A stretch of DNA of 64,000 bases from Saprospiraceae bacterium (GTDB taxonomy: Bacteria; Bacteroidota; Bacteroidia; Chitinophagales; Saprospiraceae): positions 1 through 64,000 of the forward strand of contig JAHDBH010000004.1 of assembly GCA_020630495.1 (NCBI GenBank), read 5' to 3'. Below are positions 1-64,000 of this stretch, in pieces (position 1 is the first letter of the stretch; each line of letters starts with the position of its first letter). A model generated the notes under the pieces. It was not told the DNA's origin. It did no database searches and saw nothing but the letters and a program-made list of their open reading frames with translations. The translations under genes and the position numbers were made by a program.

Positions 1-235
1 ACATCATGCTACACGAGCATATTTGCTCAGCTGGACATCTATCCGATTGCATGCCAGCTAATCGTCAGAATCTGTGGAAAGGCCTAATTTCACTCTGCGA
101 CTCATCCCTACACTTGATGTATCAATCGCTAGCAGCGTTTTGACGTGATTTTTACAAATATTCGTAGGGGTATTAATATTCCTTTATGTCTTGTTTATGA
201 CTGCACACATTTATCTACACTTTAACTTACTGACT

Positions 236-2071
236 ATGCCCCGATTACTACCAGTCATCTGCGTGCTATTACTTTCTGCAGCCGCGATGTCTGCTCAGAC
301 ACCGACGTATATAGGAGCTGGTGGATTCCCGGTATCTGCTACCACTTCGAGTAGTGAATACACCGATTCAGACAGATATACTGACACTGCAAGATCCTCT
401 CACACCATCGACGGATCTGGTATGAACGCTGAGTACTTTGAAGCTGCTCGATTCTTACAGCAAGCTACCATGGGTCACAATGATAGTACCACTCTGGAAG
501 TAGTCGATATGGGTATGGAAGCGTGGATCGATGATCAGTTTGTCAAGGACACGAGCTATCTCCTTCCTGTAGTCCATCAGATACACCAAGACTTGAATGA
601 TTCTATATGGCTAGCCACTATGGACTCCACTGAGCTAAGAAGGCGTCCGGTCTGGAGAGAGTTTAACTATGGATGGTGGCACGTAAATATGACCAATGAG
701 GATCTCCTGAGGCATAAGGTCGCAGTAGCACTTTCAGAGATTCTGGTAATCTCTCGTAAGTCAGATCTCAGCGGATTTGGTGATGGAATGGCGTCCTACT
801 ACGATGTCCTGCTCAAGCATGCTTTTGGTAATTATAGAGATCTGATAGGCGATGTATCTAGGCATCCTGCCATGGGATTTTATCTCACTCATGTAAATAA
901 TCCCAAGACCAATGTGACCGAAAATACACAGCCTGATGAAAACTATGCGAGAGAGCTGATGCAGCTCTTTACCATAGGCCTGTACGAGCTCAATATAGAT
1001 GGCTCACGTATCATTTCAGGTGGGCAGGAAGTACCCACATATGATCAAGATGACATTCGTGAATTGTCCAAAGTATTTACTGGCTATGGTTTTGGAGGTC
1101 GCTTAGCATCGCAGCCTGGTAATTTGCGCTTTGGTATGGGCATGTGGAATGCTGATGTGACGATACCTATGCTCATGTATGACGAGGATGATCCGAGTAC
1201 CTCAGGGAGAGATGAAGATCAGCATGAAGATGGGAATAAGACCCTATTTGATACAGAGATCGTCTATGCTAATGCATCAGGAGAGCATGAAGTTGACCAG
1301 GCGCTTGATATCATATTTGACCGTCCTAGTGTCGCCCCCTTCGTAGCATATCGACTCATCCAGCGGCTCACTACTTCCAATCCTTCTCCAGCATACGTCA
1401 CGCGTGTGGCTCAAGCATTTAATAATAATGGATCAGGTGTCAAGGGTGATATGAAAGCTGTGATCAAAGCTATATTGCTTGATCCAGAAGTGCGAGACTG
1501 CTCTGCTCTCATGGATGACCACCGATCTAGGCTCAAGGCACCTTTTCATAGATATACGCATATGGCGCGTATGATCGATAAGGAAAATGCTAATAATAAT
1601 TACTGGAACATTGTCTACAATTTTGCTCAGGAGACTAGGCAAGATCTGATGGCCTCCCCGAGTGTTTTTAATTTTTATCTGCCTACTGATACGCCCCTAG
1701 GACCTATCTCTGACGCTGGACTCGTGGCCCCAGAGTTTACTTTACACGATGCGCGGACCAGCATAGGATATATCAATGTCATATCAGATATGATGTGGCA
1801 AGGTAGGGTCATGGAGGCATGGGAAAATCTAGACAATCGATGGACCTGGTGGGATCTCTCAGAGCCTACACCCATCATCCAAGATCCAGAAGCATATGTC
1901 AACTGGCTGGACAAGCGCTTTACCTATGGTATGATGAGCGATGAGACACGAGCGATCATCCGTAGAGCTCAGATGCACTTTAATGAAGACGAACCTAGCT
2001 ACCAAGAGTGGAGAGTGCGTCAAGGCCTCTACCTTACTCTTATATCGCCAGATTACGCCGTGTTTAAATAG
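236..2071 (+). CDS. DUF1800 family exported protein
   Basis: This 611-residue protein matches the DUF1800 family (unknown biochemical function, usually exported). Seen: a signal peptide (PRLLPVICVLLLSAAAMSA, cut near AQ), the family hallmark NYARELMQLFTIGLYEL at about residues 237-253, a later FTGYGFGGR segment, and the C-terminal pattern of a region that aligns to DUF1800 ends (QGLYLTLISPDYAVFK). The reading frame is open upstream to a TTG at 191, but ATG 236 puts the signal peptide exactly at the N terminus, so I prefer it. The gene lies 52 nt before a DUF1501 gene; these two families are commonly paired in Bacteroidota and Planctomycetes, which supports an operon. Export and pairing are well supported; the function is unknown. 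Confidence 0.9.
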   Translation: MPRLLPVICVLLLSAAAMSAQTPTYIGAGGFPVSATTSSSEYTDSDRYTDTARSSHTIDGSGMNAEYFEAARFLQQATMGHNDSTTLEVVDMGMEAWIDDQFVKDTSYLLPVVHQIHQDLNDSIWLATMDSTELRRRPVWREFNYGWWHVNMTNEDLLRHKVAVALSEILVISRKSDLSGFGDGMASYYDVLLKHAFGNYRDLIGDVSRHPAMGFYLTHVNNPKTNVTENTQPDENYARELMQLFTIGLYELNIDGSRIISGGQEVPTYDQDDIRELSKVFTGYGFGGRLASQPGNLRFGMGMWNADVTIPMLMYDEDDPSTSGRDEDQHEDGNKTLFDTEIVYANASGEHEVDQALDIIFDRPSVAPFVAYRLIQRLTTSNPSPAYVTRVAQAFNNNGSGVKGDMKAVIKAILLDPEVRDCSALMDDHRSRLKAPFHRYTHMARMIDKENANNNYWNIVYNFAQETRQDLMASPSVFNFYLPTDTPLGPISDAGLVAPEFTLHDARTSIGYINVISDMMWQGRVMEAWENLDNRWTWWDLSEPTPIIQDPEAYVNWLDKRFTYGMMSDETRAIIRRAQMHFNEDEPSYQEWRVRQGLYLTLISPDYAVFK

Positions 2072-2123
2072 CAACCGAGTCCATTCATTTATTTCCCCAG
2101 TAATTACCTCATACTCTAGTCAT

Positions 2124-3542
2124 ATGAAACCAATATCAAGAAGAAATTTTCTCGGGCAAGCCAGCTGTGCTGGACTCGGCTACATGACATTTATGAATAG
2201 TTTCTTAAATCTCAAAGCTCTCAATGCCGCTGCTATATCCAATGCCACAGTAAATGATTGTTCTGGATACAAAGCCATAGTCTGCATCTTATTTGCTGGG
2301 GGATGTGACTCATATAATATGCTGGCTCCATGGGAACTCAGTCGCCATATGGAGTATGTCGCCACGCGCAGTGGTCTTGCTATTCCTAGAAATGAGTTAC
2401 TTCGCCTCAAGGCGGGTACGCCAGGCCACGCGGCAAGAGACTTTGCTGTACACCCAAGCATGCCAGAGGTACGCGATCTATTTGATCAAAATAAAATGGC
2501 CTTCTTGGCCAATACAGGAACTCTGCTTAATAATACTACCACAAAAGCTACATTTAACAGCGGCACGGATCTTCCTATAGGATTATTCTCGCACTCTGAT
2601 CAGATCCAGCAGTGGCAGACAGGTATACCCTCTGTGCGATCGTCCAAGGGATGGGCAGGACGCATGGCAGATATCATCGGATCATGCAACGCTAATCAGA
2701 ATATCTCGATGAATCTCTCACTGTCTGGGACCAATATATTTCAGACAGGTAATGAGACGATCGAGTATGCGCTAGATCCCTTCAGTGGATCTGTAGGTAT
2801 AGATAATTATGATCCTAACTCTACTTGGAACTTTAGAGAATCTCGGACGCAGGCTATAGATAGCCTACTTGCTCAGCAATATCAGAATATATTTGACAAG
2901 TCCTACATGGATGTCATCATGAATGCCAAGGATGCACATGTAGAATTCCAAGCTGCCCTTCAAAATAGTGTTGAGTTTGATCCAACTCTCTTTCCAGATA
3001 CATATTTTGGCAGCAGCCTAGAAATGATTGCCAAGACGATCGATGTCAAAGATGATCTAGATTTTAATCGCCAGGTATTTTACATAGTATATGGAGGATG
3101 GGATCATCATGACGAGCTCCTCAATAATCAGACGGCCATGCTCGGCGAGATAAGTCAAGGACTGTCCGCTTTCATGACAGGACTCGAGCAAATAGGTCAT
3201 GAAGATGATGTACTGACGATGACCATCAGTGAATTTGGTCGTACCCTCGCATCTAATGGTAATGGCTCTGATCATGCCTGGGGTGGAAATGCTATGGTCA
3301 TGGGCGGACCTAATCTGATCAATGGTGGTCAGATCTATGGAGATTATCCGTCACTAGCGCTCAATACTGATATCGAACTCGGCAGAGGTGTGCTCATACC
3401 GCAGCAGAGTACTGATGAGTATTTCGCTGAAGTCGCTAAGTGGTTTGGTGTGACAGGGCAGGACTTAGATATCATCTTCCCTAATCTACATGAATTTTAT
3501 TCTTCATCAAGTAGCGATAATCCTATAGGCTTCCTGCAATAG
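2124..3542 (+). CDS. DUF1501 family protein with Tat-like signal
   Basis: This 472-residue protein belongs to the DUF1501 family, which is distantly related to sulfatase/alkaline-phosphatase folds but has no assigned reaction. The N terminus KPISRRNFLGQASCAGLG is a twin-arginine (S-R-R-x-F-L) export signal, so it is probably folded before transport. Family landmarks are ILFAGGCDSYNMLAP near residue 50 and ISEFGRTLASNGNGSDHAWG near residue 370. The open frame begins at 1941 inside the preceding gene, but ATG 2124 places the Tat motif at the N terminus. It follows DUF1800 by 52 nt. In other bacteria the pair is co-transcribed and probably acts together in the periplasm or envelope; that is family knowledge, not something this sequence proves. 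Confidence 0.9.
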   Translation: MKPISRRNFLGQASCAGLGYMTFMNSFLNLKALNAAAISNATVNDCSGYKAIVCILFAGGCDSYNMLAPWELSRHMEYVATRSGLAIPRNELLRLKAGTPGHAARDFAVHPSMPEVRDLFDQNKMAFLANTGTLLNNTTTKATFNSGTDLPIGLFSHSDQIQQWQTGIPSVRSSKGWAGRMADIIGSCNANQNISMNLSLSGTNIFQTGNETIEYALDPFSGSVGIDNYDPNSTWNFRESRTQAIDSLLAQQYQNIFDKSYMDVIMNAKDAHVEFQAALQNSVEFDPTLFPDTYFGSSLEMIAKTIDVKDDLDFNRQVFYIVYGGWDHHDELLNNQTAMLGEISQGLSAFMTGLEQIGHEDDVLTMTISEFGRTLASNGNGSDHAWGGNAMVMGGPNLINGGQIYGDYPSLALNTDIELGRGVLIPQQSTDEYFAEVAKWFGVTGQDLDIIFPNLHEFYSSSSSDNPIGFLQ

Positions 3543-3594
3543 AAAGTCAAGCAATTTCTCTCTCAGAAATCTTACTACACAAAGCCCAGAAAAA

Positions 3595-4968
3595 ATGAAA
3601 TATATAGGAATCATCATCGCGACCTTCGTTACCATAAATTTATCAGCTCAGTGCTACGAAGATCGCCACAGTACAGACATTACAGATGGCTGGATGTCCT
3701 GCGATAGATCTGCTAATCCTCATGGAGTCATGGGTCAAAGTCACTGGATCAGATACGACTTTGGTGTCCGAAGAGATCTCCATGACATCCAGCTGTGGAA
3801 TCTTACACATCCAGAGTATATCAAGTCTGGTGTCAAGACTGTCGTAGTGGCCACCTCCAATAATAATTCCTCATGGACTATACGTGATACAATTACGGTG
3901 CCCCGTGCAGAGTATACTTCTTTCCATGAAGGATTTAAAGTTGGCGACTTGAATGGCGTGCGCGCCAGGTATTTACTGCTCACCGCACTTGACAATCATG
4001 GCGGTGGTTGCTATGGATTTTCGGAATTGAGGGTTTACACGCAGCCTGTAGTCGAAGATGAGCTGGAGCTGGACGTGGCTATATGTGAAAATGCTGGTCT
4101 ACACCGTGGATTGACGGGAGGTATGGGTCAAGGCGGTGTCTACAGTGGTCCTGGAGTCACTGATAATGGTGACGACTCTTTTGATTTTGATGCTGATGAG
4201 GTGGGACCTGGTATATATACAATTAATTATACTTACGGACCCATCACCTTGTCTGACCAGATAGAAGTCCTTGCATGCGGTGATCTTAGATGTCCTGATT
4301 GTATCGACTGTAATGGCTATGATCAGACAGACGTAGACAGTCCTAATATACCGTCAGGAAAATACCACGGTGATCTCGTGACTGCTGAGGGTCGCGTCCA
4401 AGCTACTCGTGATGTGAATTTTCGCGGAAGCGAGGAAATTACCCTAGAAGGAGGATTTGAAGTAAATGCTAACTCAGAATTTCTAGCAGAAATCAGAGAG
4501 TGCTATGTCAATATGCTCGATAACCCAGGCTTCGAATCAGGCCAATCTGGATGGACTGTATGGCACACGAATCCGGAAGTACAATTGACCCATCAGATAA
4601 GCACTGTAGATCCTGCCGAGGGCACTCAGTGTATGGAAGTGGATATCACACAAGCGCATTCTACAGGTAACTGGCGGGCTCAGCTGAGCCATGGAGATCT
4701 GAATATAGAAAATGGCAAGACATATCGTGTTTCATTCCAAGCAAGATCACCAGATGCATCAGGCATGATATTGCATATGGAGCTTGACGGAGATCCGTGG
4801 ACCACCATCTTTGAGACCTTTGTGCCCTACAAGACGTATTGGGAGACTTTCTCTTACACTTTCACAGTCGATCAAGACGTGCCCATCCCAGTCAGATGGT
4901 CAGCACATATGGGGATCTATGAAGGCACTCACTACATCGATAATGTAAAAGTTGTGGAGATTAAATAA
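3595..4968 (+). CDS. Exported discoidin-like / CBM-like carbohydrate-binding protein
   Basis: This 457-residue secreted protein opens with a signal peptide (KYIGIIIATFVTINLSAQ). Residues about 20-150 resemble an F5/8 type C (discoidin) beta-sandwich: WIRYDFGVRRDLHDIQLWN, then a closing GGGCYGFSELRVYTQP. A central region (about 155-235) resembles Bacteroidota Ig-like linker modules, and about 245-300 carries the coathanger-stack style repeat (ITLEGGFEVNANSEFLAEI). The last 150 residues start NMLDNPGFESGQSGWTVWHT and end YIDNVKVVEI, typical of a CBM 4/9-type sandwich. No catalytic domain and no recognisable T9SS tail are visible. It follows the DUF1800/DUF1501 pair by 52 nt and is followed by another exported protein, suggesting one surface-protein operon. 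Glycan binding is inferred from the folds. Confidence 0.75.
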   Translation: MKYIGIIIATFVTINLSAQCYEDRHSTDITDGWMSCDRSANPHGVMGQSHWIRYDFGVRRDLHDIQLWNLTHPEYIKSGVKTVVVATSNNNSSWTIRDTITVPRAEYTSFHEGFKVGDLNGVRARYLLLTALDNHGGGCYGFSELRVYTQPVVEDELELDVAICENAGLHRGLTGGMGQGGVYSGPGVTDNGDDSFDFDADEVGPGIYTINYTYGPITLSDQIEVLACGDLRCPDCIDCNGYDQTDVDSPNIPSGKYHGDLVTAEGRVQATRDVNFRGSEEITLEGGFEVNANSEFLAEIRECYVNMLDNPGFESGQSGWTVWHTNPEVQLTHQISTVDPAEGTQCMEVDITQAHSTGNWRAQLSHGDLNIENGKTYRVSFQARSPDASGMILHMELDGDPWTTIFETFVPYKTYWETFSYTFTVDQDVPIPVRWSAHMGIYEGTHYIDNVKVVEIK

Positions 4969-4981
4969 GCAGAAAAAAATT

Positions 4982-5374
4982 ATGAGAAAGATGAAATACT
5001 ATATAGCGCTCTTACTATGTGTCACTATCACGAGCTTTAGTTTCGCTCAGGCGAGTAAGAATTTCTCATCTGTCGAAAAAGACGAGATGACAGTAGAGTT
5101 CACAAGGAGCAGCAATACGATAAGGACAAATCTGCAGGTGGCTAAAGCTTCTGTGCCCAGCGATTCTCCCAGAGAGATTCTCTATACTGTCACCATAGTT
5201 GACCCGCAGGGATTCACTCACGATCAGCCCATGACCAAGAAGCCTCTTGCACCTGGTACGCATACCCTAGACATATCCACGGAGAGTTGGAAAGTTGGAT
5301 CATATCAGATCTTGCTTTACAGAAATGGAGACATGGTCGCTACCAAGAGCGTCACTATAGCACCCAATCGATAG
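4982..5374 (+). CDS. Small exported protein of unknown function
   Basis: This 130-residue protein has a signal peptide (KYYIALLLCVTITSFSFAQ) and a mature part of about 105 residues that reads as beta strands: TIRTNLQVAKASV, ILYTVTIVDPQGF, TLDISTESWKVGSYQILLYR. The last segment resembles the closing strands of an Ig or fibronectin-like domain. I do not recognise a named family. The frame is open to 4952, overlapping the previous gene, but ATG 4982 gives a clean signal peptide and a 13-nt gap, so co-transcription with the discoidin/CBM-like gene is likely. Confidence 0.75.
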   Translation: MRKMKYYIALLLCVTITSFSFAQASKNFSSVEKDEMTVEFTRSSNTIRTNLQVAKASVPSDSPREILYTVTIVDPQGFTHDQPMTKKPLAPGTHTLDISTESWKVGSYQILLYRNGDMVATKSVTIAPNR

Positions 5375-5509
5375 ACACGCGATCATACCGAATGCTAGCG
5401 GTATGGACGAGCTGTAGCATCATCGTCATTCCTACTATACGTATACGCATGGCGATCAAGTTTGCGAATTTATGAGTACCTTGCGCGGCGTATCAATCTT
5501 GAATGCGCC

Positions 5510-6799
5510 ATGCGATTTACTATATTCTTATGTCTTTTACTACCTTCTGTACTTACTGCTCAGTCGGTCAGCGACATTTCCTCTCGTGCAGAGAGCATCG
5601 ACAATACTGTAGTAGACTGGAGACACCATCTCCACCAGAACCCAGAGCTATCCAATCGTGAATTTGAAACTGCTAAGTATATAGCTGCACAGATGACAGC
5701 TCTGGGCCTAGAGGTTCACACTGGTATCGCTAAGACAGGTGTCGTTGCTGTGCTCAAAGGTGGCCTTCCAGGACCTACTGTTGGCTTGAGAGCAGATATA
5801 GACGCTCTCCCTGTCACGGAACGTACTCCAGTGCCGTATGCAAGTAAAGTCAAGACAACTTTTCAGGGTGTTGAGACAGGCGTGATGCATGCTTGTGGTC
5901 ATGATACGCACGTGGCTATGCTGATGGGCGCCGCTAAGATTCTTGCTGAGATGAAAGCTGATGTGAAAGGTACCATCGTATTTGTATTTCAACCAGCAGA
6001 AGAAGGAGCACCTCCCGGTGAGAAAGGCGGCGCTAAGCTGATGATTGAGGAAGGTATGTTGGAGAAATTTGGCATTGAGGTGATGTTTGGTCAGCATATC
6101 GCCGCAGGCGCCGATCTAGGTACGGTCAATTACCGCGTCGGTGGTATCATGGCTGCGGCGGATCGATTTGAAATCACGGTACACGGTAAGCAAACGCATG
6201 GTTCTAGACCTTGGGGTGGAGTAGACCCGATCGTCACAGCCGCACAGATCGTCATGGGTCTGCAGACCATCATATCAAGGCAGACGGACTTGACTCAAGA
6301 GGCTGCCGTCATCTCTGTAGGGAAGATCACAGGGGGTGTGCGGAACAATATCATTCCCGAGGCATGCACTCTTATAGGTACTATACGCACGCTAGATACA
6401 GCCATGCAAAATCTGATTCACGAGAAGATCCATCACACTGCCCATCACATAGCAGCCGCTCAGGGCGCAACTGTCGATGTGCAGATAGACAAGTATGTGC
6501 CAGTCACATACAATAGTCCTGAGCTCACTCGAATGATGCTTCCTAGCGTCACCTCCGTACTGGGAGAAGATCACGTACGAGTAGTCCCAGCAGTCACGGG
6601 CGGAGAAGACTTTAGCTTTTATGCCAATGAGATTCCCGCATTTTTCTGGTTTTTGGGCGGTAAGCCCTTGGATACTGCTCCTCAGGATGCCGCGCCACAT
6701 CATACGCCCGACTTCTACATAGATGATGCTGCCCTCCAGCATGGTGTGGAATTGATGGTGCGAGTCGCTCTGGACTATGCGGATCGAGCGCCTAGGTGA
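5510..6799 (+). CDS. M20 family metallo-amidohydrolase (exported)
   Basis: This 429-residue protein is an M20D-type amidohydrolase, the family of hippurate, N-acyl-amino-acid and IAA-amino-acid hydrolases, which cleave an amide bond with a two-metal site. The metal and catalytic set is intact: GVMHACGHDTHVAM (Cys and His ligands), FQPAEEGAPP (Glu pair), FGQHIAAGADLG (His) and TGGEDFSFYANEIPAFFW near the C terminus. The dimerisation lid sits around residues 215-330. A signal peptide (FTIFLCLLLPSVLTAQ) places it in the periplasm, as is common in Bacteroidota homologues. The frame is open to a TTG at 5462; ATG 5510 is chosen because it starts the signal peptide. The substrate cannot be told from sequence. 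Confidence 0.9.
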   Translation: MRFTIFLCLLLPSVLTAQSVSDISSRAESIDNTVVDWRHHLHQNPELSNREFETAKYIAAQMTALGLEVHTGIAKTGVVAVLKGGLPGPTVGLRADIDALPVTERTPVPYASKVKTTFQGVETGVMHACGHDTHVAMLMGAAKILAEMKADVKGTIVFVFQPAEEGAPPGEKGGAKLMIEEGMLEKFGIEVMFGQHIAAGADLGTVNYRVGGIMAAADRFEITVHGKQTHGSRPWGGVDPIVTAAQIVMGLQTIISRQTDLTQEAAVISVGKITGGVRNNIIPEACTLIGTIRTLDTAMQNLIHEKIHHTAHHIAAAQGATVDVQIDKYVPVTYNSPELTRMMLPSVTSVLGEDHVRVVPAVTGGEDFSFYANEIPAFFWFLGGKPLDTAPQDAAPHHTPDFYIDDAALQHGVELMVRVALDYADRAPR

Positions 6800-6919
6800 T
6801 CCACCCGGGCCGCCAGAGGATGCTGGAAGATCTGACAGCTCGATGTGTCCGTAGGTCTACCCTTCTTGTGCAGATAAGACAGCAGCGCTATCTTCGTATC
6901 TTACTAGCAAGACACTACT

Positions 6920-7348
6920 ATGATCCAAAGAATACAGACTGTATGGATGCTGCTAGCCCTGATCGTCATGGCGCTGCTATTTAAGATTCCTATCGCGGAT
7001 AGCGAGACGATTACGGAGACCATCACTGCTGATGGAAGTCTCGAGTCAGTAGATCATCCTGTACTGTCTGTGACTAATGGTCTTATCCTGGGCCTTATAC
7101 TCCTCAGTATATTTCTCTACAAGAATCGCAAGACACAGCTGAAGATTAATGCCGTCAATATGCTATTTATCCTAGCGCTCCCTGTGGTAGGATATTTTCT
7201 GCTGAGAGCAGAAGCAGGTACTTCACCGCTGTTGCAGATTACTGCAGGTACGTTTTTTCCAGCTGTGGCTATACTCTTCCTTATCGTAGCCAATCGCTCC
7301 ATCAGATCAGACGAAAAGCTGGTCCGCAGTGCTGATAGACTGCGCTAG
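6920..7348 (+). CDS. DUF4293 family membrane protein
   Basis: This 142-residue protein has four predicted membrane helices: TVWMLLALIVMALLF, LILGLILLSIFL, AVNMLFILALPVVGYFLL and ISAGTFFPAVAILFLIVA-like. The start MIQRIQTVWM and overall layout match the Bacteroidota-specific DUF4293 family, whose function is unknown. The short cytoplasmic tail is basic and charged (RSIRSDEKLVRSADRLR). It sits 120 nt after the amidohydrolase and 42 nt before the FAD oxidoreductase. Confidence 0.85.
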   Translation: MIQRIQTVWMLLALIVMALLFKIPIADSETITETITADGSLESVDHPVLSVTNGLILGLILLSIFLYKNRKTQLKINAVNMLFILALPVVGYFLLRAEAGTSPLLQITAGTFFPAVAILFLIVANRSIRSDEKLVRSADRLR

Positions 7349-7390
7349 CTAGCATGATATTCATGATTGGTCCACTTATATTGCCCGCTC

Positions 7391-8530
7391 ATGATCTTTA
7401 GCTACTGGGAGAAGCAGTGGTTAGCTGCACGAGCGGATATCACCATCATAGGAGCGGGCTTGGTAGGTTCTTTCAGTGCTTTGGCACTATCGCGAACATA
7501 CCCTCGTGCCAGTATCCAGATCGTAGATGCACATGCCATTCCGCAGGGTGCAAGTACTAAGAATGCCGGATTTATCTGCACTGGCTCCGCATCCGAGCTG
7601 CTAAGCAATATCAATGAGCAGGGAGCTGATGAGCTCTGGACACTAGTGGAGAGACGCTGGAAGGGTAGGCTCCTGCTCCAAGAATTCTTAGACACTCATG
7701 GGATTTCTTGGAGTAAAGCTCCAGCCTATGAGATCTTCACCGAGTCCCTCGCTGCAAGTCATAGTGCCTGCATCTCTCAGCTCACAGAGCTCAATCATCA
7801 GATGCATAGCATCACGGGACTGACGGACTTCTTTCTACCTGGCGGTAAGTATCCCGATCATCGCTCAGAGTCTTCCTCTCTATGGCAGCCCCACGTACAG
7901 TGTATATCTCAGTATGCAGAGGGCCAGATACAGCCTATGGTACTCCTGATGCGATTGCATGAGGTGCTTCGCGAGGCAAGAGTACGGGTGATCACAGGAT
8001 TCAGAGCAAGCAGGTACGAGATGAGCTCAGAGGAGATCATAGTCCATGGCGAGAATGACGCTCGTCTCCTGACAGATAGACTCGTGATTGCTTCTAATGG
8101 CTTTGCAAAAAATCTGATTCCTACGGCGCATATCACCGCTGTACGCAATCAAGTCATCGTCAGTCAGCGCATTCCGCGCTTACCAGCTGCATGCATCCAC
8201 ATGGATCGCGGGTATTACTATTTCCGCAATGTGGGTAGCAGACTCTTAGCTGGTGGTGGACGCCACGAGCTGGGCAATGACGAGATCACCTCTGAGCTGG
8301 CAATATCTAATGTAGCCAAGACGCATTTGCAAGACATTGCACTCCAGACTTTTCAGATTCCTAGCTATGATGTAGCTCATCACTGGAGTGGTATCCTGGG
8401 TCTTCCCTCAGGCCTAGGTCCATCTGCCCAGCGTGTAGAGGATCGCATCTACGCAGCTGTCGGCATGGGCGGTATGGGTCTCTCGATTGCTAGTCAGCTC
8501 GCATCAGAGATGGCAGACCTGATAGAGTAG
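7391..8530 (+). CDS. DadA-like FAD-dependent amine oxidoreductase
   Basis: This 379-residue protein is an FAD-dependent oxidoreductase of the DAO/DadA fold. The dinucleotide-binding motif DITIIGAGLVGSFSALAL lies near the N terminus, followed by GASTKNAGFICTGSASE, the usual FAD-contacting loop of glycine/sarcosine-oxidase-like enzymes. The C terminus has HHWSGILGLPSGLGPSAQRV and GMGGMGLSIASQLASEMADL, the second FAD contact. No signal peptide is present, so it is cytoplasmic and probably oxidises an amino acid or other amine; the substrate is unknown. The frame extends to a TTG at 7367, but ATG 7391 is preferred. Neighbours give no pathway. Confidence 0.85.
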   Translation: MIFSYWEKQWLAARADITIIGAGLVGSFSALALSRTYPRASIQIVDAHAIPQGASTKNAGFICTGSASELLSNINEQGADELWTLVERRWKGRLLLQEFLDTHGISWSKAPAYEIFTESLAASHSACISQLTELNHQMHSITGLTDFFLPGGKYPDHRSESSSLWQPHVQCISQYAEGQIQPMVLLMRLHEVLREARVRVITGFRASRYEMSSEEIIVHGENDARLLTDRLVIASNGFAKNLIPTAHITAVRNQVIVSQRIPRLPAACIHMDRGYYYFRNVGSRLLAGGGRHELGNDEITSELAISNVAKTHLQDIALQTFQIPSYDVAHHWSGILGLPSGLGPSAQRVEDRIYAAVGMGGMGLSIASQLASEMADLIE

Positions 8531-8636
8531 CAGGCTGCAGACCGATGGTACCTAGGCAATGCGATAATTAATCTATCTCTCTATACCGCTGAACCTTAGC
8601 GTCCAGAGAGCCTTCTACTAGCATAATCTCTTACAC

Positions 8637-8816
8637 ATGTTTGGACTCTTCAAGAAGAAATCAGAAAAAGAAAAGCTGCAAGAAAAGCACAAAGACCTGA
8701 TGCAACAAGCATACGATCTATCTCGTACAGATCGCACAGCTAGCGACGCCAAGACTGCCGAGGCTGAGGAGGTACTCAAGCAAATCGAGGCGCTTGATAC
8801 CGCGAGTAATTCCTGA
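8637..8816 (+). CDS. Lacal_2735 family miniprotein
   Basis: This 59-residue ORF begins MFGLFKKKSEKEKLQEKHKD and continues through LSRTDRTASDAKTAEAEEVL to a stop at 8814-8816. The pattern (short FGLFKKK head, charged helix, then LSxTxRxxSDxKxAEAEEVLKxI) matches the Lacal_2735 family of 55-60-residue proteins seen across Bacteroidota, with no known function. It is predicted to be almost entirely helical and soluble. It stands between the FAD enzyme and the OstA-like gene. Confidence 0.85.
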   Translation: MFGLFKKKSEKEKLQEKHKDLMQQAYDLSRTDRTASDAKTAEAEEVLKQIEALDTASNS

Positions 8817-8887
8817 GGATCTTTGCACCATATATTCTTATGCAGCGTTCTGAGTGAGTGCTACGATTTATCTCTAGAGCGACTACG

Positions 8888-10693
8888 ATGAAGACTGCGC
8901 GTACGGGCATATATCTCTGTGCGCTGTGGCTTTGTCTCATACCCAATGTCCTCCCAGCACAAGGCCCTGTGGCCGCTCCCTCGGATACCACAAGGCGTAT
9001 TCAAGTTCTCAAAGCTGACTATACGCGTCTCACCAAGAATGGTGGTGGAGAGCAGTTTCTCCGTGGGGATGTAGTGTTTTACCATGACAGTACCTTTCTC
9101 TACTGTGATAGTGCGCTGCTGCGAGATAATCGAGTCACAGCCATGGGCGAAGTGGTAGTGCTCAGATCAGATACGCTCAAGATGTTTGGTGATTCTTTGC
9201 TCTACGATGGAACTGAGCGGATCATGACCATGTACGGAGATGTGCTCGTCCAGACAAGCTCACGCGAGCTGACCACTAGGCTACTACGATATGATTTGAC
9301 CACCGAGATAATGGTCTATGCAGGTCCATCACTCATAGCGGACGAGCGCGGCGATGTGTATAGTCAGCGGGGCATCTACAGGAGTCGTTCAGGTGTGTTT
9401 GAGGTGGCAGATAGCGTAGTGGTGCTGAGCGATAGTCTTGATCTCTACGCAGACACGTTGCTGTATCTCACACGTGAGGAGCGCGTACTATTTGAGGGTC
9501 CTACACGTATATTTCTAGAGGCTGGAGAGGTCTACTGCGAGGATGGCTACTACGATTATCCCTCAGGATATGCTTCTTTTCAGCGATCTGCGACCATGCA
9601 GGGGGATGATATGTCTGCGCAGGCAGACCGTATCGATTACGATGCCAGACGAGATAGTATCATACTCACGGGAGAGGCAGAGTACACAGGAAGTGATATG
9701 CGAGCGAGTGGACAAGAGATCAGGTACAATCGCACTTCAGGAGACGGAGTCATACTTGGAGATGGAGTAATGGATAGTGATGGTCAGTTGATGCGCGGTG
9801 ATCGTCTTGTATTTAATACCCTTGAAGAGAGTTTTCGGAGTACTGAGCGAACACGCTTTGCGAGTAAGGATTTTGATCTGGACGCAGATATCATGAATTT
9901 TCAGCAACACAGTGAAGATCCAGGATACGCCTATGGTGATGTGCAATATCGCGACACTATCAATGATCTGGCAATTGATTCAGACACGCTCCTCTTTCGC
10001 CAGCAGGATGAGTATATCCTCGCCTATGGCAACAGACCTGTGCTCAAGATCGCCCAAGAGCCTGGTGACACGCTATATATATGCGCTGATACTCTCTGGA
10101 GTCGCCTACTGGAAGATAGTTCACGCTTACTGCTCGCCTATCATGATGTGAGGATCTACAGTGATGACTTTCAGGGTCGCTGTGACTCGCTCAGTTTTTC
10201 TGACATTGACAGCATACTGAGATTCTGGAAGGCCCCTGTGCTCTGGCTTGATACCACCCAGCTGAGTGCGGATACCATGAGTCTACGCCTCCAAGACGGC
10301 GAACCAGACTACCTCTATATGAAGCGCAATGCGCTGCTCGTATCTCTTGCCGCGGACCCCTATTATCAGCAGATCAGAGGTAGGGAGATATATGGGGCTT
10401 TCGCCCAAAAGTCTCTCAGTCAGGTCCATGTCATAGGCAACGCTGAGTCCATCTACTACTTACAGAATGACGATCAAGATTACATCGGTGTCAATCGATC
10501 CATGAGCGCTGAAATTACCATGGACTTTGTTGATAATCAGCTCGATAGGATCCACTGGATTAAGCAGAATGATCTGACTTTTTCACCCATGGAAATGTAT
10601 CAGCATACGAGTGCTCGGCTAGATGGATTTCACTGGTCTTACGACCAAAGACCTGCTACTGTACTAGCTTTGCGCTATGATCTTCCTCAGTAG
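8888..10693 (+). CDS. OstA-like protein (LptA/OstA N-terminal domain)
   Basis: This 601-residue exported protein carries an OstA/LptA-like domain directly after a signal peptide (GIYLCALWLCLIPNVLPAQ). Evidence is the run of beta-jellyroll repeats typical of the fold: QFLRGDVVFYHDSTFLYCDS, VTAMGEVVVLRSDTLKMFGD and ITMYGDVLV-like turns repeating about every 30 residues through most of the chain. LptA-type proteins bridge lipopolysaccharide across the periplasm; the long Bacteroidota OstA-like proteins are thought to have a related envelope role, but this is not shown. The frame runs back to a GTG at 8858; ATG 8888 begins the signal peptide. It overlaps the next gene by 17 nt, implying translational coupling. 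Confidence 0.85.
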   Translation: MKTARTGIYLCALWLCLIPNVLPAQGPVAAPSDTTRRIQVLKADYTRLTKNGGGEQFLRGDVVFYHDSTFLYCDSALLRDNRVTAMGEVVVLRSDTLKMFGDSLLYDGTERIMTMYGDVLVQTSSRELTTRLLRYDLTTEIMVYAGPSLIADERGDVYSQRGIYRSRSGVFEVADSVVVLSDSLDLYADTLLYLTREERVLFEGPTRIFLEAGEVYCEDGYYDYPSGYASFQRSATMQGDDMSAQADRIDYDARRDSIILTGEAEYTGSDMRASGQEIRYNRTSGDGVILGDGVMDSDGQLMRGDRLVFNTLEESFRSTERTRFASKDFDLDADIMNFQQHSEDPGYAYGDVQYRDTINDLAIDSDTLLFRQQDEYILAYGNRPVLKIAQEPGDTLYICADTLWSRLLEDSSRLLLAYHDVRIYSDDFQGRCDSLSFSDIDSILRFWKAPVLWLDTTQLSADTMSLRLQDGEPDYLYMKRNALLVSLAADPYYQQIRGREIYGAFAQKSLSQVHVIGNAESIYYLQNDDQDYIGVNRSMSAEITMDFVDNQLDRIHWIKQNDLTFSPMEMYQHTSARLDGFHWSYDQRPATVLALRYDLPQ

Positions 10694-11444
10694 ATGTAAA
10701 GCTCTCATACGGGTCATTCTGATGCTATGTATCCTGCATGGCCAATGCTTTGCTGCAGAGACTGAGCAGAGCCGTCAAGAGATATGGACTGCCTTAGAAA
10801 GTGAAGACTATCAAGAGGCCTACTCCCTCATGCTCCAGCTAGATAGCTCTGGCTACAGATCAGCTGATCTGTACTATGATATGGGTATTGCCGCAAGTCA
10901 CCTAGACAGATGTGCCGAGAGTATCCTTTATCTAGAGAAGGCTATCAAGTGGGGACGCTCCAGGGCGCGGCTCTCAAGAGAAATCCAGCGCTGCCAAGAA
11001 AAACTCGATCATCAGTGGACAGAGACGCGCCCGCATTTGCTCGTAAGAGCCTGTACGAGCCTACGAGATCTGATGAGCTCCACCTACTGGGCTTTACTAG
11101 TGATTCTATTTTCTTTAGCTCTGGGACTGTGGTATCTACGGCATATCGCACGAGCCCACACACCTCTGATGAGGCTTCTCCGAGCTGCAGCCATCACGGG
11201 TATGGTACTATCTCTGCTCTTTGCTGTACTCCGGCGAGTGTACGAAATACCAGGACCTGAAGCACTGGTCATGAGTGCAGATGCAGGTCTCTATCTCAGC
11301 CCAGCGCTCAATGCCGAGAGGCTTAGAGAAGTGCCAGCGGGCACGAGGGTGGAGCAGATAGATCAGATAGCTGGCTGGGCACTCGTGATCCTTCCCAATC
11401 TCGAGGAAGGATGGATCCCTGAGTCCGAGCTAGAGTTCTACTGA
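10677..11444 (+). CDS. BatE-like TPR / SH3 membrane protein
   Basis: This 255-residue protein combines an N-terminal signal or membrane segment, a TPR-like stretch (WTALESEDYQEAYSLML then YYDMGIAASHLDRCAESILY, residues about 35-85), two central membrane helices (STYWALLVILFSLALGLWYL and AAITGMVLSLLFAVL), and a C-terminal bacterial SH3-like domain (VPAGTRVEQIDQIAGWALV, ending EGWIPESELEFY). This order matches BatE of the Bacteroidota aerotolerance cluster, though the other Bat genes (BatA-D, MoxR) are not here, so the label is by architecture only. The start overlaps the OstA-like gene by 17 nt. Confidence 0.75.
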   Translation: MIFLSRCKALIRVILMLCILHGQCFAAETEQSRQEIWTALESEDYQEAYSLMLQLDSSGYRSADLYYDMGIAASHLDRCAESILYLEKAIKWGRSRARLSREIQRCQEKLDHQWTETRPHLLVRACTSLRDLMSSTYWALLVILFSLALGLWYLRHIARAHTPLMRLLRAAAITGMVLSLLFAVLRRVYEIPGPEALVMSADAGLYLSPALNAERLREVPAGTRVEQIDQIAGWALVILPNLEEGWIPESELEFY

Positions 11445-11463
11445 GGGCGCGCTCGCTCCTATC

Positions 11464-11471
11464 TATATTTG
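11464..11471 (+). promoter_or_regulatory. Putative -7 promoter box directly before the symporter start
   Basis: TATATTTG fits the Bacteroidota -7 consensus TAnnTTTG and lies four bases before ATG 11476. If it is a real box, transcription would start at or next to the start codon (leaderless). No TTTG -33 box is visible at the usual spacing, so this is a weak call. Confidence 0.3.
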
Positions 11472-11475
11472 TCGT

Positions 11476-13242
11476 ATGAGCTTAGAGTGGATTGACTGGT
11501 TTTGTATTGGCGCATTTTTTCTGATCAGTCTGCTGATCGGGCTGTGGTCTATGCGCAAAGCTGGTAAGGACGCTGGCGAATTTTTCCTCTCTGGTCGATC
11601 CATGCCCTGGTGGCTCTTAGGTGTATCGATGGTTGCTACGACATTTTCAGCTGATACGCCCAATCTCGTCACAGACATCGTGCGTCGTGACGGTGTCGCA
11701 GGCAATTGGACCTGGTGGGCTTACCTGCTTACGGGTATGCTCACGGTCTTCGTCTATGCTCGCCTATGGCGTAGGTCTGGAGTCTTTACAGATCTAGAAT
11801 TTTATGAGTTGCGATATAGCGGCAGCATTGCCGCTTTTCTGAGAGGTTTTCGCGCGATTTACCTTGGCGTGATATTTAATGTGCTGGTGATGGCCGCCGT
11901 GTGTCTCGCAGGTATCAAGATTGGGGCTGTACTCCTGGACCTGCAGGCCTGGCAGACACTACTGCTTACAGGACTGGTCACACTGGCATATAGCGTGCTA
12001 GGAGGCCTGCGCGGAATCTTGATGACGGACTTTTTTCAGTTTACCATAGCCATGGTCGGTACCATCTGGGCTGCCTGTTTCATCGTGAATATGCCAGATA
12101 TAGGTGGACTGAGTACCCTCGTCAGCCATGACGCGGTGCAGGATTACCTACAGATCATTCCAGATGGCTCTCAGGGCAGCGATCAACTCTGGACTCTCCT
12201 CCTCATCCCGCTAGCCGTGCAGTGGTGGGCGAGTTATTATCCTGGCGCTGAGCCAGGAGGTGGAGGGTATATCGCACAGCGAATGCTGGCGGCTAAGGAT
12301 GAGAAAAATGCTGTGCTGGCCACGTTGTTCTTTAACATTGCGCACTACGCTCTCAGGCCGTGGCCGTGGATACTCATAGCACTGGCATCACTCATCATGT
12401 ATCCAGATATACCATCCCTCATAGCAGAATTCCCGTGGATAGATGCTGAAGTGATCGATCATGATCTCGCATATCCAGCGATGCTGAGTCACTTGCCCTC
12501 GGGCCTGCTTGGTATCGTGATTGCCTCCCTCATAGCAGCACTCATGTCTACTATCTCCACACATCTCAATTGGGGTGCGAGCTACATCGTCCATGACGTG
12601 TACAAGCGTTTTCTAGATCCAGAAGCTTCACAGCGAGATCTAGTCAATCTGGGTAGGATATGCACCCTAGTACTCATGATCCTTGCATCTGTCACTGCAC
12701 TTTATCTCCAGAGCGCTAAGCAGGCATTTGATATTATCGTACTCATGGGAGCCGGTACGGGATTGCTGTTCATACTGCGATGGTTCTGGTGGCGGATCAA
12801 TGCCTACAGTGAGCTGAGCGCGATGATAGCCTCCTTTGTCATCGCGCTCATCCTCAAGGCTCTGGACGAGTCTTTGCTATCCACTGGCCAGGAGCTTATG
12901 CTGAGTGTAGGAATGACCACGGCCATATGGCTATCTGTGACTTTCCTGACTAGACCTACAGAGCGGACCGTGCTTGAGAAATTTGTAATAGCGATACGAC
13001 CTTCGGGAGGTGGATGGAATGCCATCAAACGGGGCATGACTGAGGTGTCAGCACATGCCTCAGATCACAGGCTTTCGCAGCAGCTATTTATGGTCTTTGC
13101 TAGTACTGTGATGGTCTATGGTATCCTGATCGGTACTGGATACGCTCTCTATGGGAGATACATGGGAATGGCCACCTGCTATGGTGTAGCAGCTCTGGCG
13201 ACTGTGAGTCTGATATCTCAGCGCGCTAGACACTTTAAATGA
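11476..13242 (+). CDS. Sodium:solute symporter family transporter
   Basis: This 588-residue integral membrane protein is a sodium:solute symporter (SSS family, LeuT-like fold) with about 13 membrane helices. Family signatures include IGLWSMRKAGKDAGEFFLSG after the first helix, STFSADTPNLVTDIVRR-like sequence in the unwound TM region, and the conserved LYSVLGGLRGILMTDFFQF-like stretch (seen as AYSVLGGLRGILMTDFFQFT). Another conserved point is IASLIAALMSTISTHLNWGA near residue 355. It would couple sodium entry to uptake of an unknown solute (sugar, amino acid or organic acid). Transcribed alone or with the BatE-like gene 31 nt upstream. Confidence 0.9.
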   Translation: MSLEWIDWFCIGAFFLISLLIGLWSMRKAGKDAGEFFLSGRSMPWWLLGVSMVATTFSADTPNLVTDIVRRDGVAGNWTWWAYLLTGMLTVFVYARLWRRSGVFTDLEFYELRYSGSIAAFLRGFRAIYLGVIFNVLVMAAVCLAGIKIGAVLLDLQAWQTLLLTGLVTLAYSVLGGLRGILMTDFFQFTIAMVGTIWAACFIVNMPDIGGLSTLVSHDAVQDYLQIIPDGSQGSDQLWTLLLIPLAVQWWASYYPGAEPGGGGYIAQRMLAAKDEKNAVLATLFFNIAHYALRPWPWILIALASLIMYPDIPSLIAEFPWIDAEVIDHDLAYPAMLSHLPSGLLGIVIASLIAALMSTISTHLNWGASYIVHDVYKRFLDPEASQRDLVNLGRICTLVLMILASVTALYLQSAKQAFDIIVLMGAGTGLLFILRWFWWRINAYSELSAMIASFVIALILKALDESLLSTGQELMLSVGMTTAIWLSVTFLTRPTERTVLEKFVIAIRPSGGGWNAIKRGMTEVSAHASDHRLSQQLFMVFASTVMVYGILIGTGYALYGRYMGMATCYGVAALATVSLISQRARHFK

Positions 13243-13358
13243 TGCAGATCTACCGCTCTGAGCTGCCAGATAGCGCATGGACATATCTCACTGTACCTAT
13301 CGCTCATCAGCGAACTCCATAGCAGTTGATAAAGTAGAGAAAATAAATCTATCAACGT

Positions 13359-13634
13359 ATGCCTTGTCTTATCGGAATTATCGGGTTCTTTTTTCCCCGT
13401 GTGGTGATCGTGTTACTCTATCTCTTGACTGGCTGGTGGCAAGGAGTCTTTGATGGCATACTGGTACCTATACTCGGATTTCTCTTTATGCCCATCACGC
13501 TGCTCGCATATGGCATATGCTATCACTATACAGATATGTGGTCAGTGAGCTCGGTGGTCATCATGATCATCGCAGTGATATCAGATCTAGGACTGTGGGG
13601 AAATAGTGCTAAAGCAAGGCGAAGACGCGGATAG
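13359..13634 (+). CDS. Small hydrophobic membrane protein
   Basis: This 91-residue protein consists of three hydrophobic segments: CLIGIIGFFFPRVVIVLLYL, GILVPILGFLFMPITLLAYG and SSVVIMIIAVISDLGLWG, ending in a basic tail (KARRRRG). Similar short proteins with an FPR..LLY..TGWW and VLGFLFMP..L.Y pattern occur in several phyla without an assigned role. The ATG at 13359 has no alternative downstream start that keeps the first helix. It is 116 nt after the symporter gene. Confidence 0.75.
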   Translation: MPCLIGIIGFFFPRVVIVLLYLLTGWWQGVFDGILVPILGFLFMPITLLAYGICYHYTDMWSVSSVVIMIIAVISDLGLWGNSAKARRRRG

Positions 13635-13814
13635 TCCTCAAGTGGAGGAGTAGATATCATCGCAGCGCGAGCAACTAGCAAGTGTGTGTTGCACTCATGG
13701 CGCGGAAGCGTGTCCCTGGGAGTCTTCTGATCTACTGGTGATAGGAGGTGTAGGGTACCTTGCCACTTATAGATGAGTATCCCGTAGAGACACCATACCA
13801 GAGGGTCATATCAG

Positions 13815-14181
13815 TGGAGCTGCTGGGAATCGAACCCAGGTCCAGACAAAGTACAAAAAAGCTTTCTACATGCTTAGTGACTGATCTAGTTTTCGGCCTG
13901 CAGCAAGTCCAATCACGACTTCACTACAGGATTATTCTCTTAAATTTCGAAGTACGTCGAGACCTATATACTTCTAGTCCGAGTGGTTGTTATATGCGCT
14001 ACTCTGTGTATCAGACGTCAAGTGCAGGGCATAAAGGTGCAGTAATCAATTCTGATTATGCAGCCATTGCATAGCTGTTGTTGCCATGTAAGGTTTGATT
14101 GTCATTTTTTGACGGAGTGAACGATCCTGCTCCGGCATGCTTACTGATCCGCTACATTTCCTGTCAATACCGGTCAGCCCC
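13815..14181 (-). ncRNA. ssrA: tmRNA (ssrA)
   Basis: Transfer-messenger RNA rescues stalled ribosomes and tags the unfinished peptide for degradation. Read on the minus strand, the 5' end is GGGGCTGACCGGTATTGACA (from 14181) and the 3' end is GGTTCGATTCCCAGCAGCTC plus CA, giving a T-arm and a seven-pair acceptor stem (GGGGCTG with CAGCTCC, one G-U). The tag reading frame lies at 14085-14056 and encodes G-N-N-S-Y-A-M-A-A then TAA, so with the alanine from charging the tag would be AGNNSYAMAA, ending in the usual small hydrophobic pair. The CCA end is not encoded (CTG follows the discriminator A), so it would be added by nucleotidyltransferase. No intron or permutation is seen. Confidence 0.96.
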
Positions 14182-14308
14182 ATAGTGTCAATAGTCGTTC
14201 CTAGCTGGAACTCTCATCAGCGCTGGCGTCCAGCGAGATGGATAGATAAAACTCAGACTGGCTGGTAAAGGTTCCTGCCAGTGCATAACTCAGCTATTTA
14301 TAAAAGAA

Positions 14309-14337
14309 AAGCCCAAGCAGAAAATCTGCTTGGGCTT
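14309..14337 (-). terminator. Intrinsic terminator of the RRM gene
   Basis: A 12-bp perfect stem (AAGCCCAAGCAG and its complement) closes a five-base loop and, on the minus strand, is followed by TTTTCTTTTA. It lies 27 nt downstream of the RRM protein stop codon. Confidence 0.85.
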
Positions 14338-14363
14338 ACGTTTTATTTGTCTTCTACTGTAGC

Positions 14364-14630
14364 CTAGTAGCGACGGTCCTGACGCGGCTCGCGAGGACGT
14401 GCCTCTTTGACCACGATGTCACGGCCGTCTAGCTGACTGCCGTCAAGATCTTCGATAGCCTTACGAGCTTCGTCGTCATTAGGCATTTCTACAAAGCCGA
14501 AGCCCTTAGAACGTCTTTCGATCTTGTCATAAATAATCTTAACAGAGTCTACTTCTCCGTAAGCTGAGAATGTGTTTTCTAGGGTGTCCTCATTGGTATC
14601 CCAAGAAAGTTTTGCAACAAAAATGTTCAT
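14364..14630 (-). CDS. RRM RNA-binding protein (cold-shock type)
   Basis: This 88-residue protein is a single RNA recognition motif: RNP2 is NIFVAKL at residues 2-8 and RNP1 is KGFGFVEM near residue 43, with the beta-alpha-beta-beta-alpha-beta spacing intact, ending in an arginine-rich tail (ARPREPRQDRRY). Such single-RRM proteins in Bacteroidota and Cyanobacteria are often induced by cold and bind single-stranded RNA. The gene is monocistronic: a strong terminator follows, and a TACCTTTG promoter-like box lies about 90 nt upstream, giving a long 5' leader as expected for cold-shock mRNAs. The same box precedes the DEAD-box helicase gene at 25 kb, which suggests, but does not prove, shared regulation. 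Confidence 0.92.
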   Translation of the reverse strand: MNIFVAKLSWDTNEDTLENTFSAYGEVDSVKIIYDKIERRSKGFGFVEMPNDDEARKAIEDLDGSQLDGRDIVVKEARPREPRQDRRY

Positions 14631-14718
14631 TGATAAAAATTGAAAAAAGAAAAAATACTATCTACCCACATATGACAGGATCCGACCATTGTCCGATCTC
14701 ATATCGCAGAGAGACATA

Positions 14719-14726
14719 CAAAGGTA
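14719..14726 (-). promoter_or_regulatory. Putative -7 box for the RRM gene
   Basis: On the minus strand TACCTTTG fits TAnnTTTG. A start a few bases downstream would give a leader of about 80 nt before ATG 14630. A TTTG occurs only 13 bases upstream rather than the usual 19-21, so the -33 element is uncertain. Confidence 0.4.
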
Positions 14727-14781
14727 AGCTTTGTCTAGTCAAAAGGCCCTGAGGCTGATTATAGTTCCGCCAATATGCGGT

Positions 14782-15183
14782 TTACTTATATATCTTCCAG
14801 TGATCTGGAAGTGCCGCTTTCTGCCTTGCTTCAAAGTCATAGGCCACAGTCATCTGTCTGCCTATGGCCACTAGTTCCATATTCTCCTTGGAGTAGATCT
14901 TGGTCTCGGTTACCATGCGATCACTCAGAAACTCTGTGATGCGTATACCTACCATGACTGTATCGGGATAGATGACTGGAGAGATGTACTTACACTCTTG
15001 CCAGGCTAGTATAGGTCCTACAGAATCTTTCTGTAGACTATGGCCATTGATCTTGCGGAAGAGCTCTACGCGAGCACACTCGATCCATCGCAGATAGACC
15101 ACATTATTCACATGCTGCGCGGCATCCATGTCTCCCCACTGCACGGGGATTTCTACAATCGTACTGTACTTACCTATATCCAT
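14782..15183 (-). CDS. 4HBT-type hotdog acyl-CoA thioesterase
   Basis: This 133-residue protein is a hotdog-fold thioesterase of the 4-hydroxybenzoyl-CoA thioesterase/YbgC type. The active-site helix start VQWGDMDAAQHVNNVVYLRW (residues about 14-33) contains the catalytic Asp-x-x-x-H-V-N-N pattern, and the length is normal. It would hydrolyse an acyl-CoA in the cytoplasm; the chain preference cannot be read. A possible promoter (TAACTTTA, one base off consensus) lies a few bases before the start, so it may be transcribed separately from the dehydrogenase-like gene 46 nt upstream. Confidence 0.9.
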   Translation of the reverse strand: MDIGKYSTIVEIPVQWGDMDAAQHVNNVVYLRWIECARVELFRKINGHSLQKDSVGPILAWQECKYISPVIYPDTVMVGIRITEFLSDRMVTETKIYSKENMELVAIGRQMTVAYDFEARQKAALPDHWKIYK

Positions 15184-15229
15184 AGTAGGTAAATGTAAAG
15201 TTATCTAGTCACACCGCGTCGCCGTCAAG

Positions 15230-16369
15230 CTATACTAGATCCAGGTCGCCATAGATGTCGCTGACAATAGGATGACTGAGAAATGCTCTGGAGTCTAGCT
15301 GACTCTGCGTCACCAGACCCTTCATATTGCCTTCTAGCACTAGAGCCGCACAGGCAATCAGAGGTGCAGCCGTAGTAGTCTGGATAGCCCGCAGTACGTG
15401 GTCGCCAATGCGCTTGGGCATGACAGTAATGGTCTCATTGATACCCTGGAGTCGGCCCTGAGCGTCCTTTCCTTCGAGTTCGCCGTAGACTATGACCACA
15501 TCATTTTCTACTGTGGGAATGTTAGCTAGCATATCGTCCTCGAGTTGATCTATATCCTCTTGACTCGACCCAGCTATACGATTCTTGACCCAGTCATAGT
15601 GACCAGGATAGCGTATGGTCTTGTAATTGATATTGTTCACATCATCAGCTAGGGCCTCTGGGAGATCAGCGATGCCGCCAGAGGTGTAATCAGCCTCATA
15701 GGCTGTGCCATTGAGTATGAGATCTTCTCGCTCGCTGAGTGATGGGATTCGCTCTACTTTACCGTCGGCGAGGATGACACTTTGCTTTACATACTCAGTA
15801 GCCACACCTATCGGCGACCAAGTGAAGGAGTAGTAGTGCGGACTACGGGCATTCTGGCTGAGAGCGCCCACACGCAGACGTAGATGGTCGATCTTGCCGT
15901 CGCCATGTCGAGCTCTGAATTGCTTTACGAGTTGCATCCCCAGTACATCAATATAGCCAGGTGCTAGACCGGTCTGTAGGATAAATGCGGTCTCAGCTCC
16001 CTCAGCCATCTTCATGATCTGTTCCGTCTCGGCTACGTATTCTGTCAGATTAGCGTAGTGCATGCTGTGATCAAGGCAGTACTGCGCCATAGTAGGAGCC
16101 AGTGCCCCAGGCAAGCAATCCAGCAGTACATCACAATGGTCTAGCAAGGCTCCATCTATCTTTTCGTCTGCCGCGCGGGGCATCTCATAAGCTTCTAGAT
16201 CTCTATGAGCTACTGTGCCGGACTGCACCCATGCAATGGCGTCTGCCAGCGCCTGGGGATCAGCATCACCGAGCGTGACCTTGGCTTGTAGATGAGGTGA
16301 TTCTAAGATCATGAGGGCAGCAGCTCGACCGATACCACCGGCTCCAGCGATGAAAATATGATGACTCAT
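15230..16369 (-). CDS. Saccharopine dehydrogenase family oxidoreductase
   Basis: This 379-residue protein starts with a Rossmann nucleotide-binding motif (HIFIAGAGGIGRAAALMIL) and continues with the saccharopine-dehydrogenase-like layout: DALLDHCDVLLDCLPG-type second half of the NAD(P) domain, an EVA..E..ILQTGLAPGYIDVLG stretch, and a C-terminal catalytic-like domain with YTSGGIADLPE. The lysine-pathway partner LysN or aminoadipate genes are absent, so the substrate is not known; many Bacteroidota members may act on carboxynorspermidine or other imino acids. The open frame extends to 16474, but ATG 16369 begins right at the Rossmann strand. Confidence 0.82.
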   Translation of the reverse strand: MSHHIFIAGAGGIGRAAALMILESPHLQAKVTLGDADPQALADAIAWVQSGTVAHRDLEAYEMPRAADEKIDGALLDHCDVLLDCLPGALAPTMAQYCLDHSMHYANLTEYVAETEQIMKMAEGAETAFILQTGLAPGYIDVLGMQLVKQFRARHGDGKIDHLRLRVGALSQNARSPHYYSFTWSPIGVATEYVKQSVILADGKVERIPSLSEREDLILNGTAYEADYTSGGIADLPEALADDVNNINYKTIRYPGHYDWVKNRIAGSSQEDIDQLEDDMLANIPTVENDVVIVYGELEGKDAQGRLQGINETITVMPKRIGDHVLRAIQTTTAAPLIACAALVLEGNMKGLVTQSQLDSRAFLSHPIVSDIYGDLDLV

Positions 16370-16501
16370 AGGCTCGTATATATCTGACAATTTATGATAA
16401 GAGGCTGCGAAGTTACTTTCTGCCGTGCCAGCGCTACATAGCGGATGTGGCTTTCGCCAAAAAAACTTACACATTAAATATATTTTTAATATGTAACACT
16501 C

Positions 16502-16509
16502 TATATTTG
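16502..16509 (+). promoter_or_regulatory. Putative -7 promoter box for ftsK
   Basis: TATATTTG (TAnnTTTG) lies in an AT-rich stretch 40 bases before the ftsK ATG. The upstream region is T-rich but lacks an exact TTTG at the normal distance. Confidence 0.4.
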
Positions 16510-16549
16510 TGGAGTTAACTCGATTTGCACTGACTAAGGCAACTCAATT

Positions 16550-19138
16550 ATGGCTAAGAAAAAAACCCAAAAGCGCAAATCGCGCAAGAAGGCGTCTACT
16601 CCTTTTTATAAGGATCAGCGCTACATCAGAATCACTGGAATAGGTCTACTTGCGCTCAGTGCGATGATCTTCTTTGCTCTAGTGAGCTATCTGATGACCT
16701 GGCAGCTTGATCAGGACAAGGTGCTACACTTCAGCTGGTCCATATTTGCAGAGCGCGATTTGCGTATGGCTAATTGGCTCGGGAGATTCGGTGCATTCGT
16801 TGCTTGTGGCCTTATGTACTGGGGTTTTGGAGTAGCGAGTTTTCTCTTAGTGTCGCTTCTGGCGCGCTTCTCGCTCAAGCTCATCAGGCTAGAATCTTGG
16901 TCTACATTCCTCGTACCAGCCAGACGTATGGTCTTGTTGACATTTTTCTTGAGTCTGGTTTTCTCAGCTGCGTTTGCTCATAGTGCCTTCCCGTGGGGAG
17001 GTGCCGTAGGTCAAGCCCTATACCTCTGGATCAGTAATTTCCTTGGTTCGCTCGGTCTGGTCCTATTTATCTTATTCTTGATGGCAGCGAGCTTTATCTG
17101 GGTAGTCAATCCAGATCTACGGCAGTGGGCCCTCATCGGTAGACCTCTTGCTGTACAGCTTGCTGGGGTTCCTGGAGCTATGGCCAGAGCATCTGTGGAC
17201 GAAGGTAGTGATGATACTCAGCACGCTAGATTCCGTAATCCTTTTAAGAATTTTGCTCCGAGCCTGTCGCGCTTTTTGGGGACACCCACTACCAGCAGCT
17301 CTACAACAGAAGACACTAGCAGTCAGCCTTTATCATCATCTGCTAGCTCTGCCGCGCCAGCTGATGCCGATAAGATACAGATCGATCAGAAAGAAGATAG
17401 GCCAAGACCAGCACCAGCTAAACAACTGGAACTGGGCCTAGATCATGAGATCAAGGTAGATCCACTGGCCATGGGCAGCAAGCGCCGTCGTAAGAAAGCA
17501 CCTATGGCTGATCCGAGTCTGGAGATTAACAAAGCTCCGCAGCCAGATCCGACGCTCGATCTATTCAAAGAGCAAGAAGGTCCTAAGCCAAAGTCCAGTG
17601 GGACAGCCATGGAGCAACCTCAAGAAAACTACGATCCCAAGGCCGATCTATCCAGCTACAAGCTGCCTGCTCTGGAACTGCTCCATGAGTACGATGAAGA
17701 AAAACTAGAAATCGATAAATCAGATCTACAAGAACAGTGCTCTAATATCATAGACACGCTCCGCAATTATAAGATAGAAATCACTAAGATCACGGCCACC
17801 ATAGGACCCACTGTGACGCTATTTGAAATCGTCCCAGCTCCTGGTATCCGCATCAACAAAATCAAAAATCTCGAGGACGATATCGCTCTCAGTCTGAGTG
17901 CTCTGGGCATCAGAATCATAGCGCCTATACCTGGCAAAGGCACTGTAGGTATAGAAGTACCTAATAAGAAGCGGCAGATCGTGAGCGCTAGAGAAGTATT
18001 TCGCAGTACCAAGTTTAAGGAAGCCAAGCTCACCTTGCCGATTGGACTAGGAAAGACGATCAGTAATGAGGTCTTTGTGGCAGATCTAGCCAAGATGCCT
18101 CACCTGCTCGTGGCTGGAGCCACTGGTCAAGGTAAGTCTGTGGGTATCAATCAGATGCTCATATCCTTGCTTTACAAGATGCATCCGAGCGAGGTCAAGC
18201 TCATCATGATCGATCCTAAGATGGTGGAGCTCTCGCTCTACAGTCGACTAGAGAAGCACTTCATGGCCATGCTTCCAGATCAGGAAGAGCCTATCATCAC
18301 AGACACGACCAAAGTCATACATACACTCAATAGTCTGTGCATAGAGATGGATCAGCGCTACCAGCTGCTCAAGGATGCCAGTGTAAGAAATCTCAAAGAG
18401 TACAATAAGCGATTTACCAATCGCAGGCTCAATCCTGGTAAAGGGCATCGCTATCTTCCTTACCTAGTCCTTGTGATCGATGAATTTGCAGACCTGATCA
18501 TGACGGCGGGAAAGGAAATCGAGATTCCCATAGCACGGCTAGCGCAGAAAGCACGTGCCGTGGGTATACACCTCATACTTGCCACACAGAGACCATCTGT
18601 GAATATCATCACAGGTATGATCAAAGCAAATTTCCCAGCGCGCCTGGCATTTAAGGTGCAGCAGAAAGTGGATAGTCGCACGATCTTGGATACAGGCGGT
18701 GCGGATCAGCTCACAGGTATGGGGGACATGCTGCTGAGTGCCTATGGCAAGATCATCAGACTGCAATGTGCTTTTGTCGATACGCCAGAGGTGGAGCGAG
18801 TCATAGAGCATATCAGTTCTCAGCAAGGATATCTGGAGCCGTACATACTACCAGAGTATACGGGTGATGATACAGGGAAGTCTGCAGAGGGCGTGAGTGC
18901 ATCTGATCTGGATGCGCTGTTTGATGAGGCAGCAAGGCTGGTCGTGGGATCGCAGTCTGGAAGTACCAGCATGCTGCAACGAAAGTTGCAGCTCGGATAC
19001 AACCGAGCCGGTAGGATCATGGATCAGATGGAAGCGCTGGGAATCGTGGGTGGTGCTCAGGGAAGCAAACCCCGTGAAGTGCTAGTCTTTACAGAGACGG
19101 AGCTAGATCAGATGCTCCATGACTTCAGAAACGGGTAA
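16550..19138 (+). CDS. ftsK: DNA translocase FtsK
   Basis: This 862-residue protein is the septum-anchored DNA pump that moves chromosome ends apart during division. Four N-terminal membrane helices (residues about 25-185) follow a very basic head (AKKKTQKRKSRKKASTPFYK). A low-complexity Ser/Pro/Lys linker spans about 200-380. The motor has alpha/beta subdomains with Walker A GATGQGKSVGIN near residue 521 and Walker B LVLVIDEFADLI near residue 640, plus the LILATQRPSVNIITGMIKAN block. The C-terminal winged-helix gamma domain, which reads orienting sequences, is present (LQRKLQLGYNRAGRIMDQME). All domains are intact and length is normal. An RluA-family gene follows 45 nt downstream. Confidence 0.97.
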   Translation: MAKKKTQKRKSRKKASTPFYKDQRYIRITGIGLLALSAMIFFALVSYLMTWQLDQDKVLHFSWSIFAERDLRMANWLGRFGAFVACGLMYWGFGVASFLLVSLLARFSLKLIRLESWSTFLVPARRMVLLTFFLSLVFSAAFAHSAFPWGGAVGQALYLWISNFLGSLGLVLFILFLMAASFIWVVNPDLRQWALIGRPLAVQLAGVPGAMARASVDEGSDDTQHARFRNPFKNFAPSLSRFLGTPTTSSSTTEDTSSQPLSSSASSAAPADADKIQIDQKEDRPRPAPAKQLELGLDHEIKVDPLAMGSKRRRKKAPMADPSLEINKAPQPDPTLDLFKEQEGPKPKSSGTAMEQPQENYDPKADLSSYKLPALELLHEYDEEKLEIDKSDLQEQCSNIIDTLRNYKIEITKITATIGPTVTLFEIVPAPGIRINKIKNLEDDIALSLSALGIRIIAPIPGKGTVGIEVPNKKRQIVSAREVFRSTKFKEAKLTLPIGLGKTISNEVFVADLAKMPHLLVAGATGQGKSVGINQMLISLLYKMHPSEVKLIMIDPKMVELSLYSRLEKHFMAMLPDQEEPIITDTTKVIHTLNSLCIEMDQRYQLLKDASVRNLKEYNKRFTNRRLNPGKGHRYLPYLVLVIDEFADLIMTAGKEIEIPIARLAQKARAVGIHLILATQRPSVNIITGMIKANFPARLAFKVQQKVDSRTILDTGGADQLTGMGDMLLSAYGKIIRLQCAFVDTPEVERVIEHISSQQGYLEPYILPEYTGDDTGKSAEGVSASDLDALFDEAARLVVGSQSGSTSMLQRKLQLGYNRAGRIMDQMEALGIVGGAQGSKPREVLVFTETELDQMLHDFRNG

Positions 19139-19183
19139 GTACCTCCAAGAGGTGCCACTGATATGAAGAACATAGCACGATAG

Positions 19184-20056
19184 ATGGAGACTCGCCATAC
19201 CATAGGAGAGGTCAGTAGGAGGCTAAGACTCGTAGACTATCTAGGAGATATGATGCCAGAGCTGGGTTCCAAGAGTGCCACGAAAAAAGCTCTCAGAGCC
19301 AAGCGCATCCAGATCAACGGGAGACCTGCTAGTGGCGCGGAATATGTCAAGCAAGGAGATCAAATCACACTGAGCTCAGCAAGTCATGATTCTATCAAGG
19401 CCTATGAGATTGACATACCCGTCCTCTATGAGGATGACGATATGATCGTAGTCAATAAGCCTGCAGGGATAGCGACCAATGGAAATAGGTACAAGACAGT
19501 GGAAAATGCCATTGTCGGAAAATTTAAACCATCTCTAAGGGCAGACGCGCTAGCTAGACCTATAGCGGCTCATCGTCTAGATGTGCCCACACGTGGATTG
19601 CTCATCATGGCAAAAAGCCGAAAAGCACTTATGAATCTCGGTGACTCATTTGCGCGAAAGCGCATACAGAAAACCTATCACGCTATCGTGCATGAGACTC
19701 CCCCGGCGACTGGCCGTGTAGAAACAGATGTAGATGACAAGAGCGCACTCACTCACTACGCGGTGGTCCGTAGCGTCCCGTCGCGTAATTACAAAAGTCT
19801 AGCCTTGGTGGCACTGCGCCCGCAGACTGGGCGGACGCATCAGATAAGGATTCATATGGCATCTATCGGGCACCCCATCGTAGGCGATAAGATGTATGTG
19901 GGAAGGCAGCACACGATCTTTGGGAAGGGCGTGTATCTGGCTGCCACAGGACTAGAACTACCACATCCCATAGAGGCGCGCAGAGTCAGCGTGGAGATGG
20001 GGCTTCCGCCCAAATTCTCTCGTCTACTAGATCGGGAAGAGGCTCGAAGCAAGTAG
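19184..20056 (+). CDS. RluA family pseudouridine synthase
   Basis: This 290-residue enzyme isomerises specific uridines in RNA. An S4 RNA-binding domain occupies residues about 12-75 (RLVDYLGDMMPELGSKSATK, then IQINGRPASGAEYVKQGDQ). The catalytic domain has YEDDDMIVVNKPAGIATNGN and the catalytic aspartate in AAHRLDVPTRGLLIMAKS, where the common T-S-G is T-R-G as in a subset of the family. RPQTGRTHQIRIHMASIGHP closes the active site. The target (23S rRNA or tRNA) cannot be assigned. It starts 45 nt after ftsK on the same strand and ends 10 nt before the end of the opposite-strand DoxX-like gene. Confidence 0.92.
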   Translation: METRHTIGEVSRRLRLVDYLGDMMPELGSKSATKKALRAKRIQINGRPASGAEYVKQGDQITLSSASHDSIKAYEIDIPVLYEDDDMIVVNKPAGIATNGNRYKTVENAIVGKFKPSLRADALARPIAAHRLDVPTRGLLIMAKSRKALMNLGDSFARKRIQKTYHAIVHETPPATGRVETDVDDKSALTHYAVVRSVPSRNYKSLALVALRPQTGRTHQIRIHMASIGHPIVGDKMYVGRQHTIFGKGVYLAATGLELPHPIEARRVSVEMGLPPKFSRLLDREEARSK

Positions 20057-20066
20057 TCCACAAGGA

Positions 20067-20438
20067 CTATGCCTTAGTGGAAGCATTGCCATATAGTCTG
20101 GCGTCGAAGCCATAAGAGAGTGCCAGGAGTAATACACCTATAAGTGCTAGAGCAGGGCTCTCATCCACGGCGACATGAGCCATGGCAGCCAATACCATAT
20201 CAAAGAAAAACCCAGCATAGGCCCACTCCTTAAGCATCTTGCTCCACTTAGTCAAGATGGCGATCACTCCTGCGATCTTAGCTATCGCCAGAGGGATGAT
20301 GAGATAGGAAGGATATCCCAGTGTCTCATACATACCAGTCACCATCTCAGTCTTGCTCAGATACATCCCAGCTGAAAATAGCATGAGAGCACAGAGTAAT
20401 ATGGTGGGAATCCAATAAAATATCCGTAATCGTGTCAT
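20067..20438 (-). CDS. DoxX-like membrane protein
   Basis: This 123-residue protein has four membrane helices in the DoxX-like pattern: IFYWIPTILLCALMLFSAGM, a GYPSYLIIPLAIAKIAGVIA segment, EWAYAGFFFDMVLAAMAHVA, and ALALIGVLLLALSYGF. The family is often linked to respiration or thiol redox but has no settled role. It overlaps the start-side neighbour by 4 nt, so the two are probably translated together. Confidence 0.8.
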   Translation of the reverse strand: MTRLRIFYWIPTILLCALMLFSAGMYLSKTEMVTGMYETLGYPSYLIIPLAIAKIAGVIAILTKWSKMLKEWAYAGFFFDMVLAAMAHVAVDESPALALIGVLLLALSYGFDARLYGNASTKA

Positions 20439-20845
20439 AGTAGTAAGAGTAAGATGAGTAACCAGATGCCAAGTCCTAGGAGCGCGCTCTTCCAGGCATC
20501 CTGATCATCAAAGAGTAAAAAGACAAGGAGTATGCCTATGATCCCTAGGAACAAACCGAGTAGAAATGCGCCGAAATTTACGTCATCCATCCTGCTGGCA
20601 GCTGGTGCGTCCGCAGGGATAGTCCCGCCTTTGAGGCCCTTCTTGATTTGCTTTTTAGCGAGGCCATAGACGATTTTCTCTTTGAGACTGAGTTTATGCC
20701 CTACGGCGCGCTGATACTCTTTGACGCTCATCTGAGAGATGTCCGTCACGGTAATTATCTCTTGCTTGATGGTAGTGGTAGATGGCAGCGCAAAAGCACT
20801 ACTCCAAATGACGAGTAGAAGGCAGGTGCTGAGTACAGATCTCAT
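20435..20845 (-). CDS. Exported/membrane protein of unknown function
   Basis: This 136-residue protein has a signal peptide (RSVLSTCLLLVIWSSAFALP), a polar middle containing MSVKEYQRAVGHKLSLKEKI, and two C-terminal hydrophobic helices (NFGAFLLGLFLGIIGILLVF and SALLGLGIWLLILLLLL). Bacteroidota proteins with this layout are common but uncharacterised. A TTG at 20869 is in frame; ATG 20845 is preferred because it begins the signal peptide. Its end overlaps the DoxX-like gene by 4 nt. Confidence 0.75.
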   Translation of the reverse strand: MRSVLSTCLLLVIWSSAFALPSTTTIKQEIITVTDISQMSVKEYQRAVGHKLSLKEKIVYGLAKKQIKKGLKGGTIPADAPAASRMDDVNFGAFLLGLFLGIIGILLVFLLFDDQDAWKSALLGLGIWLLILLLLL

Positions 20846-20915
20846 GATACTAGTGGTTGTTTGCGTCAAGAATACGATAAATAGATGGTAAATTTGTTAT
20901 ATAAAATAATTGAAT

Positions 20916-21407
20916 ATGAAAAATCTACTGTTTGCCGCTCTGGCGGTCGTACTGCTAGCCGCCTGCGGCAACGAGCCAAAATCTGTCACTACTACTGATG
21001 CTGACGGAGAGACGATGACAAACTACGGCGAAGAAGTCAAATCGATGGATGCTATGTCCGTAGAGCAACTTGTGAAGTATATGGATGGCAAGCAAGAGCA
21101 AAATGTCACGCTATCTGGCAAGATCCTGGAGACATGTCCTAAGAAAGGATGCTGGATGGACATCGCTAATGCGGATGGTCCAGCTATGAAAGTAAGATTT
21201 AAGGATTATGGATTTTTTGTACCTACGGATGGAGCTGAGGGTAAGACAGCCATCATGGAGGGTCGTGCATTTAGGGATACTATGAGCGTAGACATGCTCC
21301 GCCACTATGCAGAGGATGCAGGAAAGAGTGCAGAAGAAATCGCTAAGATCACTGAGCCAGAGGAGGTCATTGCCTTTGAGGCGACTGGTGTGATCATCAA
21401 GAGTTAG
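20916..21407 (+). CDS. DUF4920 lipoprotein
   Basis: This 163-residue lipoprotein has the lipobox LLAACGN after a short signal (KNLLFAALAVVLLAAC). The mature part matches DUF4920: VTLSGKILETCPKKGCWMDI and KVRFKDYGFFVPTDGAEGKT, then MSVDMLRHYAEDAGKSAEE and ITEPEEVIAFEATGVII. The conserved CPKKGCWM cysteines hint at metal or redox chemistry, but the role is unknown. ATG 20916 is two codons after an in-frame TTG (20910). A TAAATTTG promoter-like box sits 20 bases before the start, and a strong hairpin terminator follows the stop. Confidence 0.9.
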   Translation: MKNLLFAALAVVLLAACGNEPKSVTTTDADGETMTNYGEEVKSMDAMSVEQLVKYMDGKQEQNVTLSGKILETCPKKGCWMDIANADGPAMKVRFKDYGFFVPTDGAEGKTAIMEGRAFRDTMSVDMLRHYAEDAGKSAEEIAKITEPEEVIAFEATGVIIKS

Positions 21408-21430
21408 ATAGAGATGGATTACTACGTAGA

Positions 21431-21470
21431 GAAGGGACAGATCTCTAGAGATGAGATCTGCCCCTTCTTT
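21431..21470 (+). terminator. Hairpin terminator between DUF4920 and fasciclin genes
   Basis: Fifteen-base arms (21431-21445 and 21453-21467) pair with one mismatch around a seven-base loop and are followed by TTT. The site lies between two convergent genes and may serve both strands, since the minus-strand side also ends in a short T-rich run. Confidence 0.7.
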
Positions 21471-21501
21471 ACGTTATAGACTTATGTTGCTGAATAGGTG
21501 A

Positions 21502-22059
21502 CTACGGCATCAGCACCATATCGATCACGTGGATTACTCCATTGGTCCCCTTGATGTCAAAGGCCTTGAGCATAGAAAGATTTCCTTGTCCATCTTCGAT
21601 AAATAGGCTAGCTCCTTTCTTGAGCACTGTTACCTTATCACCACTGAGTGTCTCGAGGGTGGCCCGTCCTGTAGCGCTGAGTGCTCGAGTGACATCATCG
21701 CTGTCCAGACTCGCAGCGATCACGTGATAGGTGAGGATTTCTTGCAATTGTTTTTTGGAAGCAGGCTCAAGCAGAGATGCCACTGTACCATCTGGTAATC
21801 TATCAAACGCCGTATTGTCTGGAGCAAATATGGTAAATGGGCCATCACCTTCTAGAGCTTCTACGAGATCCGCGGCTTTGACAGCAGCTACGAGTGTAGA
21901 GAATCGGTCATCGTCGCTTGCAATCTTGACCAGGGAGCGATGTCCGCTATGATGGTACGAGATCGTCCGAGTGTGTGCATTTTTCTTGTGAGAATTGCAC
22001 TGAGCACTGAGTGTGAGGCTTGTCATCAGTAGAGCTGTGAAAAGAAATACAGATTTCAT
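21502..22059 (-). CDS. Fasciclin (FAS1) domain exported protein
   Basis: This 185-residue protein has a signal peptide (KSVFLFTALLMTSLTLSAQ) and one FAS1 domain: FSTLVAAVKAADLVEALEGD (H1 region), GPFTIFAPDNTAFDRLPDG, YHVIAASLDSDDVTRAL, and the closing NGVIHVIDMVLMP. FAS1 domains mediate adhesion or ligand binding outside the cell; the bacterial role is often unclear. The frame is open to 22143, but ATG 22059 starts the signal peptide. It is divergent from the ECF sigma gene 225 nt away; fasciclin genes are often near ECF sigma/anti-sigma pairs, so regulation by that pair is possible. Confidence 0.92.
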   Translation of the reverse strand: MKSVFLFTALLMTSLTLSAQCNSHKKNAHTRTISYHHSGHRSLVKIASDDDRFSTLVAAVKAADLVEALEGDGPFTIFAPDNTAFDRLPDGTVASLLEPASKKQLQEILTYHVIAASLDSDDVTRALSATGRATLETLSGDKVTVLKKGASLFIEDGQGNLSMLKAFDIKGTNGVIHVIDMVLMP

Positions 22060-22284
22060 AAGAGTGTGATTTAGTTGCCCAAGACGGGCGGTGATTGAAT
22101 GTGTTTTGCTTGGTTGTACCCGAGAGATGTGCGACCAGATCACTTTTGTCGAATTATTTTTTACAGTTCCTTAAACAAATGAACTACAGCACTTGTACCA
22201 CCTTTGATCAATGGGCCGTCTACGTGCTTGGATAGAGGCGAATCAGGGCGGTGCTTAATGTGGTCAATCTAGAGCCATCAGAGT

Positions 22285-22905
22285 ATGTCATTAGCTATGA
22301 GCAACACCATTTCGCTAAGTAAACACCAGATTTCTCCCATGGAAAGCGTGGCGAAAACATCTGAGTGTTACACTTTAATGACGTCTCTGGTGGCAAAGGA
22401 TGAGGATGCACTCAAGGAACTCTATGATCGCTACTCGGCGCCACTGTATGGTGTGATCATACGTATCATACGCGATGATGTACTCGCAGAAGAGGTGCTC
22501 CAAGACTGTTTTATAAGCTACTGGAAGAAGGCCGATAGCTATGATAGCGACATGTCGGCTCCCTTCACGTGGATGTACAGGATAGCCAAGAACAAAGCAC
22601 TTAATGCACTCCGAGACCGAGATGCTAGGACTAAGCGTATGGCGGAGGCTAATCCTATCAAGGACGTGAAATCTGAGATCGATTATGATATTAAAGGTCT
22701 TGTATCACAGCTAGACGATCAAGATCGCAAGATGATTCTCCTTTCCTTCTATCAGGGATATACTCACGAGGAAATACAGGAAATTGAAAGCATACCCCTC
22801 GGTACAGTGAAGTCTCGCATGCGCAGAGCTCTTAAAAATCTCAGGGTTCTTACAAGTCCGCGTATTGCGATATTACTTGCGCTTATATATCCATATATGC
22901 CATGA
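22285..22905 (+). CDS. ECF-type RNA polymerase sigma factor
   Basis: This 206-residue sigma-70 family factor has region 2 (DALKELYDRYSAPLYGVIIR through VLQDCFISYWKKADSYD) and region 4 (DRKMILLSFYQGYTHEEIQE followed by SIPLGTVKSRMRRALKNLR, the helix-turn-helix). No region 1.1 or 3 is visible, as expected for an extracytoplasmic-function sigma. Its stop overlaps the next start (ATGA), so the anti-sigma is translationally coupled. ATG 22285 is the first start; ATG 22297 is an equally possible one, and the conserved domain begins later. The pair probably responds to an envelope signal. Confidence 0.93.
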   Translation: MSLAMSNTISLSKHQISPMESVAKTSECYTLMTSLVAKDEDALKELYDRYSAPLYGVIIRIIRDDVLAEEVLQDCFISYWKKADSYDSDMSAPFTWMYRIAKNKALNALRDRDARTKRMAEANPIKDVKSEIDYDIKGLVSQLDDQDRKMILLSFYQGYTHEEIQEIESIPLGTVKSRMRRALKNLRVLTSPRIAILLALIYPYMP

Positions 22906-23666
22906 AAGATGGAATGAGCAAAGAGGAATTTATGCTATCTGGCTATCTCGAGAGATATGCCCTAGGGGAGCTATCTGATGCAGAGATCATCAAAGTCAAG
23001 GAGTATCTAGAAAAGTATCCAAGTCTGCGCCAAGAGCTAGGATATATGGAAAATTCACTGGAGCAAATAGCTCGCCAGAATGCTGTGGAGCCACCTACGC
23101 TTACAGCAGATATGCTGACCGAGAAAATTACACGGGATACTGCAACCAGTAAGTCCCCCAGTGGCAGATCGAGTTGGAACTACGCGATATGGCTTGGTCT
23201 CATCGCAGCATTGCTCTACAGTATATGGAGTCTTTTTCAGAGTCATACTAGGCTGCATGATCAAGAACATGCCTATGCTATGCTGGCACGAGAGTGCGAT
23301 GAAAAGGCCGTGCTAGCATCTAATCGCATTGCTATCTACGAACATGAAGCTACAGAGCACTATCGTCTCATGGGGGGAGCATCAAAGAGTACCTGCCAGG
23401 CAGTAGTCCTCTGGAACGATAATCTCAAGACAGGATACCTCAAGACCCATGATCTTCCCAGGCTAAGCTCTAATGAAACCTATCAAATATGGGCTGACAA
23501 AGAGGGTGTGATGATACCTGTGGGACTGCTCGAGAGTGCCTCGCCACATTTGCAGACACTAGAATATATAGAGGATGCTGAGTCGCTAAATATCACCATA
23601 GAGCCTGCAGGTGGTAGTGAGCACCCTTCAGTAGAGCGACTCGTAAGTAGTGTGCCTATCAGCTAA
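22902..23666 (+). CDS. Anti-sigma factor (RskA-like, membrane-anchored)
   Basis: This 254-residue protein has a cytoplasmic anti-sigma N terminus (MLSGYLERYALGELSDAEII, the zinc-less ASD-like helix bundle), one membrane helix (YAIWLGLIAALLYSIWSLF, residues about 95-113), and a C-terminal RskA-like periplasmic domain (VVLWNDNLKTGYLKTHDLPR, then NETYQIWADKEGVMIPVGLL). The layout fits anti-sigma-K family regulators that hold the sigma factor inactive until a signal causes release. It starts 4 nt inside the sigma gene. Its 3' end overlaps the 3' end of the opposite-strand helicase gene by 4 nt. Confidence 0.85.
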   Translation: MKDGMSKEEFMLSGYLERYALGELSDAEIIKVKEYLEKYPSLRQELGYMENSLEQIARQNAVEPPTLTADMLTEKITRDTATSKSPSGRSSWNYAIWLGLIAALLYSIWSLFQSHTRLHDQEHAYAMLARECDEKAVLASNRIAIYEHEATEHYRLMGGASKSTCQAVVLWNDNLKTGYLKTHDLPRLSSNETYQIWADKEGVMIPVGLLESASPHLQTLEYIEDAESLNITIEPAGGSEHPSVERLVSSVPIS

Positions 23667-25009
23667 CGACCTTTAGATCCGCCAGATTTACTTCCACCAC
23701 CTCCACTACGATTTCCTCCTCCTCCTGAGCGTCCACGTCCTCCGCTACCTCCTCTGGATCGATTGCCGCCACCACCTCTGCGGCCGCCTCCTCCTGAACG
23801 ACCTCGGCCACCACCACTAGATCTACCACGACCGCCTCCGCCTCCGTGAGAGCCTCGGGTAATCTTGTACTCTGGTCCAGAGCTAAATCCATCAGGCAGA
23901 GGTAATTTCATCACTTCTTGATTGATCAACTTCTCGATCTTCATCATCCGACTCACGTCATCTGGATTCACGAGCGTAAGGGCAACGCCAGATTCGTCCG
24001 CCCGAGCTGTACGGCCTATACGGTGGACGTAGTCTTCTGCATCTCGTGGGACATCATAGTTGACTACGAGATTGATTCCCTTGATATCAATGCCTCGCGA
24101 GAGTACGTCAGTTGCTACGATAACTCGAGTCTCCTTGCTCCTAAACTTCCTGAGTGCGTCTTCTCTTTCGGATTGATCTAGATCTGAGGAAATGGCTTGG
24201 ACATTATATTTTTGGCGAGATAGTGCTCGGACGATTTCGCTGACTTTCTTCTTAGTGGAGCTAAACACAATGATGCTCTCATAGCTAGGCTTATCAGCTA
24301 TGAGATGCCTTATCAGTGCGGCCTTGTCTCTATCATACACGAGATAAGCTGCTTGTACTAGTCCCTCTGCAGGCTTGGAGATGGCAATAGACACTTCGCC
24401 AGGATTTTTGAGAAGTTTTTTACCAAGTTCGCGGATCTTGGGTGGCATGGTCGCGCTGAATAGTAGAGACTGCCTATCCTTGGGAGTGTAGGACATAATC
24501 TTTTCTATATCTGGAAGGAATCCCATGTCAAGCATTCTATCTGCTTCATCTAGGATGAGATATTCTACGTGCGAGAGGTCTACGTATTTGTTCTGTAGAT
24601 GAGCGATAAACTTACCTGGTGTGACCACTACGATATCTGTACCTCCCACGAGGGCTTTTTTCTGTCGATCAAAGTCCTTACCATCTCCTCCACCATACAC
24701 AGCAACACTGCTGACATCCACGAAGTAAGCAAAGGCCTGCACCTGCTGCTCGATCTGTAGAGCTAACTCACGAGTAGGAGCTATGACGACGGCTCTGATC
24801 TTATCTGACTGCTTCTGACTGAGTCGGTGCAGCACGGGAAGGATGAATGCAGCGGTCTTACCTGTACCTGTCTGAGCACAGGCGAGTAGATCTCTACCTT
24901 CTAAAATGATAGGTATGGCCTGCTCTTGCACGGGAGTGGCGGTTTCGAATCCCATGTAATATAGGCCATCGAGCAATTTTTCGGTAAGCTTGAGCTCGCT
25001 AAAGTTCAT
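23663..25009 (-). CDS. DEAD-box RNA helicase (RhlE-like)
   Basis: This 448-residue ATP-dependent RNA helicase has all core motifs: Q motif (GFETATPVQEQAIP), motif I AQTGTGKT, Ia PTRELALQIEQQ, II DEAD, III SAT (LLFSATMPPKI), IV IIVFSSTKKKV, V VATDVLSRGIDIKG, VI HRIGRTARADE. The last 70 residues are a glycine/arginine/serine-rich tail (SHGGGGGRGRSSGGGRGRSG and more), a typical RNA-binding extension. DEAD-box proteins of this type act in ribosome assembly and RNA turnover, often with cold induction. The 5' region contains a TACCTTTG promoter-like box and, further upstream, a four-copy repeat array; its 3' end overlaps the anti-sigma gene by 4 nt. Confidence 0.95.
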   Translation of the reverse strand: MNFSELKLTEKLLDGLYYMGFETATPVQEQAIPIILEGRDLLACAQTGTGKTAAFILPVLHRLSQKQSDKIRAVVIAPTRELALQIEQQVQAFAYFVDVSSVAVYGGGDGKDFDRQKKALVGGTDIVVVTPGKFIAHLQNKYVDLSHVEYLILDEADRMLDMGFLPDIEKIMSYTPKDRQSLLFSATMPPKIRELGKKLLKNPGEVSIAISKPAEGLVQAAYLVYDRDKAALIRHLIADKPSYESIIVFSSTKKKVSEIVRALSRQKYNVQAISSDLDQSEREDALRKFRSKETRVIVATDVLSRGIDIKGINLVVNYDVPRDAEDYVHRIGRTARADESGVALTLVNPDDVSRMMKIEKLINQEVMKLPLPDGFSSGPEYKITRGSHGGGGGRGRSSGGGRGRSGGGGRRGGGGNRSRGGSGGRGRSGGGGNRSGGGGSKSGGSKGR

Positions 25010-25047
25010 AGAGTGTGTATGATGTGGGAGTGTAAGGAGTAGGCTGA

Positions 25048-25055
25048 CAAAGGTA
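25048..25055 (-). promoter_or_regulatory. Putative -7 box for the helicase gene
   Basis: On the minus strand TACCTTTG (TAnnTTTG) lies about 38 bases before the start codon. No TTTG is seen at the usual -33 distance. It is identical to the box before the RRM gene. Confidence 0.38.
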
Positions 25056-25095
25056 CGGCTGTGGGTATTGGGAGAAGATCAGTCCAAATGGTAAT

Positions 25096-25490
25096 ATACT
25101 TTAGTATAAAGTGTAAACCATCAGTGCGTAGCATCAACTTGGAAGTAATGCTCAGAAGAGGGCCATAGCGCAGTCTCGGTCCATCTGAGTTGATCACCTA
25201 GGACTAGATACTATAGTATAAAGTGTAAACCCCAAAATGTGTCATGATTCTAGAGAATTGACCAGAGCGAGCGCTTCAGCTGCGATACGGGATTAGTACA
25301 TTTCTAGGAGATAGTTAGATACTATAGTATAAAGTGTAAATCCCTATATATGGCCTCGGCTAAGAGAAATCTGCCCTCCGCAAATCTTGTGGACTCGCTA
25401 GAATCTAAGGACAAAAGGGCAGTAGCACAAGCTCTGATACCAGGAGATAATGCACTCGTAGACTAGATACTATAGTATAAAGTGTAAACC
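25096..25490. repeat. Four-copy dyad repeat array upstream of the helicase
   Basis: Four direct copies, same orientation, begin at 25096, 25208, 25319 and 25467. Each is a 12-bp dyad ATACT-nn-AGTAT (center AT, or TT in copy 1) followed by AAAGTGTAAACC (last copies AAATC or AAACC), and three share a preceding TAG. Spacings are 112, 111 and 148 bp. The stretches between copies do not match one another, but two contain their own inverted repeat: ATCAACT at 25133 with AGTTGAT at 25188, and CTGCCCT at 25371 with AGGGCAG at 25416. No open reading frame fills the array. It lies between the redoxin terminator and the helicase promoter. This is not a CRISPR: repeats are short and spacers long and uneven. 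Confidence 0.85.
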
Positions 25491-25529
25491 CCTTGCTCTA
25501 CCTACGACTCAGATGACCCTCAATAGAAA

Positions 25530-25553
25530 AGGGCGACCCTGCTGGATCGCCCT
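25530..25553 (-). terminator. Intrinsic terminator of the redoxin gene
   Basis: A seven-base stem (AGGGCGA with TCGCCCT) with a ten-base loop is followed on the minus strand by TTTTCTATTG; it is 26 nt beyond the redoxin stop codon. Confidence 0.75.
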
Positions 25554-25579
25554 CTACTGCTTCCTTGTAATTCAAGATA

Positions 25580-26194
25580 TTACTTGGCGCACTTTACACT
25601 GCACCCGATCGCCTTTGTCTTGGCTGGTGATGGAGCTTTATCTGCTGCTACTGCGGCTATAGCATCTTCTAGATAGGTCTCCGTGACGCCTGATGCGTCA
25701 CGTGGGCTATTATCGATAGCGCCTATGTATCTCACGACCATTTCTTTATCGAGGAGAAATACGTGAGGTGTCTTGGTAGCACCAAACTTAGGATAGACTT
25801 TCTGCCCCTCATCCATGACATAGGCAAAGGGAAAATCTTTCTCTTCTGCACGCTTGATCATATTCTCGTAGCTATCGCCTGGTACGACTTCTGGATCATT
25901 GGGATTGATAGCTATGACAGGGAAGCCCTGGTCAGCATATTTACGGTGTAGATCTATGATTCTGTCTTCGTACATGACTGCGTACGGGCAGTGGTTACAA
26001 GTGAATATCACGACCACACCCTTGCTGTCAGCGTAGTCAGCAAGCGAATGCATCTTGCCATCCACACCTTTGAGAGAGAAGTCTTCGACTTTGTCACCTA
26101 TGTCGTATCCACCTTCTGTAGCTGGCGCCATGACACCTTGGATCGTGAAAACTGCGATGGCTAGTAAAAATGCCGTTGTGAGAAATGCTTTCAT
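25580..26194 (-). CDS. Exported thioredoxin-fold (redoxin/AhpC-TSA) protein
   Basis: This 204-residue protein has a signal peptide (KAFLTTAFLLAIAVFTIQGV) and a thioredoxin fold with a CxxC-type site NHCPYAVMYED (CNHC) preceded by GVVVIFTC. The downstream cis-proline loop is TKTPHVFLLDKEMVVRYIGA. The C terminus keeps the family's IGCSVKCAK ending with a further cysteine pair. This family (redoxin-like, Bacteroidota-common) is thought to reduce or oxidise periplasmic thiols. The start is ATG 26194. Its terminator lies downstream. It is 65 nt after the TlpA-like gene on the same strand, a likely small envelope-redox operon. Confidence 0.85.
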   Translation of the reverse strand: MKAFLTTAFLLAIAVFTIQGVMAPATEGGYDIGDKVEDFSLKGVDGKMHSLADYADSKGVVVIFTCNHCPYAVMYEDRIIDLHRKYADQGFPVIAINPNDPEVVPGDSYENMIKRAEEKDFPFAYVMDEGQKVYPKFGATKTPHVFLLDKEMVVRYIGAIDNSPRDASGVTETYLEDAIAAVAADKAPSPAKTKAIGCSVKCAK

Positions 26195-26259
26195 AGCGTA
26201 TGAGTTAAGTTAATTGAGTATGATATGGTAAAAATGTAATTGTCGAGCAAACGGCGAGG

Positions 26260-26775
26260 TCAATCCAATTGTTTCACGAATCGATCAAGCTGTGCAATAC
26301 TGTCAAAACTGCGCTCTCCGAAATGTCGCTTTCCTTGCCGCTTCACGAGAGTCGCGGGTATGCTACCCTCCCAGCTTGGGTCTACATCATCTATCCAGGC
26401 ATTGTAATCCATATTGGTCATGTGCCATACTTCCTCGGTGATGCCGTTTTGTTGTAGATAGGGGATGAGCTTACTCGCGGCCTGATCAGGAAAGTCAAGC
26501 GACACCAAAATGAGTTTAGTGGGATGATCTTGATGTTTTTTGGCGAAAGCCAGAAAATAAGGCATCTCATCAACGCAAGGCTTACACCAAGTTGCCCAAA
26601 AGTTGATCACATAGGTAGTGTCGCTACTAGAGTCGGTGCGTTTCTCGAGGTCTGATATTTTATCTGTAGTGGTGAGATGAATCGTCGTATCATCACTCAC
26701 GTCAGACTTCATATTCTGGGCAGTACTGCAAGATGCGAGGAGTGAGAGAATGGCAAAAAGGGTGATGTGCTGCAT
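26260..26775 (-). CDS. TlpA/ResA-like thiol:disulfide lipoprotein
   Basis: This 171-residue lipoprotein (lipobox LLASCST) carries a thioredoxin-like domain with the WCKPC active site in VINFWATWCKPCVDEMPYFL, and the cis-proline region WEGSIPATLVKRQGKR. TlpA/ResA-like proteins keep cysteines of exported proteins, such as apocytochromes, reduced. The start is ATG 26775. It is encoded between dnaE (35 nt upstream) and the redoxin (65 nt downstream), all on the minus strand, so co-transcription is possible. Confidence 0.9.
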   Translation of the reverse strand: MQHITLFAILSLLASCSTAQNMKSDVSDDTTIHLTTTDKISDLEKRTDSSSDTTYVINFWATWCKPCVDEMPYFLAFAKKHQDHPTKLILVSLDFPDQAASKLIPYLQQNGITEEVWHMTNMDYNAWIDDVDPSWEGSIPATLVKRQGKRHFGERSFDSIAQLDRFVKQLD

Positions 26776-26810
26776 AAGTAATTACAACGCCGAGAAGCGC
26801 GTGCAGTGCA

Positions 26811-29800
26811 TCATGTTAGCACTTTATAACTTAATCCCAGATCCTTGATCTTCTTGGTGAAGGCACTGCATAGCTCTACGCGATATTTTTTACTGTGCAG
26901 CTTGAGTGCTTGTCGCTTGTCGCGGTCTTCTAAGCTGATTTTGACAGGTTTGTCTCCAGCGTGGTCACTTACGATCTGGTGAAACTGTGCAATGAAGTCT
27001 GGCGTGACTTGATCGAGAGAAACACCCACCATGATGCCCCGAGAATATTGCTCAGCGGCCGACTCCAAGAGGCGTACATCAAGGATGTTAAAATAAGGGT
27101 CGCCACCAGTGTACCGCTGGGAGAAACGCGCTTTGATCAATACTACTTGGCCGATCTGGAGCCGTGCTTTGAGATCATGATATTGCTCCTTAAACAACCG
27201 AAATTCGAGACTATCGGTGTAGTCTTGAATCTCAAATATGCCAAACTCATTGCCATTTCGCTGACTGATCTTGCTATCGCTCTTAGTGACTACGCCAGCT
27301 ACTAGAAGTTCGCCCTGTTGATTGGGTTGCATGGCGCTGAGCGTGGTGGTGGTAAAGTTTTCTACCTCCATGGGATAATTATCCAGTGGATGTCCAGATA
27401 GGAAGATTCCTGAGATCTGCTTCTCGTGGGTAAGCCGCTCGATAAGGCTCCATGGCTTGCAGTCAGGAATCTCAGGCTCTGGCAGTGTGAAGCTCTCTTC
27501 TAATCCGAAGAGCGAGTGCTGTGCAGATTCCTTCTGGGATTGATAGCTGGCTCCATACTTGAGTGCAGCTTGATAATAATTTTCAAATGCTCCAGATGGC
27601 GACACAAGCTGAGCGCGGTGTACCTCTTTAAAACAGTCAAAGGCTCCACCTAGAGCGAGGGCTTCCATGGCTTTCTTGTTGACCGTACGAGGATTTACGC
27701 GCTTTGTAAAATCAATCACACTAAGAAAATCACCCGCTTCGCGCTGTGTGACGATTTCCGTCACTGGTCCTTCACCCATACCCTTGATCGATGATAGACC
27801 AAATCTGATATCGCCATCGCTATTGACAGAGAATTGCATGCGACTCTCGTTTACATCCGGACCTAGAACTTTGATGCCCATCTTGCGCGTCTCGCGTATA
27901 AGAAAATTGAGTCGCTTGCTATCGCCCTTATCATGAGACAGCACAGATGCCATGTACTCGGCGGGGTAGTGTGCCTTGAGATAGGCTGTCTGATAGGCGA
28001 GTACGGAGTAGGCAGCGGCATGGCTACGATTAAATCCGTAGGAGGCAAACTTCGCCATCACATCAAAGATTTCTTCTGCCTGCTTGGCATCGACACCCTT
28101 GGCGGTGGCACCAGCTACAAATAGCTCGCGCTGGTGATCCATTTCTTTTTTCTTCTTCTTACCCATAGCACGGCGAAGAATATCCGCGCTACCGAGGCTA
28201 AAGTCTGCCATGATCTGAGCCGCTTGCATGATCTGCTCTTGATAGACCATGATCCCGTATGTGGGCTCCAGGATCTCTTGCAACCACTCGTGTGGATAGC
28301 TGATCTCTTCTAGTCCGTGCTTCCGCCGGATAAAGAGCGGAATGTAATCCATAGGCCCAGGACGGAAGAGTGCGTTCATGGCTATGAGATCCTCTATGTT
28401 AGTCGGCTTGAGATCACGTAAGTGAGAGCGCATACCCGAACTTTCAAACTGGAATATACCCACTGTCTCACCGCGCTGAAAGAGCTCATAAGTCCTGTCA
28501 TCTGTGAGTGCAATCTGATCTATATCGAGTGCCTCCTGATCAGGGTGTGTGAGAGCGATATTTTTCAGTGCATCATTGATAATGGATAGGGTAGTGAGTC
28601 CGAGAAAATCCATCTTGAGCATGCCTGCTCGCTCTACAAACTCTCCGTCAAACTGCGTCACGTAGAAGTCCGAATCCTTGGGCTTGGATACGGGCATATA
28701 ATTGGTGATATCATCTGGGGCGATGATGACTCCAGCGGCATGTATACCTGTATTTCTCACAGTGCCTTCGACCTTCAGCGCGAGCTGCAGGATCTGTTGC
28801 TCTTCGGAGCCTGCTTTTTCCAGGAGATTGCGGAGTGTCTGGATATTGTCTAGGTCATCCTTGCGAAAGTCCTCTTTGACTTTGTCAATAGGATCTGTGA
28901 GGATCTTATTCAGTTTGGTGCCTGGGCGGGTAGGGACCAGCTTGGCTAATTTATCACTGATATCCAGAGGTACGTCACGCACACGCGCCACATCACGGAT
29001 AGAAGACCGCGCAGCCATAGTGCCAAATGTGATGATCTGCGCCACTTGCTTCTTTCCATATTTGTCGACGACCCAGTCGATGACTTTCTGTCTTCCATCA
29101 TCGTCAAAGTCGATGTCAATATCAGGCATACTCACTCGCTCTGGATTGAGAAATCTCTCAAAGAGTAGATTGTACTTGATCGGATCTATATCTGTGATGG
29201 TCAGAGCATAAGCCACTACTGAGCCTGCTGCCGACCCGCGACCCGGACCTACCCGCACATGTAGATCTCGCGCAGCGCGGATAAAATCTTGTACGATGAG
29301 AAAATACCCCTCGTAGCCCATGTTGCCGATGATACCTAGTTCCAGATCTATCCGCTCTCTTATCACTTCAGTGACTTCCCCGTATCGTCGCTTGGCGCCT
29401 TCGTAGACAATATGCCTGAGGTAGTCAGGCTGATTAGTAAACTCTGGCGGCAAAGGGAATGCAGGAAGGAGGAGATCTCTGGCCAGATCCAGCTGCTCTA
29501 CCTTATCCGCTATCTCGAGCGTGTGAGCTAGTGCTTCTGGTACGTCGCGGAAGAGATGCGCCATCTCGGCCTGCGATTTCATGTAGTAGTCAGCCGAGGA
29601 GAAGCGGAATCGCTCCTTTTCTTGCATCTTACTATTGGTATTTACACACAGGATGACATCATGTGGCGTGGCATCTTCTTCATTGACGTAGTGTGCATCA
29701 TTGGTCGCTATGACTTTGACATTGTGCTTTTTGGCAAAGCCGAGTAGCGTCTGATTGATCTGCTCTTGGGATACAGTATGGTGCTGATCGCCCAGACCCT

Positions 29801-30353
29801 CTAGTCCGTCATGCCGCTGCAACTCTATGTAATAGTCCTCGCCAAATACATCGAGCCACCACTTGAGGAGTTCCTCAGCTTTGTCTAGCTGACCACGCAT
29901 GATGGCCTGAGGGATTTCTGCTCCTATGCAGCAGCTCGTGGCTATAATACCCTCGTGATACTGCAGGAGTAGCTGCTTATCTATACGGGGAAACTTGCCG
30001 TACAGTCCCTCTATAAATCCTAGCGAGCAGAGCTTGCAGAGATTCTGATAGCCTTGTACATTCTTAGCGATGAGGAGCTGGTGGTAGCGCTTGTCACGCT
30101 CGCCAGCTGACACGGCAAATGAGGTCTTGCGACGATCTTCGACCATGTAAAACTCGCAGCCTAGAATACCCTTTACGCCATACTTTTTCGCCTCATTGAC
30201 CCACTGAAATGCACCAAACATATTACCGTGATCTGTGAGAGCTACCGCTTGCTGACCGTCCTCGCTAATCTTCTTCATCAGCTTGTCTATGTGCGATGCA
30301 CCGTCAAGAAGGGAATACTGAGTATGGCAGTGTAGGTGGCAGTACTGAGACAT
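26811..30353 (-). CDS. dnaE: DNA polymerase III subunit alpha (replicative)
   Basis: This 1180-residue protein is the catalytic subunit of the replicative DNA polymerase. The N-terminal PHP domain (about 1-210) starts SQYCHLHCHTQYSLLDGA. The polymerase core has the catalytic aspartates in SMPDIDIDFDDDGRQK near residue 410, and GPGRGSAAGSVVAYAL before it. Later blocks include NALFRPGPMDYIPLFIRRKH and YGFNRSHAAAYSVLAYQTAY. The C-terminal region has a tandem helix-hairpin-helix/fingers area, an OB fold (LVAGVVTKSDSKISQRNG) and a tail. Every metal-ligand position of the PHP domain looks conserved (see findings). Length is typical. A possible TAATTTTG box precedes the start. Gene appears complete and single. 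Confidence 0.97.
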   Translation of the reverse strand: MSQYCHLHCHTQYSLLDGASHIDKLMKKISEDGQQAVALTDHGNMFGAFQWVNEAKKYGVKGILGCEFYMVEDRRKTSFAVSAGERDKRYHQLLIAKNVQGYQNLCKLCSLGFIEGLYGKFPRIDKQLLLQYHEGIIATSCCIGAEIPQAIMRGQLDKAEELLKWWLDVFGEDYYIELQRHDGLEGLGDQHHTVSQEQINQTLLGFAKKHNVKVIATNDAHYVNEEDATPHDVILCVNTNSKMQEKERFRFSSADYYMKSQAEMAHLFRDVPEALAHTLEIADKVEQLDLARDLLLPAFPLPPEFTNQPDYLRHIVYEGAKRRYGEVTEVIRERIDLELGIIGNMGYEGYFLIVQDFIRAARDLHVRVGPGRGSAAGSVVAYALTITDIDPIKYNLLFERFLNPERVSMPDIDIDFDDDGRQKVIDWVVDKYGKKQVAQIITFGTMAARSSIRDVARVRDVPLDISDKLAKLVPTRPGTKLNKILTDPIDKVKEDFRKDDLDNIQTLRNLLEKAGSEEQQILQLALKVEGTVRNTGIHAAGVIIAPDDITNYMPVSKPKDSDFYVTQFDGEFVERAGMLKMDFLGLTTLSIINDALKNIALTHPDQEALDIDQIALTDDRTYELFQRGETVGIFQFESSGMRSHLRDLKPTNIEDLIAMNALFRPGPMDYIPLFIRRKHGLEEISYPHEWLQEILEPTYGIMVYQEQIMQAAQIMADFSLGSADILRRAMGKKKKKEMDHQRELFVAGATAKGVDAKQAEEIFDVMAKFASYGFNRSHAAAYSVLAYQTAYLKAHYPAEYMASVLSHDKGDSKRLNFLIRETRKMGIKVLGPDVNESRMQFSVNSDGDIRFGLSSIKGMGEGPVTEIVTQREAGDFLSVIDFTKRVNPRTVNKKAMEALALGGAFDCFKEVHRAQLVSPSGAFENYYQAALKYGASYQSQKESAQHSLFGLEESFTLPEPEIPDCKPWSLIERLTHEKQISGIFLSGHPLDNYPMEVENFTTTTLSAMQPNQQGELLVAGVVTKSDSKISQRNGNEFGIFEIQDYTDSLEFRLFKEQYHDLKARLQIGQVVLIKARFSQRYTGGDPYFNILDVRLLESAAEQYSRGIMVGVSLDQVTPDFIAQFHQIVSDHAGDKPVKISLEDRDKRQALKLHSKKYRVELCSAFTKKIKDLGLSYKVLT

Positions 30354-30443
30354 GAGAGGCGATTGGCGGACGTCAAAATTACGTATATAAATTTCTGGAC
30401 ATATACAGTCTCACGAGGATCAGTCCACCTATATTTACCAGGC

Positions 30444-30548
30444 ATGGTCTCTCTATTACGATACATCATCATACCTCTGGCTGTAGTGCTTATAGTAGGT
30501 CTCATCATCATACTACTGCGAGCTGATGCTCGAGAGCGGCGTCCTTGA
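30444..30548 (+). CDS. Putative single-helix small membrane protein
   Basis: This 34-residue ORF encodes MVSLLRYIIIPLAVVLIVGL then a basic-acidic tail ending ADARERRP, one membrane helix. A longer frame begins at 30336 inside the dnaE 5' region and is unlikely. A TATATTTA box lies six bases before the ATG, and the stop is followed two bases later by ATG 30551 of the dehydrogenase gene, so it could be a small leader gene of that operon. No family is recognised; it may not be translated. Confidence 0.4.
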   Translation: MVSLLRYIIIPLAVVLIVGLIIILLRADARERRP

Positions 30549-30550
30549 GT

Positions 30551-31477
30551 ATGGCTATGGGACTACTCATACGACACTGGGATCCCACTGCATGGGTGGA
30601 TGGATTCAGAGAGGCGCTTGGAGACGAGCTTTATGTCTATCCTGACATGCCAGCGCAAGAGGAGATCACCTTTGTAGCTGCATGGCGACCAGATCCTGGT
30701 ATGCTAGCACACTATCCAGGGCTTCGCTATCTACAGTGCCTAGGAGCGGGGGTGGACCAGCTCGTGGGTAGGGATGATCTGCTAGAAGCTGTAGTCATCT
30801 CCCGCATCGTCGATCCTGATCTCACTGCGGATATGACGGAGCATCTCATGGCAATCTTGCTTAGTGATATGAAGCATTTGTCAAGCTACGTACACGATAG
30901 TGAGGAGCAGCGCTGGTCTCCGAGACCTTACCGCAGATGGCGTGATGTGACCATAGGGATATTGGGAATGGGCGAGTTAGGATTATATGCTGCAGGAGCG
31001 CTTGCGCAGATGGGGGCTACTGTACTAGGATGGTCCCGGAGTGCTAAGCATATCGCTGAAGTATCAAGTCTTACAGGAGAGGACGGACTGCTGAGTCTGC
31101 TGGAGTCGTCCGACTACGTGATCAATCTGCTACCGCTCACTCCGGCGACACAGGGTATTCTGTCTGAGAGGCTTTTCAGCCAAATGCTACCAGGTACAGC
31201 CTTGATCAATGTAGGAAGAGGAGCACACGTAGACGAGGATGATCTCTTAGCGGCCCTTGACAGCGGCAATCTCCGAGCTGCTTACCTAGACGTATTTGGG
31301 CAAGAGCCCCTACCAGTGGATCACCCCTTTTGGAGTCATCCATCTATCTGGGTCACGCCACACGTCGCTAGTCGGAGCAATCCTGAGACTGTCATTGCTC
31401 AGGTGGTAGCAAATTATCGCCGCGCTCAGCGATCTGAAAGCCTCAAGCATACGGTAGACCTACGCGCGGGTTACTAG
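30551..31477 (+). CDS. D-2-hydroxyacid dehydrogenase (GhrA-like)
   Basis: This 308-residue NAD(P)-dependent dehydrogenase reduces 2-oxoacids such as glyoxylate or hydroxypyruvate. It has the NAD-binding motif GMGELGLYAAGALAQMGATV near residue 140, then NLLPLTPATQGILSERLFSQ, the arginine block INVGRGAHVDEDDLLAAL, and the catalytic Glu/His pair region DVFGQEPLPVDHPFWSHPSI with WVTPHVASRSNPE. Length and layout match GhrA, but the exact substrate is not fixed by sequence. Start: TTG 30545, ATG 30551 and ATG 30557 are all in frame; I take 30551. The gene follows the tiny membrane ORF by two bases. Confidence 0.88.
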   Translation: MAMGLLIRHWDPTAWVDGFREALGDELYVYPDMPAQEEITFVAAWRPDPGMLAHYPGLRYLQCLGAGVDQLVGRDDLLEAVVISRIVDPDLTADMTEHLMAILLSDMKHLSSYVHDSEEQRWSPRPYRRWRDVTIGILGMGELGLYAAGALAQMGATVLGWSRSAKHIAEVSSLTGEDGLLSLLESSDYVINLLPLTPATQGILSERLFSQMLPGTALINVGRGAHVDEDDLLAALDSGNLRAAYLDVFGQEPLPVDHPFWSHPSIWVTPHVASRSNPETVIAQVVANYRRAQRSESLKHTVDLRAGY

Positions 31478-31485
31478 TGATCCAC

Positions 31486-31493
31486 TATATTTG
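31486..31493 (+). promoter_or_regulatory. Putative -7 box directly before the VOC gene
   Basis: TATATTTG lies four bases before ATG 31498, the same geometry as at 11464. It would give a leaderless transcript. No clear -33 element. Confidence 0.28.
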
Positions 31494-31497
31494 AGTC

Positions 31498-31923
31498 ATG
31501 GAGCTATCACCTTTTCACCTCGCCATTCCTGTGCGAGAGATCGTGGAGACACGAGCATTTTACAGAGATGTACTTGGATGTGCAGAAGGTCGCAGCAGTG
31601 ATCAGTGGGTTGACTTTGACTTCTACGGTCATCAGCTCGTGATCCACCAGGTCGATGAGCATCCAAGCGACGGCGATGCTCAGGTTAATCCTGTAGACGG
31701 TCACGCGGTGCCTGTACCTCACTTTGGAGTGGTGCTGCACTGGAATCAGTGGGAAGAATTATCTGCTCGACTGCGAGAGCGCGGGACTCAGTTTGTCATA
31801 GAGCCATACATCCGATTTGCGGGCGAGGTAGGGGAGCAAGCAACCATGTTCTTTTTGGATCCTAGCGGCAATGCACTAGAATTTAAGGCATTCAAGGATC
31901 GTACACAGTTGTTTGCTCAGTAG
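31498..31923 (+). CDS. VOC superfamily (glyoxalase-like) protein
   Basis: This 141-residue protein has two paired beta-alpha-beta-beta-beta modules of the vicinal-oxygen-chelate fold: [20 protein letters not shown] starts the first and [20 protein letters not shown] the second, closing with [18 protein letters not shown], which carries the glutamate ligand. The paired histidine ligands HLAI and HFGV are present. VOC proteins include glyoxalases, dioxygenases and resistance proteins; this one is probably a metal-dependent enzyme of unknown substrate. It is 20 nt downstream of the GhrA-like gene. Confidence 0.85.
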
Positions 31924-32024
31924 CTGGTCAGACTTTATGATTTCTTTGAGAGACCTGAGCAGAACTCCATAGGTAGCGACATTGTATGATTATACGTATC
32001 ATTGACACTGATTACCCACCTACC

Positions 32025-32510
32025 ATGAAATATACCTTCCTGCTACTTACACTGATCACCCTATTCTTGACTTCATGTGGCGAGCCCACGGCAGATTTAG
32101 ATCAGCTTGATCTGATGTCATATGGAATGCCCCTTACTATAGATGCGCCAGCTGGAGCCGAAGTGACTAAGCGCGGTATCGCTTTTCGCCAAGAGCTAGA
32201 GATCGTGGGGGAGGACAATTTTAGGCTCGTGGTTGCTATGGACGATGCCGTGCAAAGTGACGCCCAGAAACTCAAAGAGCAAAAACTATCTGAAGCCAAG
32301 CAAAATCGATTTTTCTTCAGGCTTGTAGAAGATGATCCGCAGGGATTCATCTTTGAAAATAGAATCGATAGTGTCAATAGCACTTACGGCTTCAACTACG
32401 TCAAGATTCAGGGAGATAAAGAATTTGTATTTCAGCAATCACGTACAGGAATCTACAGCCTAGAAGAGGTGCAAGCGATGTACGGAGCTGTTAGAGAGAC
32501 AGAGGAGTAA
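32025..32510 (+). CDS. Lipoprotein of unknown function
   Basis: This 161-residue protein has a lipobox (LITLFLTSCGEP) at residue 16 or so, then a mature part with two beta-rich stretches (MPLTIDAPAGAEVTKRGIAF and FIFENRIDSVNSTYGFNYVK). No family is recognised. The frame is open to 31986; ATG 32025 is chosen because it puts the signal peptide at the N terminus. It lies 100 nt after the VOC gene. Confidence 0.75.
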   Translation: MKYTFLLLTLITLFLTSCGEPTADLDQLDLMSYGMPLTIDAPAGAEVTKRGIAFRQELEIVGEDNFRLVVAMDDAVQSDAQKLKEQKLSEAKQNRFFFRLVEDDPQGFIFENRIDSVNSTYGFNYVKIQGDKEFVFQQSRTGIYSLEEVQAMYGAVRETEE

Positions 32511-32511
32511 G

Positions 32512-32589
32512 CTAGGACTGCTTAGCTCGTAGAGCAAGTTGCTCCCAAAATATCACACAGAAAATAATAAGTAATCCTACGGCAAACAT
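32512..32589 (-). CDS. Possible 25-residue membrane peptide
   Basis: On the minus strand, ATG 32589 opens MFAVGLLIIFCVIFWEQLAL ending in RAKQS and a stop at 32512-32514. The first 15 residues form one hydrophobic helix with a positively charged tail, like many small membrane or toxin-type peptides. It sits just beyond the sodA terminator (upstream on the plus strand), so it would need its own promoter, and none is clear. This is speculative. Confidence 0.2.
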   Translation of the reverse strand: MFAVGLLIIFCVIFWEQLALRAKQS

Positions 32590-32685
32590 GAGGTCAATGA
32601 TTTAAGCTTGTTGACCCAAAAGTCGTGCCAACTTTCGCTTGATTCGTTTCGAGCAATCAGTCCACTATCCCATGTATAAAAAAAA

Positions 32686-32712
32686 AGCGCCCCAGCAATA
32701 TTGCTGGGACAC
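32686..32712 (-). terminator. Intrinsic terminator of sodA
   Basis: A perfect nine-base dyad CCCAGCAAT/ATTGCTGGG (32691-32708), extendable outward with a mismatch, is followed on the minus strand by a long T run, 52 nt beyond the sodA stop. Confidence 0.85.
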
Positions 32713-32764
32713 TCATCAATCTTGATACATCGTGTGATCATCCCACTGGGGATGTCACTTGGAT

Positions 32765-33370
32765 CTATTTATGCTTAGCGTAGAGCTCGCTCACGTGATT
32801 CCAGTTGATCACCTCCGTAAATGCTGCGAGATAATCGGGGCGCTTATTCTGATAATGGAGGTAGTAAGCGTGTTCCCACACGTCAACTCCGAGGATCGGG
32901 TATCCGCCACAGCCGATTCCAGGCATGAGCGGGTTATCTTGATTAGCCGAGCTGCAGATTTCTAACTTTCCGCCAGGATGCACGCATAGCCATGCCCAGC
33001 CACTACCAAACTGCCCACCACCAGCAGACTTGAGCTTGTCCTTAAAGCCATCCATACTACCAAATGCATCATCAATTGCACCTGAGAGCTCACCGCTCGC
33101 AGAGCCACCATCAGGAGACATCACATTCCAGAAGAGACTGTGATTGAAGTATCCGCCTCCATTGTTGCGGACAGCCTTATTGGACATGTCCAGATTTTTT
33201 AGAATTTCCTCAATGCTTTTTCCCTCCATATCAGTGCCTTCTATAGCACTGTTGAGTTTTTTAGTATATCCAGCATGGTGCTTGCCATGATGGATTTCCA
33301 TGGTACGGGCATCTATATGTGGCTCTAGAGCATCATGAGCGTAGGGCAGATCTGGCAGTTTAAAAGACAT
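32765..33370 (-). CDS. sodA: Superoxide dismutase, Mn/Fe family (Mn-type features)
   Basis: This 201-residue enzyme dismutates superoxide to peroxide and oxygen in the cytoplasm. The four metal ligands are visible: His in HGKHHAGYTKKLN, His in GGYFNHSLFWNVMSP, and Asp plus His in GVDVWEHAYYLHYQNKRPDY. SANQDNPLMPGIG holds glutamine in the position typical of manganese enzymes, and GSGWAWLCVHPGGKLEICSS is standard; so I favour the Mn type, although cambialistic metal use is possible. The gene is monocistronic with a strong terminator and is divergent from fumC. Confidence 0.95.
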   Translation of the reverse strand: MSFKLPDLPYAHDALEPHIDARTMEIHHGKHHAGYTKKLNSAIEGTDMEGKSIEEILKNLDMSNKAVRNNGGGYFNHSLFWNVMSPDGGSASGELSGAIDDAFGSMDGFKDKLKSAGGGQFGSGWAWLCVHPGGKLEICSSANQDNPLMPGIGCGGYPILGVDVWEHAYYLHYQNKRPDYLAAFTEVINWNHVSELYAKHK

Positions 33371-33530
33371 GGTTGTTGGTATTTTAAAATTTTACAATAA
33401 ATTACAGCGGCTTGCAGTCATGCAGTCCACTGTAATAACTAAGACAATTGACGGTCTTATTGTTCAGCTGGCATGGATATCCAGTCGGGTCGCTGATCAT
33501 ACCTTTGAGACTCAATAGCACATCGCACAT

Positions 33531-34922
33531 ATGCAGACACGTACAGAGCGAGATAGTATAGGGCCAGTAGAGGTGCCATCAGATAAGTACTGGGGTGCAC
33601 AGACACAGCGCTCCAGAGAGAACTTCCCTATAGGCGGACAGCAGATGCCTACTGAGGTCATCAGGGCGTACGCCTATCTCAAGAAAGCAGCAGCTAAGAC
33701 CAATGCGAAGCTAGGAGTACTCTCTGATGACAAGGCAAAGCTGATAGGCCAAGTCTGCGATGAGATACTGTCAGGCGAGCTGGATGATCAGTTTCCTCTC
33801 GTGGTGTGGCAGACTGGTAGCGGCACACAGAGCAACATGAATGTCAATGAAGTCATAGCTAATCGCGGCCATGTGCTACAGGGTGGTAGTCTTACGGATA
33901 GCAGCAAGTTTCTTCATCCCAATGATGATGTAAATAAGTCCCAATCGTCCAATGATACGTTCCCTACTGCGATGCATATCGCTGCGTATCTCAAGCTCGT
34001 AGACGAGACCATTCCTGCACTAGAACAGTTGCATGATAGTCTACACGCCAAGGCTATAGAGTTTCAAGACGTAGTCAAGATAGGTCGTACACACTTCATG
34101 GACGCCACGCCAGTCACCCTCGGTCAAGAGTTTTCTGCTTATGTCTCTCAGATCAGTCATGGGCTGCGTGCCATACGCGCCACTCTGGCTCACATATCTG
34201 AGTTATCACTCGGCGGTACGGCAGTGGGCACAGGACTCAACACTCCAGTGGGCTATGCTGAAGCTGTGGCTGAGGAGATTGCGGCCCTTTCGGGCAAAAA
34301 CTTCGTGACTGCCGAAAACAAATTTGAATCCATGGCAAGTCATGATGCCATAGTGGAGTCCCACGGAGCCCTCAAGACAGTTGCCGCCAGCCTCTTTAAG
34401 ATAGCCAACGATATACGCATGCTGTGTTCTGGACCCAGATCAGGAATCGGCGAAATCATCATTCCATCCAATGAGCCTGGCTCGTCCATCATGCCTGGAA
34501 AAGTAAATCCTACTCAGGTAGAAGCTCTCACTATGGCCATGGCTCAAGTTCTCGGTAATGACGTAGCCATCAATGTAGGAGGTATCAGTGGACAGTTTCA
34601 GCTCAATGTATTCAAGCCCATGATGATCTATAATTTTCTCATGAGCGCACAGCTGATCGCTGATGCTTCCAAGTCATTTGAAGAGAGATGCTTGCGTGGC
34701 ATCCAGCCCAATCACGAGCGCATACAACAGAATCTCGATAACAGCCTCATGCTCGTCACCGCGCTCAATACTCACATCGGCTACGACAAGGCAGCTACCA
34801 TAGCTAAGAAGGCCTACAAAGAAGGCACTACCCTGAGGCAAGCGGCTCTATCACTAGAGTATCTCACGGGAGAGCAATTTGATCAATGGGTACGGCCAGA
34901 AGATATGATAGGGCCTAAGTAG
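33531..34922 (+). CDS. fumC: Fumarate hydratase class II
   Basis: This 463-residue enzyme interconverts fumarate and malate in the TCA cycle. It belongs to the fumarase/aspartase superfamily: the N terminus [20 protein letters not shown] is followed by [37 protein letters not shown] with the catalytic histidine region, and the mobile loop signature [20 protein letters not shown] with the catalytic serine. Length is normal. It is divergent from sodA (160 nt between starts) and monocistronic as far as can be seen. Class II (iron-independent) together with superoxide dismutase suggests an aerobic organism. Confidence 0.97.
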
Positions 34923-35105
34923 AGGGTACTTGGGCTATGTATTTCTGGTAGACACATCAAGGTATGGGACGCCGTCTAGACGTACACAAGATGCGATATC
35001 ACGTGGACATGTTGACTACGTTTCAGACCTAGCTAAACTATTCTGAGCCAGTTACCTACGGTGTCTTCCTAGAGAGATAGAGCAGAGACTGAGCTGCTAG
35101 CAATC

Positions 35106-35225
35106 CTAGCTGGATGGGCTTATCTTTTGCTTGCTTTCAGTCGCTTGGTTCTTTCTATTACGCTTCTTGCCGTAAGACTTATTGACGATCTTGCCTTTCT
35201 TCGTTCTTTTATCTCCTTTACCCAT
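35106..35225 (-). CDS. 30S ribosomal protein THX
   Basis: This 39-residue, strongly basic protein reads MGKGDKRTKKGKIVNKSYGK then KRNRKNQATESKQKISPSS. The GKGD-x-x-T-K-x-GKI and YGKKR patterns match the THX family, small basic peptides that sit at the top of the 30S head in Thermus and are encoded in many Bacteroidota. It is a separate gene with its own well-formed promoter-like sequence (35252-35284) about 27 nt upstream. Confidence 0.9.
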   Translation of the reverse strand: MGKGDKRTKKGKIVNKSYGKKRNRKNQATESKQKISPSS

Positions 35226-35251
35226 GGGTCTATGACTCTTGATTATAAATG

Positions 35252-35284
35252 TAAAGATAGCGCAGCCTTTCACTGCTGGTCAAA
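35252..35284 (-). promoter_or_regulatory. Bacteroidota-type promoter for THX
   Basis: On the minus strand TTTG (35284-35281) is followed by 21 bases and then TATCTTTA (35259-35252), close to the consensus TTTG-N19-21-TAnnTTTG. The start would lie about 20 nt before the THX ATG. This is the best promoter-like match in the window. Confidence 0.55.
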
Positions 35285-35529
35285 GATATAATCTATCCAT
35301 GGAATGCCAGACGAGTCTCATACGCCTGTTCCTACACCGAGAATGTAGACTGAGGTAAAGATTTGCGTGTGATCCGAGCTTTGCGTATCATGATTTTACA
35401 GATACTTAGCCACTGCTAGGTACCCGAGACTTTTTGAGGCCTCAAGGCAGACACTATGACTACTGCTTGATTACGTGCTCATATCAATTTGCACACTCTC
35501 AATCATAGATCAGTCATGAAGCTTGCAGT
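35285..35529. other. Intergenic region without a recognisable gene
   Basis: Between the THX promoter and the end of the 1396-aa T9SS cargo gene I see no coding frame or RNA-like structure; the only feature is a perfect 12-bp palindrome TTGAGGCCTCAA at 35434-35445. The region 34923-35105 between fumC and THX is also without a gene that I can support. Confidence 0.5.
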
Positions 35530-38500
35530 CTATCGCACAAGAGTGACATCACCGCTGAGGGTACGCACTTCACCATTAATGTACTCCACCTCCACAGTCC
35601 ATACAAATACAGCAGGATTGAGCTCCTCTTCTTTGAATTGTCCATTCCATGCAGTGGTAGGATCATTGGGCTGAAATTCATCCACAGACCACATCAGATT
35701 ACCCCAGCGATCATACACTTTGAAGGCATTGAGCTGCTGTACGATGCTACTCTTACCATATACGTAGAATAGATCATTGAGTCCATCACCATTGGGAGAA
35801 AATACATTGGGCACATAGATGTCTTCTGTAAACTCTACTGCGACTTGTATCCGAGCTTCAGCGGGACACCCATCCACCGTCTCTACATATATGCCGTACT
35901 CCGTATCCACTAGTGGACGCACCTCTTGGGAGAGACAGTCTCCTGAGCATCCGAGTGTCTCTGGTGACCAATTGATGGTGTCTACTTGATCGAGCGGTAT
36001 TCCTAGTGATGCTTGCAGCACAGCAGAGTTGCTGAGGGATATGGTGATATCTGGTCCGAGAGTTACATCTGCGAGTATGGGCGTGTCTATAGTGAATGAT
36101 CTAGTGATGAAGCAGCCTATATCATCACGCACAGTAAGTGTGTAGTCACCAGCAGGGATGTTGGTAATCGGATTCTCCTCTGTAAAGCTGATTCCATCAA
36201 GACTATAGCTGAGTGGTTCGATCCCACTGAGTCTCGTGATGTTGATTTCACCACCTTGCTCTAGATCGCAAGAGAGATTCTGTGTAGAAAATTCTACAGC
36301 CAGCTCCTCTTGTGCTACGACAAAGGAATCAAGAAAATCACAGTTTTGAAATTCTGTGTAGACGACGTATGTACCACCGCTCGTGATTTCAATGCTTCTG
36401 TCCGTGCTCCCATCATTCCATAGGTAGCGCGCAGATGGATCGTCAATAGAGGAGGAGAGGATAGTGTCCTGCTCTAGGCACAGACCAGTGAATGTCAATG
36501 TGCTGAATGTGTCTGTGAATGATACCAAAAAATTATCTACTACAGTGCACTCACCTGGAAGGGTACTGATGACGGTGAATTGTCCGCTTTCGGTGATGGA
36601 TATTTCAGGGCTAGTCTCTCCGGAGTCCCACTGATAGTCATAGCCAAGGTCTGCTACGCTAGATGCTATCTCGATTACATCCCCTTCACACAGTTCCGTG
36701 AGTTGAATGTTGGGTACGGGCGGCACTATCACAACTCTGAACGTATCAAATCGCGTGCACTCACCCTCTCGAAATGTACTGACATGGTAGAGTCCAGCCT
36801 CATTGACGGTGATCGTGCTAGTAGTACTGCCGTCATTCCATAGATAAGCAGCACCTCCTACGGCAAAGCTGCTAGCAAGTAGCGTGTCGCCGCCTTGGCA
36901 GAGATCAATCACATTATTAGTAGATAGATCGGTTACGATCTCTACCAGAAAACTATCTCGTACTGCACAGCCATTATTACCATCGCTGGATACCCAGTAG
37001 ATGCCAGTTTCTGATACAGTAATGCTCTCGGTAGTCGCACCTGTAGACCATATATAATCCACATTGCTTCCGCTCTGTGTAGAGCTGATCAGAGTATCTA
37101 GTGCACCGCAGCTTCGGAAGGACAATACCGTATCTGTCAACTGAGGAAATACTTCTACGAGCAGCTCTAGCGTATCTGGCTCCACGCAGTCCTCATTGCC
37201 GCGAGCGATGAGTGTGACTTCAAATTCTCCTAGTTCTGTATAAGTGTGAGTGGGATTTCGCTCTGTGCTGATCGTGCCATCGCCAAAGTCCCAGCGGAAG
37301 TTAGCTGCGCCACTGGTGAAATTGAGAAACTCGACTTCTAGTGGTATACAGCCTGCAGCTGATGGCTCTGCTATGGCATTGATATTGATATCCGCCAGCT
37401 CAAAGTCAAACTTAAATACGCCGAGATTACAATTAGTTGCGCCATTGCCAGGAGATACGCTACCGCCAGTAGTAGGGAAATCGCTATTGCCTCCGCAGCC
37501 TGCGCACACTGCCTGATAGACGATGCCTTGTTTATCAAATCTACTCGTACCACCATCCACGTGCTCTGCGGATTGGTCTCCGCCAAAATAGGATCCATAC
37601 TCTAGATCTTCCATCTGTGGACCTAGTACGATCAGGTAAAAGTCACCACCGTCCGTATTTCTCTGAAATGCGTCCGAACTGATGGGATAGCTTTGAAAAG
37701 CAAAGTCACCATTAGTAGAGCCACCCCAGCCACTCACGTAGACTCTATCACAGTTATCCACAAGAAAGGCCGTAGGGACTAGCTCCCCTCGAAGCCCCTG
37801 ACCATTCCCTACCTGTGTAGAGATTCTCGTGGTGCTCAAGTCGGGTGACATGGCGTGGATAAATGTAGTGCTGTTGGCATTAAAAAATACACCAGCAGTC
37901 CGCGGATAATCTGTCCTCCCCACTTGTCCTAGAATGTAGATATCCCCATTCTGATCTATCTCAACAAAATACCCAAAGTCCGCGCCACCAGTGCCAAAGT
38001 AGGAACCATTGAGTATGGCACCTGTGCCGCTGATACGACTGACAAATGCATCCATCTCTCCGCGAAGACTCGGATTGATCGCTGTAGGATCTGCAGGGAA
38101 ATTGGAGCTTGCTGTAGATCCAGCAACGTAAAGATCTGTGCTACCTTCCGCTTCTGTCACTTTGATAGATGTGCACCAGTCCGCAGAGCGACCGCCTAAG
38201 TATCCTGCAAATCTCAGACCACTGACATCGGGAGTGAAACTAGCATAGATACCGTCGCTCTCGCTGTTGCCACCATCATTGAGCACTAGATCCGTACCTC
38301 CTAGCACATCTATATCATCACTGTTGGTGACACTGGCTATGTAGATATTATCTGCTTGATCTAGTACGACCTCACCACGAAATTGATCTCCATAGTTCAA
38401 GTCTACAAAGAAATTGGTATTAAGACCATCATTAGCTGACCCACCGTAGTAGCTGGATCCTACTAGAGCGCTACCATCAGCGCTGAGCACAGTGATCACC

Positions 38501-39720
38501 ATGTCAGACCCGTTGAGATAAGAGATTCCATTAATCGATTCGGTATTGCCTCCATTGTATGTCCGATCATAGGCTCCAGAAGTGATAGGATAGTTGGTGG
38601 AGCCAGAGGTTCCAAATACAACGAGCTCGCCTCTGGAATTGACGATCATACTATGGGGTGCCTCAGCATCCCTCCCGCCGATAAATGTGCTATAGACAAA
38701 TGACGAGCCATCCGCGGAGATCTTACTTATCCCCATATCAGTGGATCCACCAGCATTAGTCCTTTGGGAAGCGCCTATGGTAGTAGGATAGCCTCCAAAG
38801 GCAAATCCACCGCCATACATATTACCTTCTTCGTCAAATGTGGCCGTAGTACCCCAATTGTCACCAGGTGCACCACTGTAAGAAGCAAAAATCAAGGTAG
38901 GGTCTATGATGAGTTCTCGATTTCTATCATAGCCCTGTGGAAAGGCATAGCTGAGTACATCATCTTGTAGAACGTAGTGACAATTCACTCTGACCTTCAC
39001 GTCATCTATGAGCTGATATGCCACAGGACGCTGCTCGATCATCTCATTGACACTAGTAAGGATGTGGAGGCGGCCGCTTTTGAGGGAAACCTCATCAGCA
39101 TGCTCTATAGCTATGCGTATGTCTGCAGGATCTGCACCAGGTGAGATGATGAAGTCCCACTTGAGATGTCCGCCACTCTCATAGTAGCTGAGGTCGATAT
39201 CCTCATACAGTCCCTGATATGTGAGTGACTGATACAGCGGTACTTGACTGTACCAGTCGCTAGGGCCGCTGCCATAGAAATAATTGTGGAAATAATTCTT
39301 CTTGCCTGCTGGCTTTATCGCAGCCGTGCGAGCTCCAAGAAAGCGATGTACCACACCGTGATAGTGAGAGATCTCGTGCTCTAGCTCATGGCCTTCACCA
39401 TGGGAGTGAGCGTGTGCATGTCGGCCTGCTTCAGCAGGATCACGAAGTACGGTAAGGATATGATCCTGGTGAAAGTCCATCTGAGCCGCCTTGAGGCGTA
39501 GACGGTACTCGGCCTCTGTGTCAAATTGGCCTTTATTCTTGATGATGCTGATATCATTGGCCTGTGTTTTGATTTCTAGTGGCTCGTAGAAACGACTATC
39601 ACCTGAGCAAAGCATGATCATGAGACACAGACCTGCCAAGCCTAAGGAGGTATACGATTTGTAAAAATTGGCAATTGATGTATTCATAGGTTTAGCAGCT
39701 TTTCTCTTTACTATATGCAT
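35530..39720 (-). CDS. Giant T9SS cargo: SBBP propeller, PKD and Ig-like modules
   Basis: This 1396-residue exported protein has a signal peptide-like start (LGLAGLCLMIMLCSGD), a DUF7948-type N domain (residues about 55-255), and a histidine-rich stretch at about 101-125. Next is a beta-propeller built of SBBP repeats (for example FVYSTFIGGRDAEAPHSMIV and NYPITSGAYDRTYNGGN), running to about 765. Then comes a PKD domain (FRWDFGDGTISTERNPTHTY), several Ig-like modules with paired cysteines, and the CHU_C-type C-terminal domain (NVFSPNGDGLNDLFYVYGKS; KVYDRWGNLMW; VRTLSGDVTLVR) that routes cargo through the type IX system. Such proteins are usually surface-exposed and adhesive or glycan-binding. 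Start ATG 39720, or ATG 39687 twelve codons later, cannot be decided. Confidence 0.9.
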   Translation of the reverse strand: MHIVKRKAAKPMNTSIANFYKSYTSLGLAGLCLMIMLCSGDSRFYEPLEIKTQANDISIIKNKGQFDTEAEYRLRLKAAQMDFHQDHILTVLRDPAEAGRHAHAHSHGEGHELEHEISHYHGVVHRFLGARTAAIKPAGKKNYFHNYFYGSGPSDWYSQVPLYQSLTYQGLYEDIDLSYYESGGHLKWDFIISPGADPADIRIAIEHADEVSLKSGRLHILTSVNEMIEQRPVAYQLIDDVKVRVNCHYVLQDDVLSYAFPQGYDRNRELIIDPTLIFASYSGAPGDNWGTTATFDEEGNMYGGGFAFGGYPTTIGASQRTNAGGSTDMGISKISADGSSFVYSTFIGGRDAEAPHSMIVNSRGELVVFGTSGSTNYPITSGAYDRTYNGGNTESINGISYLNGSDMVITVLSADGSALVGSSYYGGSANDGLNTNFFVDLNYGDQFRGEVVLDQADNIYIASVTNSDDIDVLGGTDLVLNDGGNSESDGIYASFTPDVSGLRFAGYLGGRSADWCTSIKVTEAEGSTDLYVAGSTASSNFPADPTAINPSLRGEMDAFVSRISGTGAILNGSYFGTGGADFGYFVEIDQNGDIYILGQVGRTDYPRTAGVFFNANSTTFIHAMSPDLSTTRISTQVGNGQGLRGELVPTAFLVDNCDRVYVSGWGGSTNGDFAFQSYPISSDAFQRNTDGGDFYLIVLGPQMEDLEYGSYFGGDQSAEHVDGGTSRFDKQGIVYQAVCAGCGGNSDFPTTGGSVSPGNGATNCNLGVFKFDFELADININAIAEPSAAGCIPLEVEFLNFTSGAANFRWDFGDGTISTERNPTHTYTELGEFEVTLIARGNEDCVEPDTLELLVEVFPQLTDTVLSFRSCGALDTLISSTQSGSNVDYIWSTGATTESITVSETGIYWVSSDGNNGCAVRDSFLVEIVTDLSTNNVIDLCQGGDTLLASSFAVGGAAYLWNDGSTTSTITVNEAGLYHVSTFREGECTRFDTFRVVIVPPVPNIQLTELCEGDVIEIASSVADLGYDYQWDSGETSPEISITESGQFTVISTLPGECTVVDNFLVSFTDTFSTLTFTGLCLEQDTILSSSIDDPSARYLWNDGSTDRSIEITSGGTYVVYTEFQNCDFLDSFVVAQEELAVEFSTQNLSCDLEQGGEINITRLSGIEPLSYSLDGISFTEENPITNIPAGDYTLTVRDDIGCFITRSFTIDTPILADVTLGPDITISLSNSAVLQASLGIPLDQVDTINWSPETLGCSGDCLSQEVRPLVDTEYGIYVETVDGCPAEARIQVAVEFTEDIYVPNVFSPNGDGLNDLFYVYGKSSIVQQLNAFKVYDRWGNLMWSVDEFQPNDPTTAWNGQFKEEELNPAVFVWTVEVEYINGEVRTLSGDVTLVR

Positions 39721-39830
39721 AGATTCGGAGAGTGTTGCGATCGTTGTGGCTTTTAGAATACATTAAGGTATGGTAATCTTGCTCGACCAGAGTGATTCTT
39801 TCCTCATCAGTTCGCTATGAGACAAAAAAA

Positions 39831-39855
39831 GAGGGCCACCCGCAGGCAAGCCCTC
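39831..39855 (-). terminator. Intrinsic terminator of an unassigned minus-strand transcript
   Basis: On the minus strand GAGGGC and GCCCTC pair around a 13-base loop and are followed by seven T residues (TTTTTTTGTC). No minus-strand gene in the annotation ends here, so the hairpin probably ends the short unit upstream of it on that strand (39856 onward). Confidence 0.7.
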
Positions 39856-39891
39856 TCTTCATTACGTGTTGTGAAAGACTAGTTGAGTTGA

Positions 39892-39975
39892 CTAGTCCGC
39901 GAAATCGGAGCAAGTGGTGCTGGCACCAAGAAGCTCCTTACGAATCTTCTTCTGATCATGGTTAAAATTTTTAAT
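39892..39975 (-). CDS. Candidate small peptide in a terminator-bounded transcript
   Basis: Two overlapping short frames lie in the unit that ends at the 39831-39855 terminator. Frame A, 39975-39892, has a non-canonical ATT start and reads (I)KNFNHDQKKIRKELLGAS then TTCSDFAD, a plausible amphipathic helix with a short polar tail. Frame B, 39959-39879, has an ATG start and reads MIRRRFVRSFLVPAPLAP then ISRTSQLN. I cannot tell which, if either, is translated; the unit could instead be a small regulatory RNA. The nearest known gene on this strand is the T9SS cargo that starts at 39720, more than 100 nt downstream of the terminator. Confidence 0.25.
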   Translation of the reverse strand: MKNFNHDQKKIRKELLGASTTCSDFAD

Positions 39976-40166
39976 GTGTTAAAGGTTGTCGGCGTATAAC
40001 GTCAGCAAGTTGACCAGAGTTCATGATAGCTCAAAAAAATAAAATATTATTTGGATAGTTAGATATGTGAAGTATTCATCAAGCGATAGTCTCTCTGTTA
40101 CAGCCACTTACCACAGGGGTCGTATACGTGGAACTAAATTATCGTAACTTCGTTATACATTATCTC

Positions 40167-40565
40167 ATGCGATGTCTAGCACATAGGACCACCTTATTTT
40201 TCTTTATCGGTCTATTCTCGATCGGTACAGGTGTGCTACCAGTGAGCTTGCACTATTGTGGAGATCAGCTTGCAGCGCTTTCGCTGGAGTTGTTTGACTC
40301 AGAAGACCAGGGGTGTTGTAGCAATGATCCCTGCCAGCCTGAGGGGAATTGCTGCTCAGATCGAGATGTCGAGATTACAGATCAGGACCAGATATATGAG
40401 TCTAGTCCTGAGGCATTGGATGTACTGACAGCACGCATTTGGCCGAAAGGCCTCTCCATAGACTTGATATCCACTGAGTCTGTGGTGATGTCCTCAGATG
40501 ACTCCTACTCGCTCAGTGGTCAAGCGGTGCGCGTGCGTATGGGTAGTTTGACTTTCTATGGTTGA
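40167..40565 (+). CDS. HYC_CC_PP-like small exported protein
   Basis: This 132-residue protein has one hydrophobic segment (TTLFFFIGLFSIGTGVLPVS) followed by HYCGDQLAALSLELFD, a GCCSNDPCQPEGNCCSDRD cysteine cluster, and a short C-terminal strand region. That HYC then paired CC pattern matches the HYC_CC_PP family of small Bacteroidota proteins that are usually found near heavy-metal genes. The function is not known; the Cys/His arrangement suggests metal binding. The frame opens at GTG 40128; ATG 40167 is preferred. It is 67 nt before the HMA-domain gene on the same strand. Confidence 0.7.
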   Translation: MRCLAHRTTLFFFIGLFSIGTGVLPVSLHYCGDQLAALSLELFDSEDQGCCSNDPCQPEGNCCSDRDVEITDQDQIYESSPEALDVLTARIWPKGLSIDLISTESVVMSSDDSYSLSGQAVRVRMGSLTFYG

Positions 40566-40632
40566 TAGAGCACGGGGTGCCTGGGCACCATACTGTGTTA
40601 AATTTATCATCAATCCATAGAAATATACTCTT

Positions 40633-40992
40633 ATGAAATATGCACTGATATTACTTATCGCCGTATTTGGCAGTACGGGGGCTATTGCCCAAAAGCCTGC
40701 TAAGGTCAAGAAAATTGAAACTTGTACACTGGACGTCGCTGGTGTATGTGGCGACTGCAAACGCAGAATAGAAAAAGCTGCTCTGGTCAAGGGTGTGAAA
40801 ATCGCTACATGGGACAAAAAAGCTCAGAAGCTCAAAGTTGTCTATCAGACTGCCAAGGTCAATGAGCAGCAAATTGCAGAAGCCGTAGCGAACGCCGGAC
40901 ATGATGCTGCGGGCGTAGCAGCTACCGATGAATCATACTCCTCATTACCGGCTTGCTGCCGATACAGAGATAAGAGCATTGAGATCCACTAG
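40633..40992 (+). CDS. Exported heavy-metal-associated (HMA) domain protein
   Basis: This 119-residue protein has a signal peptide (KYALILLIAVFGSTGAIAQ) and one HMA ferredoxin-like domain with the CxxC metal site in AGVCGDCKRRIEKAALVKGV. HMA domains bind copper, zinc or mercury ions. A C-terminal tail adds further cysteines (PACCRYRDKS), which is unusual for single HMA proteins. Its last 65 nt overlap the start of the TonB-dependent receptor gene. Together with the HYC_CC_PP-like gene this suggests periplasmic metal handling, probably copper or zinc, though the ion is not shown. Confidence 0.88.
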   Translation: MKYALILLIAVFGSTGAIAQKPAKVKKIETCTLDVAGVCGDCKRRIEKAALVKGVKIATWDKKAQKLKVVYQTAKVNEQQIAEAVANAGHDAAGVAATDESYSSLPACCRYRDKSIEIH

Positions 40993-43240
40993 TATACTCC
41001 GAATACTACTCCTAGTTCTTATATCCATAGCAAACTGTGATATCGCCATCGCGCAGTCACTCTTACAGGGCAAAGTAGTGGAGATAGATGATGGGGTAGA
41101 GGTACCACTCGTGGGAGTAAATGTCTACTATCCAACACTGTCCGTAGCTACGTCTACAGATGCAGAAGGGCGATTCCAGATAGCTCATCATGTGGGTCAG
41201 CTGCTCGTAGTAAGCTATGTAGGCTATGGTCAAGACAGTCTGATCGTGAGTGCCTCTGACTCAGAGCTCAGTCTAGTCATGGAGAGCTCTGTGAAGCTAG
41301 AGGAAGTGGTAGTACGATTCAGGCGCAGATCCATCAGCATCTCCTCTGTAGATACTCGCAAGGTGGAAGTCATCACAGAAAAAGAGTTGCGCAAAGCTGC
41401 CTGCTGTAATCTCAGTGAGAGTTTTGAGACCAATCCGAGTATAGATGTCTCCTTTACGGATGCTATTACCGGCACAAGGCAAATCGAGATGCTTGGCCTA
41501 TCGGGTCCCAACATTCAGATCACCCGTGAGCTCATACCAGAGGTGCGAGGACTCATGTCTGGCTATGGACTGGAGTTTACTCCAGGAGTATGGATTCAAA
41601 GCATACAGCTCAATAAAGGCACGGGCTCGGTGATCAACGGCTACGAGAGCATGACGGGCCAGATCAATACAGAGCTACATAAGCCTACGGATATGAAGCC
41701 TCTGACGATTAATGTCTATGCTAATATGATCCAGCGGCTAGAAGCTAACGTGAGCATGCGACATCAAATAGAAGGTAGCGATCTGTCTGCCGCGACACTC
41801 CTACACGCTAAGTCTAATCAGCAGCGGAGGGATGTCAACGGCGATGGATTTCTAGATGTGCCGCTGCGCACCGTCTACACGGGTCTACATAGGTGGAAAT
41901 ATGATGGAGGAGAGTGGCAAGCTCAAGCTGGTATCAAGGGTAGTTACATGAACAGCCAAGGGGGGCAGATGGACTTTCGTCCTGCCATGAAGGGTAGCAC
42001 GGAGGCTTGGGGCTATGGCCTGGAAGTACGTAGGTTGGACGCTTTTATCAAAGGTGGCAGAGTTTGGGAAGATATACCCTGGAGATCCTTCGGAGTACAG
42101 ATGGCAATGAGCTCACACAATCAGACGAGCTTCTATGGCCTGAGACCATATGATGCTACACAGACGAGTCTCTATGGCAATTTTATCTATGAGACCATAC
42201 TTTGGAATGTCAATCACGGCTTGCGCACAGGTGTGAGTATGTACTATGATGACTTTGATGAGCGTATAGGTCTGACTTCTGAGAATGTGGCTAGTTATGA
42301 TTTTAAAGAGATCATCCCAGGCATATTTGCTGAGTATCACTACGATAATGAGGGTGACTTCAGCGCGACTGCGGGTCTGAGGATAGATCAGCACAATCTC
42401 TACGGAGTCTTCGTCACTCCTCGTCTACACTTGCGATATGCCGCTACGGATGAGACCATCCTGCGTCTCAGCATGGGGAGAGGGCAGAGGACGGCTCAGA
42501 TATTTGCTGAAAATTATAGCTTGCTGGCATCTAGCCGATCTGTAGTGATAGAAGGCAATGATCCTGATCTTCCTCATGGCTTAGAAGCGGAGGTGGCATG
42601 GAATATAGGTGCAAGTATGACCCACGATTTTCGTGTTGCCGGCAGGGATGCGACTCTCGGTCTAGATCTTTTCCGTACACACTTTACTAATCAGATCGTG
42701 GTGAATCTAGACAGGGATCCTCAGGAGATAGTTTTTTCTAACCTAGATGGGAAGAGCTACAGCTGGAGCGCTCAAGCGCAAATGGATTATGAGCTAGCAG
42801 AGAGACTCGATGTGAGACTGGCTTACAGGTACTACGATGTCAAGTCCACTTATGATGGACGACTCCTGCGCAGGCCCTTTGTGGCTCAGCAGCGTGCATT
42901 TGTCAATGTAGCCTATGAGACTCTACAGTCTTGGCAATTTGATCTTACCGTCAACTGGCAGGGAAATAAGCGACTGCCATTTACCGGATCAAGTCCTCGG
43001 GAATTTCAGCGAGATCAATTTAGTCCAGACTTTGTACTAGTCAATGCTCAGATACGTAAAGACTGGGGCAGCAAATGGTCTGTGTATGTGGGAGCTGAAA
43101 ACATACTTGACTTCAGACAGCAAGATCCGATCATAGCTGCTGCAGATCCCTTTGGTGATCACTTTGATAGTGCGATAGTGTGGGGCCCAGTCATGGGCAG
43201 GAATATATATCTTGGCGCTACGTATACACTGACTGATTGA
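40928..43240 (+). CDS. TonB-dependent outer membrane receptor
   Basis: This 770-residue protein is a TonB-dependent receptor. A signal peptide (LRILLLVLISIANCDIAIAQ) precedes a carboxypeptidase-regulatory-like N domain (LQGKVVEIDDGVEVPLVGVN then VSYVGYGQDSLIVSA), a plug domain (SSVDTRKVEVITEKELRKAA; IQLNKGTGSVINGYESMTGQ) and a beta-barrel ending YLGATYTLTD. Many Bacteroidota receptors import metals, siderophores or glycans; the nearby HMA and HYC_CC_PP genes point to metal-linked import here. Start: ATG 40928 lies inside the HMA gene (65 nt overlap); TTG 40979 is a later option that still overlaps by 14 nt. No SusD partner follows. Confidence 0.9.
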   Translation: MNHTPHYRLAADTEIRALRSTSILRILLLVLISIANCDIAIAQSLLQGKVVEIDDGVEVPLVGVNVYYPTLSVATSTDAEGRFQIAHHVGQLLVVSYVGYGQDSLIVSASDSELSLVMESSVKLEEVVVRFRRRSISISSVDTRKVEVITEKELRKAACCNLSESFETNPSIDVSFTDAITGTRQIEMLGLSGPNIQITRELIPEVRGLMSGYGLEFTPGVWIQSIQLNKGTGSVINGYESMTGQINTELHKPTDMKPLTINVYANMIQRLEANVSMRHQIEGSDLSAATLLHAKSNQQRRDVNGDGFLDVPLRTVYTGLHRWKYDGGEWQAQAGIKGSYMNSQGGQMDFRPAMKGSTEAWGYGLEVRRLDAFIKGGRVWEDIPWRSFGVQMAMSSHNQTSFYGLRPYDATQTSLYGNFIYETILWNVNHGLRTGVSMYYDDFDERIGLTSENVASYDFKEIIPGIFAEYHYDNEGDFSATAGLRIDQHNLYGVFVTPRLHLRYAATDETILRLSMGRGQRTAQIFAENYSLLASSRSVVIEGNDPDLPHGLEAEVAWNIGASMTHDFRVAGRDATLGLDLFRTHFTNQIVVNLDRDPQEIVFSNLDGKSYSWSAQAQMDYELAERLDVRLAYRYYDVKSTYDGRLLRRPFVAQQRAFVNVAYETLQSWQFDLTVNWQGNKRLPFTGSSPREFQRDQFSPDFVLVNAQIRKDWGSKWSVYVGAENILDFRQQDPIIAAADPFGDHFDSAIVWGPVMGRNIYLGATYTLTD

Positions 43241-43285
43241 TGCTGATCAAAGACTGATCAGGAAGTACTATTGATAGATAGAGAA

Positions 43286-43318
43286 AAGAAGACTTGAGGG
43301 CATACCTCAAGTCTTCTT
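43286..43318 (+). terminator. Intrinsic terminator after the TonB receptor
   Basis: A 14-bp perfect stem (AAGAAGACTTGAGG and complement) with a five-base loop is followed by TTTC. It lies 46 nt beyond the receptor stop codon. Confidence 0.85.
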
Positions 43319-43416
43319 TCTTGGAAGCAGTTCAGAGAGTAGAATGCAGTTATCAATGTAGATTCAACTATCGTGGCTATCTCACGTATTACCTTTACTA
43401 TCTAAGAATAATAAGT

Positions 43417-44892
43417 ATGGCAGATCGGAGAATCACAGTAGCAAAGGGCGATGGAATAGGTCCTGAAATCACAGAAGCATGTATCAAGGTGCTTGATGCA
43501 GCGGGAGCACCCCTAGCATATGATTACATCAGTGTAGGCAAGGAGGCATATCTCTCAGGTCACTCTTCTGGAATTACCAAAGAGGCCTGGGCGGCTATGG
43601 CTAAAAATGGTGTCTTTCTTAAAGGGCCCATCACTACACCTCAGGGTGGTGGCTATAAAAGTCTGAATGTCACGATCCGTAAGAGCATGGGCTTATTTGC
43701 CAATGTACGTCCCGTAAAGTCACTAGCGCCATTCATCGAGACCACATTTCCAGATATGGATATCGTAGTGATCCGAGAAAATGAAGAGGATCTCTACGCT
43801 GGCATCGAGCATCAGCAGACACAAGAGGTAGTCCAGTGTCTGAAGCTGGTATCGCGTCCAGGCTGTGAAAAGATCGTACGATATGCCTTTGAATATGCTC
43901 GCGCTTATGGTCGGAAGAAGGTGACGTGCATGTCCAAGGATAATATTATGAAACAGACGGACGGCATGTTTCACGCCATCTTTGATAAGATGAGTAAGGA
44001 ATATCCCGATATAGAAAGTGACCATTACATCATCGATATAGGATCTGCGCGAATAGCGAATAATCCAGAGCAATTTGATATCATCGTGACGCTCAATCTA
44101 TATGGAGACATCATTTCCGATATCACAGCTGAGATCGCTGGTTCTGTGGGCCTAGGCGGTAGCGCCAATGTAGGGACGGAGTTCTCTATGTTTGAAGCGA
44201 TACACGGATCAGCGCCCGATATTGCTGGGAAGAATATAGCAAATCCCAGTGGCCTCATCCATGGCGCCTGTATGATGCTAGTGCATCTCAATATGCCAGA
44301 GTATGCAGAAAAGATTCTCAGTGCCTTGTATTGCACGATCGAGGATGGAGTGCATACAGGAGATATGCGTAGCGATCATACACGTGAGCTTGTAGGTACT
44401 GCAGAGTTTGCCCAAGCTATCATAGATCGCCTGGGTAGAGAGCCCAAAAAGCTGAACGTCACTAAGCCTACAAGCCACAAGATCACCATTGACGTAGATA
44501 CTCATAAGGATGTACCCAAAGCTCTAGTCGGTGTAGACATGTTTTTGGACTGGAAAGAAGGAGACAGAGACGCAGACAAACTGGGTAAGATGCTAGAGGC
44601 TCTAGAAGCTGAAAATCTGGTCCTAAAGATGATCACCAATCGTGGTGTGAAAGTCTATCCTGACGGTCGAGACGAGACCTTCCACACAGACCACTGGCGC
44701 TGCAGATTTGTAGCTAAAGAGATGCTAGAGCCAGAGGCAAAAGGTAAAGCTTATCTCGAGGATATCTGCACCTACAGAAGCATCATCACGCTTTGTGATG
44801 AGTTGGAAAAGTGCGGTCTCAACTTCATCAAACTGGAGAATCTCTACTACTTCCAAGGAAAGCGTTGCTACAGTCAGGCACAGGGTGAATAG
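43417..44892 (+). CDS. icd: NADP-dependent isocitrate dehydrogenase
   Basis: This 491-residue enzyme oxidatively decarboxylates isocitrate to 2-oxoglutarate. It starts ADRRITVAKGDGIGPEITEA, has the substrate-binding block LFANVRPVKSLAPF and the catalytic block VIRENEEDLYAGIEHQQTQE, and the metal-binding aspartates near FDIIVTLNLYGDIISDITAE. The longer C-terminal extension (about 340-491, beginning near HKITIDVDTHKDVPKALVGV) matches the long homodimeric type seen in Thermus and many Bacteroidota. Cofactor preference (NADP) is inferred from the subgroup. The frame is open to 43294 but ATG 43417 is the natural start. Confidence 0.95.
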   Translation: MADRRITVAKGDGIGPEITEACIKVLDAAGAPLAYDYISVGKEAYLSGHSSGITKEAWAAMAKNGVFLKGPITTPQGGGYKSLNVTIRKSMGLFANVRPVKSLAPFIETTFPDMDIVVIRENEEDLYAGIEHQQTQEVVQCLKLVSRPGCEKIVRYAFEYARAYGRKKVTCMSKDNIMKQTDGMFHAIFDKMSKEYPDIESDHYIIDIGSARIANNPEQFDIIVTLNLYGDIISDITAEIAGSVGLGGSANVGTEFSMFEAIHGSAPDIAGKNIANPSGLIHGACMMLVHLNMPEYAEKILSALYCTIEDGVHTGDMRSDHTRELVGTAEFAQAIIDRLGREPKKLNVTKPTSHKITIDVDTHKDVPKALVGVDMFLDWKEGDRDADKLGKMLEALEAENLVLKMITNRGVKVYPDGRDETFHTDHWRCRFVAKEMLEPEAKGKAYLEDICTYRSIITLCDELEKCGLNFIKLENLYYFQGKRCYSQAQGE

Positions 44893-45012
44893 ACCAACAT
44901 CAAGGCGGCACGAGTCAGACTCGATAGAGCTGTATCCACTTATCGCCGCCAGATCGCCGAACCTCGATTAATGGAGCAATGTACGAGAGATACTCATTGA
45001 CTTCTACAATAT

Positions 45013-45600
45013 ATGGTACCGATACGATTAAGTCTTACCGTAGCTCTATGCTGTATAGCCATAGGGTGGAGTACTGCTCAGATTAAATACGAAAAGGAAG
45101 AGAAAACTGATGTAGAGCAAGTACCTGCAGCAGCAGTTGACTTTATACACGCTGTGGATTCCCTGCTTGTAGGACGCTGGTACAGAGAAATATCAAATCA
45201 AGGAACTAGCTACGAGTGGAAAGGAAAAATAAATGATCAGTGTACGAGCATAGAATTTGATCAAGATGGATCCTTGCAAGATGTAGAGATCTTGAGAAAA
45301 TTTGCGAAGCTCCCTCTCGATCTGATGGAGATACTGCAGAAATCGCTGAGCACGAGATACCAGCGATATAGCGTGAGAAGATGCCAAGAGCAATGGGCTG
45401 GTACGAGTGTGGCTATCAAGAATGCGCTGATAAGGAGTTCGCCTACAGATGATCTAAGCGTGAAGTATGAGCTCGTCGTACGAGCAAGACACGGACATAA
45501 GGATGATACCGAGCGCTATGAGCTGTTGCTGAAACTGGATGGAAGCATAGTACGCGAGGCTATGCTCGTACGATCATTATCTGACCACATGGACTACTGA
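45013..45600 (+). CDS. Exported protein of unknown function
   Basis: This 195-residue protein has a signal peptide (RLSLTVALCCIAIGWSTAQ) and a mature region with repeats of charged strands and helices (CTSIEFDQDGSLQDVEILRK; SVKYELVVRARHGHKDDTER). The pattern is reminiscent of PepSY-like or FAS-related periplasmic proteins but I do not recognise a family with confidence. It ends one base before the next start, so the two are co-transcribed. Confidence 0.7.
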   Translation: MVPIRLSLTVALCCIAIGWSTAQIKYEKEEKTDVEQVPAAAVDFIHAVDSLLVGRWYREISNQGTSYEWKGKINDQCTSIEFDQDGSLQDVEILRKFAKLPLDLMEILQKSLSTRYQRYSVRRCQEQWAGTSVAIKNALIRSSPTDDLSVKYELVVRARHGHKDDTERYELLLKLDGSIVREAMLVRSLSDHMDY

Positions 45601-46268
45601 TGAGAGTCGCAGTATCAGTTTTCTTTATCATGATCCTTCATAGCGGCTATGGCCAGACGCAGCTCGATATCGGCGTCTTGCCCAAGGTAGTCCTCAGTAC
45701 GGAGATATCAGATCATCTGTCTATAGCTGGATCCGTACAGACACGGCTCCTGCGAGAGGGAGTAGGTCAAGACGACTCAAAATTTGAATACTCTCTCACG
45801 GATCTCACGGGAATCGTGGAATACCGTCTACGAGGCGGAACACGTCTGGCTGTAGGCTATTTATTTAGATCAGTGAAGGAAGACATCGTCCATCGTGCCA
45901 TTCAGCAGGTGAGCTGGACTAGGACGATGAGTAAGTACCGAATTGGTCACCGCCTTCGCACAGATCAGACATTTGCGCCAGATGGTGGAGTGTCATACCG
46001 ATTGCGGTATAGACTCAGTGTTCAGGTGCCACTTGATGGCTTAGAGTTGGATCCTCGAGAGCTCTATCTGAAATTGGCAACTGAGAAATTGCATCAATGG
46101 TCAAGCGGTGATTTTTCGACAGAGCTGCGTGTGATCCCTGCGCTGGGATACTACGGGAATGATAAGTCCAAGATAGAGCTGGGTACGGACGCGCGCTATG
46201 ATTCACTCTTTTCAGTAGATGATACACTAACCGTGTGGGGTACTATCTCTTACTACTTGAGGTTTTAA
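45600..46268 (+). CDS. DUF2490-like outer membrane protein
   Basis: This 222-residue protein has a signal peptide (VAVSVFFIMILHSGYGQ) and beta strands alternating with turns throughout, including IVEYRLRGGTRLAVGYLFRS, YRIGHRLRTDQTFAPDGGVS and YRLRYRLSVQVPLDGLEL, ending TVWGTISYYLRF. That series matches the DUF2490 family of small outer-membrane beta-barrels in Bacteroidota, whose function is unknown. Its ATG shares one base with the previous stop. Downstream lies the second dyad repeat array. Confidence 0.75.
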   Translation: MRVAVSVFFIMILHSGYGQTQLDIGVLPKVVLSTEISDHLSIAGSVQTRLLREGVGQDDSKFEYSLTDLTGIVEYRLRGGTRLAVGYLFRSVKEDIVHRAIQQVSWTRTMSKYRIGHRLRTDQTFAPDGGVSYRLRYRLSVQVPLDGLELDPRELYLKLATEKLHQWSSGDFSTELRVIPALGYYGNDKSKIELGTDARYDSLFSVDDTLTVWGTISYYLRF

Positions 46269-46362
46269 TGAGGTGATAAGAGGCACGTCTTGCAGTGCAA
46301 TGTGAGCGAACTGTGGTGCATCGCAAGCTCGCTCAGATGCTGTGCTCCGTGAGATTAAATGA

Positions 46363-46991
46363 CAGTTTACGGTAAGCTGTCAGATAGCTGTTGAGTACTG
46401 CTCGGCCTAGGGTCGTCGTGGGACGTATCACAGTCGGACAGTAGAGAAATACAATTTACAGTAAGCTGTCAGCTTGCTATGGACACATCTGCAATCTGAA
46501 TTCAACGCTCCTTGGCTTTCGGAGCCAAATAAGGAAGAATAGTAGTATCTAGCAAGCTGTCAAGTTGCTTTGAAATAGTGAGCGGCAGCGGATTGTCATC
46601 AGAGTCTACTAGGATAGAAGTACAAATTACAGTAAGCTGTCAGATAGCTGTTGAGTACTGCTCGGCCTAGGGTCGTCGTGGGACGTATCACAGTCGGACA
46701 GTAGAGAAATACAGTTTACAGTAAGCTGTCAGATAGCTGTTGAGCACTGCTCAGTTTAGGTCTTGTCGTAGGACGTATCACAGTTGGACAGTGGAGAAAT
46801 ACAATTTACAGTAAGCTGTCAATTAGCTACATAGGACCACGCGACCTTGAGACGTTTTGCCTCGGAAATCTTCATCAGATAAGATAGCCGTGCGCAAAGT
46901 GCTGAGCCGTCAGTACGAATGTGAAGCCAGATGTATAGTGAGCGCTGCGCGGAAACGAAAAAAAGCAAATACAATTTACAGTAAATTGTCA
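46363..46991. repeat. Second dyad repeat array between convergent genes
   Basis: Six clear copies of a core start at 46363, 46452, 46623, 46712, 46802 and 46972. The typical core is CAATTTACAGTAAGCTGTCA, and a seventh, decayed copy (AGCAAGCTGTCA) lies at 46551-46562. The core is a dyad around one central base: the last copy is perfect, ACAATTTACAGTAAATTGT at 46971-46989, and the others keep 7-8 of 9 pairs. Copy spacing is 89, 91, 80, 89, 90 and 170 bp, so the period is about 85-90 bp. Three whole units (46363-46451, 46623-46711 and 46712-46801) are close copies; the first and second are identical over about 80 bp from GTAAGCTGTC onward. The other units are unrelated to them, and one contains the hairpin TTGGCT-ttcgg-AGCCAA at 46512-46528. 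No coding frame is convincing. The array lies between the ends of convergent genes. Confidence 0.88.
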
Positions 46992-47025
46992 ACTCAGCCC
47001 TGGAACCTTAGCTGCAGTACTCTAC

Positions 47026-47430
47026 TCACCACTCCGATGACCTGATATAGCAAGTCCCCAGAAATAGTGCTACTAAGTCCTCCTCCTGATTATAAACATG
47101 CACCTCATAGCGACCCGTCTTGTGACTGCGATGGACTTCACGTGCCTGGGCCCGCAACTCATCACCGATCTGGACCGCCTGGAAGTGAGAGATAGAACTC
47201 TCTATACTTACAGCCAGTCGGCCATGGCTATTGCACGCAAAGGCAAATGCGCTATCTGCTAGGCTGTAGCTGATACCGCCATGAGCTATCTTCATACCAT
47301 TGCACATCTCAGGCCTCACGGTCATGAGCAGATCGCACAGTCCCAGCTCTATGCGCGATACCTCCGCACCGAGCCAGTGGCTATACTGGTCATGAGACAT
47401 CATCTCTGCTACGATATCTGCTGGTGTCAT
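47026..47430 (-). CDS. PaaI-like hotdog thioesterase
   Basis: This 134-residue hotdog-fold thioesterase resembles PaaI, which hydrolyses CoA esters of ring-hydroxylated phenylacetates. The typical region is NGMKIAHGGISYSLADSAFA (with the HGG-xx-x-x-x-L-AD pattern), and VSIESSISHFQAVQIGDELR follows. The frame is open to 47481, but ATG 47430 gives the normal length. It lies 10 nt after the paaJ-like gene and is read in the same direction, so the two are one operon. Confidence 0.8.
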   Translation of the reverse strand: MTPADIVAEMMSHDQYSHWLGAEVSRIELGLCDLLMTVRPEMCNGMKIAHGGISYSLADSAFAFACNSHGRLAVSIESSISHFQAVQIGDELRAQAREVHRSHKTGRYEVHVYNQEEDLVALFLGTCYIRSSEW

Positions 47431-47440
47431 GAGGTGGAGA

Positions 47441-48649
47441 TTATGCTTTTTCGAGTATGACAGCGTAGCCTTGCCCCACACCTACGCACATAGTGCAGAG
47501 CGCATATCTTCCAGAAGACTGAGAGAGACTTAGCGCAGCGGTGTGTGTGATACGTGTACCTGAGGCTCCTAGAGGATGACCTATGGAGATGGCTCCACCG
47601 TGGATATTGACGCGTGGGTCATCATCTGCTAGGCCCATCTCACGAGTGCATGCCAGAGACTGAGCGGCAAATGCTTCATTGAGCTCTATGATATCCATAT
47701 CGCTCAGGCTGAGACCTGCTCGCTTCAGTGCTAGGGCGGAGGCATGTACTGGTCCTATGCCCATGATACGCGGCTCCACTCCAGATACGGCGCTTGCAAC
47801 TATACGCGCAAGGGGCGTGAGACCATGATCCTTGATTCCTTGCTCGCTGGCTATGAGCACTGCGGCTGCCCCATCATTGAGACCAGAGGCATTACCAGCA
47901 GTGACGGTGCCGCCCACGGCTTTGAAGGCCGTGCGAAGCTTAGCGAGTCCTTCTAGTGTGCTGTTGCCACGGACAAATTCGTCTTGGTCAAAGATCAGTG
48001 GCTCTTGCTTTCGTCGAGGAATACTGATAGGGATGATCTCTTCGGCAAGGCGGCCGCTGGCTTGAGCAGCAGAGGCCTTCTGCTGTGATCTGAGCGCAAA
48101 TGCATCTTGATCCTCTCTCGAGATATCGTAGAGTTCAGCCAGATTTTCAGCAGTTTGACCCATGCCTTCTGTACCATAGAGTGCTTCCATCCGCGGATTG
48201 ACAAATCTCCAGCCAAAACTGCTATCATGCATCTGCGCATCTCTACCGTAGGCTTTGCTGACCTTGGAGATGACCCATGGTCCGCGTGTCATGTGCTCTA
48301 CGCCACCACTGATATATACATCGTCCTCTCCCGCTGCGATAGCTCTATGAGCGTGTACGATCGAGCTCATGCCAGATGCGCATAGTCTATTCACAGTTTC
48401 GCCAGGTACAGACCACGGTAGATCTGCCAGGAGTAGAGCCATCCGCGCCACATTTCTATTGTCTTCTCCAGCCTGATTAGCACATCCAAGTATGACATCG
48501 CCTATAGCTGCAGGATCCATAGATGGGTGGCGTGCAACGAGAGCCTTGAGTACGTGGGCTGCCAGATCATCCGTCCGTACAGGAGATAGCGTACCTCCAA
48601 ATTTTCCAAATGCTGATCTACAGCCATCTATGATATATCCGCTTTTCAT
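47441..48649 (-). CDS. Acetyl-CoA acyltransferase, PaaJ/PcaF-like
   Basis: This 402-residue thiolase has the nucleophilic cysteine in NRLCASGMSSIVHAHRAIAA and the downstream catalytic block IELNEAFAAQSLACTREMGL, IHGGAISIGHPLGASGTRIT and CTMCVGVGQGYAVILEKA. The segment MTRGPWVISKVSKAYGRDAQ then MHDSSFGWRFVNPRM is typical of 3-oxoadipyl-CoA thiolases (PaaJ/PcaF), which cleave to succinyl-CoA and acetyl-CoA in phenylacetate or protocatechuate breakdown. A PaaI-like gene lies directly downstream, which favours phenylacetate-type catabolism. The remaining paa genes are not in this window. Gene symbol left blank because PaaJ, PcaF and FadA-like roles cannot be separated by sequence alone. Confidence 0.88.
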   Translation of the reverse strand: MKSGYIIDGCRSAFGKFGGTLSPVRTDDLAAHVLKALVARHPSMDPAAIGDVILGCANQAGEDNRNVARMALLLADLPWSVPGETVNRLCASGMSSIVHAHRAIAAGEDDVYISGGVEHMTRGPWVISKVSKAYGRDAQMHDSSFGWRFVNPRMEALYGTEGMGQTAENLAELYDISREDQDAFALRSQQKASAAQASGRLAEEIIPISIPRRKQEPLIFDQDEFVRGNSTLEGLAKLRTAFKAVGGTVTAGNASGLNDGAAAVLIASEQGIKDHGLTPLARIVASAVSGVEPRIMGIGPVHASALALKRAGLSLSDMDIIELNEAFAAQSLACTREMGLADDDPRVNIHGGAISIGHPLGASGTRITHTAALSLSQSSGRYALCTMCVGVGQGYAVILEKA

Positions 48650-48882
48650 CTACTTGGTAATTTTAAGCACAAAGGTCGCAGCTATGGAGCAGATCATGTC
48701 AAGTCATGTGAGGCGACATTCTGGCATTTGCTGGACACAGCACCACTAGATCACTGGGTAATCGTGGATCATTCTCGGGTAGAGCAATAGGCTGTCTCGC
48801 ATTTTGCCGAAAGGCATATACACCTCTTATCAAAGCCAAGAGCTATGAGGATTGCACTAGATTTGCTACATATTTTCTATCT

Positions 48883-50532
48883 ATGAAGTATGTCTTGACT
48901 TTTCTGATCTGTGGTGTGATGGGGGGCGCTTTCGCGCAAAATACAGTCGGTCTCATCAGTTACCATGTTGCAAAGACCTATGACGGATATAATCTGATCT
49001 ATCCGCACAATCAACCTAACGTCTATCTACTGGACAACTGTGGTGAAATCGTACATACATGGACAGATGCTGACGACCGACGCCCAGGTAACACGGCCTA
49101 TCTCATGCCAGATGGACGGCTGATCAAGACCAGCAGAGCAGCCTCACTTACTGGCGATCCGATCCGAGCAGGCGGTGCTGGCGAAAGCGTAGAAATAAGG
49201 TCCTGGGACAATGACCTCCTCTGGAGCTTCACACTCAATGATAGCACCGAGAGACTGCATCACGATATAGAACCCCTGGAGGACGGTACCATACTCATGA
49301 TCGCGTGGGAACGAAAGACACGAGCTGAGGCTATCGCCCTAGGGCGTGATACTTCCATGCTCGATGAGGAGATCTGGCCAGATATGATCTTGCAGGTAGA
49401 CCCAGAGACGGATGATATCATCTGGAGTTGGCATCTATGGGATCACATGATTCAGGACTACGATAGTACCAAAGCAAATCATGGCGTCATCGCCGACCAT
49501 CCAGAACTGATAGATATCAATATCGATGACGATGCCAATCCCGATTGGTTTCATGCTAACTCTATTGACTATGACGCTGAGAATCAACTGATCCTGCTGA
49601 GCTCACCGTTCTTTTCTGAGATCATGGTGATAGACCATAGTACCACTACCTCTGAGGCTGCTAGTAGTACAGGTGGTAACAGCGGCAGAGGGGGAGATCT
49701 GATGTGGCGCTGGGGCAATGTAGCCAATTATGATCAAGGCGATAGCTCAGATCAGCAACTATTTAATCAGCATGATGCACGGTGGATCGATGATCCGTGG
49801 CTTGATCGATTTGACCCTCTGTATGGGCAGATCAGTGTATTTAATAATCAGGTGGAGCCAGACATCAGTGAAGCTAATGTGATATTGAATACATTTGACA
49901 TGTATGAGTGGGGATATCCCATAGATGAGGAGCAGTATCTACCTATGACCTTCCTAGAGACGATACGTCATCCAGAGCCGCAGCGACTGTGGTCTACTGG
50001 TCTCAGCAGCACGCAGTATCTCCCTAATGGAAATTACTTACTCTGCGCAGGACGTACAGGCTACAGCTGTGAGATATCGCAAGACGGTGAGGTGGTCTGG
50101 GAGTATATCACACCACTGAGAGCGGGTGCTCCTGCTGCGCAGGGCGACTCTCTATTGATCAATCAGAATCTTACTTTTCGCTTGCAGCGTTTTCCTGTGG
50201 ACTATGAGGCATTTGACGGTAGAGAACTAAGCCCGCAGGGATGGATAGAGCGCGAGCCCGACTCTAACTATTGTGATCTGCTCACTTCTACGATCGATCT
50301 GCAGGAGATTCCGATGTCTATATCGCCTAATCCATCTGATGAGCTAGTACTACTCAAGTGGGAAGCCGCTGAAGCGGTAGATATCTCTGTATACGATATA
50401 TCAGGCCATAGAGTCATGACCAAGCTAGCCATGTCTGGTGGTGCGTGCTACATGGAAGTTTCTGACTGGCCTGCAGGCATGTATCTCGTGCAGATAGGCC
50501 ATAGGACGACTCAGAAACTGATCGTTTATTGA
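48883..50532 (+). CDS. Arylsulfotransferase-like protein with T9SS type A tail
   Basis: This 549-residue exported protein has a signal peptide (KYVLTFLICGVMGGAFAQ) and matches the bacterial arylsulfate sulfotransferase (ASST) family, PLP-independent enzymes that move sulfate between phenols. It has family blocks including LLDNCGEIVHTWTDADDRRP, ERLHHDIEPLEDGTILMIAW, NQHDARWIDDPWLDRFDPL and LPNGNYLLCAGRTGYSCEIS. Histidines expected for the active site are present in several of these blocks. The last 75 residues form a type A sorting domain (MSISPNPSDELVLLKWEAAE then MYLVQIGHRTTQKLIVY) that directs export by T9SS. Whether it still transfers sulfate is not known. Gene is monocistronic; a TAGATTTG box lies 25 bases upstream. 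Confidence 0.85.
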   Translation: MKYVLTFLICGVMGGAFAQNTVGLISYHVAKTYDGYNLIYPHNQPNVYLLDNCGEIVHTWTDADDRRPGNTAYLMPDGRLIKTSRAASLTGDPIRAGGAGESVEIRSWDNDLLWSFTLNDSTERLHHDIEPLEDGTILMIAWERKTRAEAIALGRDTSMLDEEIWPDMILQVDPETDDIIWSWHLWDHMIQDYDSTKANHGVIADHPELIDINIDDDANPDWFHANSIDYDAENQLILLSSPFFSEIMVIDHSTTTSEAASSTGGNSGRGGDLMWRWGNVANYDQGDSSDQQLFNQHDARWIDDPWLDRFDPLYGQISVFNNQVEPDISEANVILNTFDMYEWGYPIDEEQYLPMTFLETIRHPEPQRLWSTGLSSTQYLPNGNYLLCAGRTGYSCEISQDGEVVWEYITPLRAGAPAAQGDSLLINQNLTFRLQRFPVDYEAFDGRELSPQGWIEREPDSNYCDLLTSTIDLQEIPMSISPNPSDELVLLKWEAAEAVDISVYDISGHRVMTKLAMSGGACYMEVSDWPAGMYLVQIGHRTTQKLIVY

Positions 50533-50544
50533 TGTTGCCGTCTG

Positions 50545-50910
50545 CTATTCGCGGAAGGTCTCGACGTACTTAGCCACGGCTTTGATTTGCTCCTTGGAAA
50601 GCACACCCTCGTAGGCGGCCATTTGTTCTCTGCCGTTGGTGATTACATTGATGCGCTCTTTGAGGGAAAGCGTGCTTTCTGTGAGATCATGTGCTCCGCT
50701 TGCACCCATATTGCCCTTCGCTCCGTGGCATGTGATACAGTTGAGCTTGTAGATTCTCTTACCATCGAGCTCTTTCTTATCACCACTTCCAGCTCCGTAG
50801 CCGCTATTGGGTATGGCTGGTCCTAGGTCTTCTTTTTTGGCGCAAGCCGTGATCATCACGGTGGCTATCACCCCTAGTATGATCAATCGTAGTGTCTGTG
50901 CTTTCTGCAT
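50545..50910 (-). CDS. Cytochrome c lipoprotein
   Basis: This 121-residue lipoprotein (lipobox MITACAK) has one c-type haem site, CITCHGAKGNMGASG, and a likely distal methionine in NGREQMAAYEG. It resembles the small class I cytochromes that shuttle electrons in the periplasm. The start is ATG 50910 and it ends 12 nt from the convergent ASST-like gene. No obvious partner gene is nearby. Confidence 0.9.
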   Translation of the reverse strand: MQKAQTLRLIILGVIATVMITACAKKEDLGPAIPNSGYGAGSGDKKELDGKRIYKLNCITCHGAKGNMGASGAHDLTESTLSLKERINVITNGREQMAAYEGVLSKEQIKAVAKYVETFRE

Positions 50911-51155
50911 GGCTTAAAGATAAGTCGACCTAGTCAATTTCACGAGCAGGTAAGTACAGGTGTCATTACACAAGGTGATATGTAGATCAGTTACAATGTA
51001 CACAGTTTTTAAAAGATCCGTTGAACTAATTACCGCCATACTCTCTTTTTGACTACTTCATCATTGATCATTATAAATCGCCTCTGAGGATTTTCACAGT
51101 ATAAGTTTTCTGTGTAATTTCTTTTCTTGGCGACTATCTAGTTTTGCTCTGGGCT

Positions 51156-52787
51156 ATGTCAGAAATTTTGAGTACCAATCCTGTTTTACTCTTATTTGTA
51201 GTGGCTTCGCTCGGCTACTTGATCGGGAGTATCAAGGTGGGTGGTAGTAGTCTGGGAGTAGCTGCTGTACTATTTACAGGACTCGCCATAGGAGCGATCA
51301 ATCCAGCGTTTAAGATACCTGACATCGTATTTATCCTCGGCTTGTCCATCTACGTGTACAGTATAGGTCTGCGCTCTGGTCCCGCATTTTTCAGATCGTA
51401 TAAGAAAAATGGCCTTCGCGATTTTGTATTTATTGTAGCGATGCTCAGTCTCACGGGATTGATCGCTACGGGGCTTTTCTTTCTGTGGGATTTCAGTTCT
51501 GGGACGGTCACAGGTATGTACGCAGGTAGCAGTACTAATACGGCTGCCATGGCGGGTGTGATTGAGTTCATTACCAATGCATATTCTGAGACGGAAGCTA
51601 CGGCGCTCACTAGTGATGTGGCCCTAGGCTATACGTATTCCTATCCTATGGGCGTGATGGCGGCCATCATCGCTATCGTACTCATGGAGCGACTCTTTAA
51701 GATCAATTACAATGATGAGAGCAAGAAGCTGAGAAGTGAGTATCCCCTAGGAGAAGATCTGACGAGCCAGTCCGTGGAGATCACCAGTCCAGATGTCCTG
51801 GGAAGGTCTCTACGTGAAGTCTCCAAGGAGCACGATTTTCAGCTCAATTATGGAAGGGTCATGCGGGGAGAGCAAGTGTCACTTGCGCACTGGGAGTGGA
51901 AATTTGAGATGGGAGATCAGCTTATGATCGTGGGCGCTAAAAAAGAAATCAGCGCTGCCATCGCGGTTCTCGGACGCGCAGTCGACTCAGGACTGAGCTA
52001 TGATCGCAGGCACTATGATGTGCGCAGGATATTTGTGAGCAACTCTCGCTTGGCTGGTAGGTCACTGGCCTCGCTCAATCTTGCTGCTAAGTTTGATGCT
52101 GTCATCACACGTATCAGACGAGGTGACGTGGACATGCTGGCACATGGTCATACTGTGCTGGAGCTGGGAGACAGGATCAGATTTATCGCCTCTCGCAAAG
52201 ATCTGAAGAGGCTATCTGCCTACTTTGGGGATAGCTATCAGCGATCAAGTCAGGTAAATCTATTCTCATTTGGCTTGGGCATAGGACTTGGTCTACTCCT
52301 AGGCAGTATTGAGCTTACACTGAGCCCATCGATAAATCTCAAGCTTGGATATGCCGGTGGCCCGCTCATCATAGGTCTGCTGCTTGGTACACTACGTCGT
52401 ACAGGTCCCATAGTCTGGACCTTGCCATACGGCGCCAATGTCACACTAGAGCAGATCGGTCTTATCTTTTTGCTATCCGCTATAGGAGTCAAGAGTGGCA
52501 ACGGATTTGTAGAGTCGCTCTCCGCTGAAGGCTTGCAGATCTTTCTCGGAGGTAGCATCATCAGTCTGTGCACAGCGTTCATTACGCTTCTGATAGGCTA
52601 TAAGCTACTTCGGATACCCTTCAGCTTTCTGATGGGCATGGTCAGTAATCAACCAGCCATCCTTGATTTTGCTAAGTCTCGTACGGGAAACAGGATACCC
52701 GATTACGGATTTAGCATGGTGTTTCCCATAGCGCTGATCATGAAGATTGTCATAGCGCAGCTGCTCTTTGTAGTGTTACAGACATAG
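51156..52787 (+). CDS. AspT/YidE-like transporter with RCK_C domains
   Basis: This 543-residue membrane protein has about ten helices in two five-helix halves (EILSTNPVLLLFVVASLGYL through residue 190, and FSFGLGIGLGLLLGSIELTL to the end). Between them are two TrkA_C/RCK_C domains, for example VEITSPDVLGRSLREVSKEH and RRIFVSNSRLAGRSLASLNL. This is the layout of the aspartate:alanine exchanger (AspT/YidE) family. The solute is unknown. The frame opens at TTG 51144, but ATG 51156 is the natural start; a TAGTTTTG box (51139-51146) lies ten bases upstream. Confidence 0.9.
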   Translation: MSEILSTNPVLLLFVVASLGYLIGSIKVGGSSLGVAAVLFTGLAIGAINPAFKIPDIVFILGLSIYVYSIGLRSGPAFFRSYKKNGLRDFVFIVAMLSLTGLIATGLFFLWDFSSGTVTGMYAGSSTNTAAMAGVIEFITNAYSETEATALTSDVALGYTYSYPMGVMAAIIAIVLMERLFKINYNDESKKLRSEYPLGEDLTSQSVEITSPDVLGRSLREVSKEHDFQLNYGRVMRGEQVSLAHWEWKFEMGDQLMIVGAKKEISAAIAVLGRAVDSGLSYDRRHYDVRRIFVSNSRLAGRSLASLNLAAKFDAVITRIRRGDVDMLAHGHTVLELGDRIRFIASRKDLKRLSAYFGDSYQRSSQVNLFSFGLGIGLGLLLGSIELTLSPSINLKLGYAGGPLIIGLLLGTLRRTGPIVWTLPYGANVTLEQIGLIFLLSAIGVKSGNGFVESLSAEGLQIFLGGSIISLCTAFITLLIGYKLLRIPFSFLMGMVSNQPAILDFAKSRTGNRIPDYGFSMVFPIALIMKIVIAQLLFVVLQT

Positions 52788-52924
52788 CCATAGGTCTGTC
52801 GGAGAAGAGAGTTGTGATCATTCATTAATGTGGATAGCTGGCACACCAAAAGTGAACCTTTTGCTCAATGTCTTGTTTCACGTCTCTTTAATCACATTTT
52901 CTGACACATATTTAGATTTCAATC

Positions 52925-53566
52925 ATGAAAAAATTCTTATTTCTATCTCTCGCTTCTCTATTGGTACTAGCTACTGCTTGTAAAAAAGAAGGCCAAGTAG
53001 AGGCTAGCGACGCCCAAGAAACGGCTGATAGAGTCGCACAAGCTACTGACATTAAGATCGATCCTGCCTCTAGCGTTATTCACTGGACAGGTAGCAAGGT
53101 TGCCGGTAAGCACACTGGAACATTTAAGGTGAAGAGCGGAGAGCTCCAAGTGAAGGATGGTAACATCGCATCGGGAGATTTTGTCATCGATATGACAAGC
53201 CTCACAGTAACTGACCTAGAAGGTCAAAAGAAAGCTGACCTAGAAGGTCACCTCAAAAATGCCGATTTCTTTGAGGTCGAAGCTAATCCTACTGCTAAGT
53301 TTGAAGTGGTAGACAGCCGCAAAGTAGAAAATTCAGACTCAGGCATCACGCACCAGATCACTGGTAATCTGACGATGAACGGCAAGACTAAGAGCATCAC
53401 GATTCCAGCTACAGTCTCTACGGACGGTGGATTCTCAGCGGTGACTCCAGAGTTTACGATTAACAGAACAGACTGGGACATCAAGTACGGTTCAGGGCTA
53501 CTAGGTGTAGCTAAGGACAAAGCCATCAGCGATGATGTAGATATCAAGATAGAGCTTAAGGGATAG
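52925..53566 (+). CDS. YceI family lipoprotein
   Basis: This 213-residue lipoprotein (lipobox LATACKK) is a YceI-type lipocalin-like beta-barrel: ASSVIHWTGSKVAGKHTGTF, GDFVIDMTSLTVTDLEGQ, HQITGNLTMNGKTKSITIPA and FTINRTDWDIKYGSG. YceI proteins bind polyisoprenoids or fatty acyl chains in the periplasm and are often linked to oxidative or acid stress. The gene has its own terminator and no obvious operon partner. Confidence 0.93.
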   Translation: MKKFLFLSLASLLVLATACKKEGQVEASDAQETADRVAQATDIKIDPASSVIHWTGSKVAGKHTGTFKVKSGELQVKDGNIASGDFVIDMTSLTVTDLEGQKKADLEGHLKNADFFEVEANPTAKFEVVDSRKVENSDSGITHQITGNLTMNGKTKSITIPATVSTDGGFSAVTPEFTINRTDWDIKYGSGLLGVAKDKAISDDVDIKIELKG

Positions 53567-53591
53567 CATCCACGCTCTATGAAAGCACAAG

Positions 53592-53624
53592 GCCGATCAT
53601 CCTCAGGATGATCGGCTTTTTTTT
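53592..53624 (+). terminator. Intrinsic terminator of the YceI gene
   Basis: Eleven-base arms GCCGATCATCC and GGATGATCGGC pair around TCA and are followed by eight T residues. It lies 25 nt beyond the YceI stop. Confidence 0.9.
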
Positions 53625-53641
53625 ATTCGCATATTTACAAC

Positions 53642-54028
53642 ATGGCAAAAGTGACTGGAGTAGGTGGAGTGTTTCTGACTTCTACAGATGTAGAAGCTAC
53701 CAAGGCCTGGTACGCTAAGCATCTTGGTTTTCCTATCGATCAGTATGGAGCCATGTGGGATATGAGAACCTCTGGAAAGGTAGATGCACCTGTCTATCTG
53801 CAGTGGAGCGTAATGGAGACTGGCACAGAATATATGAAGCCGAGCTCTGAAGCGTATATGGTCAATTATAGAGTAGATGATCTAGTCACACTTATAGATC
53901 AGCTGCGCCGTGACGGCGTGACGATCCTCGATGAGATGGAGACATTTGACTACGGTAAGTTCATCCACATCCTTGATATAGATGGACGCAAAGTAGAGCT
54001 TTGGGAGCCAGTTGATACGGCCTTCTGA
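53642..54028 (+). CDS. VOC superfamily (glyoxalase-like) protein
   Basis: This 128-residue protein is a single vicinal-oxygen-chelate domain pair: TGVGGVFLTSTDVEATKAWY with KHLGFPIDQYGAMWDM, then VNYRVDDLVTLIDQLRRDGV and the closing YGKFIHILDIDGRKVELWEP with the glutamate ligand. Substrate unknown. The start codon has ATATTTA four bases before it and follows the YceI terminator by 17 nt, so a short leader or independent start is possible. Confidence 0.83.
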   Translation: MAKVTGVGGVFLTSTDVEATKAWYAKHLGFPIDQYGAMWDMRTSGKVDAPVYLQWSVMETGTEYMKPSSEAYMVNYRVDDLVTLIDQLRRDGVTILDEMETFDYGKFIHILDIDGRKVELWEPVDTAF

Positions 54029-54030
54029 TA

Positions 54031-57000
54031 TCAGTAAAGAAGTGTGAGGTCTCCAGATATGACTCTCGCAATGTCACTTCCATCGATCTCTACCTGTACG
54101 ACATAGATGTACACCCCAGACATGGCCAACTGTCCCTGGATCTGACCATTCCAGCCAGCAGTAGGGTCGTTGAGTTCAGCATTTTCACTACGATATACTC
54201 TATTGCCCCAGCGATCATAGATTGACATAGAGTATCTCCCTGTCACATCACTAGCCTGCACAGTGAAGATGTCATTTACACCGTCGCGGTTGGCTGGTGT
54301 GAATACATTAGGTATATAGACATCTGGCTGATTGACGGTGATCGTGAGTGTGAGGAGATCTGTACATCCCAGAGCACTCGTCACTATCAGCTGATATGTG
54401 CCAGCATCCGCTGACGTCACGGGTATGGTCAAGCAACTATCGCAGCCAGCCAGCGGAGGCGTCCACAAGACTGCAGCGGCGGGAGTAGTAGTGGCATACT
54501 CTAGCAGCTCACCTTCACCTGTCTCCAAGGTCAGCAAAGTGATACCGTCTACTGTGATCTGCTCAGAGGGATCAATGATGAAATTTTCCGTGTAGGTGCA
54601 TCCTTCAGCATCAGTCACTGCGAGCTGATAATCTCCTGGTGGTAGACCCGTAAATATGCCATCTGCAGAGCTATTCCCCATGACCTCGTAAGTATAGGGT
54701 GCGCTACCACCAGACACAGCCGTGACTCGCAATGAGCCAAGACCACTAGTGCAGTCGGCAGGGATAGTGCTCAAGTCTGCATCTGTGATACCATCATCAG
54801 ACCGCTCTATAAGCGCACTGCGCGTGCTAGAGCAACCATTTCTAGCAGATATAACTGTGACTGTGTATTCCCCTGACTGCATCACGGTGATCTCTGGATC
54901 ACTAGCACTATAGCCATCGGGCCCGCTCCAGAGAATTTCGTCAGCCACCTCTGTGCTTGCGGTGACGCTCAGATTTACTTCTGTTTCGCTACATGATAGT
55001 GCTCCCATCACCGTGATGATGGGACTCGGAGAGATAGTGTCAATCGCTACCGCGATTCGATCGCTGAACATACAGCCAGTGCTCGGATCAGTGACATCAA
55101 TCATATGCACACCTGGTAGGCTAGATAGGATCTCGGCACCAGTGGTCGTGCTACCATCGGGTAATGTCCATACGATAATCCAGTCTGTCTCTGCACCAGA
55201 TGCTCTCACAGTCGCCTGCGTCATATGGCAAGTGATGGTGTCAGACGATAAGGTGACTGAGGGCAGATCGGCGTCTTGACCCACCGTCACGATACCTGTA
55301 GCCATGCAGCCGTTAGCCCCTGTGACCTGTATCGTGTAGTCACCAGGTCGATAGACAAAAGGATTAAGTGCAGAGCTAATATATCCAGATGGCCCTGACC
55401 ACTCTATAGCTACTATTCGGCCAGTAGTATCGGCAAATATCTGGAGAGAATCTGTATCACAGCTAAATGCGCCAACATCTCTGATCATCACAGTCGGACT
55501 CAAAGTATCAAGCACCACTGTGAAGAATCTCTCCTCCGTGCAGCCATTTGTCCTATCCGTAGCGAGTACTGTATAGGCACCACCACGAGTAGTACTGACC
55601 GAGTCGCCAGTTTCATTATAGCTTTCAGGACCTTGCCACTCTATATCATACACTCCTACAGGTAACACCTGAAGACTGGCGGTAGGTCTGCTACAGCTTA
55701 TAGTATCTATGGCAAGATTGATTATCGGCTCCTCTTCATTTTTGACGACAGTCACCTCACGCATGATCGTACAGCCATTAGCTGCCATGACAGTAAGCAC
55801 ATAGGTCCCACTATCACTGACTGAGAGATCTTCCTCCGTAGAGATGACGCTTCCCTCCTGGGACCATGATATGTCGTAGTTATTTTCTCGGGGACTTACG
55901 TCCAAAAGCGTCTCGGTTACCAAGCACGTCAGTGTATCAAATTCAATACTGTCAATGACAGGATCGTCTCTCTCTGCCACCACAAGGATGCTATCCGTAG
56001 TGGTGCATCCATTGACCGCCGTAATCGTCACGATGTACCAGCCAGCTTGGCCTACTGTAGGACTCATGCTACTATCTGCGAAGTCGCCAGGCCCAGACCA
56101 CTCAAAACTGTCACCATCGCTTGCAAGTGATATAGTAGTACTATCCTCAGCACATGTGAGTATGTTGGCTGCTAGGGTAGAGCTGGGCGCAATCGTGTCA
56201 GGGTGGACTGTGAGTGTTGTGTCCCAGCTACAGCCATTAGAGGCAGTGATAGTGAGCTCGTAGTCTCCGCTCTCTGGTAAGTCTGGAAGCGCCGTGCTGT
56301 CCATATATGCTCCTGGGCCCGTCCAGCTGTACGTAGCATCGGCATACACCGTATCTACCACGGGACGCACTACAGGAAATGCGCACGTACTACTATCCAC
56401 AATGCTGTAAGCACTCTGAGGTAGGTCTACATCGGCGATGATTTCTACCTCAAGCTCGGCAGTGCATCCTCCAGGTGCTGTAATCAATAGGCGGTAATTT
56501 CCAGCAGTATCATACGAGGGCTCCGCTACTGACTCACTATAGTCACCTGGCCCCGACCACTGATACATGTACCCTACTATGATGGTATCTAAGATAAATT
56601 GGCCCGTTGTCACTCTACAGCTCAGCGTATCAGCACTGATGGTAGTGAGAGGAAGATCGCTCGCTGCTGCTATATATACACTTGCCGTATCACTGCATCC
56701 ATTGCCATCCATGAATTCTACGAGATAGGTTCCTGTATCTGAGACCGTGGGGAATTGCTCTGTCGAGATTATCGTGCCACCTGGTCGCGACCACGTATAA
56801 GCCCAGAAATCGCTTCCTGTATGCGTGATCGTGACAGTTGGATCATTGCATCCTATGGAGTCTGGCATGATTTCCAGTTCAGGCAAAGCTGCGGCAGTGA
56901 TGATTATCTCGATGATGTCAGTGCAGCCATCTGCAGATATCAATCTTACGTAGTAGGAGCCAGCTACATTGACCAGAGAGCTGATTTCATTTTGCTCTGC

Positions 57001-58365
57001 CATCGCATCGGCTTCCGTCGCATAGTAGGATATCCCGAGTATCACATTTCCATTGGCATCGAGATAGCTCAGCGTAGATAGATCAAATGTCGATCCTACA
57101 CAGAGTGGCGGCACAGGATCTGGATTAAAGCTAACATCCAGTGTGCCAAAGACTATATCTACGCTCAGTATCAGCGCACATCCCGTAGATGACACGATTC
57201 TGATGTAAATCAGAGCGTCGCCTTCGATAATCAGATCGGTCAGTGCATTGTCACCAGCCTGCGCATCAGCCTCCGTCAGATGAAATGTGATCGTCTCAGT
57301 GCCGTCTATGCCCAGTAGCACAAGATCTGTCAGGCTATACTCTGTACCACATACCACGGGCACAGGCTCTACATTCACGTCTGGGACTGGCACCACATCT
57401 ACAGCTACACACACAGTATCACTGTTTTCACAGCCCACAGCCCATACGCATACGTCGCCACTTGTATCACCAAAATCTACGGCTATAGACGTGGCATCTA
57501 CTACCGTAATCGAAGCCCCTGATGGGGCGGACCATTCTAGTGTCTCGTCTATAGGTAGCACAGAGTAAATGACGCCCATATCTCCAGCACATACCTCGAG
57601 CGTTGACTGATCGATGACGGGCGCCTCTGGAGGCATGACAGGGATGCCAGGACATACGATCTGCTCATTGACAGAACCACCCGTGCTCGCCGTGAATCCT
57701 AGATAATATTCCGTGCTACCCAGAAATCCCTCCAAATCGAAGTTCTCGTCAATCACCGTCTCGCCGTCAAAAGTCACCACTATGTCTCCAGTCTCTGGGT
57801 CATACGTAAAGGTGATATCGTGAAATTCTCCATCCTCAAAGTTGTCGAATATAGGAAACGATCCCACACACTCTGGACCAAACAAGGGGTAGTCTTGATC
57901 TGAATTCAAAAAGATGGCTATATGATCGCATAGCGGATCACCTATCTCTGGATTTCTCCATGTATCAAACTCTACGATGAGGGCTTCCACAAAATTCATC
58001 GCTCCTATCGAGCTGCCAGTACCTGCGCACTGATCAGGTGTAGTAGATATGACCATAGTCATGCCATCTGCGCCATTATCGTCATTATCACCAAAGTTCA
58101 TGGTGAATGACAAGTCGATACCTACTGCTAGATCCCGTGGAATGTGATCCCAGACGCATCCTGTCTGGCCTGGCGTCTCCGTCGTAAGGGTGAAGCATGA
58201 GTCACATTCTATGACAGTGGGCGTAGCTGATCCCACGGTCTGCCAGTCTGACATCATCATCAGATAGGAAAGCGTAGACGGATGAGCCAGACAGAGTGTG
58301 CCTACCACCAAGAAGGCGAGTATCAGTCTGCTCCTTGTCGATCGCCCCATAGTACATCCCTTCAT
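54031..58365 (-). CDS. Giant T9SS cargo: L-type lectin plus nine Ig-like modules
   Basis: This 1444-residue protein has a short signal-like N terminus and a legume/L-type lectin domain at about 35-240 (DLSFTMNFGDNDDNGADGMT; VEALIVEFDTWRNPEIGDPL with the metal-site acidic residues; EYYLGFTASTGGSVNEQIV). Then come three gapped Ig-like segments and nine modules of about 77 residues, each with a conserved Cys near its start and a GC later, for example the ATYSWTGPGAYMDSTALPDL module. It ends in the CHU_C-type T9SS domain (NVFTPANRDGVNDIFTVQAS; IYDRWGNRVYRS; ISGDLTLLY). It is probably exported and surface-anchored, and the lectin domain suggests carbohydrate binding. Start ATG 58365 or ATG 58350 cannot be decided. 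It ends 2 nt from the convergent VOC gene. Confidence 0.88.
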   Translation of the reverse strand: MKGCTMGRSTRSRLILAFLVVGTLCLAHPSTLSYLMMMSDWQTVGSATPTVIECDSCFTLTTETPGQTGCVWDHIPRDLAVGIDLSFTMNFGDNDDNGADGMTMVISTTPDQCAGTGSSIGAMNFVEALIVEFDTWRNPEIGDPLCDHIAIFLNSDQDYPLFGPECVGSFPIFDNFEDGEFHDITFTYDPETGDIVVTFDGETVIDENFDLEGFLGSTEYYLGFTASTGGSVNEQIVCPGIPVMPPEAPVIDQSTLEVCAGDMGVIYSVLPIDETLEWSAPSGASITVVDATSIAVDFGDTSGDVCVWAVGCENSDTVCVAVDVVPVPDVNVEPVPVVCGTEYSLTDLVLLGIDGTETITFHLTEADAQAGDNALTDLIIEGDALIYIRIVSSTGCALILSVDIVFGTLDVSFNPDPVPPLCVGSTFDLSTLSYLDANGNVILGISYYATEADAMAEQNEISSLVNVAGSYYVRLISADGCTDIIEIIITAAALPELEIMPDSIGCNDPTVTITHTGSDFWAYTWSRPGGTIISTEQFPTVSDTGTYLVEFMDGNGCSDTASVYIAAASDLPLTTISADTLSCRVTTGQFILDTIIVGYMYQWSGPGDYSESVAEPSYDTAGNYRLLITAPGGCTAELEVEIIADVDLPQSAYSIVDSSTCAFPVVRPVVDTVYADATYSWTGPGAYMDSTALPDLPESGDYELTITASNGCSWDTTLTVHPDTIAPSSTLAANILTCAEDSTTISLASDGDSFEWSGPGDFADSSMSPTVGQAGWYIVTITAVNGCTTTDSILVVAERDDPVIDSIEFDTLTCLVTETLLDVSPRENNYDISWSQEGSVISTEEDLSVSDSGTYVLTVMAANGCTIMREVTVVKNEEEPIINLAIDTISCSRPTASLQVLPVGVYDIEWQGPESYNETGDSVSTTRGGAYTVLATDRTNGCTEERFFTVVLDTLSPTVMIRDVGAFSCDTDSLQIFADTTGRIVAIEWSGPSGYISSALNPFVYRPGDYTIQVTGANGCMATGIVTVGQDADLPSVTLSSDTITCHMTQATVRASGAETDWIIVWTLPDGSTTTGAEILSSLPGVHMIDVTDPSTGCMFSDRIAVAIDTISPSPIITVMGALSCSETEVNLSVTASTEVADEILWSGPDGYSASDPEITVMQSGEYTVTVISARNGCSSTRSALIERSDDGITDADLSTIPADCTSGLGSLRVTAVSGGSAPYTYEVMGNSSADGIFTGLPPGDYQLAVTDAEGCTYTENFIIDPSEQITVDGITLLTLETGEGELLEYATTTPAAAVLWTPPLAGCDSCLTIPVTSADAGTYQLIVTSALGCTDLLTLTITVNQPDVYIPNVFTPANRDGVNDIFTVQASDVTGRYSMSIYDRWGNRVYRSENAELNDPTAGWNGQIQGQLAMSGVYIYVVQVEIDGSDIARVISGDLTLLY

Positions 58366-58401
58366 ATGCTTCGAAGATAAGCTATTTGACGCATCTGCTG
58401 C

Positions 58402-58770
58402 CTAAGGCGTAGAACTGAGGTAGTCTTGCAGGTAACAGTAGCTGTATATGACTAGACCCTGTAGTAGGAATGCACAGCCTGCACCTACCAGCCGCTGATC
58501 GGTTTGTGCTATGAGCTCCAAGATGATCATCATCATACCCAGAAGAAAAAGTAGGCCTGATGAGACGCGCCATGAAGCGCTTAGTACTGGTTGGGATCGA
58601 GTGCTCCATAGCACTATGGCAGTCGCGAGCTGAAGTACAGCGATCACTGCACCAAAACTTCTGTATGTCACCATGTCCATTACATAATGCAATACCGCGC
58701 CTCCTACCAGAGTCAGCAATAGATAGATGACAAGCCATTTCCAGAGCTGATGGCTCCTATCCTTGATCAT
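58402..58770 (-). CDS. Four-helix membrane protein of unknown function
   Basis: This 122-residue protein has four hydrophobic helices: WKWLVIYLLLTLVGGAVLHY, FGAVIAVLQLATAIVLWS, VSSGLLFLLGMMMIILELIA and GAGCAFLLQGLVIYSYCYL. Its start overlaps the hutU stop by 14 nt, so it is translated after HutU. I do not recognise a family. The competing frame over 58382-58738 is less convincing (no hydrophobic pattern). Confidence 0.7.
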   Translation of the reverse strand: MIKDRSHQLWKWLVIYLLLTLVGGAVLHYVMDMVTYRSFGAVIAVLQLATAIVLWSTRSQPVLSASWRVSSGLLFLLGMMMIILELIAQTDQRLVGAGCAFLLQGLVIYSYCYLQDYLSSTP

Positions 58771-60835
58771 CGTATTTCTTTAGGGCTGATTGGATTGCTG
58801 ATGTGTCAGCCAGCTCAGGTAAGGTAATCTGGAGTTGATCATCAGATTTCATAGCTTCTCTAGCCGTATAGATAGCGTGTGGATTTCGAGCCCAACTGCG
58901 TCGCGCAATTCCATTATTCACATCCCAGCTGAGCATCGATCTGATCTTGATTGCAGCTTCCTCACTGCCGTCAATCAGCATTCCAAAGCCACCATTGATG
59001 ACCTCTCCCCAGCCCACGCCGCCACCATTGTGGAGGCTCACCCATGTAGCTCCGCGAAAACTGTCACCGATTACATTCTGTACAGCCATATCGGCCGTGA
59101 ACCGCGAGCCATCGTGGATATTGGCAGTCTCTCGATAGGGGCTATCTGTTCCGCTTACATCATGATGATCTCTACCTAGAACTATAGGACCGCTGAGATC
59201 ACCTGAGGCTATGGCTTCATTGAATGCTAAGGCAATTTCTACTCTGCCCACGGCATCTGCGTAGAGTATACGAGATAGCGATCCTACCACAGGAAGATTC
59301 TCGTCAGCACTTTGTATCCACTCAAGGTTATCCGTGAGTTGACCCCTGATCTCATCTGGGGCTTGATCCAGCATCTTTCTGAGCACGGACGCAGCAATCT
59401 TATCTGTAAGGCGCAGATCCTTCTCGTCACCACTACAGCATACCCAGCGGAAAGGCCCAAATCCATAATCAAAACACATTGGCCCCATGATATCTTCTAC
59501 ATAGCTCGGAAATAGGTAGGTGCCAGCTTCTTTGTCCTTCCAGACATCAGCATCTGCCGCGCCAGCTTCTTTGAGGAAGGCATTTCCGTAGTCCCAGAAG
59601 TACATCCCTGCTCTGCTCAGTGCCTTGATGGCACTCACGTGTCGCTGTAGCGTAGAGCGTAGCTCTGACCTAAATCTCGCTCCGTCGCGCAGCATGAGTT
59701 CAGCTGCTTCCTCAAAGCTATATCCCACTGGGCAGTAACCCATGTCATCGATATTGTGCAAGCTAGTCTGATCTGAGCCTAAGTCTACTTGTACGTTTTC
59801 TTGTGCAAAGTATTCCCACAGGTCCACGACATTCCCGCTGTAGACATAGGTGATCGCTTGCTCACTGCTGACAGACTGCTGCGTCGCCTTGAGAAGTGCT
59901 GATAACTCTGTATATACGCACTCTTCTAGGACATAGCCGTCCGCCACTCGCTGGGCTATCGCGTCTGGATCTATCTCAGCTATGATACTCACTGCGCCTG
60001 TGATCACTCCAGCGAGTGCTTGAGCACCGCTCATACCTCCTAGTCCCGAGGTGACAAACAGCTTGCCGCGTAGATCCTTGATGGTGGGATCTTGCAGACG
60101 AGCAGCATTGAGCAAAGTGATAGTCGTGCCATGTACGATTCCTTGTGGTCCTATGTACATGAATGACCCTGCCGTCATCTGACCGTATTGTGTGACTCCT
60201 AGAGCATTGTAGTAGTTCCAGTCATCTTTGCTACTATAGTTAGGAATCATCATACCATTAGTCACTACCACGCGCGGGGCCGCAGGACTAGATGGAAACA
60301 GGCCGAGTGGATGACCTGAGTACATCACGAGCGTCTGCTGATCTGTCATATGCGATAGATAGTACATGGTGAGGCGATATTGCGCCCAGTTTTGGAAGAC
60401 TGCGCCATTCCCTCCATAGGTGATGAGCTCTTGGGGGTGCTTTGCGACCAGTGGATCCAGATTATTCTGTATCATGAGCATGATGGCTGCCGCCTGCGGA
60501 GTGCGTGCTGGATACTGTTCTAGCGGACGAGCATATACCTTGTGCGAGGGCATATATCTATAGAGGTATATGCGCCCGAGTGTCTCCAGCTCCTTTATGA
60601 CTTCTGGCAATAGACTTTGGTGATGCTCCTCAGGTATATATCGCAGGGCATTTTGTATGGCCAGCACCTTGGCGTCATCAGTGAGCCTATGACTGTGAGA
60701 TCTCACAGGGGCATGACTCATGCGCTGATCAAGCCCTGGATGATCAGGTAACTGCCTCGGAATACCAGTGAGTATCTCGTCAGCAAAGCTGATATCGGTA
60801 GAGGCAGATGTGGAGGTGCTATGGGAAAAGTCCAT
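58757..60835 (-). CDS. hutU: Urocanate hydratase
   Basis: This 692-residue NAD-dependent enzyme converts urocanate to 4-imidazolone-5-propionate, the second step of histidine breakdown. Conserved blocks are MLMIQNNLDPLVAKHPQELI, TYGGNGAVFQNWAQYRLTMY, LVMYSGHPLGLFPSS, the glycine-rich NAD site TSGLGGMSGAQALAGVITGA, and WVCCSGDEKDLRLTDKIA with GGGVGWGEVINGGFGMLID near the end. No hutH, hutI or hutG gene is in the window. The frame extends to a TTG at 60859, but ATG 60835 is preferred. It is divergent from the epimerase gene with only 23 nt between the starts. Confidence 0.93.
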   Translation of the reverse strand: MDFSHSTSTSASTDISFADEILTGIPRQLPDHPGLDQRMSHAPVRSHSHRLTDDAKVLAIQNALRYIPEEHHQSLLPEVIKELETLGRIYLYRYMPSHKVYARPLEQYPARTPQAAAIMLMIQNNLDPLVAKHPQELITYGGNGAVFQNWAQYRLTMYYLSHMTDQQTLVMYSGHPLGLFPSSPAAPRVVVTNGMMIPNYSSKDDWNYYNALGVTQYGQMTAGSFMYIGPQGIVHGTTITLLNAARLQDPTIKDLRGKLFVTSGLGGMSGAQALAGVITGAVSIIAEIDPDAIAQRVADGYVLEECVYTELSALLKATQQSVSSEQAITYVYSGNVVDLWEYFAQENVQVDLGSDQTSLHNIDDMGYCPVGYSFEEAAELMLRDGARFRSELRSTLQRHVSAIKALSRAGMYFWDYGNAFLKEAGAADADVWKDKEAGTYLFPSYVEDIMGPMCFDYGFGPFRWVCCSGDEKDLRLTDKIAASVLRKMLDQAPDEIRGQLTDNLEWIQSADENLPVVGSLSRILYADAVGRVEIALAFNEAIASGDLSGPIVLGRDHHDVSGTDSPYRETANIHDGSRFTADMAVQNVIGDSFRGATWVSLHNGGGVGWGEVINGGFGMLIDGSEEAAIKIRSMLSWDVNNGIARRSWARNPHAIYTAREAMKSDDQLQITLPELADTSAIQSALKKYDDQG

Positions 60836-60858
60836 GACCAAAGATCGTACTTTAGCCA

Positions 60859-61908
60859 ATGATGAAAAAGCGAATTTTGATTACGGGCGCGAGTGGATTT
60901 GTAGGGAGTCATCTCGTGGATGCAGCGGTAGATATAGGTCTAGAAGTGTATGCAGGTGTGCGTGCTACGAGCAGCAGAAAGTATCTTCAGCATGATGGCT
61001 TGAAGTTCTTTCCTATAGATTTCTCAGCACCAGAGCAGCTGGAGGAGGACTTGAGGGCTTTCGCCCAAAAGCAAGGCGGATTTCACTTCATCATCCAAAA
61101 TGCTGCCGTCACACGACCAGAGAAAATCGAGCAGTTTCAGCAAAATGTGGACTACACCAAGCTCCTCGCAGAGCTGGGTCTGGCTACACAGCCTGTGCTA
61201 GATCGATTTGTGATGATCAGCAGCCTTGCTGCTATAGGACCCTTGCGTGATATCCATGCGGACCCTCTCACAGAGGAAAGCCCATATCAGCCCATCACGC
61301 CCTATGGGAAGAGTAAGCGCGATGCCGAGCTGGCGCTCAGAGCGATGGATGACTTACCCTATATCATCATCCGCCCCACGGGAGTCTATGGACCTAGAGA
61401 TAAGAATTTCGGTCAGGTATTTCGTGCTATGGAGCGTGGTATAGATTTGCGCCTTGGCTCGGATGATCAGGAGCTGAGTTTCATCTACGTCACTGATCTA
61501 GCAAGATCCGTGATGGAGCTGCTCAAGGACAATCAGTACTCCGTAGCAGAATCATCCGACTCCCAGAATCAAGCCAGCATTCCCCAGGCGATATACAATA
61601 TCACAGACGGACAGGTCTATAGACCATCACAGTTTTCTGCTTATATAAGATCAGTGGTAGGAGGCAATGCCCGAGTGGTACGGATTCCACGACCTCTACT
61701 CATGGGAATCTCCTATCTCCTTTGGGCGAAAGCCCGCATACAATCTCGTGCGCTCCACCTATCGCCCTACAAGATGAGAGAACTTACCGCTGCTAGCTGG
61801 CGATGTGACATCACGGCACTGCGTGAAGCCATAGAGTTCCAACCCCAGTATACACTAGAAAGTGGGGTAAAGACGTACTACGAGTGGCTCACGGATCAGT
61901 CTACTTGA
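60859..61908 (+). CDS. NAD-dependent epimerase/dehydratase (extended SDR)
   Basis: This 349-residue protein is an extended short-chain dehydrogenase/reductase. It has the nucleotide-binding motif ITGASGFVGSHLVDAAVDIG, then IIQNAAVTRPE, the catalytic Ser-x-Tyr-x-x-x-Lys in VMISSLAAIGPL and PITPYGKSKRDAELALRAM, and FRAMERGIDLRLGSDDQELS with LSFIYVTDLARSVMELLKD. Many members act on nucleotide sugars; others reduce 3-keto long-chain bases or ceramides in bacterial sphingolipid synthesis. The convergent neighbour is a serine-palmitoyltransferase-like enzyme (8-nt overlap), which favours the latter possibility but does not prove it. Start is ATG 60859 or 60862. Confidence 0.85.
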   Translation: MMKKRILITGASGFVGSHLVDAAVDIGLEVYAGVRATSSRKYLQHDGLKFFPIDFSAPEQLEEDLRAFAQKQGGFHFIIQNAAVTRPEKIEQFQQNVDYTKLLAELGLATQPVLDRFVMISSLAAIGPLRDIHADPLTEESPYQPITPYGKSKRDAELALRAMDDLPYIIIRPTGVYGPRDKNFGQVFRAMERGIDLRLGSDDQELSFIYVTDLARSVMELLKDNQYSVAESSDSQNQASIPQAIYNITDGQVYRPSQFSAYIRSVVGGNARVVRIPRPLLMGISYLLWAKARIQSRALHLSPYKMRELTAASWRCDITALREAIEFQPQYTLESGVKTYYEWLTDQST

Positions 61909-63142
61909 CGTAAGCGTACTCTTCCTGTGGATAAGCCTTGTCCGCCAGTTTCTGTCGGATAGCAGAAAAAGCATCCAGTGTGATACGTATGTCTTCTTCG
62001 GAGTGCGCAGCGGTAGGGATCAGGCGGAGTATAATCATGCCTTTGGGAACGATCGGGTATACCACCAGAGAGCAGAATACACCGTGATTTTCTCTCAGAT
62101 CCTTAGTCAGATGGGTTGCTTCCTGTAGCGAGCCTTCCATGAATACTGGCGTCACGCAAGAGTTAGTCTCACCGATCTTCAAGCCTAGATCACGCAGACC
62201 GCTCTGGAGCATACGGACATTGGCCCACAGCTTTTCTTTCATCTCAGGGCGCGCCTTGAGCATCTGCATGCGCTTCTGGATTCCTTGGACTATCGGCATA
62301 GGTAGACTCTTAGCGAATACCTGCGAGCGCATATTATAGCGCATATGCTCTATCAGATATGCATCCGCAGAGAAGAAAGCGCCTACACTCGCCATAGACT
62401 TAGCAAATGTGGAGAAGTAGACGTCAATCTCGTCTTGTACGCCTTGCTCTACACCAGCTCCGCGACCGCCTTCGCCCAGTGTTCCAAATCCATGCGCATC
62501 ATCGATAAATAGACGGAACTCATACTTCTTCTTCAAGGCTACAATTTCCTTGAGCTTCCCCTGATCTCCGCGCATTCCAAATACGCCTTCACTGATCACC
62601 AAGATACCACCGCCCGTCTTCTCAGCTTCTTTTTCAGCGCGCTGGAGATTCTTCTCCAGACTTGCCATGTCATTGTGAGTAAACATAAATGACTTGCCAA
62701 ATAGCAATCGTATGCCATCGATGATACAAGCATGAGATTCACCATCATACACTACTACATCACGACGACCCACGAGTGAATCTATGGCGCTTACAATTCC
62801 CTGATATCCAAAGTTGACCAGGAGGGCGGCTTCCTTCTGTGTGAACTCCGCGAGCTCCGCCTCCAGCTCTCGGTGGAGCTTGGTATCACCTGTCATCACA
62901 CGTGCACCCATAGGGTAGGCCATGCCCCACTGTTCAGTGGCTTCTGTATCGGCTTTTCTGATCTCAGGATCATTAGCCATTCCTAGATAATTATTGATAC
63001 TCCAGCAGACTACCTCTTTGCCCTGGAACATCATGCGCGGTCCTAGGTCTCCTTCGAGATGTGGGTAGATGTAATAGCCTTCGGCAAAGTGTGCAAATCG
63101 GTTGAGGGATTGGGGAGTTCTTAGCTTTTCGAATAAATCCAT
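61901..63142 (-). CDS. Alpha-oxoamine synthase (serine palmitoyltransferase-like)
   Basis: This 413-residue PLP enzyme belongs to the alpha-oxoamine synthase group (serine palmitoyltransferase, KBL, AONS), which joins an amino acid to an acyl thioester with loss of CO2. Seen: SINNYLGMANDPEIRKADTE, AYPMGARVMTGDTKLHRELE, YDGESHACIIDGIRLLFGKS with the His stacking on PLP, ISEGVFGMRGDQGKLKEIVA, FIDDAHGFGTLGEGGRGAGV and the PLP-lysine segment YFSTFAKSMASVGAFFSADA. It lacks a signal peptide. In Bacteroidota close relatives with this N terminus (DLFEKLRTPQS) are probably long-chain-base synthases; amino-acid choice (serine, cysteate, glycine) is not resolved. Its start overlaps the end of the next gene by 22 nt, implying translational coupling. 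Confidence 0.88.
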   Translation of the reverse strand: MDLFEKLRTPQSLNRFAHFAEGYYIYPHLEGDLGPRMMFQGKEVVCWSINNYLGMANDPEIRKADTEATEQWGMAYPMGARVMTGDTKLHRELEAELAEFTQKEAALLVNFGYQGIVSAIDSLVGRRDVVVYDGESHACIIDGIRLLFGKSFMFTHNDMASLEKNLQRAEKEAEKTGGGILVISEGVFGMRGDQGKLKEIVALKKKYEFRLFIDDAHGFGTLGEGGRGAGVEQGVQDEIDVYFSTFAKSMASVGAFFSADAYLIEHMRYNMRSQVFAKSLPMPIVQGIQKRMQMLKARPEMKEKLWANVRMLQSGLRDLGLKIGETNSCVTPVFMEGSLQEATHLTKDLRENHGVFCSLVVYPIVPKGMIILRLIPTAAHSEEDIRITLDAFSAIRQKLADKAYPQEEYAYVK

Positions 63143-64000
63143 TTCTTCAGTCTTCTCAGTTTAACTCTGTCGATCGGCGATGGAAGGAGGTAATAGTAGT
63201 AGGGTCTATATTTTTTGCCTGCAAGTCTATTTTCTCTGAGCCAATCTTGATTATAAATTTTGCTCATGTACTTACTTCCATGATCTGGAAGTAGCACCAC
63301 TACTGTGGACTCAGCGGTAAGTTCGTCTGCCATGGCATAGACTCCTTGGATAGCCGCTCCGCTGCTGTACCCTGCAAAGATAGCTTCCCTCTTGGCTAAT
63401 AGCTTAGCCTGACGAGCACTATCCTTGTCAGATGCGCTCACAAATCTATCCACATACTCCATGTGCATGCTATCAGGAATATAGGTCTTGCCCACACCCT
63501 CTAGGAGATAGCTACGCACATCACTTTTAGCCCATGATCCCGTCTCATGGTATTTCTTGAGGATGCTGCCTTCAGCATCTACACCTATGGTACGTATACC
63601 AGGATCCTGCTCTTTGAGGTATCTAGCTGTACCAGATAGCGTACCACCAGTACCTGCCGTAGCTACAAAGTGTGTAATCTTCTTCTCCGTCTGCTCATAG
63701 ATCTCTGGACCCGTGGTCACGTAGTGAGCAAATGGATTGGAAGGATTGGCGTATTGATTGAGATGTACAGAATTGGGCGTTGTCCTCGCGATACGCTCAG
63801 CGACCTTATAGTAGGAGCGTGGATCATCCTTGGAGACTTTAGCTGGACATACGATGACACGCGCGCCTAGGCTTTGCAGCTGATCTACTTTTTCCTTGGA
63901 GCTTTTACTCGGAATGGCGATCACACATTTGTAGCCTTTCACGGCGCAGATGATAGCCAGGCTCATTCCTGTATTCCCGCTACTCGCCTCTACGACCGTG
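63121..64000 (-). CDS. Cysteine synthase-like PLP enzyme (5' end cut by window)
   Basis: The gene runs off the right edge: the reading frame is open to 64000 and contains the phosphate-binding loop TVVEASSGNTGMSLAIICA right at the boundary (63967 and upstream), so the PLP-lysine region lies outside. The visible 290 or so residues show a cysteine synthase/cystathionine beta-synthase-like fold: ATAGTGGTLSGTARYLKEQD, VDAEGSILKKYHETGSWAKS, EGVGKTYIPDSMHMEYVDRF and AIFAGYSSGAAIQGVYAM. The last 45 residues (GSKYMSKIYNQDWLRENRLA onward) extend beyond the usual core. Its stop overlaps the alpha-oxoamine synthase start by 22 nt, so both are one operon. A cysteate-synthase-like role is possible (see findings). 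Confidence 0.85.
   Translation of the reverse strand, partial: TVVEASSGNTGMSLAIICAVKGYKCVIAIPSKSSKEKVDQLQSLGARVIVCPAKVSKDDPRSYYKVAERIARTTPNSVHLNQYANPSNPFAHYVTTGPEIYEQTEKKITHFVATAGTGGTLSGTARYLKEQDPGIRTIGVDAEGSILKKYHETGSWAKSDVRSYLLEGVGKTYIPDSMHMEYVDRFVSASDKDSARQAKLLAKREAIFAGYSSGAAIQGVYAMADELTAESTVVVLLPDHGSKYMSKIYNQDWLRENRLAGKKYRPYYYYLLPSPIDRVKLRRLKKWIYSKS

Follow-up and report, generated by a model that had tools for sequence, protein, structure and literature searches.

Architecture of the palindrome array

The window, that is, the whole stretch of 64,000 nucleotides analysed here, belongs to contig C54, one of the 331 contigs that make up an assembly of 3.53 Mb. It carries an array of short palindromic cores at 46362–46989, six of them clear and one decayed, placed between the convergent ends of a plus-strand gene (46268) and a minus-strand gene (47026). 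The locus contains the following parts.

45600..46268, plus strand: left neighbour gene, 222 aa, ending 93 bp before core 1
46242..46361, unstranded: left array flank, GC skew +0.18 over 120 bp, taking in the left gene's final bases
46353..46483, plus strand: duplicated segment, 91% identity to 46613-46743, spacing 260
46362..46380, plus strand: core 1, ACAGTTTACGGTAAGCTGT
46451..46469, plus strand: core 2, ACAATTTACAGTAAGCTGT
46542..46560, plus strand: core 3, decayed, in register, with mainly the right part AAGCTGTCA retained
46616..46828, plus strand: tandem repeat, period 90, 2.4 copies
46622..46640, plus strand: core 4, ACAAATTACAGTAAGCTGT
46711..46729, plus strand: core 5, ACAGTTTACAGTAAGCTGT
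46801..46819, plus strand: core 6, ACAATTTACAGTAAGCTGT
46971..46989, unstranded: core 7, perfect dyad, ACAATTTACAGTAAATTGT
46990..47109, unstranded: right array flank, GC skew -0.39 over 120 bp, taking in the right gene's end
47026..47481, minus strand: right neighbour gene, 151 aa, presumably thioesterase-like, ending about 37 bp past core 7

The core sequence of the array is given as ACAnTTTACNGTAAAn'TGT. By allowing up to three mismatches to the pattern ACARNTTACAGTAARYTGT, 12 strand matches were obtained in the window, every one inside the array, against a mean of 0.14 and a maximum of 2 in 100 shuffles. Core mapping and this shuffle control bear out the seven-copy array, with six clear cores and one decayed, that a preliminary description of the locus had reported; the array is real, and its start has to be moved from 46363 to 46362. 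The convergent gene ends, the near-constant period (core-to-core spacings of 89, 91, 80, 89, 90 and 170), the dyad that is perfect in the last copy and the three nearly identical units were likewise described correctly. Core 7 forms the full 19-bp dyad and the other five clear cores pair at 7 or 8 of 9 positions. The near-copy units begin at 46362, 46622 and 46711 (z 22–28), and the remaining three intervals show no clear similarity to these units or to one another, apart from the core. In a search of 46200–47200 against Rfam, nothing reached the gathering score, the one match being at chance level (17.1 bits, gathering score 40).

The same description had proposed a modular array with exchangeable unit content, and this proposal was not supported. 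Exchangeable cassettes or attC-like modules were evaluated by comparing 17 intervals from eight clusters. Clear similarity (z of at least 18) was limited to tandem copies, three in the window array and two in C201, and to one repeat that C301 and C303 share at their contig ends. Of the 272 comparisons made, no other pair exceeded z 4.6.

Distribution of the core in the genome

Exact matches to the symmetric pattern ACANNTTACNGTAANNTGT number 18 in the genome, against none for the reversed pattern. A search of 59 other genomes, including one from the same genus, gave no exact site, and no close relative was confirmed in the wider genome-contig collection. On viral contigs, 21 stretches match the core pattern, which is about chance level by a rough hand estimate. 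The literature search for the core letters gave seven papers: in the one on a bacterial regulator the letters lie inside a NiaR site of different layout (PMC5343564), and the other six have unrelated titles.

For further analysis mismatches were allowed, giving a list of 32 sites (26 distinct sequences). The genome search for orphan units that the preliminary description had suggested located sites or degraded sites on no fewer than 15 further contigs of this assembly. Clusters beyond the window lie on C201 (gaps 176, 92, 92, 99), C198 (81, 81), C151, C126, C256 and C303. The 17 cluster spacings favour a common unit of about 94 bp over jittered spacings (p 0.0065), a period that is given no weight because several of the spacings are tandem copies. 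Contigs also end in or beside palindrome clusters (L045 33–51 and 416–434, L044 5–23, L022 67–85), and further clusters may therefore be missing between contigs. Two of these contig-end clusters carry the longer dyad AACATACATTTTACAGTAAGATGTATGTT.

Within the core, positions 4 and 16 covary. They are complementary in 27 of the 32 sites, with all four pair types represented (shuffle mean 8.2, maximum 16), and in 22 of the 26 distinct sequences (shuffle mean 6.6); the other eight pairs are nearly invariant or pair no more often than in shuffles. Such a pattern would be expected if a dimer recognises the core and its specificity has diverged; a hairpin of RNA or single-stranded DNA (ssDNA) would also produce base-pair covariation.

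A winged-helix/PRTase gene family beside the palindromes

The first link between the palindrome and a gene family came from two sites found directly before paralogous genes. By protein search, ten gene loci were identified, nine full-length and one a 76-aa fragment (C70), the members being 40–50% identical to the first member. The dyad lies shortly upstream of the start codon, with exact cores at C219 and both C111 loci, near-exact cores at C79, C95 and C261, a variant at C307 and degraded forms at C275 and C234; one is also present at the C70 fragment. An exact or near-exact palindrome is accordingly found just upstream in six of the nine full-length paralogs. The first reading had missed that the core is the promoter-proximal dyad of this dispersed family, and also that it is the centre of the strand-composition flip described below.

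The encoded protein combines an N-terminal winged helix (most fold-search matches span residues 1–67) with a C-terminal, weakly ComF-like phosphoribosyltransferase (PRTase) region, which carries a DD...[ST]GxT-like loop of the PRPP type. The ComF model TIGR00201 is matched by 8 of the 10 members (best E 7.6e-6), at scores below the curated one (member 1, 21.8 bits vs a cut-off of 233.55). In a structure model of middling quality (mean pLDDT 70), residues 152–320 match Helicobacter pylori ComF 7p0h with Z 9.6, rmsd 3.9 and 143 aligned residues. ComF was the only PRTase-type match among the 50 listed by the fold search, and the absence of other PRTases from these mostly winged-helix matches does not exclude them.

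The family is rare elsewhere, with matches in 3 of 147 other relatives, one per genome, and in 4 of 394 other genomes across the class, where each has at least one copy (up to five candidates scored per genome). Seven homolog loci in other genomes were read for upstream dyads. Homologs with an SRQ recognition helix carry a TTTACnGTAA dyad in the promoter at both loci, from two other genomes; those with SKQ carry a GACTATTGATAGT-type dyad at all three loci; and the TKQ homolog (L073) has a third dyad type. At the L191 homolog no start codon was located. When the last 60 bp were shuffled 300 times, no more than 3 shuffles equalled the dyad at five of the six homologs examined in this way. The dyad of L189 (SKQ) was reached by 159 of 300 and is therefore supported only by its shared letters. 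The change of the dyad with the recognition helix is the strongest evidence for the dyad as the predicted operator of the family. In addition, the residue in column 58 of the wing alignment follows the core class: it is A where the core is of the A/T or T/A kind (three loci) and S or T where it is of C type (seven loci), an agreement (10/10) that was found post hoc and for which the classes of C275 and C234 were read from degraded dyads.

Outside this pairing, another type of dyad, TTTACACYNNRGTGTAAA, forms a four-copy cluster on C220 (L141 19369–19902) and has one copy at C70:15043–15060, with no additional genome site at up to one mismatch. The C70 copy adjoins the truncated winged-helix paralog, and the flank skew of the C220 cluster is mild (+0.19 left, -0.11 right, with 98 bp read on the right); this dyad may be part of another regulator-plus-array pair. 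The top over-represented octamers in a genome sample (window, L029, L132–L151) are CCTTTCGG/CCGAAAGG, at 27 vs 6.4 expected, together with related CTTTCG forms. Similar GAAA-loop hairpins, probably a widely used type of terminator, are located at the ends of several winged-helix genes.

Dispersed intergenic palindromes near gene ends with a cognate multicopy gene would also be expected of a REP/REPIN-type element mobilised by a tyrosine (Y1) transposase. The transposase search, likewise suggested beforehand, gave a single Y1_Tnp match in the genome, a 101-aa open frame at C36:2809–3009, yet no palindrome is found on C36 at up to two mismatches, and the ends of the listed sites, read by eye, carry no GTAG or CGTC tag. 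The core also resembles none of the REP families that were tested. Such an origin is highly improbable, in agreement with the initial view that these are not ordinary REP elements.

Strand composition around gene-linked palindromes

GC skew flips sharply at all nine full-length gene-linked sites, from G-rich to C-rich when read left to right (left +0.26 to +0.74, right -0.53 to -0.66). The flip is strongest at 25–100 bp from the palindrome and is gone by about 200 bp. Eight of the nine loci are near symmetric (+0.52 to +0.74 left, -0.53 to -0.66 right). The lopsided one, C307 (+0.26/-0.54), contains a tRNA-Pro gene in its left flank that may resist change. On the strand with its 3' end toward the palindrome, the composition 25–75 bp out is about 0.46 G and 0.07 C. 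At 25–100 bp from six gene-linked sites, the same strand shows G of 0.44–0.47 and C of 0.07–0.11, against a background of about 0.24 each, with A down to 0.12–0.20 and T at 0.26–0.35. Depletion of A and C on the strands ending 3' at the site is seen on both sides of the palindrome.

In a scan of 211,212 positions, which excluded C111b and C275, the seven highest flips (1.27, 1.25, 1.21, 1.14, 1.13, 1.05 and 0.80) all lay next to gene-linked sites, seven in number, at distances of up to about 20 bp. The control maximum was 0.72 in 393,600 positions from 20 further 20-kb stretches, hand-picked from long contigs. The strongest control skew pair, in L150 (C219), reads +0.72 at 2071 and -0.86 at 2285 and is presumably a single C-rich stretch of about 200 bp. 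The C70 fragment, with values of -0.13/-0.31 and a left flank that is only partly readable, was kept out of the skew tests. At family homologs in six other genomes no flip was found; the skew is therefore not inherent to the family, and something lineage-specific, e.g. copy number, would have to matter.

Several simpler sources of the skew were considered and rejected. A general property of gene starts was discarded, since the first 150 bp of 127 starts in the scanned loci, family genes included, have a mean skew of -0.03 (sd 0.19). Inheritance with a mobile left flank was discarded as well, the left flanks of six loci being unlike one another (mean z 0.7), one pair excepted. Right flanks are alike across loci because they are paralogous coding sequence, and the sequence downstream of the family genes shows no likeness between loci. 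Selection for a Chi-like motif was also considered: the palindrome flanks do hold more GTGGTG than expected (20 vs 5.4), but the genome sample showed no excess of any of the six E. coli-like octamers tried. The excepted pair, C111a and C261 (L050, L049), consists of unrelated host gene ends with a common G-rich stretch of about 14 bp (z 8.4); the same bias may have made them converge.

The sign of the flip bears on a replication-based explanation. Operator arrays with bound repressor act as roadblocks to replication forks, and a protein tightly bound to the palindrome could arrest forks so that the lagging-strand template before the block stays single-stranded and mutates, each site becoming a local terminus. 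A change from G-rich to C-rich is of the terminus type, not the origin type, as this reading predicts. However, forks normally arrive from one side, and the flip is near symmetric at eight of nine gene-linked loci. Fork arrest is unlikely on this balance.

Host genes and comparison with relatives

The left-neighbour host genes at the gene-linked sites are unrelated to each other. In five flanking plus-strand genes, third-position GC skew is -0.04 at more than 300 bp from the site and climbs to +0.68 in the nearest 160 bp. The one minus-strand host gene tested has the same strand G-rich, with a third-position skew of +0.65 near (27 codons) and +0.32 far. On these codon positions, the composition flip is not due to coding content. 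Three host genes were further compared with 16 orthologs in relatives, leaving out ortholog L087, which has no aligned end. Their end-proximal third-position skew is +0.50 to +0.68 here and -0.36 to +0.36 there. For the C261 host gene, six of eight orthologs are already positive near the end (+0.20 to +0.36), and the contrast is therefore small, making this the weakest case.

Third-position differences from the same-genus relative run from A/C to G/T versus G/T to A/C at 50:13 in the last 50 codons and at 257:219 farther away (Fisher p 1.2e-4), counts that come from one relative only and are not polarised by an outgroup. The same relative has an empty site corresponding to C111b, where gene order is kept on both sides and the flanking stops lie about 15 bp apart. 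The last 150 bp of the flanking gene have a skew of +0.56 here and +0.01 in the relative. The element thus seems to have been gained or lost between intact neighbours, with the skew apparently accompanying its presence. C111b is the one clean empty-site comparison; C95 is syntenic on the left side only, and for C261 the relative yielded just the left gene.

These host genes also bear on selection rather than mutation as the source of the skew, namely that RNA transcribed outward is kept C-rich and G-poor, for Rho utilisation or as unstructured leaders, around an ordinary operator or bidirectional promoter. Outward RNA would indeed be C/A-rich on both sides, and C/A-rich RNA is a hallmark of Rho sites. 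Nevertheless, such selection would need to have altered protein ends as well as third codon positions in upstream genes that are unrelated (five plus-strand, one minus-strand), and no such skew exists at the 127 gene starts generally or at the homologs in other genomes. We regard it as quite unlikely.

Skew at orphan clusters

Several palindrome clusters, the window array among them, have no family gene found alongside. The flanks of the window array also flip (0.57, p 0.0015 vs equal-length control spans). Flips at the other orphan loci are 0.79 at C201 (p 0.0001), 0.70 at C151 (0.0004), 0.48 at C198 (0.0054), 0.46 at C256 (0.0072), 0.37 at C126 (0.022) and 0.20 at the single site C71 (0.14). 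The mean over these seven loci is 0.51, against a null maximum of 0.275 in 20,000 draws; the contig-end clusters C33, C301 and C303 have insufficient flank and were kept out. At poor core matches, namely C71 and three others, the flip is absent. Inside clusters, 12 of 17 intervals follow the expected half-interval skew, a weak trend (binomial p 0.07, Wilcoxon p 0.025), and both C198 intervals run against it. Orphan-locus flips are weaker than gene-linked ones. Since orphan clusters flip, the effect seems independent of a gene in cis, though it is strongest there. These clusters may be relics of lost genes; a protein search at E 0.01 found no gene remnants within them on the cluster contigs.

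A plainer account is that the array is a decaying tandem duplication of one regulator site, with no present function and a mild skew that is itself a relic. The three near-identical units, the one decayed core and the weaker flip agree with it. Against it, six cores still match though three of the six intervening units show no clear resemblance to the others. Only a modest probability is assigned to this account.

Proposed mechanism

The core lies upstream of the paralogs and related dyads lie at distant homologs, and the array is therefore read as an orphan site cluster. The fuller reading, which we hold with about even confidence, is that it is a partly tandem-expanded orphan cluster of the winged-helix/PRTase family's putative binding sites, and that occupied sites are recurrently broken or exposed as ssDNA. 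According to this proposal, the winged helix would bind the palindrome as a dimer and control its own gene. Orphan arrays would be extra, ectopic or relic, predicted binding sites that probably grew in part via tandem duplication of units of about 90 bp. Less certainly, occupied palindromes may be recurrently broken and resected, or otherwise become single-stranded so that their 3'-ended strands lie exposed. If repair then removed A and C from these strands in particular, the skew would result, with its maximum in the nearest 150 bp or so on either side. H. pylori ComFC binds ssDNA (PMC9005727), which makes the ComF-like domain a candidate link to ssDNA, though its sequence match to ComF is weak.

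Recurrent single-strand exposure is the best candidate mechanism, as yet unproven. It is favoured on polarity: the flip resembles that of resected breaks, whereas outward transcription would leave the other strand exposed and a replication origin would reverse the sign of the skew. The G excess requires A>G, T>G and C>G changes, so that cytosine deamination alone is insufficient. No nuclease for the candidate breaks was found.

In bacteria, strand-composition flips are usually taken as signs of replication origins and termini on the scale of the chromosome. The flip described here belongs to a 19-bp site, has a scale of 150 bp and recurs at nine gene-linked loci. Should it reflect repeated breakage or exposure of ssDNA, such sites could be found in bacterial genomes from sequence alone, and the system would connect a regulator family, its operators and DNA damage.

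Comparison with known systems

PurR of Bacillus subtilis has a DNA-binding winged helix followed by a PRTase domain. The family shares this order, the DD...[ST]GxT-like loop and a putative operator upstream of the gene, and its upstream dyad tracks the recognition helix in independent homologs, as is expected of an autoregulated winged-helix/PRTase protein. It differs in its ten divergent copies within this one genome, its orphan operator arrays and its skew flips. PurR is mentioned in the ComFC paper, and a PRTase-like fold with a PRPP-type loop is shared with ComFC of natural transformation (PMC9005727). The family, however, has a winged helix where ComFC has an N-terminal zinc-finger region, and its sequence score is far under the ComF cut-off.

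REP/RAYT systems (REPtrons) similarly have clustered palindromes dispersed between genes and a multicopy gene beside its own palindrome variant. They are defined by a RAYT flanked by the palindrome, with a GTAG or CGTC tetranucleotide at one end (PMC3733652). In contrast, the gene described here is not a Y1 transposase, the tag is lacking, the sites number about 30 and the palindrome lies on one side of the gene only. With Tus/Ter termini, the sign of the composition flip is shared, but the present sites are symmetric and scattered and the skew extends only about 200 bp.

The closest parallel in footprint comes from human PRDM9 hotspots. There, breaks are described as resected 5' to 3', with C>N and A>N marking the forward strand and G>N and T>N the reverse; strand asymmetry is absent from the central 100 bp on each side and extends over about 2 kb (PMC7615360). 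As there, a motif lies at the centre of a strand-asymmetric footprint, and C and A are lost on the strand ending 3' at the centre, seen here as composition and as differences from one relative. Neither an asymmetry-free central 100 bp nor a span of about 2 kb was found; the bacterial footprint spans about 150–200 bp and is strongest where human hotspots show no asymmetry. It is, moreover, a composition difference and not a set of observed new mutations, and no nuclease is known for it.

In the titles and opening abstract text of open-access papers, no described system was found that combines a winged helix, a PRTase and an operator with such a composition footprint. Each part alone is of a known type, and no described kind tested combines all features, on which we propose the system as new, its break mechanism being a hypothesis. 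Tentatively, and as a possibility somewhat short of even, it may be a bacterial counterpart of directed hotspots, in which repeated opening or breakage at the sites of a spreading, dispersed winged-helix/ComF-like family that binds palindromes leaves a lasting mutational scar with strand polarity, about 150 bp long per side, with the window array as a stand-alone multi-site hotspot.
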